Virus record (IMG/VR): IMGVR_UViG_3300025674_000113 | Location: 1-39,661 of that record | Length of the DNA stretch: 39,661 nt | Strand: one strand, 5' to 3' | Source of the DNA: a virus | Shown: in pieces, positions 1 to 39,661 of the stretch | Layout: every line of letters begins with the position of its first letter | Numbering within the stretch: the stretch's first letter is position 1 | Notes under the pieces: model-generated | What the model was told of the DNA's origin: nothing | The model's input: only the letters and a program-made list of their open reading frames with translations | Databases searched by the model: none | Made by a program: the position numbers and the translations under genes

Positions 1-2
1 CC

Positions 3-248
3 AGTTATGCAACATATCAGAAAGTATTAACTGGAGACACCACTCTAACAGACAGTAATTTAAGGGTTGGAACAAAAACATTAATCATAAGCGGAAGCTT
101 TACTTTAACTGTTCCAACTTACTGGAAGATAATAGATGGAAGTTACGACGGAACGAGTGGGAAGAAAAATGCAATTGTAGTGACATGTCTAGTTGCAACC
201 GGTGGAAGTGAAGAAGTAATAGCCTCGATTAAACCTTACACACCTTAA
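3..248 (+). CDS. C-terminal end of a tail-fibre-like structural protein (partial)
   Basis: The window opens inside this gene. The frame starting at base 3 is open for 81 codons and stops with TAA at 246-248, one base before the next ATG. The visible part is rich in Thr, Ser and Gly and alternates polar and hydrophobic residues (for example TLIISGSFTLTVPTYWKI), as expected for a beta-rich fibre or baseplate tip. It has no motif I can name. Position next to a LamG-fold gene and upstream of the tail genes supports a virion or adsorption role, which is inference. The N-terminus lies outside the window. Confidence 0.6.
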   Translation, partial: SYATYQKVLTGDTTLTDSNLRVGTKTLIISGSFTLTVPTYWKIIDGSYDGTSGKKNAIVVTCLVATGGSEEVIASIKPYTP

Positions 249-249
249 T

Positions 250-954
250 ATGTTAGGAACACAACCAATATTATTTACTACATCTAACGGGTTACTCACA
301 GACCTTGAAAGCTACTACAAGCTAGACGAGGCTAGTGGAACTATTGTGGATAGTCACGGGGCGCGTGACATAACAAATAATGGAGCTACTTATGGAGCTA
401 CAGGCATTATTGATGATGCCCTAGATTTTGATGGTTCTAACGACTACGCAACAACTAGCACTTGGACTGGCTTTTCATCAGGTACAAAAACCATATCGTT
501 TTGGTTTAAGGCGGATGTCATCCCCACCACGGTTGTTCCTAAAGACCGAATTATCACTATAGAAGACAATAGCTCACAAGATAGACCCGCTTTTACAGCA
601 GGACTATTTAGCAGTACTTTAGATGTAGGTTTTGGAGGGAATCCTTATAATGGATATGTAAACTCCATTAGTGTATCTACAGCAACATGGTATCACGTAG
701 TCGCTATAATGAACTATTCTACTGGGGCTTTATCCGTATATCTTAATGGTTCGTTAGAGGGAACTGCTACTAATACAGGATTAGTACATTCAGATGTGAT
801 TGTTCAGCTTGGTCGCTTCAACTCTCCGTTTGGTCAATATTATGATGGAATACTTGACGAGGTGGGCATTTGGAGCAGAGAGTTAAGCAGCACAGACGTA
901 ACCAACCTATACAACTCAGGGAGTGGACTAGCATACGGAGATTTTACAAGTTAA
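250..954 (+). CDS. LamG-like (concanavalin A fold) adhesin, probable tail fibre or receptor-binding protein
   Basis: The 234-residue product reads as one LamG/Laminin_G_3 jelly-roll domain over most of its length. Characteristic segments are YYKLDEASGTIVDSHG near residue 22, DFDGSNDYATTS near residue 59, WYHVVAIMN followed by LSVYLNGSLEG near residues 148-172, and a closing GILDEVGIWSRELS with TNLYN. Such domains bind carbohydrates or proteins and are common on phage fibres. There is no signal peptide, which fits a virion protein rather than a secreted one. The ATG lies one base after the upstream stop, so the two genes are probably co-translated. The fold is well supported; the receptor-binding role comes from context. 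Confidence 0.8.
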   Translation: MLGTQPILFTTSNGLLTDLESYYKLDEASGTIVDSHGARDITNNGATYGATGIIDDALDFDGSNDYATTSTWTGFSSGTKTISFWFKADVIPTTVVPKDRIITIEDNSSQDRPAFTAGLFSSTLDVGFGGNPYNGYVNSISVSTATWYHVVAIMNYSTGALSVYLNGSLEGTATNTGLVHSDVIVQLGRFNSPFGQYYDGILDEVGIWSRELSSTDVTNLYNSGSGLAYGDFTS

Positions 955-961
955 TAGAAAC

Positions 962-1480
962 ATGAAATACGCAAGAGAAGAAAACGGACAAACAGTGCCT
1001 TATAGAGCAATACCGAATGTTGTTATACACAACGGACAACAAGTGATAGGGGTTAACAGTATTTCCGACGATGCAAAAAAAGAATATGGGTTTTACCCAA
1101 TAGTTGCACCCGACAACTTCAATCCTGATTACCAGTCGTTGACGAATGATTTAACTTTTGATGCACAGAACGAAGTGTATGTAAGAGGAGTTAACAACAG
1201 GTATTCCTCTGTAGCAGAAGTTAAACAAGCTCTTTTAAGATGCCTAAAAGAACAGTGGATGGAGGCTCGAACAGAAGCAGATTTTTATATAAAAGAGTTA
1301 GAAAGACAGAACCAAAGTATACCTTCTGGAGTTCAAACTAACCTAACTAATGTTTTTAACCTGTTTGAAAATACTCGAGATGATATAAAAGGATTGAACA
1401 CTTTTCAACAAGTCTTTGCATATTCCTACCCATCTAATACTATTGAAAATGCTTTAGAATATGTAAGAGATTTAATCTAA
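962..1480 (+). CDS. Hypothetical protein downstream of fibre gene
   Basis: This 172-residue protein is not recognised. Its first third is beta-like and polar (KYAREENGQTVPYRAIPNVV). The middle and C-terminal parts are predicted helical, with many Glu, Lys, Asn and Leu residues and a segment LRCLKEQWMEARTEADFYI. It starts 7 bases after the LamG-type gene. Small proteins directly behind fibre genes are often fibre chaperones or attachment proteins, so that is a reasonable guess, but nothing in the sequence proves it. A 37-base A/T-rich gap separates it from the glycosylation cassette. Confidence 0.6.
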   Translation: MKYAREENGQTVPYRAIPNVVIHNGQQVIGVNSISDDAKKEYGFYPIVAPDNFNPDYQSLTNDLTFDAQNEVYVRGVNNRYSSVAEVKQALLRCLKEQWMEARTEADFYIKELERQNQSIPSGVQTNLTNVFNLFENTRDDIKGLNTFQQVFAYSYPSNTIENALEYVRDLI

Positions 1481-1517
1481 ACTAGGATTTTAAATTATTT
1501 TCTTTTAAATTATAGTT

Positions 1518-4175
1518 ATGTTTGAATTTGGAAATGCTTTAGAGGGAGACCCTCGTTTTAAATACTGGTTAAAAAAAGAATTTATTGAGAGGTCTCAATA
1601 CGAAAAATACCATAAGGTAAAGAGTGGGGATATAGTGGTAGATATAGGAGCCAGCATTGGCCCTTTTTTATATTCCATAAAAGATAGAAATCCCTCAAGA
1701 GTAATTGCTGTAGAACCCCTTAAAGCATATCAGGAAACTCTCTTGAAAAATTCTCGTGAAATAGCTGATGTAGCAGATTATATTTATCTAGCTATAGGAG
1801 AAAAAAATAAAGAAAAAATAGATTTAGAGTGGAGTTGCCACAAAGAACAAGTTTATACTACAACATTTAAATCTTTATTATCTTATAGTAACATAAAACA
1901 TATTGATTTTCTTAAAGTTGATTGTGAGGGTGGAGAATATTATATTTTTAATGAGGAAAATATTGATTGGATCAAAGAAAATGTAAAATATATAGCGGGA
2001 GAATTTCATTTAAATACTCCTCAAATGAAGGAATCTTTTAAAAAGGTTTATAATTTACTAAAGGAGAAAAACTTTGATTTTAAAATTGAATCTGTAGATG
2101 GAATTGGAATTAATACTCAAGCAGATAATGATTTAGAAAGTTTTGTCAACCATTATGAACAAGTCATACTTTATATTGACAATTTAAATATGAAAAAATT
2201 ACTTTTTATTACCCCTCACCTTTCCACAGGAGGGCTACCTCAATATCTTTATACTAAAATAAAAGAATTAAAGGATGATTATGAAATTCATTTAGTAGAA
2301 TGGGCTGATATCACGGGAGGGAAATTAGTAGTACAAAGGAATAAAATTCTTGAAATTCTAGATACTCCATATTTTCATACTCTTGGAGAACATAAAACCC
2401 ATCTTTTAGGTTTACTCTCATTAATCCAACCAGACATAGTTCATTTAGAGGAAATACCTGAAATGTTTATGTATGAGAATATTGCAGATGTTTTATATTC
2501 TAAAGATAGAAAATATTTTATAGTTGAAACCTCTCATGATTCCTCATTTGATATCTTAAATAAAAAATACTTCCCAGACAAGTTTATGCTGGTTTCTCAA
2601 TACCAGATTAATAAATTTTCAGAATTAGGTATTCCTTGTGAATTGGTAGAATATCCTATAGAATATGTTGAAAGACCTGATAGGGAGGAAGCTTTAAAAG
2701 AATTAGGATTAGATCCTAACAAAAAACATATTTTAAATATAGGGTTATTCACACCACGTAAAAATCAAGCTGAATTTTTTGAATATGCTAGGTCACTCCC
2801 ACAATATGAATTTCATTGTGTTGGAAATCAAGCAGATAACTTTAAAGATTATTGGGAGCCTCTAATGGAGAATAAACCCGATAATTTAACTTGGTGGGGA
2901 GAAAGAAGTGATGTTGAAAAGTTTTACCAAGCTATGGATTTGTTCTTGTTTACCTCTCGAGGTACAGAAAAAGATAAAGAAACAATGCCTCTAGTACTTC
3001 GTGAAGCTATTTCTTATCAAATCCCAACCTTACTATTTAAACTTCCAGTATACTTAGATTACTTTGATAAATTTGAGGGAGTTACATATCTAACATTTGA
3101 TCATTTTGAGGGTAATTGTAATCTTATTGATGAAACCTTATCCGAAGATATTGGAGAATCTCAACCCAAAAATGTGTTTATCGTATCGTGTTATCCATCG
3201 CATGATAGCGCAAAAAAAACAATAACAAACTGTTTAAAAGCGATTAAAGATGCGGGGTATGATATAATACTCACATCACATCTACCAATCCCACTCGAAT
3301 TACAAATTTATGCTAATTATTGTGTTTATGATAAGAAAAATATTCTAACTCATCATAACTTTTACAATAAATTTTGGGCAGAAAATAGTGAATATAAACT
3401 AGAAATTAACCTAAAGGAATATGATAATAACATATACCATGGTCCTGCAGTTTATACCAACTATTACAACGGGGCTTCTTTGGCACATAGTTTAGGATAT
3501 GATAATGCCATATTCTTAAATTATGATTATATATTAAAAGATACCCCATTTATAGAATGGGTTATAACACAACTAAATTCCTCTTCAGACTTTTATTTTG
3601 GTACCCACTATCCTCAAGAAGGTCCAAGTTTTTATACGTTCTTTTTTGGGGCTGATCTTAGGGAATATTTAAACACATTTCCAAGAATAAAAGATGAAAA
3701 AGATTATAATGGTATTGTAAAACGATATAATTCTCCCTCAAATGGTTTGGAAAATCTATACTACAATATTCTTAAAATTAACAATTTCAAAAATGTTTGG
3801 TTAGATGATTCTGAACCCTTTAATTCAGATATTAAAGATACCTTCGAACATGAAGAACATTCCCAAGTAGAATATTGTACTATTGTAGATACAAACGTAA
3901 AAGATACATTTGCTGTAATTATAAAAACAACAAATGTCATAGATTCAAGAGAAATAACCTACATTGTATATGAAGATAATGAAGAAATAAAAAAGGAAAC
4001 TATAAATATAACCTCTCCAACATTATATTATAGTTTAATAAATTATGATCCTAATAAAGAATACCAATTTTGGTGTTTTAAAAGTAAAAATAAAACAGGA
4101 ATATTTAACGTAGATTTAAAAAATCTATCAAGAGCAGGAAAATTAGAATTTAAAAATGAAAATTTGTCAAGTTAA
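1518..4175 (+). CDS. Fusion: FkbM-type methyltransferase + GT-B glycosyltransferase + GT-A-like module
   Basis: This 885-residue protein carries several enzyme modules. Residues about 35-175 match the FkbM SAM-dependent O-methyltransferase family: VDIGASIGPFLYSI (SAM-binding loop), AVEPLKAY, and FLKVDCEGGEY near residue 132. A second module starts at an internal Met (residue 225, MKKLLFITPHLSTGG) and reads as a GT4-like GT-B fold, with LNIGLFTPRKNQ near 406 and PLVLREAISYQIPTLLF near 495. A third module begins near residue 552 (NVFIVSCYPSHDSAKK) and looks GT-A-like, with AIFLNYDYIL near 664 as a possible metal-binding site. The last 110 residues look like a beta sandwich. It overlaps the next gene by 20 bases. 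The first two modules are well supported; the third is tentative. Confidence 0.8.
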   Translation: MFEFGNALEGDPRFKYWLKKEFIERSQYEKYHKVKSGDIVVDIGASIGPFLYSIKDRNPSRVIAVEPLKAYQETLLKNSREIADVADYIYLAIGEKNKEKIDLEWSCHKEQVYTTTFKSLLSYSNIKHIDFLKVDCEGGEYYIFNEENIDWIKENVKYIAGEFHLNTPQMKESFKKVYNLLKEKNFDFKIESVDGIGINTQADNDLESFVNHYEQVILYIDNLNMKKLLFITPHLSTGGLPQYLYTKIKELKDDYEIHLVEWADITGGKLVVQRNKILEILDTPYFHTLGEHKTHLLGLLSLIQPDIVHLEEIPEMFMYENIADVLYSKDRKYFIVETSHDSSFDILNKKYFPDKFMLVSQYQINKFSELGIPCELVEYPIEYVERPDREEALKELGLDPNKKHILNIGLFTPRKNQAEFFEYARSLPQYEFHCVGNQADNFKDYWEPLMENKPDNLTWWGERSDVEKFYQAMDLFLFTSRGTEKDKETMPLVLREAISYQIPTLLFKLPVYLDYFDKFEGVTYLTFDHFEGNCNLIDETLSEDIGESQPKNVFIVSCYPSHDSAKKTITNCLKAIKDAGYDIILTSHLPIPLELQIYANYCVYDKKNILTHHNFYNKFWAENSEYKLEINLKEYDNNIYHGPAVYTNYYNGASLAHSLGYDNAIFLNYDYILKDTPFIEWVITQLNSSSDFYFGTHYPQEGPSFYTFFFGADLREYLNTFPRIKDEKDYNGIVKRYNSPSNGLENLYYNILKINNFKNVWLDDSEPFNSDIKDTFEHEEHSQVEYCTIVDTNVKDTFAVIIKTTNVIDSREITYIVYEDNEEIKKETINITSPTLYYSLINYDPNKEYQFWCFKSKNKTGIFNVDLKNLSRAGKLEFKNENLSS

Positions 4176-5163
4176 TCCAGGTTGCGGAATTCCAGTCCCT
4201 CCACCTAATTGGGGAGCTATTGAAAAAATAGTATGGGAACTCACTCAAAATTTAAGGAAGCAGGGACATGAGGTAGATATTAAATTTGCTAATGAGATTA
4301 AACCTGGAGAATATGATATAGTTCATGTTCATGTTGCAAATTTAGCACTTAATTTAAGAGATCGTAATATCCCTTATGTGTTTCATTTGCATGATCATCA
4401 TGCTTATCATTGGGGAACTGATTCTCCATTATTTGAGGAAAATTCCCAATCAGTATCATCATCATTAACTAGTTTACTCCCAGCAAAGTACTTAGTAGAG
4501 TATTTTAATTTTCCTAAAGCTCAATATTTTTCACATGGGGTTAATACTAAAGAATTTTACCCTAAAAACTCTGCACCCCCATCTTCATCCTCAGGCCCTA
4601 ACTACCCATATAGCATGACTGAGCTTGGTTGGTATCATTTTCACCCCAAACTATTAATGATTGCTAATAATGGTTTAGTTAATGATCCTACTTTTGATAG
4701 AAAAGGATTTAAATATGGTTTAGGGTTAGCTATGATGAATGATTTAGAAATTACAATAGCTGGGCCTTCACATAATAAAAAGTTTTTTAATGAAAACCTA
4801 TGGATGTTATCTTACCCAAAACTTAATTTGGTTTTTGATACTCCTAATGATAAACTGTTAGAATTATACCACAACCATGATGTATTTGTTCATCCTACTA
4901 TGTTAGAAGCAGGGCATCCTAATTTAACAATGCTAGAAGCAGCAGCCGCTGGATTACCAATAATTGCTGATTGGGAGTTAGAAACTGATTTTCATGGTGC
5001 TTGGAGAGCTCCTCGTGATGTATTCGAAATGGATAGAGGTCTTAAAAATATAGGTGAAAATTGGGATTGGTATAAGGAAAATGTTTTAAACACAGCTAAA
5101 GAATTATCTTGGGAAAACCGAACAAAAGATTTAATACAAATTTATGAAAGATTCGTTAATTAA
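4156..5163 (+). CDS. GT4-like glycosyltransferase (GT-B fold)
   Basis: A 335-residue protein with a GT-B layout. The N-terminal Rossmann half begins MKICQVNPGCGIPVPPPNWG and continues with IEKIVWELTQNLRKQGHEV and YDIVHVHVAN, typical acceptor-side motifs of family GT4. The C-terminal half contains VFVHPTMLEAGHPNL and TMLEAAAAGLPII. The two Glu residues near 251 and 261 resemble the paired acidic residues that contact the nucleotide sugar in GT4 enzymes, but are spaced slightly wider than the usual EX7E. It should transfer a sugar from a nucleotide donor; donor and acceptor cannot be read. Twenty-base overlaps with both neighbours imply coupled translation. Confidence 0.85.
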   Translation: MKICQVNPGCGIPVPPPNWGAIEKIVWELTQNLRKQGHEVDIKFANEIKPGEYDIVHVHVANLALNLRDRNIPYVFHLHDHHAYHWGTDSPLFEENSQSVSSSLTSLLPAKYLVEYFNFPKAQYFSHGVNTKEFYPKNSAPPSSSSGPNYPYSMTELGWYHFHPKLLMIANNGLVNDPTFDRKGFKYGLGLAMMNDLEITIAGPSHNKKFFNENLWMLSYPKLNLVFDTPNDKLLELYHNHDVFVHPTMLEAGHPNLTMLEAAAAGLPIIADWELETDFHGAWRAPRDVFEMDRGLKNIGENWDWYKENVLNTAKELSWENRTKDLIQIYERFVN

Positions 5164-6331
5164 AGGATATAATAATTTAAAAAGATTGAATTTTACACCT
5201 AAAATTAAACCCAAAATTCATTTCCACTTTGTAAAGGGAGGATTTGTTGAAATATTAGGGGGCACCCCTTCTAAATTTCTAGTTCAGTTTTTTAATAAAA
5301 AGACAGAAGAAATAATTTATGAAGATACTCTTACAAATAATATGTGGTCTAAGGTTTCCCTAAAATATTTTATTGATTATGCTATTAAAGTAAAAGATTT
5401 AAATACAGGAGAAGAAATTGTCAATTATATGAATCTAAAAGACAAACGGGTTTTTATAACTTTAGATTCATCAGCAATAGGGGATACTTTAGCTTGGTTT
5501 CCTTATATAGAGGAATTTAGAAAAAAACATAAATGTCAAATTATATGTTCTACTTTTCACAGTAGTTGGTTTGAAAGCGAATATCCTGAAATTGAATTTG
5601 TAAAACCTGGTACTGTGGTTGAAAATTTGTATGCGATGTATACTATTGGATGGTATTATGATGAAGATAAAGTAAACTTTAATCACCACCCTCAAGATTT
5701 TAGAAAATTTCCATTACAAGAAACAGCAACCCAAATACTTGGAATGCCTTATAAAGAGATAAAACCAAAACTATCTTTTAAAAACACAGGACCTACCATT
5801 GAAGGAAAATATGTAGTTATAGCTCCTCATGCTTCGGCTCATGCTAAATATTGGAATAGACCAAATGGTTGGCAGGAAATAGTTGATTACCTAAATAAAG
5901 AGGGTTATAAAGTAGTAATGATTACTAAAGAAAAATTAGGTGATCCATGGCATGATTCTAAACTAGGAGGGACTTTAAAAGGGGTAATTGATAAAACAGG
6001 AGATTTCCCCTTAGAAGATAGAGCTAATGATATAATGAATGCTGAATTTTTTATAGGGGTAGGAAGTGGATTAAGCTGGTTAAGCTGGGCTTTAGGAACT
6101 AAAACCATTCTAATTTCAGGATTTAGTGAAGAATATACAGAATTTCAAGAATGTGAAAGAATTGCAGCCCCCATATACAAATGTAGGGGATGTTTTAATA
6201 AATCTAAATTAGATGCAGGGGATTGGGAATGGTGTCCTGTAAATAAAAATACTCCTCAACAGTTTGAATGTACTAAATCTATTTCTCCTGAAACAGTAAT
6301 AGAATCTATTGAAAGAATAAGAAAAACTTAA
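5144..6331 (+). CDS. TibC/Aah-family protein O-heptosyltransferase (GT9-like) with cysteine metal finger
   Basis: A 395-residue protein that closely follows the autotransporter O-heptosyltransferase family (Aah/TibC). That family attaches heptose from ADP-heptose to Ser residues of autotransporter adhesins. Visible family marks: a beta-rich N-terminal domain (residues 1-100), the GT9-type loop LDSSAIGDTLAWFPYIEEF near 108, APHASAHAKYWN near 229-239, GVGSGLSWLSWALGT near 306, ISGFSEEYTEF, and a C-terminal cysteine finger (Cys347, Cys350, Cys364, Cys376) within CRGC, WCPVN and FECTK. TibC binds iron at an equivalent finger. All key elements appear intact. The acceptor here is unknown; a Ser/Thr-rich virion or host surface protein is my inference. 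It overlaps the previous gene by 20 bases. Confidence 0.88.
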   Translation: MKDSLIKGYNNLKRLNFTPKIKPKIHFHFVKGGFVEILGGTPSKFLVQFFNKKTEEIIYEDTLTNNMWSKVSLKYFIDYAIKVKDLNTGEEIVNYMNLKDKRVFITLDSSAIGDTLAWFPYIEEFRKKHKCQIICSTFHSSWFESEYPEIEFVKPGTVVENLYAMYTIGWYYDEDKVNFNHHPQDFRKFPLQETATQILGMPYKEIKPKLSFKNTGPTIEGKYVVIAPHASAHAKYWNRPNGWQEIVDYLNKEGYKVVMITKEKLGDPWHDSKLGGTLKGVIDKTGDFPLEDRANDIMNAEFFIGVGSGLSWLSWALGTKTILISGFSEEYTEFQECERIAAPIYKCRGCFNKSKLDAGDWEWCPVNKNTPQQFECTKSISPETVIESIERIRKT

Positions 6332-6340
6332 TATTTATAA
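6328..6340 (+). promoter_or_regulatory. Late-type promoter-like motif TTAATATTTATAA
   Basis: A 13-base motif spanning the upstream stop codon, 9 bases before the ATG at 6350. The same 13-mer occurs exactly at 9205 and 14161, and nearly so at 10930 and 29913, each time shortly before a + strand gene. Interpreted as a -10-only late promoter; not proven. Confidence 0.45.
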
Positions 6341-6349
6341 ACAAAATCA

Positions 6350-6874
6350 ATGGCTAAAGTCTTATCTCTAACAGGAATTGCAACAGGTGAAATTATTAAA
6401 GCATCTGAAATATCTCAATCTATAGATGCTCTAACAGGAAATGAAGCCTATGATATAACAATATCGGGTTCTTTAACTCTAACTGGATCAGTAGACTCAT
6501 TAAATGGGTATACTGGTTCCTTATCGGGATCAGCTACTAATGCAACTACAGCTTCGGTAGCTCAACAATTAGAAGCAGCATATGTCCCTACAGCGGGTGG
6601 TTACGCTCTAGCTTTTATGAAGATGATAGCAGGAGGAGCTCAATTAAGTTCAGGTACTGTAACTATAACTGATTATGGAAGTGGGGGTACTGGTGAATTA
6701 GCAAGTAAAACTTTAGGTACTGATTGTTTTATAGTAGCAACCGTATCTGGAAGTGGTGGAGCCTCAGGGGGACATTTAGAGATAGAATTAGATGGCACAG
6801 GGAGTATAGTTATTTCTGATGGGGGTGGTTCTTCAGCAGCATATTTAAATTATATAGGAATATATTTAGCATAA
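6350..6874 (+). CDS. Ser/Thr/Gly-rich fibre-like structural protein
   Basis: A 174-residue protein of strongly biased composition. Residues 39-68 are a run of short beta-like units built on SGS and LTG patterns (TISGSLTLTGSVDSL, YTGSLSGSATNATTAS). The C-terminal half has glycine-rich turns (VSGSGGASGG, SDGGGSS). Similar sequences occur in phage fibre and decoration proteins. No enzyme motif or signal peptide is visible. It lies just after the O-heptosyltransferase gene, and its Ser/Thr-rich repeats make it a candidate substrate, which is inference. A late-type motif sits immediately upstream. Confidence 0.6.
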   Translation: MAKVLSLTGIATGEIIKASEISQSIDALTGNEAYDITISGSLTLTGSVDSLNGYTGSLSGSATNATTASVAQQLEAAYVPTAGGYALAFMKMIAGGAQLSSGTVTITDYGSGGTGELASKTLGTDCFIVATVSGSGGASGGHLEIELDGTGSIVISDGGGSSAAYLNYIGIYLA

Positions 6875-6882
6875 GATAAAAT

Positions 6883-7134
6883 ATGGAAAAAAAAGTTTTA
6901 ACTGAAGAAGAAATCAATAAGTTAAAAGAATTGAGAACACAATTTGAAAGACTTACTGATGTTATAGGAAGTAATGAGGTTCAAATTATGAATCTTGAAA
7001 TTAGAAAAGAACAATTAAAAATTAATCTACAACAATTACAACAACAAGAATTAGTTTTAGCCAAGGAGTTAGAGGAAAAGTATGGTGATGGAACCATTTC
7101 TTTAGAATCTGGTGAGTTTTTACCAAAAGAATAG
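6883..7134 (+). CDS. Small coiled-coil protein next to tail sheath gene
   Basis: An 83-residue, highly charged protein. Residues 5-70 form a near-continuous heptad pattern (KLKELRTQFERLTDVIG, then a Gln/Leu/Glu-rich stretch). It ends with a short polar tail, GTISLESGEFLPKE. I recall similar small coiled-coil genes beside sheath genes in T4-related marine phages, but no function is known to me. It begins 8 bases after the previous stop and ends with TAG, the only TAG stop among the window's genes. Confidence 0.65.
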   Translation: MEKKVLTEEEINKLKELRTQFERLTDVIGSNEVQIMNLEIRKEQLKINLQQLQQQELVLAKELEEKYGDGTISLESGEFLPKE

Positions 7135-7150
7135 ACTTTTGAAAGAGTTT

Positions 7151-7164
7151 AACATATTTATCAT
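7151..7164 (+). promoter_or_regulatory. Weak late-type promoter-like motif before sheath gene
   Basis: The sequence AACATATTTATCAT shares the TATTTAT core of the motifs at 6328, 9205 and 14161 and lies 15 bases before the sheath ATG. It deviates at both ends, so support is weak. Confidence 0.3.
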
Positions 7165-7179
7165 AAAAAATAACATAAA

Positions 7180-9192
7180 ATGGCAGAAACATTAATTTCC
7201 CCAGGGGTACTAGCAAGAGAGAATGATCAATCTCAAATAACCTCACAACCTGTACAAGCCGGTGCTGCGATTATCGGACCTACCGTAAAAGGTAAGGTAA
7301 ATATTCCTACATTAGTTACCACTTATTCTGAATATTTAGCTAATTTTGGTAGTACTTTTGATAGTGGTTCGGATGAATTCACGTTCTTAACTTCTATATC
7401 AGCTTATAATTACTTCCAAAACGGAGGTACTTCTTTATTAGTAACTAGAGTAGCTTCAGGATCATTTACTGCAGCCTCTTCTTCTAAAGTATCAGGTAAT
7501 GATGGGTTGGTAGCTGGAGCTGGAACATTTACTACTAACTCATTTGAAGCTGATGGTGCTGTTACAGGATCTACAGTTACAGAGGTTACTGGAAGTTCAA
7601 ATGGTAGTGGTACTGGAGCAGAATTTGCATTTGTTTTTGAAGCTGCTTCAACTTCATCATTTGATTCAATTACTGTAACTTCAACAGGTTCAGGATATGC
7701 AGTAGGTGATACAATTACCATACCTTCAGGCTCTTTAGGAGCTACAGGGGGTGCAGGTACTGACTTAATTATTACTTTAGCAGCTGGTAATATTCAACAA
7801 TCTAATAACATCTTTACTTTAGAAACTTTAGCAGAAGGTACTATTATGAATAGTACAGGTCCTGAAGGAACTACAGGTGCTCTTGATAGTGGTTCTGCTA
7901 ATAACATTAGATGGGAAATTGTAAATCCAAATACTGATCAAGGTACTTTCTCAGTAGTAATTAGACAAGGTAACGATAGAACAAAATCAAAATCAGTACT
8001 TGAAACCTTTACTAACGTTTCATTAGATCCTAAAGCTTCTAATTACGTTGCTAGAGTAATTGGTGACCAAACTCAAACATTAATGGGTGCCGGTACTGCA
8101 AATCCTTACCTACAAACAACTGGAAGTTATCCAAATGCTTCAAGATTTGTAAGAGTAAAACAAGTAAATGTTAAAACTCCTGACTATTTTGATAACTCAG
8201 GTGTTGCTAAAACAGCTTACACAGCTTCAATCCCAACTGCTCAAAGCGGTACATTTGGAGATGCCTCAGGTAATATTTTAACAGGAACTGGTAATTACTA
8301 CGACAATATCAGTAACTCAGATTCACAAGGTCTAGTAGGTGGTAACTACACAGATGCTTTCAACTTGTTAGCTAACAAAGATGACTACAGATACAATGTA
8401 ATCACAGCTCCTGGTTTGATTTATGAAAATGCTACTCATGCAACCCCATTAAACACTTTGGTTTCGAACATCGAAAACAGAGGAGATGCAATCATTGTAA
8501 TGGATCTTAAAAACTATGCTGGAACTGTAGCAGGTGCTACAACAACCGCTGCTAGTTTAGATAGCTCATACGCTGCTGCATATTGGCCTTGGTTGCAAGT
8601 TACAGACCCAGATTCAGGTCAATTAGTTTGGGTTCCAGCTTCAACAATGATTCCTGGAGTTTATGCTAATAACGATAGAACATCAGAAGCATGGTTTGCT
8701 CCTGCAGGTATTAACAGAGGTGGATTAGGAAGTGTAAGACAAGCAGAACGTAAATTAACTCAAGCTAACAGAGATACATTATACACTGGTAAAGTAAACC
8801 CAATCGCTACCTTCCCAGGTAGAGGAGTTGTAGTATTTGGTCAGAAAACACTTCAAAACCAAGCTTCAGCACTTGACCGTGTAAATGTTAGAAGATTGTT
8901 AATTGAACTTAAATCATACATTTCACAAGTATCAGATAACTTAGTATTCGAACAGAATACAGCAGCTACAAGAAATACATTCTTAAGCCAAGTTAACCCA
9001 TACTTAGAAAGCGTTCAACAACGTCAAGGATTGTATGCCTTTAAGGTAGTAATGGATAGTAGTAATAACACAGCAGATGTGATCGATAGAAACCAATTAG
9101 TTGGTGCGATTTATATCCAACCTACTAAAACTGCTGAATTTATTTACTTAGATTTCAACATTTTACCAACAGGAGCTACTTTCCCAGCGTAA
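7180..9192 (+). CDS. Contractile tail sheath protein (gp18-like)
   Basis: A 670-residue tail sheath protein, the contractile outer cylinder that drives the tube into the host. The N-terminus (ISPGVLARENDQSQI, then AAIIGPTVKGKVNIPTLV) is typical of sheath proteins. The C-terminal subtilin-like core has YLQTTG, AYWPWLQVTDPDSG, RTSEAWFAPAGINRGG and the conserved end DRVNVRRLLIELKSYI, with AEFIYLDFNILP near the terminus. Residues about 105-205 form a Ser/Thr/Gly-rich insertion containing ITVTSTGSGYAVGDTITIP, probably an exposed surface domain. Codons in the C-terminal half are richer in C and G than in neighbouring genes, as expected for a highly expressed virion protein. Confidence 0.95.
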   Translation: MAETLISPGVLARENDQSQITSQPVQAGAAIIGPTVKGKVNIPTLVTTYSEYLANFGSTFDSGSDEFTFLTSISAYNYFQNGGTSLLVTRVASGSFTAASSSKVSGNDGLVAGAGTFTTNSFEADGAVTGSTVTEVTGSSNGSGTGAEFAFVFEAASTSSFDSITVTSTGSGYAVGDTITIPSGSLGATGGAGTDLIITLAAGNIQQSNNIFTLETLAEGTIMNSTGPEGTTGALDSGSANNIRWEIVNPNTDQGTFSVVIRQGNDRTKSKSVLETFTNVSLDPKASNYVARVIGDQTQTLMGAGTANPYLQTTGSYPNASRFVRVKQVNVKTPDYFDNSGVAKTAYTASIPTAQSGTFGDASGNILTGTGNYYDNISNSDSQGLVGGNYTDAFNLLANKDDYRYNVITAPGLIYENATHATPLNTLVSNIENRGDAIIVMDLKNYAGTVAGATTTAASLDSSYAAAYWPWLQVTDPDSGQLVWVPASTMIPGVYANNDRTSEAWFAPAGINRGGLGSVRQAERKLTQANRDTLYTGKVNPIATFPGRGVVVFGQKTLQNQASALDRVNVRRLLIELKSYISQVSDNLVFEQNTAATRNTFLSQVNPYLESVQQRQGLYAFKVVMDSSNNTADVIDRNQLVGAIYIQPTKTAEFIYLDFNILPTGATFPA

Positions 9193-9204
9193 GAATTTGA
9201 AAAG

Positions 9205-9217
9205 TTAATATTTATAA
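9205..9217 (+). promoter_or_regulatory. Late-type promoter-like motif TTAATATTTATAA
   Basis: Exact copy of the 13-mer at 6328 and 14161, 27 bases before the tail tube ATG. No -33 TTG is found at the expected spacing, so it is placed in the -10-only class. Confidence 0.45.
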
Positions 9218-9244
9218 TTGAATAAAAAATAAACACAAGATAAA

Positions 9245-9733
9245 ATGGCAGTATTAGATCCAAACGAAATATTTTTCACCGCTTTCGAACCCAAAGTAGC
9301 TAACAGATTTATTATGTATGTAGATGGGATTCCATCTTATATGATTAAAGGTATTAGTGGAATGGGATTCTCACAAGATGAAATTGTATTAAATCACATC
9401 AACGTTTATCGTAAAGTAAAAGGTAAATTGAGATGGAATGACTTAACAATGCAATTATTTGATCCAATTACCCCTTCAGGTGCTCAAGCAACTATGGAAT
9501 GGGTACGTTTACATCACGAATCTGTAACTGGTAGAGATGGTTATAGTGATTTCTATAAAAAAGACCTCACTATTAACGCATTAGGTCCTGTTGGTGATAT
9601 AGTTTCTGAATGGATTATCAAAGGTGCATTTATTAAAGATGCTTCATTTGGTGATTTCAATTGGGATGAAGATACCACAGCAATGAACATTGATATAACA
9701 ATTGGTATGGATTATTGTGTATTGAATTTCTAA
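9245..9733 (+). CDS. Tail tube protein (gp19-like)
   Basis: A 162-residue protein that fits the T4 gp19-type tail tube family in length and pattern. It has ANRFIMYVDGIPSYMIKGISG near the start, then KVKGKLRWNDLTMQLFDPI and YSDFYKKDLTINALGPVGD, and a C-terminal EWIIKGAFIKDASFGDFNWD. It polymerises into the inner tube through which DNA passes and is surrounded by the sheath encoded just upstream. Sheath then tube is the usual order in myoviruses. A strong terminator follows within 30 bases. Confidence 0.93.
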   Translation: MAVLDPNEIFFTAFEPKVANRFIMYVDGIPSYMIKGISGMGFSQDEIVLNHINVYRKVKGKLRWNDLTMQLFDPITPSGAQATMEWVRLHHESVTGRDGYSDFYKKDLTINALGPVGDIVSEWIIKGAFIKDASFGDFNWDEDTTAMNIDITIGMDYCVLNF

Positions 9734-9759
9734 TAAAATTCTGTCAAATATTTTTCAAG

Positions 9760-9788
9760 AGAGCTTGGCTACAGTCGAGCTCTTTTTT
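9760..9788 (+). terminator. Intrinsic terminator after tail tube gene
   Basis: The hairpin has 10 base pairs (two G-U) closing a TACA tetraloop, arms at 9760-9769 and 9774-9783, followed directly by five T. It should end transcription of the sheath-tube unit and so separates these abundant proteins from the assembly chaperone and tape measure genes. Confidence 0.85.
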
Positions 9789-9836
9789 ATTTTACATATG
9801 TATCACTGATAATAAAGTTATTTTTAATAAAAGATT

Positions 9837-10589
9837 ATGGCCGAAAACGAAGTTTCAAACGAACCCAAATTCAAATTTCCAACTGAAGTTGTTGAATTAC
9901 CCTCTAAAGGATTAGTTTATCCTGAAGACAACCCTTTATCTTCTGGTAAAGTAGAAATGAAATACATGACTGCAAGAGAAGAAGATATTATTACTAATGC
10001 CAACTACATTAGAAAAGGAATTGTAATTGATAAATTACTACAATCATTAATTGTAAGTGATATTAATTATAATGATTTAGTAGTAGGTGATAAAAATGCT
10101 TTACTTATAGCTGCAAGAGTATTAGGTTATGGTAAAGATTACCAGTTCACATATAGAGGTGAAGACCATACTGTAGACCTCTCTACTTTAGAGAATAAAG
10201 AAATCAATAAAAAAGATTTTAACCACAAAAACGAATTTGATTATACTTTACCTCATTCAAAAACTCAAGTTACATTTCAATTAATGACTCAAGGAATTGA
10301 GAACAAAGTTGATCGTGAATTAAAAGGGATTGCTAAATTAAAGAAAGAAGTAACTCCTGAAATGTCTACACGTATGAAATACCTAATTATTGCTGTAGAT
10401 GGGGATGATGACCCAAAAGTAGTTCGCGAGTTTGTAGACAATTATCTACTGGCTAGAGACGCTAAAGCATTGCGAGACCATATAGTTGATTTTCAACCCG
10501 ACGTTGATTTTACATATGATATTGAAATCGACGGAGAACTTGAAGAAATAACAATTCCTATTACTTCAAACTTTTTTTTCCCTGACTGA
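9837..10589 (+). CDS. Tail assembly chaperone-like protein of the T4 gp26/baseplate hub family (short form)
   Basis: A 250-residue protein similar to the T4_baseplate (gp26-type) family: VVELPSKGLVYPEDNPL, VEMKYMTAREEDI and GIVIDKLLQSLIV near residues 20-80. It lies between tube and tape measure, exactly where other tailed phages encode the short tail assembly chaperone (lambda gpG position). Its last codons run through a T8 stretch (10572-10579) to a TGA. The alternative frame stays open past that stop for 113 more codons, so a longer frameshift product is likely. Whether the protein is a baseplate component, a chaperone or both is unresolved. Confidence 0.8.
   Translation: MAENEVSNEPKFKFPTEVVELPSKGLVYPEDNPLSSGKVEMKYMTAREEDIITNANYIRKGIVIDKLLQSLIVSDINYNDLVVGDKNALLIAARVLGYGKDYQFTYRGEDHTVDLSTLENKEINKKDFNHKNEFDYTLPHSKTQVTFQLMTQGIENKVDRELKGIAKLKKEVTPEMSTRMKYLIIAVDGDDDPKVVREFVDNYLLARDAKALRDHIVDFQPDVDFTYDIEIDGELEEITIPITSNFFFPD
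10572..10580 (+). promoter_or_regulatory. Probable programmed translational frameshift site (T8 slippery run)
   Basis: The 0-frame codons TTT TTT TTC sit in a run of eight T followed by C. Both a +1 slip of a P-site Phe tRNA and a -2 tandem slip keep Phe pairing and enter the downstream open frame. The two frames are jointly open only from 10552 to 10586, and the run falls inside that interval. The downstream frame has no ATG until 10687. Confidence 0.7.
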
Positions 10590-10923
10590 TAGTGAAGCAG
10601 CTCAATATAGAGCTGGGTTATTTAAACAAATTCATGAAATAGTATTTTATGGTAAAGGTGGATATAGTTGGGAAACTATATATGATATGCCTATATGGCT
10701 TAGAAAATTCACTTTTAAACAAATCCAAGAACACTATGAATCCCAGAACAAACAATCTACTAACCCAAAGGGTAATTCAACTAATGATTTAAATAAAGCT
10801 AAGGATATTATTCAAAAAGCACAATCTAGTGATCCTAGGGTATCAAAACCTAATTTTAATTCAAACCCTAAAGTAAACATACCAGATTTTGTAACATCAA
10901 AAGGAGGAGCATCAAAGAAATGA
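10579..10923 (+). CDS. Frameshift extension of the tail assembly chaperone (gpT-like part)
   Basis: This frame is open from 10552 and continues protein-like sequence directly behind the T8 run: LTDSEAAQYRAGLFKQIHEI, then VFYGKGGYSWETIYDMPIWL and RKFTFKQIQEHYESQ. The first ATG (10687) would remove the first 36 of these conserved-looking residues, so expression as an extension of the upstream gene is more likely than independent initiation. Joined to the 250-residue protein it gives about 361 residues. The tail is Asn/Lys/Ser-rich (PNFNSNPKVNIPDF). In other tailed phages such extensions recruit the tape measure protein, whose gene follows here. The TGA stop lies inside a strong hairpin. Confidence 0.75.
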   Translation, partial: SLTDSEAAQYRAGLFKQIHEIVFYGKGGYSWETIYDMPIWLRKFTFKQIQEHYESQNKQSTNPKGNSTNDLNKAKDIIQKAQSSDPRVSKPNFNSNPKVNIPDFVTSKGGASKK

Positions 10924-10931
10924 TGCTCCTC
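10904..10931 (+). other. Strong hairpin overlapping the stop codon of the chaperone extension
   Basis: A perfect 11-base-pair stem (10904-10914 with 10921-10931) closes a 6-base loop AAGAAA. The TGA stop (10921-10923) is part of the 3' arm. No T run follows, so it is not a classical terminator; it could stabilise or process mRNA, or modulate read-through into the tape measure gene. Confidence 0.7.
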
Positions 10932-10942
10932 AATATTTATAA
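10930..10942 (+). promoter_or_regulatory. Late-type promoter-like motif (TCAATATTTATAA)
   Basis: Twelve of 13 bases match the motif at 6328, 9205 and 14161. It lies 21 bases before the tape measure ATG and directly behind the hairpin at 10904-10931. Confidence 0.4.
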
Positions 10943-10963
10943 TAAAATAATCTAGTATATTAA

Positions 10964-13900
10964 ATGGCTCAAGATTTAAATGAATTAAGGAAACTTCTTG
11001 CAGAATTGAATACTCTTAGAGTTCAATTTAATAAAAACCCTCTTGGAGAAGAAGGATTGGGGAGAGCAACAAAATCTATGTCTGCCATGAATCGTCAAAT
11101 TGAAGATTTTAAAAGACAACTTTTAGATTTAGATAATGGATTTGGTGGGATTGAAGAGAGTATTAAAAATATAGTTAGGGAATGGAAACCAGGTTTTGCT
11201 GATCCAACAGCAGAAGCAACTAAATCCTTTACTAAATTAAAGTCTATTGCATCAAAACTTTCAGATGACATAAATGAAATTTCAGTTTTATCCGAAAAAC
11301 AGCTAAAAGATACTAAAGCCCAAATTGAGGCTCAAATTACAAAAATAGCGAAAATTCAAAAAGAATTATCCGCTAAGAAAAAATTATCCACTGCGGAACA
11401 AACAATTTTAGATAATTTAACTTCTGAATTTAAAGTACAAGAAGAACTTTTAAAACAAACTGAATCAAGACTAAAAACAGAACAAAAAATTAATAAAGCT
11501 ATGGGCCTTACTGGGGCTGCCTTTAAAGGTATTAAAGGAGCTTTAGGTAAAATTGGAATAGAAGGTAAATATTTTGATGATGTAGAAGAAAAGATGAGAG
11601 AAGCTGCCAAATCTGGTAGTAAAATGAAAACAGCTTTTGTAGGTATTAAGGGTCTTGCACAAGGTATTGGTAGAGCACTCTCAGACCCTCTTGTTGTATT
11701 AGGTCTTTTAGTTAAAGCAGCTAAATTTTTATATGAAAGTCTTACTTTTGCTAAAAATGAATCTTTAGCAGTTGCAAAAGCAACTTCAGGCATGCTTAGT
11801 AAGGGTTTTATGCAAAGCCTTACAAATGCTTCTAATGGAATGACTTTAATGTTTGAAGATTCATTAAAGGCAACAGATGAATTAAGAAAAAGTTTAGGTT
11901 TTATCCCTTCACAAATAGGTAGAAGTGCAAAAGAAGGAAAAGCTCTTGTTAATGAAATACACACTTTAACTGAAGCCTTTGGATTAAGTGGTCAAGAAGC
12001 CAGTAATGTTTATTCTATATTACAATCCTCAGACATTCCTGTAGAAAATATATATAAAGAATTAGATAAAGCAGCGGTTGAATTTGAAAGATCTTCGGGA
12101 TATGCTGTAGACACTCAAGCGGCAATGAAGATTTTATCATCTTCTAGTGCTATTGTCAGAAACAATATGAGAGGCAACGCTCAAGAATTAATAAAATCAG
12201 CTAACAATGCTGCTTTAATGAGAATGTCTCTTGATGATATTAGAAATGCAGCTGAATCAACTTTAGACTTTCAGGGTTCTATTAGAAAAGAAATGGAGGC
12301 TGAAATGTTCCTCCAAAAAGATTTAAATCTTGATGCTTATAGATTTGCAGCAGCTACAGGAGATACAACAGGTCAAACTAAAGAATTACAAAGATTAATT
12401 AGACAAAATTATAAAGGATTAAAAAATAATACTTTTGCCCAACAATCTTTTGCTGATGCTCTTGGTATTTCTAGAGAACAATTAGCTGAAAGTATAGATA
12501 GTATAGAACTCCAAAATAAATTAGGTGCAGTTACAAATGACCAAGTAAAATATTATAATCAATTATTAGCACAAGGTGTTTCTGAAGAAGAAGCTAAGGC
12601 TCAAATACAAAAAATGGGAGCTGAAGGAGTTCGAAAAGCATTTGAAGAACAACAAAACCAAGCCAATAGAATTGCTAGAATTCAAGAAAGATTTAAACAA
12701 GCTGTAGCAGGTATAGCTGAAAGTTTAGAACCTATTATAGGTAAAATATCAGATTTTTTAACATCCCCAGCAGGAAAAACATTTGCTAAAATCGCGGGTT
12801 TAGTAGCTGGTGGTGCCCTAGTTATAACTGCTGGTAAATCACTTGTTAATTTATTTGCAGGAGGTTTATTTAAAAGAGGTAACAATCCTACTAAACCTCT
12901 ATTTGCTCACGTTGTAAATCAAGGTACAGGTACTACAACAGATGTAGGTAAAACCTTCTTTAAAGGAAATCTATTTAAATACTTAGGAAAAAATGGAGGG
13001 CTTTCAAGAACTCTTAATAGAACTTTAATTAAAGTTTTTGGTAGAAATGGTTTTACCAAATTTATGCAAACCAAAGTATTTAACCCCTCAACATTAAAAA
13101 AGACAGCTGATGGGTATAAAGTAGTAAATAGAGGTACTACAATGCTTGGTAGAGGGTTAAATAAATTGTTTGGTAAAATCATACCCCAATCAGGAACCAA
13201 TTTGCAAAAAGCATTTGGTACTAATAACAAAACAACCAGTTTATTCTCAAAATTAGGACCAACACTTACTAAAACCTTAAAAGTTTTAGGACCAGTAGGA
13301 GTAGCAGCTGATGCAATTTTTGGTGGGATTAAAGGTTTTAAACAATCCCAAATGTCTGCCGAAGAACAAAAAGCAGCTGGTGTTAAAGAAGGAATAGGAA
13401 AAACTGAATCCACAATTCAAGGTATATTAACAGGTGGTGCTGAAGAAGGTTCTATATTTAGTAAATATTTAGGTATAGAAAAAGGAAGTGCTGGAGATGA
13501 AGCTATGGGTATAGCTGCGGCTGCTGGTAGAGGTGCCTTAATAGGATCATTTTTTGGACCTATTGGTGCTGCTGTTGGAGCTGGAGTAGGAGGTTTAGCT
13601 GAAACTTTTAAAGTATTTAGCGATCCTAATTCATCATTAAGAAAAGGTTTAGATGCAGGACTTGCAGGGATAAGTAATACAGTTAGTGAAGGGTGGGATT
13701 ATGCTACCGAATCACTTGGTGAGGGTATTGATCGGTTAAGTGAAAAAGCTTCACAAGCTGGAGAATGGATTAGCGAAACAGCTGATAGTATATGGAAAGG
13801 AACTAAAGATATAGCTAGTTCTGCTATTAGTAGTATTGGTAGTGGTTTATCTTCTGCCGCTGATTGGGTTAGTAGCTGGTTTGCTATGGGAGGAATTGCC

Positions 13901-14164
13901 CCTGGTGGTTTCCAAGCATTTGCTAGTGGGGGTACAGTAACCAAACCAACTATAGGGATGGTAGGAGAAGGTCGATATAACGAAGCTATTGTTCCTCTCC
14001 CTGACGGTAAATCTATCCCAGTTCAAATGGCAAGTGGAGGGAATAATGAAACTGTTACCTTACTAAAAGAACTTATTGCTGTTGTAAGGCAAGGAGGAGA
14101 TATAATCATAGATGGTAAAAAAGTAGGAGAAGCTATTGCTATGACAACTTCTAGAATGGGTTAA
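10964..14164 (+). CDS. Tail tape measure protein
   Basis: The longest gene in the tail block (1066 residues). Its N-terminal 190 residues are mostly coiled coil. Hydrophobic segments lie near residues 240-262, 608-630 and 848-885 (GALIGSFFGPIGAAVGAGVG). The C-terminus has the tape-measure hallmark of glycine-rich turns followed by TKPTIGMVGEGRYNEAIVPL. Tape measure proteins set tail length inside the tube and enter the host envelope during ejection. Position after tube and chaperone genes is canonical. Two long antisense frames here (up to 202 codons) are artefacts of composition. Confidence 0.9.
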   Translation: MAQDLNELRKLLAELNTLRVQFNKNPLGEEGLGRATKSMSAMNRQIEDFKRQLLDLDNGFGGIEESIKNIVREWKPGFADPTAEATKSFTKLKSIASKLSDDINEISVLSEKQLKDTKAQIEAQITKIAKIQKELSAKKKLSTAEQTILDNLTSEFKVQEELLKQTESRLKTEQKINKAMGLTGAAFKGIKGALGKIGIEGKYFDDVEEKMREAAKSGSKMKTAFVGIKGLAQGIGRALSDPLVVLGLLVKAAKFLYESLTFAKNESLAVAKATSGMLSKGFMQSLTNASNGMTLMFEDSLKATDELRKSLGFIPSQIGRSAKEGKALVNEIHTLTEAFGLSGQEASNVYSILQSSDIPVENIYKELDKAAVEFERSSGYAVDTQAAMKILSSSSAIVRNNMRGNAQELIKSANNAALMRMSLDDIRNAAESTLDFQGSIRKEMEAEMFLQKDLNLDAYRFAAATGDTTGQTKELQRLIRQNYKGLKNNTFAQQSFADALGISREQLAESIDSIELQNKLGAVTNDQVKYYNQLLAQGVSEEEAKAQIQKMGAEGVRKAFEEQQNQANRIARIQERFKQAVAGIAESLEPIIGKISDFLTSPAGKTFAKIAGLVAGGALVITAGKSLVNLFAGGLFKRGNNPTKPLFAHVVNQGTGTTTDVGKTFFKGNLFKYLGKNGGLSRTLNRTLIKVFGRNGFTKFMQTKVFNPSTLKKTADGYKVVNRGTTMLGRGLNKLFGKIIPQSGTNLQKAFGTNNKTTSLFSKLGPTLTKTLKVLGPVGVAADAIFGGIKGFKQSQMSAEEQKAAGVKEGIGKTESTIQGILTGGAEEGSIFSKYLGIEKGSAGDEAMGIAAAAGRGALIGSFFGPIGAAVGAGVGGLAETFKVFSDPNSSLRKGLDAGLAGISNTVSEGWDYATESLGEGIDRLSEKASQAGEWISETADSIWKGTKDIASSAISSIGSGLSSAADWVSSWFAMGGIAPGGFQAFASGGTVTKPTIGMVGEGRYNEAIVPLPDGKSIPVQMASGGNNETVTLLKELIAVVRQGGDIIIDGKKVGEAIAMTTSRMG

Positions 14165-14173
14165 TATTTATAA
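14161..14173 (+). promoter_or_regulatory. Late-type promoter-like motif TTAATATTTATAA
   Basis: Third exact copy of the 13-mer, overlapping the tape measure stop codon and 24 bases before the ATG at 14198. Confidence 0.45.
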
Positions 14174-14197
14174 TCAAAACAATTAATAATTAATATT

Positions 14198-14422
14198 ATG
14201 GCTTTACTTGACAAATTAAACACAGCAGGTTCAACACTCTCAAATTTAAATGGAGCAGCAGCTACAATCCCTGATTTTGCAGGATCTAAATTACATGATA
14301 CGTATTCAATCAATGATACACCTGTAATTCCTGGAAAACCAGCTCCTTCTTCATTAGATTTACAAGGTGAAGTACCTTCTACAAATTACAGAGACAACGC
14401 TCCTGAAGGAAGAACATTTTAA
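14198..14422 (+). CDS. Small hypothetical structural protein
   Basis: A 74-residue protein of unknown function between the tape measure and a baseplate protein. It starts MALLDKLNTAGSTLSNLNG and continues as Pro/Ser/Asp-rich polar sequence (TPVIPGKPAPSSLDLQGEVP), probably extended or disordered. The next gene begins three bases after its stop, indicating shared translation and a likely role in baseplate or tail-tip assembly. Confidence 0.6.
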   Translation: MALLDKLNTAGSTLSNLNGAAATIPDFAGSKLHDTYSINDTPVIPGKPAPSSLDLQGEVPSTNYRDNAPEGRTF

Positions 14423-14425
14423 TAT

Positions 14426-16654
14426 ATGCCCTTAATAGACCTCAAAACGGACCTTAAATCTTTAAAGTTCGGGAAAGACAGGCCTGGAGGAGGTTCTAGT
14501 AATCAACCATATATCCAAAAGGACATTCCCGAAGGGGATCAATCTAACCTTTTTAATACAGGGGGTCCTGATTTTCTTTTAAGGGGTGGATTATTAGCTC
14601 CTATAAGAGCCGCTAATGATGTGAGTCGACTAACCCAAATGTTTTTTGACTTAAAATCCCCTAATGGTCTATTATTTACAGCGAAACAAAATTTATTATC
14701 TCGCACCGCAGTTAAAACAGAAGCTACTGAAGGTGTTGCCTATGGTGGAGGTGCTATTAACGCTGGAATTTATACACCATTAAACACATTAGGGCAAACA
14801 GCTGCTGGGTTTGCAGGTACACATCTAAATTTACTGGGACTTCCTAATAATGAAATAAACAAATATGAAGATGTTATAAAGGAAAAAAACCAAGCTGCTC
14901 GATTTGCAACTAAAGAAATTACTATACCTCTCAAAACAAAAAACCCTAAGTATATTCCCCCTAAACTTATTTTAGGATCAGAATTAAATCCTATCCCTAG
15001 CATAGAACCCGAGTTTATCACAGTACAAGAAACAAAAATTGTTCCAACTGATGATAGTGATTTTGACAATAGATTAGTTAATTTATGGAAAGATAAACAA
15101 TCAATTTATAATGAATCTCCTAATATTTTAGAATATGATGGTGGTCCTGGTTCTATTTTAGGTATAGGAAAAACTAATATTAGGTTTGCTGATCAAAGAA
15201 CAGGAGTAAATAATTTTTTATATAGTAATAATTTTGGTTTTTGGGGAGGACAAGATGAAGAAGGTAGAATATATTTGTCACCTCAATCTAAAGAAATTGA
15301 ACCTAAATTAGGGGCTACTCTAAGAGCATCTTCATTAATTCCAAATTCAAGACCTGAAAGTTGGAGTGAAGAAAATCTTTTAGTTAATAATAAAATTACA
15401 AGTAAATATAGGGTTTTAGATAGAAATAATGAAGAATCTTCAAATACTATTAATAAAACCACCCAAACCTTAGATGGTACCCAACAAGGTGGGATTAGAA
15501 TTAACTATAGTAATGCTATTAGTGCTGATGGGGTATCTAACTTATACAATAATTTAGTAAAACCTATAGGGGGAAGTGAATTAGATAATGATTTTATAAC
15601 AAGTAGAAACTTCTTCAATGTATATGATCCAAATACTACCCCAGGTAATACTTGGCCTACTAATACAGATTTACAAAAAACTAATGGTTCTTTAACATAT
15701 AACCAAATCCAATTAATTGATGCTATTCCTGTAAGTAAAGGAGGAGAATTACAAGATTTTAGAAGAGATCTTATAGGAACCCCATCATCCCCATTTACAG
15801 ATAGTTCTACTATAATGTCTTTAGCTCCTAGCTATGTAACAAGTGGGAGAAATAATCGTACAAATTCAGGTGACCCCGGAAAAAGTAACACCAAAAATGG
15901 TACTAAAAATGTACTTAATTATGGCATCTCAGCTACTTCAGATGAAATAGAGGCATTAGATAAAATCACAGCTATGCCCATGTATGATGGTACAGGTCCT
16001 GATACTTCAAAAGCTATTAATGATTTAGTTAAATTTAGAATAGCAGCTATTAATAATAATGAAACAAATGGGAGTGCTGTTTATATGCATTTTAGAGCAT
16101 TTATTGATAGTTTTCAAGATAATTATAATGCCAATTGGAATCAAACAAATTATTTAGGTAGAGGGGAAAGTTTTTTTACTTATGGAAATTTTGGGAGAGG
16201 AATCCAAATGAGTTTTACAATATATGCTCAATCAAAACCTGAATTAATCCCAATGTATAAAAAGTTAAATTACTTAGCTTCAACTCTTTCCCCTGATTAC
16301 ACCTCAGCTGGGTTTATGAGAGGTAATTTAGTACGTTTAACAATGGGTGGTTATTTGTATGAACAACCTGGATTTATAAGTTCTTTATCTTATGATATAC
16401 CTCAAGAATCAACTTGGGAAATTGCTTTAAATGAAAATGGGGGGGCTGATAGTAGTGTAAAAGAATTACCGCACATGATTAAAGTTCAAATGTCATTTAC
16501 TCCAATTCATACATTCCTTCCACAGAAACCCAATACAGCGAACAACCCAGATGAAAGATACATTGCATTAGCTAATGCCCCTAACAATAGAGGAAATTAT
16601 GCGGATGAATATAAATTTTACAATAAATCTTCAACAGTAGATACAACTGGATAA
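14426..16654 (+). CDS. Baseplate/tail-tube-cap-like structural protein
   Basis: A 742-residue virion protein. The first 500 residues are polar, Asn/Ser-rich and low in recognisable motifs. The C-terminal 200 residues look like a tube-type domain, with VYMHFRAFIDSFQDNYNANW, GRGIQMSFTIYAQSKPELIP, NLVRLTMGGYLYEQPGFISS and KVQMSFTPIHTFLP. Tube-related folds occur in T4 gp48 and gp54, which initiate tube assembly on the baseplate, and the position between tape measure and a gp53-like gene fits. The gp48/gp54 comparison is structural inference rather than clear sequence identity. Confidence 0.6.
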   Translation: MPLIDLKTDLKSLKFGKDRPGGGSSNQPYIQKDIPEGDQSNLFNTGGPDFLLRGGLLAPIRAANDVSRLTQMFFDLKSPNGLLFTAKQNLLSRTAVKTEATEGVAYGGGAINAGIYTPLNTLGQTAAGFAGTHLNLLGLPNNEINKYEDVIKEKNQAARFATKEITIPLKTKNPKYIPPKLILGSELNPIPSIEPEFITVQETKIVPTDDSDFDNRLVNLWKDKQSIYNESPNILEYDGGPGSILGIGKTNIRFADQRTGVNNFLYSNNFGFWGGQDEEGRIYLSPQSKEIEPKLGATLRASSLIPNSRPESWSEENLLVNNKITSKYRVLDRNNEESSNTINKTTQTLDGTQQGGIRINYSNAISADGVSNLYNNLVKPIGGSELDNDFITSRNFFNVYDPNTTPGNTWPTNTDLQKTNGSLTYNQIQLIDAIPVSKGGELQDFRRDLIGTPSSPFTDSSTIMSLAPSYVTSGRNNRTNSGDPGKSNTKNGTKNVLNYGISATSDEIEALDKITAMPMYDGTGPDTSKAINDLVKFRIAAINNNETNGSAVYMHFRAFIDSFQDNYNANWNQTNYLGRGESFFTYGNFGRGIQMSFTIYAQSKPELIPMYKKLNYLASTLSPDYTSAGFMRGNLVRLTMGGYLYEQPGFISSLSYDIPQESTWEIALNENGGADSSVKELPHMIKVQMSFTPIHTFLPQKPNTANNPDERYIALANAPNNRGNYADEYKFYNKSSTVDTTG

Positions 16655-16687
16655 AAAAATATAAATTAAATCTTAACTTAATAGAAT

Positions 16688-17011
16688 ATGAAGCGTTATT
16701 CTAATATACCTACTTTAAAAAATACCAATGAAAATGTTGGTACATTGGGGACTGTATATTATAGAAATAACACATACCCTGAAATACCAGAAAGTGAAAA
16801 TGATATATGGGTTATTACAGATTTTGGAGATAGATTAGATTTATTAGCAAATCAGTTTTATAATGATGTTACTTTATATTGGGTTATAGCAGCAGCTAAT
16901 CCAGATTATGTTAATTTTGGTTCTTTATTTATTGCTGAAGGAACCCAATTAAGAATTCCAACCAATATAAGTGATGTTATTGATAGTTATAATCGTTTAA
17001 ACAGAGTATAA
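16688..17011 (+). CDS. Baseplate wedge protein, gp53/LysM-like
   Basis: A 107-residue protein. Residues 38-93 contain VITDFGDRLDLLANQFYND, LYWVIAAANPDYVNF and IAEGTQLRIPTNI, a LysM-like arrangement shared by T4 gp53 and the gpX-type tail proteins of other myoviruses. In T4, gp53 bridges baseplate wedges around the hub. The gene ends one base before the ATG of the large hub protein, so the two are probably translationally coupled. It is shorter than T4 gp53, so the second half of that protein is missing or encoded elsewhere. Confidence 0.7.
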   Translation: MKRYSNIPTLKNTNENVGTLGTVYYRNNTYPEIPESENDIWVITDFGDRLDLLANQFYNDVTLYWVIAAANPDYVNFGSLFIAEGTQLRIPTNISDVIDSYNRLNRV

Positions 17012-17012
17012 T

Positions 17013-20000
17013 ATGAATGTTTTTGGACAACCTTTTGATTCATGGGTAAGATATCAAATAAATAGAAGGCAAGGAATATTAGGAAGTGCTTCAAACATTC
17101 CCTCTAAAAATTTACAATATTATCATACTAAAACACCTTGGGTTAGGTTAGCTAGTAGTGTTGATTTAGACTTTCGTTATACCAATGAGGGCAAATTACA
17201 AGGAATACCTAAAAAATTAAAAGATTTAGGTATTGATGTTAGTACATTTGAAAGTAATACATTAGCTAAAAAAGCTATGTTGTTTGGGGGAGCTCTTAAT
17301 ATAGATAACGGAAATGATAAAGTTGGCAGTTTTAATGGTTTATCTAAAGGTATACTAGATTCAGTTAATAACAATATTTTTAATGTAGCTTACGGTTGGG
17401 GTGGTAATGAAGAAAGAGGATTTGTTCCTATGCCAGGTATCATTAAAACCCAAACTCAATATTATAACAATGGTACTTTTGCTGAAAGTAATATTACTAT
17501 TAAATGTTATAATAGAACCCAAATGGCTATAATTGATGCTCTTTATCTCCATCCAGGATATAGTTTATTATTGGAATTTGGGTGGAGTACTTACATTGAT
17601 AATGATGGTAATCTTCAATCTTTTGATAATTTTTATACAGAACCTCTAAGTTTTGTTTTAAATCCTGAAGATGAGGATGTTACTCATTTTGATGTTAACC
17701 GAAGAATATTAGCTGAAAGAAAAAGACATGATGGTAATTATGAAGGTATTTTTGGTCAAATTACCAATTTTAGCTGGCAATTTGAAAAAGATGGTAGCTA
17801 TATTTGTAATATAACCCTAACCTCAGCAGGATCTATAATTGAATCTTTAAAATGCAATATAGCACTCCCAACTCCTGAAAAAGGAGATGATGGGGGTTCA
17901 AATAGTTTAAATGCCTTAGGTCCTGTTATAAAAACTAAAACTCCTGAAGGCGCTCAAGCAGAAGATAATCCTTTAATAACAGATGCTTCAGCAACTTTGT
18001 TAAATAAATCATTATATAATTTATACCAACAAATTACAACAAAGGGAGGAAATGAAAAAGATAAAGTATGGGATGCTATTTTTTATAATTACTCTGATCC
18101 GTACGATAATTTTAAAAATAAAACCCTAAGAATACCAAAAGGAATAATTTCACTTGCAGGTACAACCTCAGATATGGAAATTCAATCTCCCCAAGTTTAT
18201 ATGTCTTTTGGTGCTTTATTAGCTTTAATTCAATGCCGTTTATTACTTTATAATAAAAAAGAAGAAAAAAATATTCCACTATTTTATTTTGATTTTGATT
18301 TTAATGATCTTGAAAATGATAATAACTATATTTGTAGAATCCCAGGCCAAATGTCTTCAGATCCTACAGTATGTTTGATAAAATATGATAAACCAAATAT
18401 AGATTTTGAAACTAATTTACAAGGTAAAGCTTATAAGGATTTTCAAAATATAGTTTACCCCAACACAACCATAAATGACCATTTATCTAAGGGTTTAACA
18501 TTTATCCCTAAAAATCCTGAAAATTTATATTCTGGTAAAATGGCTGCAATTTATCTTAATTTTACTTATATTGCAGAATGTTTAAAAAATGCCGAAAGAT
18601 CAGAAGATAAAAGTATTTCAATTTTATCTTTTCTTAAAACTATTTTTTCTGGAGTTGAAGAAGCTATTGGGGGGATAAATAATTTTACTATAAGGGTTGA
18701 TTCTGATGAAAATAAAATTAAAATTTATGATCAATCACCTCAAAGAATTAAACCAATCCCTATAAATGATAAAGACGATACATATGCTAGATTTAACATT
18801 TTTGGAGTTAAACCAGGTACCGAAGGATCATTTGTAACAGATATCCAATTAAAGGGAGAAATAGGTCAAAACTTTGTAGCTCAATTAGCAATTGCAGCTG
18901 CTCAAAATGGTAATCAATTAGCATCAAATGCTACTTCATTTTCAAGATATAACCTTGGTTTAAAAGATAGAGTTTTACCTAAAAGGGCAAACTACACCAC
19001 AAAAAACCCAGATGAAATTGAGATCCCTACAGCAATTTCTTTTTGGAAAAATAATATAGATGTAAATATTAAAGAAGAAAAAATTAATTATAATTTATTT
19101 AATGAAATTTATGCTAGAAGACATTTCAATGCTGCTTACATAGATCAATATAAATCTTTATTTGGTCAATTTATGAGTTTATGCATGGGGGAATTAGTCC
19201 AACAGAATCAACTTCCATTTTCCCAATTTTTACCATTTGATTTAACCATTGAAATGGATGGTTTATCTGGAATGAAAATGTGGGAAAAATTTCTTATAGA
19301 TGAAAGAGTACTACCCCCCAGTTATGGTGAAGATTCAGTAGATATTCAAATTTCAGGGATTAATCACACAGTTGATTCTAATGGGTGGAGAACATCTCTT
19401 AACACTCAGGCTTCCCCAAAATCCCAATTAGATTCTATTAAAAGACCATCTAAATTAGATTCACCCATAGTTTACCAAGGAAGTGCTGGGGGTGAAAGTA
19501 CTCCTATTAATTCAAATGAACCTACTACAGAAATTCCTGTACCCGCAGGTTTAGATCCTACATCAACAACTCGTTTTGAAGCTATGCAAAAAAGTTTTGT
19601 AGGTGTGTTTAACAAATTTGGTTCTGTAAGTGGAATGTGTGCCCAATGGAGTTATAATTTAGCTTTAAACTATTGTAGAGCTTTAAAAGGGAATGATGGT
19701 GCTATTACTGGTGCTAAATTAAATGCTGGGGGTAATGCAAATCAAAATTCCCAATTTTGGGTTAATTTAGTTAATATGGGTTATTCTCAAACTCAAGTAG
19801 GTAATAATATTTCAAGAGCTCGATTAGGTGAATTGTTAAGAAGTACTACTTGGGGGTATGGTGATATTGTTGTTTACTATGCTAACGATGGTAATTCTGG
19901 AGATAGTCATGTAAAATATGGACACGCTCAAGTTTATGTAGGAGAATTAACTAATTCAAAATGGTCAACTTCTACAAAAAATAATTATGGTACTGATTTT

Positions 20001-20093
20001 GTTTACAGAAGTAGAAGTAGTAATCAATGGGATTTTTATATATTTAGAGCCCCATCAAATGCTGGAGATGTTGGATCTGGACCTGGACTTTAA
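17013..20093 (+). CDS. Baseplate hub protein with C-terminal CHAP/NlpC-like peptidase domain (tail lysin)
   Basis: A 1026-residue protein. The N-terminal 300 residues are beta-rich and resemble baseplate hub proteins (ESNITIKCYNRTQMAIIDAL, SLLLEFGWSTYIDNDG, IFGQITNFSWQFEKDGSYIC). After a Ser/Pro/Thr-rich linker near residues 815-855, the C-terminal part reads as a papain-fold cell-wall hydrolase: Cys876 in SGMCAQWSYNLAL, GYGDIVVYY, and His971 in YGHAQVYVG, the expected Cys-His order of CHAP and NlpC/P60 peptidases. It would cut peptidoglycan at the tail tip during injection, a role played in T4 by the gp5 lysozyme. The peptidase call is good; the hub call comes from context and beta content. 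Confidence 0.75.
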   Translation: MNVFGQPFDSWVRYQINRRQGILGSASNIPSKNLQYYHTKTPWVRLASSVDLDFRYTNEGKLQGIPKKLKDLGIDVSTFESNTLAKKAMLFGGALNIDNGNDKVGSFNGLSKGILDSVNNNIFNVAYGWGGNEERGFVPMPGIIKTQTQYYNNGTFAESNITIKCYNRTQMAIIDALYLHPGYSLLLEFGWSTYIDNDGNLQSFDNFYTEPLSFVLNPEDEDVTHFDVNRRILAERKRHDGNYEGIFGQITNFSWQFEKDGSYICNITLTSAGSIIESLKCNIALPTPEKGDDGGSNSLNALGPVIKTKTPEGAQAEDNPLITDASATLLNKSLYNLYQQITTKGGNEKDKVWDAIFYNYSDPYDNFKNKTLRIPKGIISLAGTTSDMEIQSPQVYMSFGALLALIQCRLLLYNKKEEKNIPLFYFDFDFNDLENDNNYICRIPGQMSSDPTVCLIKYDKPNIDFETNLQGKAYKDFQNIVYPNTTINDHLSKGLTFIPKNPENLYSGKMAAIYLNFTYIAECLKNAERSEDKSISILSFLKTIFSGVEEAIGGINNFTIRVDSDENKIKIYDQSPQRIKPIPINDKDDTYARFNIFGVKPGTEGSFVTDIQLKGEIGQNFVAQLAIAAAQNGNQLASNATSFSRYNLGLKDRVLPKRANYTTKNPDEIEIPTAISFWKNNIDVNIKEEKINYNLFNEIYARRHFNAAYIDQYKSLFGQFMSLCMGELVQQNQLPFSQFLPFDLTIEMDGLSGMKMWEKFLIDERVLPPSYGEDSVDIQISGINHTVDSNGWRTSLNTQASPKSQLDSIKRPSKLDSPIVYQGSAGGESTPINSNEPTTEIPVPAGLDPTSTTRFEAMQKSFVGVFNKFGSVSGMCAQWSYNLALNYCRALKGNDGAITGAKLNAGGNANQNSQFWVNLVNMGYSQTQVGNNISRARLGELLRSTTWGYGDIVVYYANDGNSGDSHVKYGHAQVYVGELTNSKWSTSTKNNYGTDFVYRSRSSNQWDFYIFRAPSNAGDVGSGPGL

Positions 20094-20103
20094 AAAATAA
20101 AAA

Positions 20104-20760
20104 ATGTACATACCAAAAAACAGAATCATAACTAATCTTTCTACTCAAGGAAATGAGTTTGTTTACAAAGACACTCTCCAGCCTTATAAAGGAAATTATT
20201 GGAAAACTTTTGAAGACAAATATTATACTGGAAAAAATCCAAATGAAACTCCTTATAAAGAAATTATTAAAATTGAGAATGTAGAAGATACTTTTGATAA
20301 TTTAAAACCACAATCTCAATTTGCAATAATAGATGCTCCCACTCCTTTTGAAAATATAAATGATGGCCCATATCAAGAAGATATGCTTATAGCTTATGCT
20401 AAATTAACAGGTCTAGATTTATCTAAACCTAACCGAAAATACTTACCTTACCCAACATTTCCTGAACCTACCATAGATGATTATGAATTAGGAACATTTA
20501 CAAGATATTTTGTTGTAAGAGCCAATGAAATATCATATATAGAGTTAGGAAAAGAAGTATTTGATAAAATACAAAATCAAGATGGAGAATGGGAATGGGA
20601 ACTTTATATCCCCTTTACTATACCCTGGACTTTAACTGGAGAAAAAGTAGAAGTAGAACAAACAAATAGAAATATTGTTATTTTACAAGAACAAAGATTA
20701 AAAAGACGTGGGTTAAGAGAATTTTTAAAAGGCAACTATCTTAAATTTTATAAACCTTAA
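20104..20760 (+). CDS. Hypothetical structural protein at end of tail block
   Basis: A 218-residue protein not recognised. It is rich in aromatic and acidic residues, has no signal peptide or membrane segment, and contains the segments YFVVRANEISYIELGKEVFD and EWELYIPFTIPWTLTGE. The C-terminus is basic (RLKRRGLREFLKGNYLKF). It starts 10 bases after the hub-lysin gene and closes the tail block, so a baseplate or tail-completion role is likely. The next promoter overlaps its end. Confidence 0.6.
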   Translation: MYIPKNRIITNLSTQGNEFVYKDTLQPYKGNYWKTFEDKYYTGKNPNETPYKEIIKIENVEDTFDNLKPQSQFAIIDAPTPFENINDGPYQEDMLIAYAKLTGLDLSKPNRKYLPYPTFPEPTIDDYELGTFTRYFVVRANEISYIELGKEVFDKIQNQDGEWEWELYIPFTIPWTLTGEKVEVEQTNRNIVILQEQRLKRRGLREFLKGNYLKFYKP

Positions 20761-20761
20761 T

Positions 20762-20792
20762 TTGGTAAAATTAGTTTTGTGTCGTATATTGA
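20762..20792 (+). promoter_or_regulatory. Bacteroidota-type promoter before DNA polymerase
   Basis: TTG at 20762-20764, then exactly 20 bases, then TATATTGA at 20785-20792. The arrangement matches the Bacteroidota primary sigma pattern (-33 TTG, -7 TAnnTTTG). The ATG at 20807 lies 14 bases downstream. The site argues against a TTG translation start at 20762. Confidence 0.6.
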
Positions 20793-20806
20793 TACAAAAC
20801 AAAGTT

Positions 20807-20983
20807 ATGTATTGGTTGATTGAAAGTCAAGATCAATTAGAAGAGTTATATAATAGTGGTTTCGAAGAGGCATTCGTTGAGATAATTCCATACTCAAACA
20901 AAATCCATCCTGTCGAAAAACGGTATTTGTGCTATCTATATTCGACCGTTAAATTCAACAAAAGGATACATTGCATCGATTGA
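20807..20983 (+). CDS. DNA polymerase A, N-terminal piece (frame interrupted)
   Basis: An ATG-started frame of 58 codons (MYWLIESQDQLEELYNSGFE). The sequence is sensible to about IPYSNKIHPVE, then becomes unlike a natural protein and stops. From 20886 a different frame is open and continues sensibly (AIYIRPLNSTKGYIASIDHS), leading straight into the polymerase. Removing one A from the AAAAA run at 20916-20920 joins the frames into a single 419-residue protein. The run may be a sequencing error, a real mutation or, less likely, a recoding site. An upstream TTG in the same frame lies in the promoter and is not the start. Confidence 0.65.
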   Translation: MYWLIESQDQLEELYNSGFEEAFVEIIPYSNKIHPVEKRYLCYLYSTVKFNKRIHCID

Positions 20984-20996
20984 CCATAGTGAGACT

Positions 20997-22067
20997 TTGT
21001 CGCTTAATATAGACGAGGTAAAGCGCGTAATAGACAAATTTAAACGTGTATATGTACGCGATAAGAAAGAGTTTTTACATTATTTTATTTTAAAAGGGCT
21101 CTTTGACATTACACTCACCCACCCTCCGTATATACAAGAATACACACAAACCCATAGTTGGTTTTACCAAAAATATCCAAACAAAAAAGATATAAACCGC
21201 ATTATTCCGATAGTAAAACACTATGAATATTGCGAGAAAACTTTTGAAGATCTAAAAGACAGAATACATGAACCAATCAATGAATTTTACAACAACAGAG
21301 CCACAGTGGTGTTCAACGCCATTGAAAGAAGTGGTTTACGAGTTAATACAGAAGAATTCGAATCGCGTTTTCACTTACTCGATTCCGAATACGTTTACAC
21401 ACAGTTTAACTTCAAAACCCTCACAACAAGACCCTCAAATAAATTCGGAGGAGTAAATTATGCTGCTCTTAATAAAGAAAATGGAGATAGAAAATGCTTT
21501 ATTCCCCGTAATGATGTTTTGTTTGAGTTAGATATTAGTGCTTACCATCCTACCCTATTGGCTAATCTTGTGGGTTATGATTTTGGTGATCAAGACATCC
21601 ACCAAGCGTTTGCCGAAATGTATGGTGTAGAGTACCAAAAATCTAAAGAACTAACGTTTAAACAACTATACGGAGGAGTATTTGAACAGTATAAAAACCT
21701 GGAATTCTTTAAAAAAGTAATAGCATATACGGATGATTTGTGGGATACTTTCCAATATGGGGGACAAATTGAATGCCCTATTTCAAAACACATATATAAA
21801 AGAGATGAATTGGAGGATATGAAACCACAAAAATTATTGAATTATGTTCTCCAAAACTTGGAGACATCCACTAACGTTTGTATGTTGTGGGAAATATTTA
21901 AATTGCTAAAAGGGATGAATACTAAGTTGGTATTATATACTTATGATTCATTTTTGTTTGATTTAGATAAAAGTGAAAAACAGGTTATAAAAGAAATAAT
22001 TAAAATTTTTAAAAATAAAAAGTTGCAAGTAAAATATAGTTATGGAGACACATATGACTTTAAATAA
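20997..22067 (+). CDS. DNA polymerase family A, main (polymerase-domain) piece
   Basis: Carries the family A polymerase motifs in order: TRPSNKFGGVNYAAL (template/primer contact), motif A ELDISAYHPTLLANL, the Pol I-like GDQDIHQAFAEMYG, motif B SKELTFKQLYGG, and motif C LYTYDSFLFD. The two catalytic Asp residues are kept. The Glu that normally follows motif A (DYSQIEL in E. coli) is His here, and the usual HDE of motif C is YDS. The frame is open upstream to 20886 with no ATG, so the nominal TTG start at 20997 is probably wrong and the true start is 20807 after repair of a one-base frameshift. No complete 3'-5' exonuclease domain is visible; the 5' nuclease is a separate gene at 24505. Confidence 0.82.
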   Translation: MSLNIDEVKRVIDKFKRVYVRDKKEFLHYFILKGLFDITLTHPPYIQEYTQTHSWFYQKYPNKKDINRIIPIVKHYEYCEKTFEDLKDRIHEPINEFYNNRATVVFNAIERSGLRVNTEEFESRFHLLDSEYVYTQFNFKTLTTRPSNKFGGVNYAALNKENGDRKCFIPRNDVLFELDISAYHPTLLANLVGYDFGDQDIHQAFAEMYGVEYQKSKELTFKQLYGGVFEQYKNLEFFKKVIAYTDDLWDTFQYGGQIECPISKHIYKRDELEDMKPQKLLNYVLQNLETSTNVCMLWEIFKLLKGMNTKLVLYTYDSFLFDLDKSEKQVIKEIIKIFKNKKLQVKYSYGDTYDFK

Positions 22068-22515
22068 ACCTTCTTATATGTATAAGGTAGACGATTTTAA
22101 TGAGTTTTCTACTTTAAACATATCAGATTTGAACAATAAACTATTCTGCACATTTACTACCCTTGAGGAACTAGATAATCTTATAGATTCTATTACCTCA
22201 AAATACAGGGTGATGTATAATAAAATATTTGTACTTCACGTTAAGAGTAATGATGAGTACGTTTGTACCTATAATATTGATCAGGGCAATGTCTCAGACA
22301 TTCCTTCAAATACTATCTTGGTACATAGGAAAAAAGAATCCAACACACTTTATACAATCAATGCTTTAAATGAGTTAATCAAGCGCCTAAATGGTGGTGT
22401 GGTTGATACTCGTTTTCCGATTGAGTGGCAACATTATAGGAATACTATTTTGCTAACTCAGCATGATGAATTAAAGCAGTTAAAAACAAAGATTTATAAA
22501 ATCATTGAACTTTAA
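22054..22515 (+). CDS. Hypothetical protein between polymerase and SSB genes
   Basis: A 153-residue protein from the ATG at 22054, which has a GGAGA five bases upstream, rare in this window. An in-frame ATG at 22042 would add four residues. Both starts lie inside the polymerase gene, giving an overlap and likely coupled translation. The protein is mixed alpha/beta, with FTTLEELDNLIDSITSKYRV, IFVLHVKSNDEYVCTYNID and TLYTINALNELIKRLNGG. No motif is recognised. A role in replication or its regulation is guessed from position only. Confidence 0.6.
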   Translation: MTLNKPSYMYKVDDFNEFSTLNISDLNNKLFCTFTTLEELDNLIDSITSKYRVMYNKIFVLHVKSNDEYVCTYNIDQGNVSDIPSNTILVHRKKESNTLYTINALNELIKRLNGGVVDTRFPIEWQHYRNTILLTQHDELKQLKTKIYKIIEL

Positions 22516-22516
22516 T

Positions 22517-22548
22517 TTGGTGTCCATACCAAAGGTTATTATATTTAG
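22517..22548 (+). promoter_or_regulatory. Bacteroidota-type promoter before SSB gene
   Basis: TTG at 22517-22519, 20 bases, then TATATTTAG at 22540-22548. A TSS near 22554 would give a leader of about 18 bases. Confidence 0.65.
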
Positions 22549-22572
22549 TTACATTAAAAATTAGTTACATTA
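22545..22572 (+). repeat. 12-base direct repeat in SSB gene leader
   Basis: TTAGTTACATTA occurs at 22545-22556 and again at 22561-22572, separated by AAAA. The first copy overlaps the -7 element and the second ends on the first base of the ATG. This position suits an operator for transcriptional or autogenous translational control. Confidence 0.7.
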
Positions 22573-23408
22573 TGGATTTAGACGTAATCAAAAAACGCTT
22601 GGACTCACTGAACAAGCAATCAAACAACAGTGGTGGAGGTAATAAAAACCTCTTCTGGAAACCTTCAGTCGGTAAACAACTTATTCGTGTTGTTCCTTCT
22701 AAGTATAACAAAGCGAACCCATTTACGGAAATGATGTTTTACTACGGTATTGGTAGTAAGCGTGTAATGGCTTCACCTGCAAACTGGGGTGAAAAAGATC
22801 CTATTATGGAGTTTGCAAAACAACTTCGTGGTACAAACGATAAAGAAAATTGGCGTTTGGCTAAAAAGCTTGATGCTAAAGTTCGTATTTTTGCTCCTAT
22901 CGTAGTTCGTGGTCAAGAAGACGAAGGTGTTAAACTATGGCAGTTTGGTAAAGAGGTTTACCAAGAGTTCTTGAATATGGCTGCTGATGAGGAAATTGGT
23001 GATTTTACTGATATTGCTCAAGGTCGTGATATTAAATTAACAACCGTAGGTCCTGAAGTTACAGGTACTCCTTACAACAAAACCTCAATCGGTCCTTCAT
23101 TAAAAACATCTGCACTTGCTGATAATGAAGACACAGTTCAATCATTGCTAGAAAATCAAGCTGATCCTATGAAAGTATTTAAACCACTTTCTTATGATGA
23201 GATGAAAGAAGCACTTCAAGAATGGTTGTCACCTGAAGATTCTGAAGAAGAAGGTGATATTATTTCTGAACCTGCAGTAGCATTTGATTCAGATGAAAAA
23301 GAAGAACCAAAATCAAATTATTCGTTGAGCACAAAAGCTCCAAAGAAAACTAAAACAGAACAGTTTGATGATTTGTTTGGAGAAGAAGACGACGATTTAC
23401 CATTTTAA
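22572..23408 (+). CDS. Single-stranded DNA-binding protein, gp32 family
   Basis: A 278-residue protein. The core follows T4-type gp32: FWKPSVGKQLIRVVPSKYN, VMASPANWGEKDPIMEFAKQ, WRLAKKLDAKVRIFAPIVV and WQFGKEVYQEFL. No Cys is present anywhere, so the zinc-binding motif of T4 gp32 is absent. The C-terminal 60 residues are acidic and end DLFGEEDDDLPF. This resembles the DDDIPF tip by which bacterial SSB recruits partner proteins. The protein coats single-stranded DNA in replication and recombination. It has its own promoter with a direct repeat and is followed 10 bases later by uvsX. Confidence 0.9.
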   Translation: MDLDVIKKRLDSLNKQSNNSGGGNKNLFWKPSVGKQLIRVVPSKYNKANPFTEMMFYYGIGSKRVMASPANWGEKDPIMEFAKQLRGTNDKENWRLAKKLDAKVRIFAPIVVRGQEDEGVKLWQFGKEVYQEFLNMAADEEIGDFTDIAQGRDIKLTTVGPEVTGTPYNKTSIGPSLKTSALADNEDTVQSLLENQADPMKVFKPLSYDEMKEALQEWLSPEDSEEEGDIISEPAVAFDSDEKEEPKSNYSLSTKAPKKTKTEQFDDLFGEEDDDLPF

Positions 23409-23418
23409 TTAAAACAAT

Positions 23419-24501
23419 ATGCCAAGAGGAAAAACTAAAAAGTCTCTATCGGAGGCGGTCTCCTCTGAAATTAAAGCAAACTTCAATTTAGATAGCTTTA
23501 AGAATAAGAAGGGGCTTACATCAAAAGCTAAATTTAAAGAGCAAACCTGGATTCCACTTTCGGAAGCATACCAAGAAGTTACTTCGGTACCAGGTATTCC
23601 TCAAGGCCATATTGTATTGCTTCGTGGGCATTCTGATACAGGTAAAACTACTGCCTTACTAGAGGCAGCTGTATCAGCCCAGAAGCGAGGTATTCTACCA
23701 GTATTCATCATCACAGAGATGAAATGGAACTGGGAACATGCCGTTCAAATGGGACTTGAGGTGAATGAAGTTATAGATGAAAAAACTGGAGAAATCCTAG
23801 ACTATAATGGTCAATTTATCTACACTGACCGTGAAAGTATTAATTCAATTGAAGACGTAGCTGGTTTTATTTTAGATCTAATTGATGAGCAAAAGAAAGG
23901 TAATCTACCTTATGATTTGCTTTTCTTGTGGGATTCAATTGGTTCTGTTCCTTGTGAAATGTCTATTAAGTCAAACAAGAACAATAACGAATGGAACGCA
24001 GGTGCTATGTCAACTCAATTTGGTAACAACGTAAATCAACGTATTGTATTGTCTCGTAAGGAAAGTAGCCCATACACCAATACCCTTGTGTGTATTAATA
24101 AGGTATGGACTCTAAAACCGGAATCTCCAATGGGGCAACCCAAGTTGATGAATAAGGGAGGATACGCTATGTGGTTTGATTCAACGTTTGTTGTAACCTT
24201 TGGTAATGTTATGTCTGCAGGTACATCTAAAATTAAAGCAATTAAAGATGGCAAGCAGGTAGAATTTGCCAAGCGTGTAAACATTCAAATTGATAAAAAT
24301 CACATTAATGGTGTTACTACTAGAGGTAAAATTGTAATGACACCTCACGGGTTTATTTTAGATAATGATAAAGCTTTAAAAGCTTATAAAGATGATCATG
24401 GTGATGCTTGGAAAAGCATTTTAGGGGGTGTAGATTTCAATATAATCGAAGAAGATCAAGATTATACTGACATTGAAGCCCACACTGCCGAACCACAATA
24501 A
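23419..24501 (+). CDS. uvsX: UvsX-like RecA-family recombinase
   Basis: A 360-residue RecA/UvsX ATPase. It has the Walker A loop GHSDTGKTT (residues 70-78), a TEMKWNWEH segment corresponding to the UvsX catalytic-Glu region, and a Walker B-like LLFLWDSIGSVP. NEWNAGAMSTQFGNNVNQRI is typical of the DNA-binding loop area, and the domain continues with GYAMWFDSTFVVTF. It forms filaments on gp32-coated DNA and drives strand exchange and recombination-dependent replication. The C-terminus is acidic, as in other UvsX proteins. The gene sits 10 bases after the SSB gene and 3 bases before the flap nuclease. Confidence 0.92.
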   Translation: MPRGKTKKSLSEAVSSEIKANFNLDSFKNKKGLTSKAKFKEQTWIPLSEAYQEVTSVPGIPQGHIVLLRGHSDTGKTTALLEAAVSAQKRGILPVFIITEMKWNWEHAVQMGLEVNEVIDEKTGEILDYNGQFIYTDRESINSIEDVAGFILDLIDEQKKGNLPYDLLFLWDSIGSVPCEMSIKSNKNNNEWNAGAMSTQFGNNVNQRIVLSRKESSPYTNTLVCINKVWTLKPESPMGQPKLMNKGGYAMWFDSTFVVTFGNVMSAGTSKIKAIKDGKQVEFAKRVNIQIDKNHINGVTTRGKIVMTPHGFILDNDKALKAYKDDHGDAWKSILGGVDFNIIEEDQDYTDIEAHTAEPQ

Positions 24502-24504
24502 AAT

Positions 24505-25536
24505 ATGAAAAAGAAAGATTTACTTAAGCTCCTTGATAACCTTGATGAGCAGGGAGAAGAGACTGTAGAAGGACAAAGAATATTAATGATAGATGGTTTG
24601 AATCTATTCTTTAGAAACTTTGCAATGCTCAATATGGTAAACCCTGATGGTGTTCACGTTGGGGGGTTGGGTGGATTCTTTCGTTCACTGGGTGCTCTAA
24701 TACGTCAAATTGATCCAACTAGTGTTTATGTAGTATTCGATGGGGCAGGTTCGGCTAATAACCGTAAAAACCTGCTCCCCGAATACAAATCAGGTAGAAA
24801 CCTACAACGCATTACTAATTGGGAAGTATTTGACACTCATGAAGACGAAGATGATGCTAAAGTAGATCAAATTGTTCGTATTATTCAATATCTAAAAACT
24901 TTACCTGTTAAGACTGTATCTATAGATAAAGTAGAAGCAGACGATATTATTGCTCATTTATGTACTGTATTACCTGAACAAGAAAAAGATAAAGTATTTA
25001 TCGTTTCTTCAGATAAGGATTTTATACAATTAGTAAATAAAAATGTAATTGTATATAGACCTATGGAGAAAGAATTCTATACAGAAGATACAGTTAAAGA
25101 AAAGTATAATATGTCTCCTTCTAATTTTATCATTTATAAAACACTTATGGGTGATAATTCTGATAAAGTTAAAGGGATTAAGGGTTTAGGTGAAAAAAAG
25201 TTATATAAATTATTTCCTGAATTACAGGAAAGAGATTTAACGTTAGATGATGTTTATAACATTTGTGAAGGTAAATTCAAAGAACACGTAATTTATGCTC
25301 GAATTATTCAAGATATTGATTCATTAGAGAAAAATTATAAGATTATGGATTTATCAAATCCTATGTTAGATGAAAATGATAAAAATTATCTAAATCAGAT
25401 TGTTAAATCAAAAGAATTAAATTATGTTCCTAACCAGTTTATAACATTCTATAACGAAGATAAGTTAGGTGGAATGATTAGGAATGTAGAGTTTTGGATT
25501 AAAGATGTTTTTGAAAAATTAAGTTATAATAAATGA
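24505..25536 (+). CDS. rnh: 5'-3' flap exonuclease / RNase H (T4 Rnh-like)
   Basis: A 343-residue PIN-like nuclease of the FEN family. Acidic metal-binding motifs appear in order: MIDGLNLFFRN, YVVFDGAGSANNRKNLLPEY, KVEADDIIAHLC, FIVSSDKDFIQLV and LMGDNSDKVKGIKGLG, the last with the helix-hairpin-helix. T4 Rnh removes RNA primers and flaps on the lagging strand. This stand-alone gene complements a polymerase A that lacks the 5' nuclease domain found in bacterial Pol I. The stop codon overlaps the helicase start (ATGA at 25533-25536). Confidence 0.9.
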   Translation: MKKKDLLKLLDNLDEQGEETVEGQRILMIDGLNLFFRNFAMLNMVNPDGVHVGGLGGFFRSLGALIRQIDPTSVYVVFDGAGSANNRKNLLPEYKSGRNLQRITNWEVFDTHEDEDDAKVDQIVRIIQYLKTLPVKTVSIDKVEADDIIAHLCTVLPEQEKDKVFIVSSDKDFIQLVNKNVIVYRPMEKEFYTEDTVKEKYNMSPSNFIIYKTLMGDNSDKVKGIKGLGEKKLYKLFPELQERDLTLDDVYNICEGKFKEHVIYARIIQDIDSLEKNYKIMDLSNPMLDENDKNYLNQIVKSKELNYVPNQFITFYNEDKLGGMIRNVEFWIKDVFEKLSYNK

Positions 25537-26900
25537 CACTAATAAATTTAAATCAGTATGGTACAGCATTCCAAATAAAAGTAATATCAGCATTATTAAC
25601 TCATAAAGAGTTTTTAACAAACATTCATGATATTATTAGTGAGGAATACTGGGATAACCAAGCACATAAATGGATTATAAAAGAAATCCTAAAATATTAC
25701 GATAAGTATCATACTACACCTTCAATGGATATTCTAAAAGTAGAATTAAAGAAGGTAACTAATGAAGTGCTTAAAGTTTCTATTAGAGAACAACTTAGAG
25801 AAGCATATGAGGCCTCAGATGAAGATTTAGAGTATGTACGAGAAGAATTTTCAACATTTTGTAAAAACCAACAACTAAAACAAGCACTTTTAAGTAGTGT
25901 TGATTTGTTAAAAGCTGGTGATTATGATTCAATTAAATCAATGGTTGAAAATGCTTTAAAAGCTGGACAAGATAAAAATGTTGGACATGAATATAATAAA
26001 GATGTTGAATCGAGGTATAGAGAAGATCACAGGTCAACTATACCAACTCCTTGGGAACGAATCAATGACCTACTACAAGGTGGATTGGGAAATGGAGATT
26101 TTGGTCTCATATTTGGTAATCCAGGAGGTGGTAAATCGTGGTCTTTAGTAGCATTAGGAGGATATGCTGTTCGTTTAGGTTTTAATGTAGTACATTATAC
26201 TTTAGAATTAGGAGAAGCATATGTAGGTCGTAGATATGATGCTTTCTTTGCTAAAATCCCAGTAGATAAAATTACTCAAAACCGAAGTAAAATTGAAGAA
26301 ATTGTTCCTGAATTACCTGGTGAATTAATTATTAAAGAATTCCCTACAGGTAAAGCAACAATTAACACAGTTGAATCACATATTAAAAAAATAACTGACT
26401 TAGGTATGAAGCCTGATTTAGTAATTATTGATTATGTTGATCTTCTTTCAACAAGAAAGCGTACTGCGGACCGTAAAGGAGAAATAGATGATATTTATAT
26501 TAGCACTAAAGGGCTTGCTCGAGAATTAAATATTCCTGTTTGGAGTGTTTCCCAAGTAAACCGTGCAGGTGCAAAAGATGATATTGTAGAAGGAGATAAA
26601 GCTGCAGGGTCGTATGATAAAATTATGATCACTGATGTATGTATTTCCCTCTCAAGAAAACGAAAAGATAAAGTTAACGGAACAGGTAGATTTCATATTA
26701 TGAAGAACAGATACGGAATGGATGGTTTAACCTTTGGTGTAAAAGCCGATACATCTACAGGCCATTTCGAAGTTCACGATTACGACCCAGATGAAGAGTT
26801 CGAAGCTGAAACTACTAGTCCTAACTCTAATAGTTACGATAATTTTGATACATTTGATAAACAAATGTTAAAAAACAAGTTTTTCGAACTAAATTCCTAA
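25533..26900 (+). CDS. Replicative DNA helicase, DnaB/gp41 family
   Basis: A 455-residue protein with the two-part layout of DnaB and T4 gp41. The N-terminal helical domain (residues 10-150) includes LLTHKEFLTNIHDIISEEYW. The C-terminal RecA-like motor has PTPWERINDLLQGGLGNGDF, Walker A GNPGGGKSW (from residue 195), HYTLELGEAYVGRRYDA, Walker B PDLVIIDYVDLL, and VWSVSQVNRAGA. It unwinds DNA as a hexamer at the fork. Unlike T4, where other genes intervene, it directly follows the flap nuclease and overlaps it by four bases. No separate primase gene is visible in the window. Confidence 0.92.
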   Translation: MTLINLNQYGTAFQIKVISALLTHKEFLTNIHDIISEEYWDNQAHKWIIKEILKYYDKYHTTPSMDILKVELKKVTNEVLKVSIREQLREAYEASDEDLEYVREEFSTFCKNQQLKQALLSSVDLLKAGDYDSIKSMVENALKAGQDKNVGHEYNKDVESRYREDHRSTIPTPWERINDLLQGGLGNGDFGLIFGNPGGGKSWSLVALGGYAVRLGFNVVHYTLELGEAYVGRRYDAFFAKIPVDKITQNRSKIEEIVPELPGELIIKEFPTGKATINTVESHIKKITDLGMKPDLVIIDYVDLLSTRKRTADRKGEIDDIYISTKGLARELNIPVWSVSQVNRAGAKDDIVEGDKAAGSYDKIMITDVCISLSRKRKDKVNGTGRFHIMKNRYGMDGLTFGVKADTSTGHFEVHDYDPDEEFEAETTSPNSNSYDNFDTFDKQMLKNKFFELNS

Positions 26901-26919
26901 CTTTTTATTAAAAAATTAA

Positions 26920-27906
26920 ATGGCAAAGAAAAAATCTTTATTGCAAGAACGTATTGTTTACAAACCTTTTGAGTATCCAAAAGCTCATGAGTATTGGATG
27001 AAACAACAACAAGCACACTGGCTTCACACAGAGGTGCCTATGATGAGTGATGTTAATGATTGGAAACAGAATTTAACTGAAACCGAAAAAAATATTATAG
27101 GTTCTATATTAAAAGGATTTGCTCAAACCGAAACAATTGTTAATGATTATTGGTCAGGATTAGTAACAAAGTGGTTTAGAAAACCAGAAGTTATAATGAT
27201 GGCTACAACATTCGGCGCATTTGAAACAATTCACGCTGAAGCTTATTCACTATTAAATGAAGAACTTGGACTTGATGATTTCTCGGAGTTTTTGGAAGAT
27301 GAGACTACGATGGCTAAAATTGAAAACCTTATGTCTGTTAGGGATAGTTTTAATGATGAGAAAGACTGGCACGAGATTGCTAAGTCACTCGCTATATTCT
27401 CAGCATTTACCGAGGGAGTTAATTTATTCTCTTCCTTCGCCATTCTCTTATCTTTCAAAATGCGAAACAAGCTTAAGGGAGTGGGTCAAATTGTTGAATG
27501 GTCTATTAGAGACGAATCAATGCACTCAGATGCAGGATGTTGGTTATTTAGAACACTTATCGAGGAAAATCCTGAACTCAAGACACCAGAACTTGAAGCA
27601 GCAATAAATGAGGCAGCTTTACTTTCATTAAAACTTGAATTAGATTTTATTGATAAAGTATATGGATTAGGAGATTTAGAAGGTTGTAACAAATATGATT
27701 TGCAACATTTCATTAAAAATAGAGTAAATACTAAATTAGCAGATTTAGGTTATAAACCTATTGTTGGTGATGTTGATATGACAGCTATAAATAGAATGAA
27801 ATGGTTTGATCATCTATCAGCTGGGAAACAACATACAGATTTCTTTGCAAACCGAGTAACTAACTATTCAAAAGGCCACTTACAGTGGGATGAAAGCATT
27901 TTTTAA
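26920..27906 (+). CDS. nrdB: Class I ribonucleotide reductase, beta subunit NrdB
   Basis: A 328-residue R2 subunit. The metal ligands are all visible: Glu71 (in QTETIVNDYW, an Asp in E. coli), Glu102 and His105 in FETIHAEAY, Glu165 in TEGVNLF, and Glu199 and His202 in RDESMHSDAG, with the same spacings as the E. coli enzyme. Tyr109 is four residues after His105, matching the radical-carrying Tyr122. The C-terminal SKGHLQWDESIF is the tail that docks on NrdA. It supplies the radical for making dNTPs. The start follows a short A/T-rich gap after the helicase. Confidence 0.95.
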   Translation: MAKKKSLLQERIVYKPFEYPKAHEYWMKQQQAHWLHTEVPMMSDVNDWKQNLTETEKNIIGSILKGFAQTETIVNDYWSGLVTKWFRKPEVIMMATTFGAFETIHAEAYSLLNEELGLDDFSEFLEDETTMAKIENLMSVRDSFNDEKDWHEIAKSLAIFSAFTEGVNLFSSFAILLSFKMRNKLKGVGQIVEWSIRDESMHSDAGCWLFRTLIEENPELKTPELEAAINEAALLSLKLELDFIDKVYGLGDLEGCNKYDLQHFIKNRVNTKLADLGYKPIVGDVDMTAINRMKWFDHLSAGKQHTDFFANRVTNYSKGHLQWDESIF

Positions 27907-27908
27907 TT

Positions 27909-29618
27909 ATGGATAACAATTTAATAGCAGACTATACCCAGTGGGAAAGAGGTAAAGATTTCCCTGAATTTTTTGATGATGTAGCTTTATCTACAATCTC
28001 TAAAGGTTATTTACTCCCAGGGGAAACACCCCGAAAGGCATACAAACGAGTTGCTCATGCTGTAGCAATGCGTTTGAATCGTCCTGATTTGGAAAATAAA
28101 TTTTTTAAATATATTTGGAATGGTTGGATTGGTTTGGCTAGCCCTGTTCTTAGCAATACTGGCACTGACAGGGGTTTACCTATTTCTTGTTTTGGCATCG
28201 ATACACCAGACTCAATTAGAGGTATCGGACTTACTAATGCTGAACTTATGCGACTCACGTCCTATGGCGGAGGAGTTGGTATCTCATTATCAAAAATTAG
28301 AGGTAGAGGAACACAGATTAGAGGAAACGGAAAATCAGAAGGTGTAGTGCCTTGGGCTAAAATCTATGATTCAACTATTATTGCTACTAACCAAGGTTCA
28401 GTACGTAGGGGAGCAGCATCAGTAAATTTAGATATTAATCACCCTGATATCGAAGAATTTATGCAAATCCGTAGACCTAAAGGGGATCCAAATAGACAAT
28501 GTTTGAACTTACACCAATGTGCTGTAGTTGATGATGCATTTATGCGTAGATTAAACGATAGAGATCCTGAGGCAATGAAGTTATGGCTTGAGATTCTTAA
28601 ATCGCGTGTAGAAACTGGAGAACCATATATTATGTTTAAGGATAATGTTAATAAAGCAAATCCTTTAGCTTATATGATGAATAATCTTGATGTAAGCATG
28701 ACTAATATTTGTACTGAAATTACACTACATACAGATGAAGAACATAGTTTTATTTGTTGTTTATCTTCACTTAACTTAGCTAAGTATGATGAATGGAAAA
28801 ACACAGATGTTGTAGAAACTGCAATTTATTTCCTTGATGGTGTAATGGAAGAATTCATTGAAAAAACTAATGGTAAAGAATCAATGGTTCGTACCCACAG
28901 ACATGCTAAAAAGGGTAGAGCATTAGGTTTAGGTGTAATGGGTTGGCATACATTTCTCCAACAAAAAGGATTACCATTTAATTCTATTTCATCTACAGCT
29001 TGGACTCATACGATTTTTAGTGATATTAAAACCAAAGCAGAAGCAGCATCACGTAAATTAGCTGAAGAATATGGTGAGCCACTTTGGTGTAGAGGTACAG
29101 GTATGAGAAATACACACCTATTAGCTATTGCCCCTACAGTTTCAAACTCACGTATTAATTCTTGTTCAGCAGGGATTGAACCACAACCAGCTAACATTTA
29201 CACGTTTAATGGTGCTAAAGGTACTTTTATTGTTAAAAATCCTGAATTGGAAAAAGTTCTAATTGAAAAAGGACATAACACTGATAAAGTATGGGATCAA
29301 ATTCTTGCTGATGGAGGTTCTGTAATAAATCTTCCTCATGAAGTATTAAGTGAAGAGGAAAAAGAAGTATTTTTAACATTCGCTGAAATTAATCAATTAG
29401 GTCTAGTTCAACAAGCAGCAGTTAGACAAAAATATATTGATCAAACTCAATCACTTAATTTAGCATTTGCTCCTACTGATTCACCAAAATGGATTAACCA
29501 AGTACATATGGAAGGATGGAGATTAGGTATTAAAACCCTTTACTATTTACGTACAGATTCAGTAATTAAAGGTGATCTCGGTTCAAGAACTGTAGATTGT
29601 GTATCTTGCGAAGGATAA
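27909..29618 (+). CDS. nrdA: Class I ribonucleotide reductase, alpha subunit NrdA (no ATP-cone)
   Basis: A 569-residue catalytic subunit, two bases after nrdB. Active-site residues are present: Cys94 (LPISCFGID), Asn266, Cys268 and Glu270 (TNICTEI), the second redox Cys in FICCLSSLNLA (Cys284), the tyrosine pair 545-546 (LYYLRTDS), and a C-terminal Cys pair in DCVSCEG that is re-reduced by thioredoxin or glutaredoxin. The protein starts close to the catalytic barrel, so the N-terminal ATP-cone that gives dATP feedback inhibition is missing. It is accordingly shorter than typical NrdA (700 residues or more). Such loss would allow unrestrained dNTP synthesis. Confidence 0.94.
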   Translation: MDNNLIADYTQWERGKDFPEFFDDVALSTISKGYLLPGETPRKAYKRVAHAVAMRLNRPDLENKFFKYIWNGWIGLASPVLSNTGTDRGLPISCFGIDTPDSIRGIGLTNAELMRLTSYGGGVGISLSKIRGRGTQIRGNGKSEGVVPWAKIYDSTIIATNQGSVRRGAASVNLDINHPDIEEFMQIRRPKGDPNRQCLNLHQCAVVDDAFMRRLNDRDPEAMKLWLEILKSRVETGEPYIMFKDNVNKANPLAYMMNNLDVSMTNICTEITLHTDEEHSFICCLSSLNLAKYDEWKNTDVVETAIYFLDGVMEEFIEKTNGKESMVRTHRHAKKGRALGLGVMGWHTFLQQKGLPFNSISSTAWTHTIFSDIKTKAEAASRKLAEEYGEPLWCRGTGMRNTHLLAIAPTVSNSRINSCSAGIEPQPANIYTFNGAKGTFIVKNPELEKVLIEKGHNTDKVWDQILADGGSVINLPHEVLSEEEKEVFLTFAEINQLGLVQQAAVRQKYIDQTQSLNLAFAPTDSPKWINQVHMEGWRLGIKTLYYLRTDSVIKGDLGSRTVDCVSCEG

Positions 29619-29627
29619 CTATATGTA
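29597..29627 (+). promoter_or_regulatory. Bacteroidota-type promoter before small membrane protein gene
   Basis: TTG at 29597-29599, 20 bases, TATATGTA at 29620-29627, partly inside the end of nrdA. The next ATG is 23 bases downstream. Confidence 0.45.
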
Positions 29628-29650
29628 TAACTACATTAAAATAACCTATT

Positions 29651-29863
29651 ATGAAAAATGTATTAAATTTTATTAAGAAAATCTTTACAATTGTTAAAGA
29701 TTGGATCGTAGCTAACGGAATCGAAGGAGTTTTAGGACTCATTGCAGGTTTAATTTTATGGGCATTTGGCTATAAAATTTATGCTGGATTCGCATTTGGT
29801 GTATTTGCTACTCGAAACTGGGATTTGTTAAAATCTTGGGTAAAAGGTTTACTAGGAAAGTAA
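29651..29863 (+). CDS. Small membrane protein
   Basis: A 70-residue protein with an amphipathic N-terminus (NFIKKIFTIVKDWIVANG), a hydrophobic segment at about residues 27-55 (VLGLIAGLILWAFGYKIYAG) and a basic C-terminus. It could span the membrane once or form a hairpin. It stands alone between a promoter-like site and a strong terminator, just before the lysis genes, so a holin-like or membrane-modifying role is possible. No family is recognised. Confidence 0.65.
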   Translation: MKNVLNFIKKIFTIVKDWIVANGIEGVLGLIAGLILWAFGYKIYAGFAFGVFATRNWDLLKSWVKGLLGK

Positions 29864-29886
29864 AAAGAAGAAATATGATTTTTAGA

Positions 29887-29915
29887 AAAGGGGATGCAAT
29901 AGCATCCCTTTTTTT
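29887..29915 (+). terminator. Intrinsic terminator before lysis genes
   Basis: A GGGATGC/GCATCCC stem (29891-29897 with 29902-29908) closes an AATA loop. It is followed by seven T and preceded by matching A residues that can extend the stem. It ends the unit containing the 70-residue membrane protein. Confidence 0.9.
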
Positions 29916-29925
29916 GTATTTATAA
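29913..29925 (+). promoter_or_regulatory. Late-type promoter-like motif (TTTGTATTTATAA)
   Basis: Shares the TATTTATAA core with the tail-gene motifs and starts inside the T tract of the terminator, 28 bases before the ATG at 29954. No -33 TTG at a spacing of 20. Confidence 0.4.
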
Positions 29926-29953
29926 CAAAACGTTTCACCTAATAGTTTCCCTA

Positions 29954-30208
29954 ATGAATTTTATTAAAAACAAACTTATGGCATTTAAAGACATATTTAA
30001 AGATGATAATTCCATTAACGAAAAAAATGTTGTTGGATTTGCTTCATTTGTAGTAATGTTTTTGTTTGCCATTGCAGATATTATAACAGGATTTTTAGGG
30101 AAAGATTTTCCAATCCAAGAATTTATTTATAATTCATTTGTTATTATTACTCTAGGTTCATTTGGTATTGATGGTATTACAAAAATTTTTAGTAAAAGAG
30201 AAGAATAA
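29954..30208 (+). CDS. Small two-segment membrane protein, possible holin or antiholin
   Basis: An 84-residue protein with two hydrophobic segments, about residues 26-48 (VVGFASFVVMFLFAIADIIT) and 56-76 (FIYNSFVIITLGSFGIDGIT), and a charged, basic end KIFSKREE. Size, topology and position two bases before the endolysin gene fit a holin or a holin regulator. A second in-frame ATG at 29978 would remove eight residues; dual starts of this kind occur in holin genes, but that is only suggestive here. Confidence 0.65.
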   Translation: MNFIKNKLMAFKDIFKDDNSINEKNVVGFASFVVMFLFAIADIITGFLGKDFPIQEFIYNSFVIITLGSFGIDGITKIFSKREE

Positions 30209-30210
30209 TT

Positions 30211-31092
30211 ATGGTATTAAAAATAGGTTCACGAGGTAAAGAAGTAAAAGAATTACAAGAGTTTCTAAATATTGGTAACGATGGTATCTTTGGAAAAGGT
30301 ACTGAAAAAGCAGTTAAAAGTTGGCAATCTAAAAATGGGTTAACCGCTGATGGTATTGTAGGTCCTGCTACATGGGATGTAATGGGGTTAGCCACTACAG
30401 ATGCCTCTGAAAAAGTTTATACAACAGATAATGGTTTAGTAATTAATAGACATTTCCTCCCAGTAGGCGAATATAAACAAGGTCCTATTAATGCTGAATG
30501 GTTATTTTTGCACCACACAGCAGGTTGGCACAATCCATACAAAACAATTGATAATTGGGGTAGAGATTCAAGGGGTGCAGTAGCTACAGAATTCGTATTA
30601 GGAGGTCCTTCAGTAAAAGGAAATGATGATAAGTACGATGGGGAAATGGTACAAGCATTCCCAGAAGGAAATTATGGTTGGCATTTAGGTAAAAATGGCT
30701 CCCAGAAAATGCATATAAATTCAGTTGGTATTGAAGTATGCAATTTTGGTTATGTTGTGAATGGTAAAACTTATGCAGGTACTACAATTGTAGATTCACA
30801 GATTGTAGAATTATCAAAAGAATTTAGAGGATACAAATTATGGCATCGTTATTCAGATGCCCAAATTGAAGCTTTACATAAATGGATTTTATGGATTGCT
30901 GAAAGGGATAATATTGATGTAAGAGCTGGTTTACCTGCTCTAATTAAAGAAAAAGGTGCTGACGCATTCGAATTTAATGAAGATGCATACTATGGTAGAA
31001 TAAAAGGTCTATGGACTCACACTAACACTAGAAAAGATAAAGTAGATATGTTTCCACAACAAGAGTTGCTAGATATGTTAATAACATTATAA
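30211..31092 (+). CDS. Endolysin: peptidoglycan-binding domain + N-acetylmuramoyl-L-alanine amidase
   Basis: A 293-residue lysis enzyme. Residues 3-68 are a PG_binding_1 domain (GSRGKEVKELQEFLNIGNDG, then TADGIVGPATWDVMGL). From about residue 90 an Amidase_2-type domain follows, with EWLFLHHTAGW (His101-His102), AVATEFVLGG, EGNYGWHLGKNGSQKMHINS and VGIEVCNFG, containing the expected zinc-ligand and active-site His residues. It cleaves the bond between MurNAc and L-Ala to release progeny. There is no signal peptide, so export depends on a holin. Membrane-protein genes lie two bases before and three bases after it. Confidence 0.93.
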   Translation: MVLKIGSRGKEVKELQEFLNIGNDGIFGKGTEKAVKSWQSKNGLTADGIVGPATWDVMGLATTDASEKVYTTDNGLVINRHFLPVGEYKQGPINAEWLFLHHTAGWHNPYKTIDNWGRDSRGAVATEFVLGGPSVKGNDDKYDGEMVQAFPEGNYGWHLGKNGSQKMHINSVGIEVCNFGYVVNGKTYAGTTIVDSQIVELSKEFRGYKLWHRYSDAQIEALHKWILWIAERDNIDVRAGLPALIKEKGADAFEFNEDAYYGRIKGLWTHTNTRKDKVDMFPQQELLDMLITL

Positions 31093-31095
31093 ATT

Positions 31096-31518
31096 ATGAT
31101 TAAATCAACTTACATGAAAGCAACAGTAGCTGGAGCAGCATCAATAGGATTCTTTTGTTCCTATTTTATGAATTTAACAATAGCAAATGCAGAACAATAT
31201 CTAGCAGTTGCTGCTGTACTTCTATTAGATGGATTTTTCGGTGTAATAGCTGGAATTAAAAGAGAAGGATTCAAAACATACAAAGCTCTTAAAGTATTAA
31301 AATCATTAGTAACCTGGGAAATAATCCTTACAGTAATATTAATGATTGAAAAAGGATTTATAGGTACAGGATGGTTAAGTGAAACAGTTATCACCCCTTT
31401 TATAGTTTTCCAACTTATGTCAGCCCTTAAAAATGCATCTATGGCAGGTTTTATCAAAAATGAGTTATTAAACATTATTTTAGATAAAATTGATAAACAT
31501 AAGGGTAAAAGAAAATAA
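31096..31518 (+). CDS. Holin, Phage_holin_4 type
   Basis: A 140-residue protein with three or four hydrophobic segments. LLLDGFFGVIAGIKREGFKT followed by KALKVLKSLVTWEIILTVIL matches the pattern of the Phage_holin_4 family, in which a membrane helix with an Asp is followed by a basic loop. The C-terminus is Lys-rich and probably cytoplasmic. Holins form membrane lesions that let the amidase encoded just upstream reach the cell wall. The assignment rests on pattern, adjacency (three-base gap) and topology. Confidence 0.8.
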   Translation: MIKSTYMKATVAGAASIGFFCSYFMNLTIANAEQYLAVAAVLLLDGFFGVIAGIKREGFKTYKALKVLKSLVTWEIILTVILMIEKGFIGTGWLSETVITPFIVFQLMSALKNASMAGFIKNELLNIILDKIDKHKGKRK

Positions 31519-31528
31519 ACAATATAAC

Positions 31529-31561
31529 TTGGTTTTGTAATCAACCTTTTTTATATTTATA
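31529..31561 (+). promoter_or_regulatory. Bacteroidota-type promoter before membrane EF-hand gene
   Basis: TTG at 31529-31531, 20 bases including a T-rich stretch, then TATATTTATA from 31552. The ATG at 31585 lies 23 bases further. Confidence 0.6.
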
Positions 31562-31584
31562 GCTAACATATATTTTAAAAAACT

Positions 31585-32859
31585 ATGTTAAAGAAAATAC
31601 AAGAAAGGATATTTCCCTTTTTAATCGCTACCTCTGCCCTGTCAGTCTCTGCTTCGGCCGCTTTCTATTCAGTTAGCGGCCTTAGCAAACTCTTTGCTGG
31701 AGCAGCTTTTGCTGTTATTATTATGGCAGCATCTTTAGAAGTAGCTAAATTAGTAATTGCTTCCTTACTTTATCAATATCGTAAAACATTACCTCGAGGA
31801 TTAAAAATCTATCTAACCACAGCCGCAGCTGTTTTAGTTTTAATTACTAGTATGGGTATTTATGGTTTCTTATCTGCTGCTTATCAAGAAACAGCTAATA
31901 AAGCAGGCAATATTGATGCCCAAATTGCTTTAATAGAAACTAAACGAGATAATGTTAGGGATCAGTTAGCGGTATATAACGCGGAAAAAAGCACCATTAA
32001 TGAGGCTGTATCTGATTTGAGATCTGGCTTATCAAACAACACTATACAATATAAAGACAGGGAAACTGGTGAAATTATTACAACCACTTCTAGTTCAACT
32101 CGTAAAGCATTAGAAAGACAATTAGATCAAGCAATTGAAAGGCAAACTGAACTAAATACTAAAATAGATGGTTTAAATACTCAATTATTTGATTATGAAA
32201 CCGAAATAGTAGAAATTCAAACTAGTAATGATCTAGCAGGTGAATTAGGCCCACTTAAATACCTTTCAGGTTTAACTGGGATCCCAATGGATAAAATTAT
32301 TAATATACTTCTTTTAACTATTATTTTTGTATTTGATCCTTTAGCTATTGCCCTTGTAATTGCAGCAAACTTTGCTTTTGAACAAATTAGAAAAAAATAT
32401 AAAGAAAATCTTTATGGAGAAAAAGTAATAATCAAAGATGATGTTTCATATCCGGAACCTCAGGTTGAACCTGAGAATTCGGATATAGATTATGATCCTA
32501 TGCAAACCATTATTGATAATGATCAAGAAATAAGATTGTGGGATAATACTTTACAAGATGGTTTAGACGAAATCGAAGAATCTTCAGAAGAGGAAGAAGA
32601 AGATGAAGATTTAGAAATTTTAGAAAATAATCCTCCTTTTGCTGAAGGTTATATAGAAAAAGAATCTAATGAACTAGATCTAAACCAGGATGGAGTTATT
32701 GATAGTGAAGAAATCAAACAAGCTAAAGAAAAAATTCAATTTTTAGAACAACAATTGGTTCCTGGATTATCTACTTTTAGAAAAAATAAAATCCAAGGAG
32801 AAATTGAGAGAATAAAATCATCACTCCCACCAGATAATGATTTAACAATACTTTATTAA
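31585..32859 (+). CDS. Membrane coiled-coil protein with C-terminal EF-hand loop
   Basis: A 424-residue protein. Residues 9-100 hold three or so membrane segments (AGAAFAVIIMAASLEVAKLV, YLTTAAAVLVLITSMGIYGF). Residues 110-215 are coiled coil. A further membrane segment lies near 235-265 (IINILLLTIIFVFDPLAIAL). A very acidic stretch (SSEEEEEDEDLEIL) precedes an EF-hand calcium loop at residues 365-376: D-x-N-x-D-G-x-I-D-x-x-E, all canonical ligand positions filled. The final part is again helical. No family is recognised. It may sense calcium or organise the membrane during infection; both are guesses. Confidence 0.75.
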   Translation: MLKKIQERIFPFLIATSALSVSASAAFYSVSGLSKLFAGAAFAVIIMAASLEVAKLVIASLLYQYRKTLPRGLKIYLTTAAAVLVLITSMGIYGFLSAAYQETANKAGNIDAQIALIETKRDNVRDQLAVYNAEKSTINEAVSDLRSGLSNNTIQYKDRETGEIITTTSSSTRKALERQLDQAIERQTELNTKIDGLNTQLFDYETEIVEIQTSNDLAGELGPLKYLSGLTGIPMDKIINILLLTIIFVFDPLAIALVIAANFAFEQIRKKYKENLYGEKVIIKDDVSYPEPQVEPENSDIDYDPMQTIIDNDQEIRLWDNTLQDGLDEIEESSEEEEEDEDLEILENNPPFAEGYIEKESNELDLNQDGVIDSEEIKQAKEKIQFLEQQLVPGLSTFRKNKIQGEIERIKSSLPPDNDLTILY

Positions 32860-32861
32860 AT

Positions 32862-32895
32862 ATTTGGAGACCCGAAAGGGTCTTCGTATATTTAC
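32862..32895 (+). promoter_or_regulatory. Duplicated promoter element, copy 1
   Basis: TTG at 32864-32866, 20 bases, TATATTTAC at 32887-32895. The spacer holds a dyad, AGACCC-GAAA-GGGTCT (32868-32883). The 34-base block recurs at 34188-34221 with one mismatch. An RNA starting near 32901 would have a very short leader, favouring the ATG at 32912 for the next gene. Confidence 0.7.
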
Positions 32896-32911
32896 CCTGT
32901 AAATGAGAGTT

Positions 32912-33400
32912 ATGAAAAAACGAGTATTATATCTTCATGGACTCGAAAGCCAACAAGGTGGTGAAAAAGTAGAGTTTTTAGCGGATAAATGTTATGTCCA
33001 TGCCCCCACTATGGATTATAGCCGAAAAGATATCTTCCCTTTCCTTACTCAAATGGTGGAAGATTTCGATCCTGATCTTATTATTGGTAGTAGTATGGGG
33101 GGTTATAGTGCACTTATGTTAAATGCTCTTTATAATGTACCTGTAATTGCTTTTAATCCTGCACTTCATAGTAGAAGTTTTGATCCAAATTTCCCTAATT
33201 TTGTTGAACAACATTTTCCCCAAAATGCTAGAATTATCTTAGGTGAAGAAGATACTATTATCGATCCTAATAAAACTTTAGAATATTTAAAAGATAGAAT
33301 TAAATTCAATCATCCAAATCTTAAAATTGAGAGTGTTGATAAAATGGGACATAGAGTACCATTTGATATATTTATAAACAAAATCGCGCATGAGCTTTAA
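32912..33400 (+). CDS. YqiA/UPF0227-like esterase (alpha/beta hydrolase)
   Basis: A 162-residue alpha/beta hydrolase from the ATG at 32912. An ATG at 32903 would add three residues but lies at the predicted transcript start. It begins KKRVLYLHGLESQQGG and has the nucleophile elbow IIGSSMGGYSA (Ser61), an acidic residue in LGEEDTIIDP, and the catalytic His in DKMGHRVPF. This matches the YqiA/YcfP esterase group, whose natural substrates are poorly known. Possible roles are hydrolysis of an ester or acyl group on a host metabolite or surface molecule. It overlaps the next gene by 11 bases. Confidence 0.85.
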   Translation: MKKRVLYLHGLESQQGGEKVEFLADKCYVHAPTMDYSRKDIFPFLTQMVEDFDPDLIIGSSMGGYSALMLNALYNVPVIAFNPALHSRSFDPNFPNFVEQHFPQNARIILGEEDTIIDPNKTLEYLKDRIKFNHPNLKIESVDKMGHRVPFDIFINKIAHEL

Positions 33401-33959
33401 TTTACACGGTTGGTTTAAAAAACAATATCTTAAAGAAGAATCTGGTTTTGAAAAAAATCAATGGGTTAATCTCACAGATGATGAGAAAGATGAATTTGCT
33501 GAAGAGTTATTTGATTTAATTAATACAGCGTATGCCCCTATTGGGGGTCATCCTAATTACAAATCCCCAGCTGATATAATTGGAGCTGAAAGAGATGCTG
33601 ACTATATGGTAATTGATTTAGATGATGATCCTGAATTTGATGCTCTAAAAGTTTCCAAGAAAAAAGAATTTGGAAATAAATCAGTAGCAATGGGGCATGA
33701 TGGTTCAGCAGAAGCTAAAAGAGCAGCTATCAATATTACAGTTTTGCTTTTAAAACAACCTGGGTATTTTGTTGAAGTATCAGGTAAATTAAAAGATATT
33801 TTACAATCAAAAGGAGCCCCAATCATTACAGATGAAAAAATTATCCGTAAAATTTTAAAAGGTAAAGACATCGAAATGAATGATGATGGTTCTTACCAAA
33901 GAGAAATTGGGGGTAAAATATTTACTAAAATATTAATGGGTAAACCTCTTATCAAGTAA
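33390..33959 (+). CDS. Hypothetical protein, possibly GNAT-like
   Basis: A 189-residue protein. The central part has LINTAYAPIGGHPNYKSPAD, DYMVIDLDDDPEFDALKVSK, SVAMGHDGSAEAKRAAIN and KQPGYFVEVSGKLKDIL. I recall similar sequences in other T4-like phages, sometimes labelled acetyltransferase-like, but no clear acetyl-CoA binding loop (Q/RxxGxG/A) is visible here, so the activity is uncertain. Basic C-terminus. It overlaps the esterase gene by 11 bases and is probably co-expressed with it. Confidence 0.65.
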   Translation: MSFNLHGWFKKQYLKEESGFEKNQWVNLTDDEKDEFAEELFDLINTAYAPIGGHPNYKSPADIIGAERDADYMVIDLDDDPEFDALKVSKKKEFGNKSVAMGHDGSAEAKRAAINITVLLLKQPGYFVEVSGKLKDILQSKGAPIITDEKIIRKILKGKDIEMNDDGSYQREIGGKIFTKILMGKPLIK

Positions 33960-34005
33960 AAAATATGTGATCGTGAATTCCGTAATTAGTACAATTAGGG
34001 TCTTG

Positions 34006-34098
34006 TCAGCAAATAGGTTGATCATTCACAGCTACACCTTCTGATACAGCACAACTAGCCAATGTTAATAATACTACAAATGCAAAAATCTTTTTCAT
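34006..34098 (-). CDS. Tiny lipoprotein on the minus strand, possibly truncated by TGA
   Basis: On the minus strand an ATG at 34098 opens a 30-residue frame beginning MKKIFAFVVLLTLASC, a textbook lipoprotein signal: two Lys, a hydrophobic core and the lipobox LASC with Cys16. The mature part would be only 15 residues, ending PIC before TGA (34006-34008). If the TGA is passed, the frame stays open for 17 more codons (QDPNC, then TNYGIHDHIFFT) to a second TGA at 33952. The stop may therefore be a nonsense mutation (for example TGG to TGA) or a sequencing error. It is the only minus-strand gene I support. Phage lipoproteins often block superinfection, as T5 Llp does, but this role is inference. 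Confidence 0.55.
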   Translation of the reverse strand: MKKIFAFVVLLTLASCAVSEGVAVNDQPIC

Positions 34099-34143
34099 AT
34101 GTTTGATTTTAATTATTAATAATTTGGCGATTATACATATTAA

Positions 34144-34181
34144 CGTCATACGCGTCATCATAAAGTTATAAAAGACGTCAT
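34144..34181 (+). repeat. Three CGTCAT direct repeats between divergent genes
   Basis: CGTCAT at 34144-34149, 34153-34158 and 34176-34181, between the minus-strand lipoprotein start and the + strand promoter at 34188. The placement suggests binding sites for a regulator of one or both genes. Confidence 0.5.
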
Positions 34182-34187
34182 ATGAAA

Positions 34188-34221
34188 ATTTGGAGACCCG
34201 AAAGGGCCTTCGTATATTTAC
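34188..34221 (+). promoter_or_regulatory. Duplicated promoter element, copy 2
   Basis: TTG at 34190-34192, 20 bases, TATATTTAC at 34213-34221. Identical to 32862-32895 except for C at 34207, which breaks one pair of the spacer dyad. It drives the cluster of small genes that begins at 34243. Confidence 0.7.
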
Positions 34222-34242
34222 GGCATAAAGATAATTAAGGTT

Positions 34243-34416
34243 ATGTATTTAGATATTGAAGTTCAAGCAGATCGTTACGAAGTAGAGCAAGAGCTCCTTC
34301 AAGAAATGGCAAAAGAAGAATTTACTAAAAAGCATCAACCACGTCAAATGAATGAACGTGAGAGAGCAAGTTTAAAAACATTCAACGAACAATTAGAAAA
34401 TAGTTTTAAAAAATAA
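34243..34416 (+). CDS. Small charged hypothetical protein
   Basis: A 57-residue frame from ATG 34243 to TAA 34416. It begins MYLDIEVQADRYEVEQELLQ, is rich in Glu, Lys, Gln and Arg, and is probably all helical. It starts 21 bases after a strong promoter-like element and uses the GTTATG start context common here, which supports a real gene. Five bases separate it from the next gene. Function unknown; small charged proteins made early by phages often target host machinery. Confidence 0.65.
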   Translation: MYLDIEVQADRYEVEQELLQEMAKEEFTKKHQPRQMNERERASLKTFNEQLENSFKK

Positions 34417-34421
34417 GAGTT

Positions 34422-34760
34422 ATGAAAAAACATTTTGAATCAGCTACAGAAAAATTTGAGTTCACTGTTAATTTAGGTGGATGGAGAGGTAAAAAAGTAT
34501 TTGAATTTTCCCCTAAAGATGAAGAATCATGGTCATCAGCTACAGTCCGTGAATTAAGTTTGTTTGGTAAAAGCATGAATGTTCATTCAATTACAAAACA
34601 AGGATTGATGTTGTATGATTTTGATATGCTAGATAATAAACTTACTGCTAAAATCAAATTTAAAGATATTGAATTAGGTAATACATTAGATGAACCTAAA
34701 GAAATTCCTGGATTTGAAGGTACCACAGATGCATTAAATAATCTTTCAATTTTTAAATAA
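34422..34760 (+). CDS. Hypothetical protein
   Basis: A 112-residue protein of unknown function, with segments KFEFTVNLGGWRGKKVFEFS, ATVRELSLFGKSMNVHSITK and LMLYDFDMLDNKLTAKIKFK, suggesting a beta-rich globular fold. No signal peptide. It is second in a run of small, closely spaced genes that share one promoter, with three bases to the next gene. Confidence 0.6.
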   Translation: MKKHFESATEKFEFTVNLGGWRGKKVFEFSPKDEESWSSATVRELSLFGKSMNVHSITKQGLMLYDFDMLDNKLTAKIKFKDIELGNTLDEPKEIPGFEGTTDALNNLSIFK

Positions 34761-34763
34761 GTT

Positions 34764-34976
34764 ATGGTGAGTGATTTGTCAACAAAATACGCTGAAAAAA
34801 CAGGTAAACTTAGAGGTACAATGTCTTGGGTTGCCTTATACGAAGACATCCCAAATGAAGCATTTAAAAAACTAGCTCGTTGTCTTATTGAAGTGGGTGA
34901 GGAAGGAGATATATTAGACGATCAAATGAAAGGTTGGCTAATGGAGGCAGCTGAAAAAAGAGGCATTACATTATAA
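34764..34976 (+). CDS. Small hypothetical protein
   Basis: A 70-residue, probably helical and acidic protein, with GTMSWVALYEDIPNEAFKKL and ILDDQMKGWLMEAAEKRGIT. Nothing in it is recognised. Tight spacing on both sides (three and two bases) places it in the same operon as its neighbours. Confidence 0.55.
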   Translation: MVSDLSTKYAEKTGKLRGTMSWVALYEDIPNEAFKKLARCLIEVGEEGDILDDQMKGWLMEAAEKRGITL

Positions 34977-34978
34977 GT

Positions 34979-35518
34979 ATGGGTAGTTACGGATTTATCA
35001 AAGAAAGTTGTATTGGTCACAGTCGAGAGGTTGTTGAAGAGCATATTGCAAAACTCCAACCACTCAATTATAACCAATTTCGTTGGTGGCGTACTCATAC
35101 TGACAATGTTAAACCACTTGGCAAACGTGCTCCTCTCAAAGACCGAATTGTAAATGGTGATTTTGAACCATCATCTTATTTTTGGCAAGCTCAATTAGCT
35201 TTACACAAAGCAAAAACAAAAGTTGACTTACATAAAGATGATTCTCAAACTCAATATGAAAAATTAAGATTGGACCTTGCTAGATACAGAAAATTGATGG
35301 CAGATTTTCAAAAAGAAGAAAAAGAAAGATATCAAGCTATATTTGATGCTTTTACTTCTGCATATAAAATATCCCATCAAGAACTTGAAGATGATTTTTT
35401 AAATTGGTCTGGAGATTTACTTTCATTTTATTATAAAGCTGAAGGGTCTTATAGGAAGACACCTGCTGAAGTTCGAAAACGTAAACGACTTAATAAACCT
35501 TTAGAAGAAAAACAATGA
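34979..35518 (+). CDS. Hypothetical helical protein
   Basis: A 179-residue protein. The N-terminal part contains RWWRTHTDNVKPLGKRAPLK. The middle is long helix (EKLRLDLARYRKLMADFQKE). The C-terminus is strongly basic (TPAEVRKRKRLNKPLEEK), suggesting contact with nucleic acid or another acidic partner. No family is recognised. Its stop overlaps the start of the T9SS-type gene (ATGA at 35515-35518), so the two are translationally coupled. Confidence 0.6.
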   Translation: MGSYGFIKESCIGHSREVVEEHIAKLQPLNYNQFRWWRTHTDNVKPLGKRAPLKDRIVNGDFEPSSYFWQAQLALHKAKTKVDLHKDDSQTQYEKLRLDLARYRKLMADFQKEEKERYQAIFDAFTSAYKISHQELEDDFLNWSGDLLSFYYKAEGSYRKTPAEVRKRKRLNKPLEEKQ

Positions 35519-36330
35519 AATATTTTTATTTACTAGTTCTTTTATTTGCATTTAATTTTACATTTTCTCAAACACTCTCAGATAGTATTACGGTTTGTGA
35601 GGGAAATAGTGTAGATTATAAGGCTTTTAATCCCTCTGCTGTAAGTTGGGAATGGGGGTTTGAGGGAGGAGTTCCTGACACCTCAACACAACAAAACCCT
35701 CAAAACATTAATTACCCCACAGTAGGGGAATTTATAACTTTTTGTATTTCTACCTTCAATAATGGAGATAAGGATACAAATTATTTAAAGGTTAAAGTTA
35801 GAACTGATTTACTCGATTCTATCGATCTAAGTGATACTATAATGTGTGAGGGGGGTGGTTTAACATTGGATGCTGGTTTTGATGATTCTAATCCTAGAAT
35901 TAATTATTTATGGACTTCACCCACTCTCAGTATTGATGATATTTTTGTTGAAACCAAAACCCTACAAGTAGATAAACCTGGACTCTATAATATCAGAGTT
36001 TTTACTGCTTGTAACTTTGTGGAAAAGACTATAGAGGTAAAAGGAACTCAATGTAGTTCAATTATTCATATTCCAAATGCTTTTACCCCTGAGGGGAATG
36101 GTTTAAATGAGACTTATTCTGTTTATGTAGGAGAACATAAAACTTTTAATTTAAGAATTTTTAATAGGTGGGGTGAAAAAATTTATGAAACTAATAACCC
36201 CAACTTTAGATGGAATGGAAATTATAAAAATGTTCCTGTTCAACCAGGGGCATATGTTGTTGTTGTAGAAGTTTCTACTGAGAGCTTTGTTACTCAAAGA
36301 TATATGAGTACCGTTAATGTAATAAGATAA
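35515..36330 (+). CDS. Secreted PKD/Ig-like protein with T9SS C-terminal domain (CHU_C, gliding-motility-associated type)
   Basis: A 271-residue protein with a Sec signal peptide, KYFYLLVLLFAFNFTFSQ, likely cut before Gln19 as is common in flavobacteria. Residues 25-95 form a PKD-like domain (SVDYKAFNPSAVSWEWGFEG, TVGEFITFC). Residues 105-175 are a second Ig-like unit. Residues 184-271 read as the type B T9SS sorting domain (CHU_C): IPNAFTPEGNGLNETYSVY, LRIFNRWGEKIYET, WNGNYKNVPVQPGAYVVVVE, ending STVNVIR. The consensus FTPNGDGIND is slightly degenerate. The host T9SS should carry it to the cell surface or medium. It is probably made during infection to alter the host surface, for example to exclude other phages, which is inference. 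Confidence 0.88.
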   Translation: MKYFYLLVLLFAFNFTFSQTLSDSITVCEGNSVDYKAFNPSAVSWEWGFEGGVPDTSTQQNPQNINYPTVGEFITFCISTFNNGDKDTNYLKVKVRTDLLDSIDLSDTIMCEGGGLTLDAGFDDSNPRINYLWTSPTLSIDDIFVETKTLQVDKPGLYNIRVFTACNFVEKTIEVKGTQCSSIIHIPNAFTPEGNGLNETYSVYVGEHKTFNLRIFNRWGEKIYETNNPNFRWNGNYKNVPVQPGAYVVVVEVSTESFVTQRYMSTVNVIR

Positions 36331-36332
36331 AA

Positions 36333-36665
36333 ATGAGTTTAGATTTAGATAAATTAACAAAAAATCTAAAAAAAGCACTAGACAGTATGACTCAAGAAGA
36401 TTGGGATGAGTTTAATGCTAAAATAGATGAGGGGAAAGAGGATGTTCCAATGGGGTGGATCAGTATTGATGATTTTTTACCTGCATGGATGGGTGAAGAT
36501 GTATGGAAAGGGTATTCCACATATAAAGTTAAATATGAGGATGGTACTGAGGATGAATCATTTGTTACTGACCACACCACGTGGTATTATCGAGTTAAAG
36601 ATGATGGGATTACCCATTGGTATAACGATGGTAGGATTAAAAGAGGTTATCCTAATAATAGGTAA
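36333..36665 (+). CDS. DUF551-like hypothetical protein
   Basis: A 110-residue protein. From residue 40 it follows the DUF551 pattern seen in many phage proteins: MGWISIDDFLPAWMGEDVWK near the start, a central beta-rich stretch, and DGITHWYNDGRIKRGYP near the end (DUF551 typically has WI-LP, then VTHWMPLP). The N-terminal 35 residues are an added charged helix. Function of the family is unknown. It starts two bases after the T9SS-type gene. Confidence 0.65.
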   Translation: MSLDLDKLTKNLKKALDSMTQEDWDEFNAKIDEGKEDVPMGWISIDDFLPAWMGEDVWKGYSTYKVKYEDGTEDESFVTDHTTWYYRVKDDGITHWYNDGRIKRGYPNNR

Positions 36666-36668
36666 GTT

Positions 36669-36959
36669 ATGAGTAAAGAAAAACTTGAAAAAAAGTATAT
36701 TTTATCAATGTGTGTTGACATATTTGAGAAGGTTATAAATGATGAAGAAAGGGCTTATCTTGAAGTTAGAACAACCCATCCTCTCCCTGCAGATAAAATG
36801 TGTAATATATTAATATCTGCCTTAACAATGGTTATCCGAGGATGTGATTATTCAGATATAGATTTTAAATCTCATGATTTGGTAAAGGAATCTATATCTA
36901 AATTAACTGAACTTTATACTGATCCCTTAGAATTTAATGATGTTAAATTGCACTCTTAA
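36669..36959 (+). CDS. Small hypothetical protein
   Basis: A 96-residue, mostly helical protein with CVDIFEKVINDEERAYLEVR and CNILISALTMVIRGCDYSDI. No motif is recognised and there is no membrane segment or signal peptide. It is last in the run that starts at 34243. A promoter-like site follows its stop. Confidence 0.55.
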   Translation: MSKEKLEKKYILSMCVDIFEKVINDEERAYLEVRTTHPLPADKMCNILISALTMVIRGCDYSDIDFKSHDLVKESISKLTELYTDPLEFNDVKLHS

Positions 36960-36972
36960 ATTTACATAGAAT

Positions 36973-37005
36973 GTGGAAATTTTTAAATTAAGTTTTATAT
37001 TTATC
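36973..37005 (+). promoter_or_regulatory. Bacteroidota-type promoter-like site
   Basis: GTG at 36973-36975 (a variant of TTG), 20 bases, then TATATTTATC at 36996-37005. The ATG at 37019 follows 13 bases later. It would serve the small membrane protein and the TGT-like gene behind it. Confidence 0.45.
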
Positions 37006-37018
37006 AAAATAAAAAATT

Positions 37019-37114
37019 ATGAATCGTAATCAAAAAGAAGCTACACTTTACGTTGTGGTTTCAATTTTAACACTTACTACAATTATTTTAACTGCTATAA
37101 TTTTAGAAAATTAA
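37019..37114 (+). CDS. 31-residue single-pass membrane peptide
   Basis: A very short gene with ATG at 37019 and TAA at 37112-37114. After a polar start (MNRNQKEATLY) it has one hydrophobic segment, VVVSILTLTTIILTAIIL, and ends EN. A promoter-like site 13 bases upstream and a next gene four bases downstream support it. Function unknown. Confidence 0.5.
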   Translation: MNRNQKEATLYVVVSILTLTTIILTAIILEN

Positions 37115-37118
37115 ATTT

Positions 37119-37898
37119 ATGAAAGTATCCCACGAGTTTCCTTTTTATCTCTTAAATATAAGTCTTAAGTATAATGACTACCAATACTGCCTCCCCCACC
37201 TCTTAGATAAAGAACCCGAATATGCTGAGTTTTTTAAGAAATATAAAAAAGATGGAGGGTATATTATAATGGATAACTCACTCCATGAATTGGGGGAAGC
37301 ATATAATGAAAATAGGTTGTTGTATTGGATTGAAGAACTAAAACCTAATGAATTTATTGTTCCTGATGTGTGGGAAAACTGTAATGCTTCTATAGCAAAT
37401 GCTATAACATGGTCAGAGAAAAAACTCCCAGAGGGAGTAGAAAGGGTAGCAGTAGTGCAAGCTAAAAACATTGATGAAGCTACTCATTGTTATCAGACAT
37501 ATAAAAATCGAGGTTATAAGAAAATAGCTTTTTCATATGGAGCAGAATATTATAACAACATAGTAAAACATTACAACAGAGATTTAGGAAAAGCTATGGG
37601 TAGGATTCAAGTAATATTTAGACTCCTTAATGAAAATGTTATCTCTCCCAATGACAGAGTACACCTCTTGGGATGCTCAGTCCCTCAAGAATTTAAATGG
37701 TATGATAAACTTAGTTGTATAGAATCTATTGATACATCAAATCCTATTATGGCTACTATTGATGGTATTAGATATGAAGATGGGGGATTACAACATAAAC
37801 CTAAATCTAACATTCAAGACAATTTTTATGAATTTGATATTGATACTTTCTTGTTAGACTTTAACTTAAAGAAATTTAGGAAAATAAATAATTTATAA
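37119..37898 (+). CDS. TGT-fold enzyme, probable DpdA-like DNA 7-deazaguanine transglycosylase
   Basis: A 259-residue protein with the barrel-type motif order of tRNA-guanine transglycosylases: GGYIIMDNSLHELGEA (Asp52, TGT nucleobase-pocket position), NEFIVPDVWENCNASIANAI (Asp83), VERVAVVQAKNIDEA (Gln114), KKIAFSYG, DRVHLLGCSVPQEF, and IESIDTSNPIMATIDGIRY, where Asp205 matches the catalytic Asp of TGTs. It is much shorter than bacterial TGT (about 375 residues) and shows no C-terminal zinc cysteines, as in phage DpdA proteins. These swap guanine in DNA for a 7-deazaguanine base. The nearby QueC-like gene supports this over a tRNA substrate. Fold is likely; substrate is inferred. Confidence 0.72.
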   Translation: MKVSHEFPFYLLNISLKYNDYQYCLPHLLDKEPEYAEFFKKYKKDGGYIIMDNSLHELGEAYNENRLLYWIEELKPNEFIVPDVWENCNASIANAITWSEKKLPEGVERVAVVQAKNIDEATHCYQTYKNRGYKKIAFSYGAEYYNNIVKHYNRDLGKAMGRIQVIFRLLNENVISPNDRVHLLGCSVPQEFKWYDKLSCIESIDTSNPIMATIDGIRYEDGGLQHKPKSNIQDNFYEFDIDTFLLDFNLKKFRKINNL

Positions 37899-37900
37899 TA

Positions 37901-38395
37901 ATGGCAAATATTTGTAGAACAGACGTTAAGATCCAAGGATCTAAAGAAGCAATTTCTTATTTTAAAGAAAAATATGAAAGTTGCCATGATGGAAAATATC
38001 CAAATGAAGAAGTAATCCCTCATATTGCAGATGTGTTTGGAGCTGATGCTGAATTATTTATCGATAAGGTAGGTTCTAAATGGATTACTCAATATGAAAT
38101 ATTTTGGGATGATGAAACATCATATGAGTTTGGTCTTGAATCAGCTAATTACCCTCCTTCAGATATGCTAAAAGAAATGCATCGTCAGTTGGTTGCTATT
38201 GATCCTGATATTATATTTACAGCACGTTACTGGGATGAAGCATATGATCCTATTGGTGTGCTTAAGATTACAGACGCAGGTCAATACCTAGAATTAGAAA
38301 CTGTAATAGAAGAAGATGAAGATGGTTATGAGTATTTTTGGGATGATGTTATTGAACCTGAATTTGAAAGACTAGAAAAAAAACTAAACATATAA
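37901..38395 (+). CDS. Api92-like ferredoxin-fold hypothetical protein
   Basis: A 164-residue acidic protein beginning MANICRTDVKIQGSKEAISY, which resembles the start of the Api92-like ferredoxin-like domain proteins found in many phages (typically MANWCSNRV plus a beta-alpha unit). Later parts are ITQYEIFWDDETSYEFGLES and PDIIFTARYWDEAYDPIGVL. The C-terminus is very acidic. The family has no known function. It starts two bases after the TGT-like gene. Confidence 0.65.
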   Translation: MANICRTDVKIQGSKEAISYFKEKYESCHDGKYPNEEVIPHIADVFGADAELFIDKVGSKWITQYEIFWDDETSYEFGLESANYPPSDMLKEMHRQLVAIDPDIIFTARYWDEAYDPIGVLKITDAGQYLELETVIEEDEDGYEYFWDDVIEPEFERLEKKLNI

Positions 38396-38396
38396 A

Positions 38397-38621
38397 ATGA
38401 CATTAAAAAAACAATCAATAAGGTATAATCATAAAATTTATTTAAATAAAAGTAAAGAACCATCTGAAAAAGATGAAATTATTGCTTTAAGTAAATTTTG
38501 GAGTGAAAATGAAGAGAATTTATTTAAAAAACTCCTTAAACAAGGAGGAAGTATAAATATAAAAGGAAATCATTTTAAATTGGTAGTTCAAGAAAAAATT
38601 CGTAGATTACGAGATATATAA
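38397..38621 (+). CDS. Small basic hypothetical protein
   Basis: A 74-residue, Lys-rich protein with segments LKKQSIRYNHKIYLNKSKEP and LFKKLLKQGGSINIKGNHFK. Its start is one base after the previous stop. No motif is recognised. The 55-base gap that follows contains A/T-rich sequence and a weak AGGAT/ATCCT dyad, but no promoter that fits the patterns seen elsewhere. Confidence 0.55.
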   Translation: MTLKKQSIRYNHKIYLNKSKEPSEKDEIIALSKFWSENEENLFKKLLKQGGSINIKGNHFKLVVQEKIRRLRDI

Positions 38622-38676
38622 AAACAGGATTAGCCTATATCCTTATAATACCTGGCAAATAAAATTATATAAAAAA

Positions 38677-39504
38677 ATGCAATTAGAATTAGATTTTAAC
38701 AAAGGAAAACATTGTGTAATTAGCCTGAGTGGGGGGATGGACTCTTCAACTTTACTACTTAGAGCATTAAAAGAATTCGAAACAGTGACTGCTTTAAGTT
38801 TTGATTACGGTCAAAAACACCGAGTAGAATTAGAAAGAGCTCAATCATTAATTGAATACCTTAAATCTAAAGGCCATAATGTGACTTATGAGGTAATTGA
38901 ATTAAAAGGATTAGTAAATCTACTTAACTCTGCTTTAGTAACCGGAGGTGATGATGTACCAGAAGGTCATTATGAAGAAGATAATATGAAAGCTACTGTT
39001 GTTCCTAATCGTAATAAAATATTTACTTCATTAACTCAAGCAGTTGCTTTATCAGTTGCAAATAGAACTGGAGAAAATACAGATATTGCTTTAGGAGTGC
39101 ACGCGGGGGATCATCAAGTTTATAAAGATTGCAGACAAGAATTTCGTGATGCCGATGATGCCGCTTTTAGAGAAGGTAACTGGGATCATGAAAAAGTAGG
39201 TTATTGGACACCTTACTTAAAAACTGATAAGTTTGGAATCTTACAAGATGGTGAAGTATTATGTGATGAATTAGGATTAGAATTTGACGAAGTATACAAA
39301 AGAACTAATACTTCCTATAAACCCTATCCTAGTGGTAATAGTGACTATAAATCAGCATCAAGTGTTGAACGTGTAGAAGCTTTTATTAAACTTGGTCGTC
39401 CTGATCCCGTAGTTTATGAAGATGAAAATGGTATTGCTCCATGGGATAAAGTAGTATCTCATGTAACTAAAACCATTGAAGATTATAAACTAGCTAATGC
39501 TTAA
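38677..39504 (+). CDS. queC: QueC-like 7-cyano-7-deazaguanine (preQ0) synthase lacking the zinc cysteines
   Basis: A 275-residue QueC-family enzyme. The PP-loop SLSGGMDSSTLLL (residues 16-28), VVPNRNKIFTSLTQAVAL, ALGVHAGDHQVYKDCRQEF and the ending SSVERVEAFIKLGRPDP are all recognisable. QueC converts 7-carboxy-7-deazaguanine to preQ0 with ATP and ammonia. The family's four zinc-binding Cys (SCY, then CGxCxxC before the ER of the ending) are replaced here by Ser213, Asp223, Ser226 and Ser229 with spacing kept. The rest is well conserved, so the gene is not simply decayed. It may still make preQ0, or the variant may do related chemistry. The TGT/DpdA-like gene nearby supports a DNA-modification role. 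Confidence 0.87.
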   Translation: MQLELDFNKGKHCVISLSGGMDSSTLLLRALKEFETVTALSFDYGQKHRVELERAQSLIEYLKSKGHNVTYEVIELKGLVNLLNSALVTGGDDVPEGHYEEDNMKATVVPNRNKIFTSLTQAVALSVANRTGENTDIALGVHAGDHQVYKDCRQEFRDADDAAFREGNWDHEKVGYWTPYLKTDKFGILQDGEVLCDELGLEFDEVYKRTNTSYKPYPSGNSDYKSASSVERVEAFIKLGRPDPVVYEDENGIAPWDKVVSHVTKTIEDYKLANA

Positions 39505-39544
39505 ATAAATTTTTGGAGATAAAAGAATATTTAAATTTAAAATC

Positions 39545-39661
39545 ATGAGTGATGGAATAACTGAAGCACGTAGAGGTACTTACTGGGATAATAACAAATA
39601 CAATCATAATGATAGTATTCATAACCCAGAATTGTACGGTAAAATTAAAAGTACTAAAGAT
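39545..39661 (+). CDS. Start of an unidentified gene (partial)
   Basis: An ATG at 39545 opens a frame that runs off the end of the window (39 codons visible). The N-terminus MSDGITEARRGTYWDNNKYN is polar and not recognised. A TTTTGGAGAT stretch lies upstream at 39511-39520, but no -7 element is found at the usual spacing. Its position behind the QueC-like gene makes another 7-deazaguanine-pathway gene possible, though the visible residues do not show this. Confidence 0.45.
   Translation, partial: MSDGITEARRGTYWDNNKYNHNDSIHNPELYGKIKSTKD

Follow-up and report, generated by a model that had tools for sequence, protein, structure and literature searches.

The gene at positions 35515-36330 of the window, by which we mean the whole stretch of DNA analysed, a complete virus record of 39,661 bases, raises the question of whether a virus can own a cargo protein of the bacterial type IX secretion system (T9SS) and to what end. 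In our reading, to which we give a probability of about 0.6, it is an accessory phage gene of ancient bacterial kinship, encoding a minimal type B cargo that would be displayed to mask or displace receptors. The closest isolated phage is Flavobacterium phage vB_FspM_immuto_2-6A (hereafter immuto; NC_055915, 160 kb, Immutovirus, host Flavobacterium sp. LMO8). Counterparts of its sheath, tube, hub, tape measure, ssDNA-binding protein, recombinase, exonuclease, DnaB, both RNR subunits, holin and QueC could be found on the contig, most of them in shared order and with identities of 27-75%, mostly 40-75%. Judged by these counterparts, the contig is approximately one quarter of an Immutovirus-like myophage genome, and the kinship with immuto together with the T9SS signal points to a Bacteroidota host. 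No near-identical phages were present in INPHARED. Homologues of DpdA (Table 1) and of QueC (38677-39504) occur in the window, which suggests 7-deazaguanine modification of the phage DNA. At 1518-6331, near the tail genes, glycosyltransferase genes form a run that includes one with an FkbM methyltransferase domain and a heptosyltransferase-like (GT9) one.

The original prediction had placed the gene in an ATGA overlap with its upstream neighbour and had assigned to its product a Sec signal peptide, PKD/Ig-like domains and a C-terminal sorting signal of the CHU_C (type B) kind. Coordinates, strand and overlap were right: the TGA of the upstream ORF overlays the ATG of the cargo gene, and the next ORF begins 2 bp after its end. 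Profile searches bore out the sorting signal. The last ~88 residues of the 271-aa product matched PF13585 (CHU_C) with 56.3 bits (E 3.6e-15; curated cut-off 27 bits), and the NCBIfam type B model TIGR04131 matched with 44.3 bits (E 1.5e-11; curated cut-off 35 bits). As both scores exceed their cut-offs, the match is not due to chance. The type A model TIGR04183, which had been named for the same check, stayed below its cut-off (15.5 against 23 bits), and a type A identity was rejected on this score. The N-terminus (MKYFYLLVLLFAFNFTFSQ) reads directly as a Bacteroidota-type Sec signal peptide without a lipobox cysteine, in agreement with the prediction, and also passes a simple hydrophobicity rule; the mature protein would comprise ~252 aa. 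The PKD match in Pfam is sub-threshold on its own (16.2 against 23.5 bits), and the PKD assignment is backed by the ~45-54% identity of residues 20-95 to the equivalent domain of a conserved cellular family, by the PKD score of the homologue in phage contig L222 (21.6 bits) and by an all-beta structural model. Cysteines 28, 77, 111, 166 and 180 are invariant in an alignment of five sequences, a pattern that suits an exported protein.

Table 1. Features of the cargo gene, its parts and its flanks in the window
Feature	Coordinates	Strand	Evidence
Upstream operon gene, unknown function, conserved in immuto-like phages	34979..35518	+	139 relatives in IMG/VR
Type IX secretion type B cargo gene, 271 aa	35515..36330	+	Profile matches, L222 homologue, cellular family
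Sec signal peptide, residues 1-19, cleavage site approximate	35515..35571	+	Direct reading, alignment with L222 and cellular family
PKD-like domain, residues 20-97	35572..35805	+	Sub-threshold Pfam match, cellular-family identity, beta-rich model
Ig-like domain, residues 98-178	35806..36048	+	Alignment
CHU_C / type B T9SS sorting domain, residues 184-271	36064..36327	+	PF13585, TIGR04131
Two small ORFs (36333-36665 and 36669-36959), rest of variable site	36333..36959	+	
Immuto gp206 homologue, annotated DNA guanine transglycosylase DpdA; right flank	37119..37898	+	phrog_19058

The AlphaFold model of the window protein was all-beta and of medium confidence (pLDDT 70.7, pTM 0.45); its quality being middling, fold matches were used solely as a consistency check. 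The best PDB matches were the Ig-like regions of the grappling hook protein GhpA of Aureispira, whose C-terminus resembles the window protein at the sequence level as well (E 2.2e-7). Matches in BFVD included two 'gliding-motility-associated C-terminal domain' proteins of uncultured Caudovirales phages, indicating that such phage proteins are already in databases under that name. The predicted fold agrees with a secreted Ig-like protein.

The cargo gene is accessory and occupies a variable site between two phage genes, in a variable region past the replication and lysis genes. Among 67 fetched relatives holding both the upstream gene and the DpdA-like gene, the two are at most 150 bp apart in 34, and other small genes separate them in the rest. 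In the closest relatives (L011-L013), other shared proteins of which are up to 99% identical, the site contains a single unrelated ORF of 94 aa. The two small ORFs that fill the rest of the site in the window had no relatives among the fetched loci. A 5'-truncated CHU_C gene could be seen ~2.9 kb upstream of the DpdA-like gene in L284, so the region may have gained such genes at least twice. A small lipoprotein-like ORF (MKKIFAFVVLLTLASC...) is present on the minus strand at 34006-34161, opposite to the operon, and ORFs resembling it are found at the equivalent place in L011, L013 and L035.

Host contamination, an assembly chimera or a neutral passenger gene would fit the finding that the exact gene occurred on one contig only and that the nearest full-length non-phage relatives, among the matches listed, are cellular. 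The ATGA overlap within a phage operon speaks against such an origin, as does the composition of the gene (GC 0.322, GC3 0.195), which is phage-like and resembles the rest of the window (GC 0.324). The homologue in L222 is still intact and falls into a deep separate clade. Contamination and chimerism were rejected because of the operon structure, the composition, the phage homologue and the tree, and we regard this explanation as the least probable of those considered. The prediction that the gene is no stray host fragment thus held, the flanking genes being common to relatives with and without the gene and a homologue being present in a second phage. The results support the reading as a true phage gene encoding T9SS type B cargo, situated inside a phage operon.

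That second phage contig, L222, is immuto-like (it matches immuto gp181-183) and encodes a 290-aa homologue of equally short architecture, scoring 48.6 bits with TIGR04131. The two proteins are ~43% identical and the pair is saturated; the gene in L222 sits elsewhere, among glycosyltransferase-like genes. When isolated phages were searched by tblastn with the window protein, only its C-terminal part was matched, in two uncultured phage records of ~635-640 kb and in one 4 kb record. The best full-length non-phage relatives among the matches listed, beyond which a closer cellular relative may exist, were ~350-aa proteins of the order SP-PKD-Ig-Ig-CHU_C. This family was found in at least about 30 of 70 genomes of one Bacteroidota family (L119-L122, L199-L218), the MAGs being labelled Flavobacteriales, Bacteroidetes, Bacteroidia and, once, Chitinophaga pinensis. 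It shares its domain order with the phage protein and 36-42% identity over the PKD-Ig part, but has one more Ig repeat; in the alignment, the phage form is devoid of exactly the second Ig repeat. Unlike the phage gene, the bacterial gene is chromosomal: in L119, L121 and L122 it has a DNA-polymerase-IV-like gene on one side and, on the other, a TPR gene, behind which comes a trigger-factor-like gene (the polymerase and trigger-factor labels were given by sequence reading).

Phylogenetic analysis placed the window protein and the L222 homologue in one clade (support 100/99), separate from 22 cellular sequences. The exact relation of this clade to the cellular family is uncertain, because the branches of the tree are long. 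From the sequences, the gene looks like an old acquisition retained by phages rather than a recent passenger. A viral scan with the PKD-Ig part alone gave only weak, short matches in the PKD region, and L222 was not among them. As L222 was found via the CHU_C alignment, absence from such scans is weak evidence.

CHU_C domains, which the prediction proposed to look for in other phage genomes, were encoded by at least 323 IMG/VR stretches in an alignment-based scan, duplicates and host DNA still being in this count. Of 50 related phage records that had been gathered via other genes, four had CHU_C over its cut-off. A type A sorting domain was present in 6/45 of those records, isolate immuto included, and in three of five contigs chosen for CHU_C. 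The immuto protein concerned, gp015, has a signal peptide and a TIGR04183 score of 44.8 bits (cut-off 23), and the T9SS signal is absent from its annotation. Inspection of 54 CHU_C loci yielded 51 ORFs with a complete 5' end, 50 of which passed the simple signal-peptide rule; the single failing ORF was also signal-peptide-like by eye. As background, 45 of 204 neighbouring ORFs with 150 aa or more (22%) passed this rule. The CHU_C core motifs were kept in the phage copies. That signal peptide and sorting domain are so regularly paired favours secretion over a role in the virion.

A virion decoration or tail protein, in which the Ig and CHU_C folds would be structural instead of a secretion signal, has in its favour that Ig-like domains are frequent on virions and that a larger CHU_C protein is encoded between tail tube and baseplate hub genes in four relatives. 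The tail-adjacent ORFs, however, carry signal peptides like the others, and the window protein has no PHROG match, is encoded far from the tail module and is homologous to a cellular exported protein. A tail fibre or virion identity was rejected mainly on account of the signal peptide, and also for the missing PHROG match and the non-structural position; we consider it highly improbable.

Several further arrangements of exported phage proteins could be observed. The tail-module CHU_C protein of the four relatives (L108-L111; records G007, G011, G014 and G037) comprises 650-750 aa with a signal peptide, and the same kind of protein is found in L227, L268, L273, L274 and L282. Consecutive signal-peptide Ig-like genes, two to three per run, occur at L247:2749-5378, L229:2383-4131, L262:3598-5318, L265:2821-5375 and L241:17-813. 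In these runs CHU_C is restricted to the last gene, and several of the preceding products end in a PIxHN-like motif; the run in L241 is apparently a split form of the tail-module protein. A signal-peptide-rich cassette after the RNR genes is present in L094:9935-16409 (immuto gp012-gp019), L112, L113 and L114, and cassettes of this type encode C-type lectin, cohesin and dockerin-like domains with a type A T9SS domain, as well as unassigned exported proteins. Another recurrent unit is a ~700-1250-aa type A protein followed, after a short gap or with an overlap, by a ~355-aa predicted outer-membrane barrel, both with signal peptides (L116:32-2354 and loci L300-L373); in L116 this pair is located immediately upstream of the lysis genes.

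The ~355-aa barrel family comprises 74 IMG/VR loci. A type A domain was also present in 42 of 43 barrel-bearing records checked, and the large ORF ended at the barrel start in 29/35 loci inspected. Fold comparison (model pLDDT 67) gave generic barrel matches only (porins, autotransporter barrels, FadL) and no PorV- or PorP-specific kinship. The barrel is a possible phage-encoded cargo partner; the family is absent from the window.

Secretion of known type B cargo does not depend on PorV and requires a barrel of the PorP/SprF family, by which the cargo is retained on the surface, probably uncleaved (PMC10202324, PMC9143113). In bacteria the cargo gene is usually clustered with that of its PorP/SprF partner (PMC10202324), and specificity between cargo and barrel is thought to exist (PMC9143113). 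The PorP/SprF model TIGR03519 was matched in 0/50 viral records and fired in 20/20 cellular genomes used as a control; no PorP/SprF-like ORF was recognised among the ORFs of the contig, which is a partial genome. Candidate hosts have several to ~20 PorP-like genes each. As PorP/SprF was not found in the viral records searched, export presupposes a compatible host barrel, and the phage probably relies on one. To the signals, phage ownership, accessory position and bacterial relative computed here, the steps after translation are added by extrapolation from known type B cargo. The cargo would be translated within the operon alongside its upstream neighbour and exported to the periplasm by Sec. 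The host T9SS (SprA/Sov), with a host PorP/SprF-family barrel recognising the CHU_C region, would then carry it over the outer membrane, and the host barrel would keep the uncleaved cargo on the surface. In GFP-fusion work, type B export apparently took more than 200 residues (PMC10202324), a tight fit for a mature protein of 252 residues. This counts against our reading, as do the want of a recognised PorP/SprF gene next to the cargo gene and the occurrence of the exact gene on a single contig. With these points included, the window protein is, by analogy, probably a surface-displayed type B cargo.

The same export signals might instead leave the cargo stuck in the periplasm for want of a matching PorP/SprF barrel, where it would jam the T9SS or stress the envelope before lysis. 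The absence of PorP/SprF from the viral records and the presumed cargo specificity of these barrels would fit such an effect, but candidate hosts have several PorP-like genes or more, and the conservation of the CHU_C core motifs in phage copies is what would be expected of a working signal. We therefore judge jamming unlikely.

As to the purpose of surface display, Flavobacterium columnare becomes phage-resistant through gld/spr mutations (PMC9233685), and a link between gliding proteins and adsorption exists in Cellulophaga baltica (PMC13288928). Because of these links, receptor masking or displacement is the most economical purpose: the infected cell would display a protein akin to, but shorter than, a bacterial surface protein and thereby mask or displace T9SS-dependent phage receptors. 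Superinfection exclusion as the benefit of this display is put forward tentatively, by analogy. With the export route unchanged, the cargo might alternatively be an adhesion or lifestyle factor, making the cell stick to particles, surfaces or other cells, or altering its gliding. GhpA, the best solved relative, is an adhesive surface protein, gliding and adhesion proteins have the PKD/Ig plus CHU_C layout, and C-type lectin, cohesin and SprB-repeat proteins are encoded by related phages. The short mature protein, however, has no recognised ligand-binding domain, and an adhesive purpose appears doubtful, though less so than jamming. A broader version of receptor masking, by which Bacteroidota phages would systematically remodel the host surface through the host T9SS with recurrent, phage-adapted families of type A and type B cargo displayed during infection, some of them coupled to an outer-membrane barrel of the phage, and the window protein would be a decoy competing for the PorP/SprF anchor and so removing or hiding the receptor, appears similarly doubtful.

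For some flavobacterial phages, T9SS-dependent surface proteins act as receptor determinants, to which phages apparently respond by routing proteins of their own through the T9SS. The comparison turns an oddity into a recurrent, testable class with hundreds of viral sequences, several cargo families and a traceable cellular relative. An isolated pair, immuto and Flavobacterium sp. LMO8, is at hand, and gp015 of this phage bears a T9SS signal. A clean question that the type B case further raises is which PorP/SprF barrel of the host a phage cargo uses.

Type B proteins such as SprB of Flavobacterium johnsoniae and PG1035 of Porphyromonas gingivalis share with the window protein a signal peptide, an Ig/PKD-type body and a C-terminal CHU_C domain; the window protein differs in being phage-encoded, small and without a recognised PorP/SprF gene beside its own. 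The statement in the original prediction that no phage T9SS effector had been described did not stand, since phage T9SS cargo is already published (PMC7468147, PMC6949934). Cryophage (2020) encodes three type A cargo proteins, whose genes vary between phage variants and for which its authors proposed T9SS hijacking and superinfection exclusion (PMC7468147). It resembles the present case in encoding accessory products with T9SS signals that vary among related phages, but its type A signals are found on endoglucanase, GH39 and PA14 proteins (PMC7468147), whereas the window protein has a type B signal, a non-enzymatic Ig-like body and a traceable cellular relative. ORFs with T9SS sorting domains were also reported in crAss-like phages (2019), there, unlike the window gene, in a BACON context, in gut phages and close to head genes (PMC6949934). 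Immuto gp015 likewise combines a signal peptide with a T9SS sorting domain, but its signal is of type A, its body is of the cohesin type and its gene lies at another genome site. In the open-access literature searched, no description of a type B phage cargo, or of a cellular source for one, was found. Phage T9SS cargo is thus already known in principle, and what is added here is the type B form with a cellular relative.
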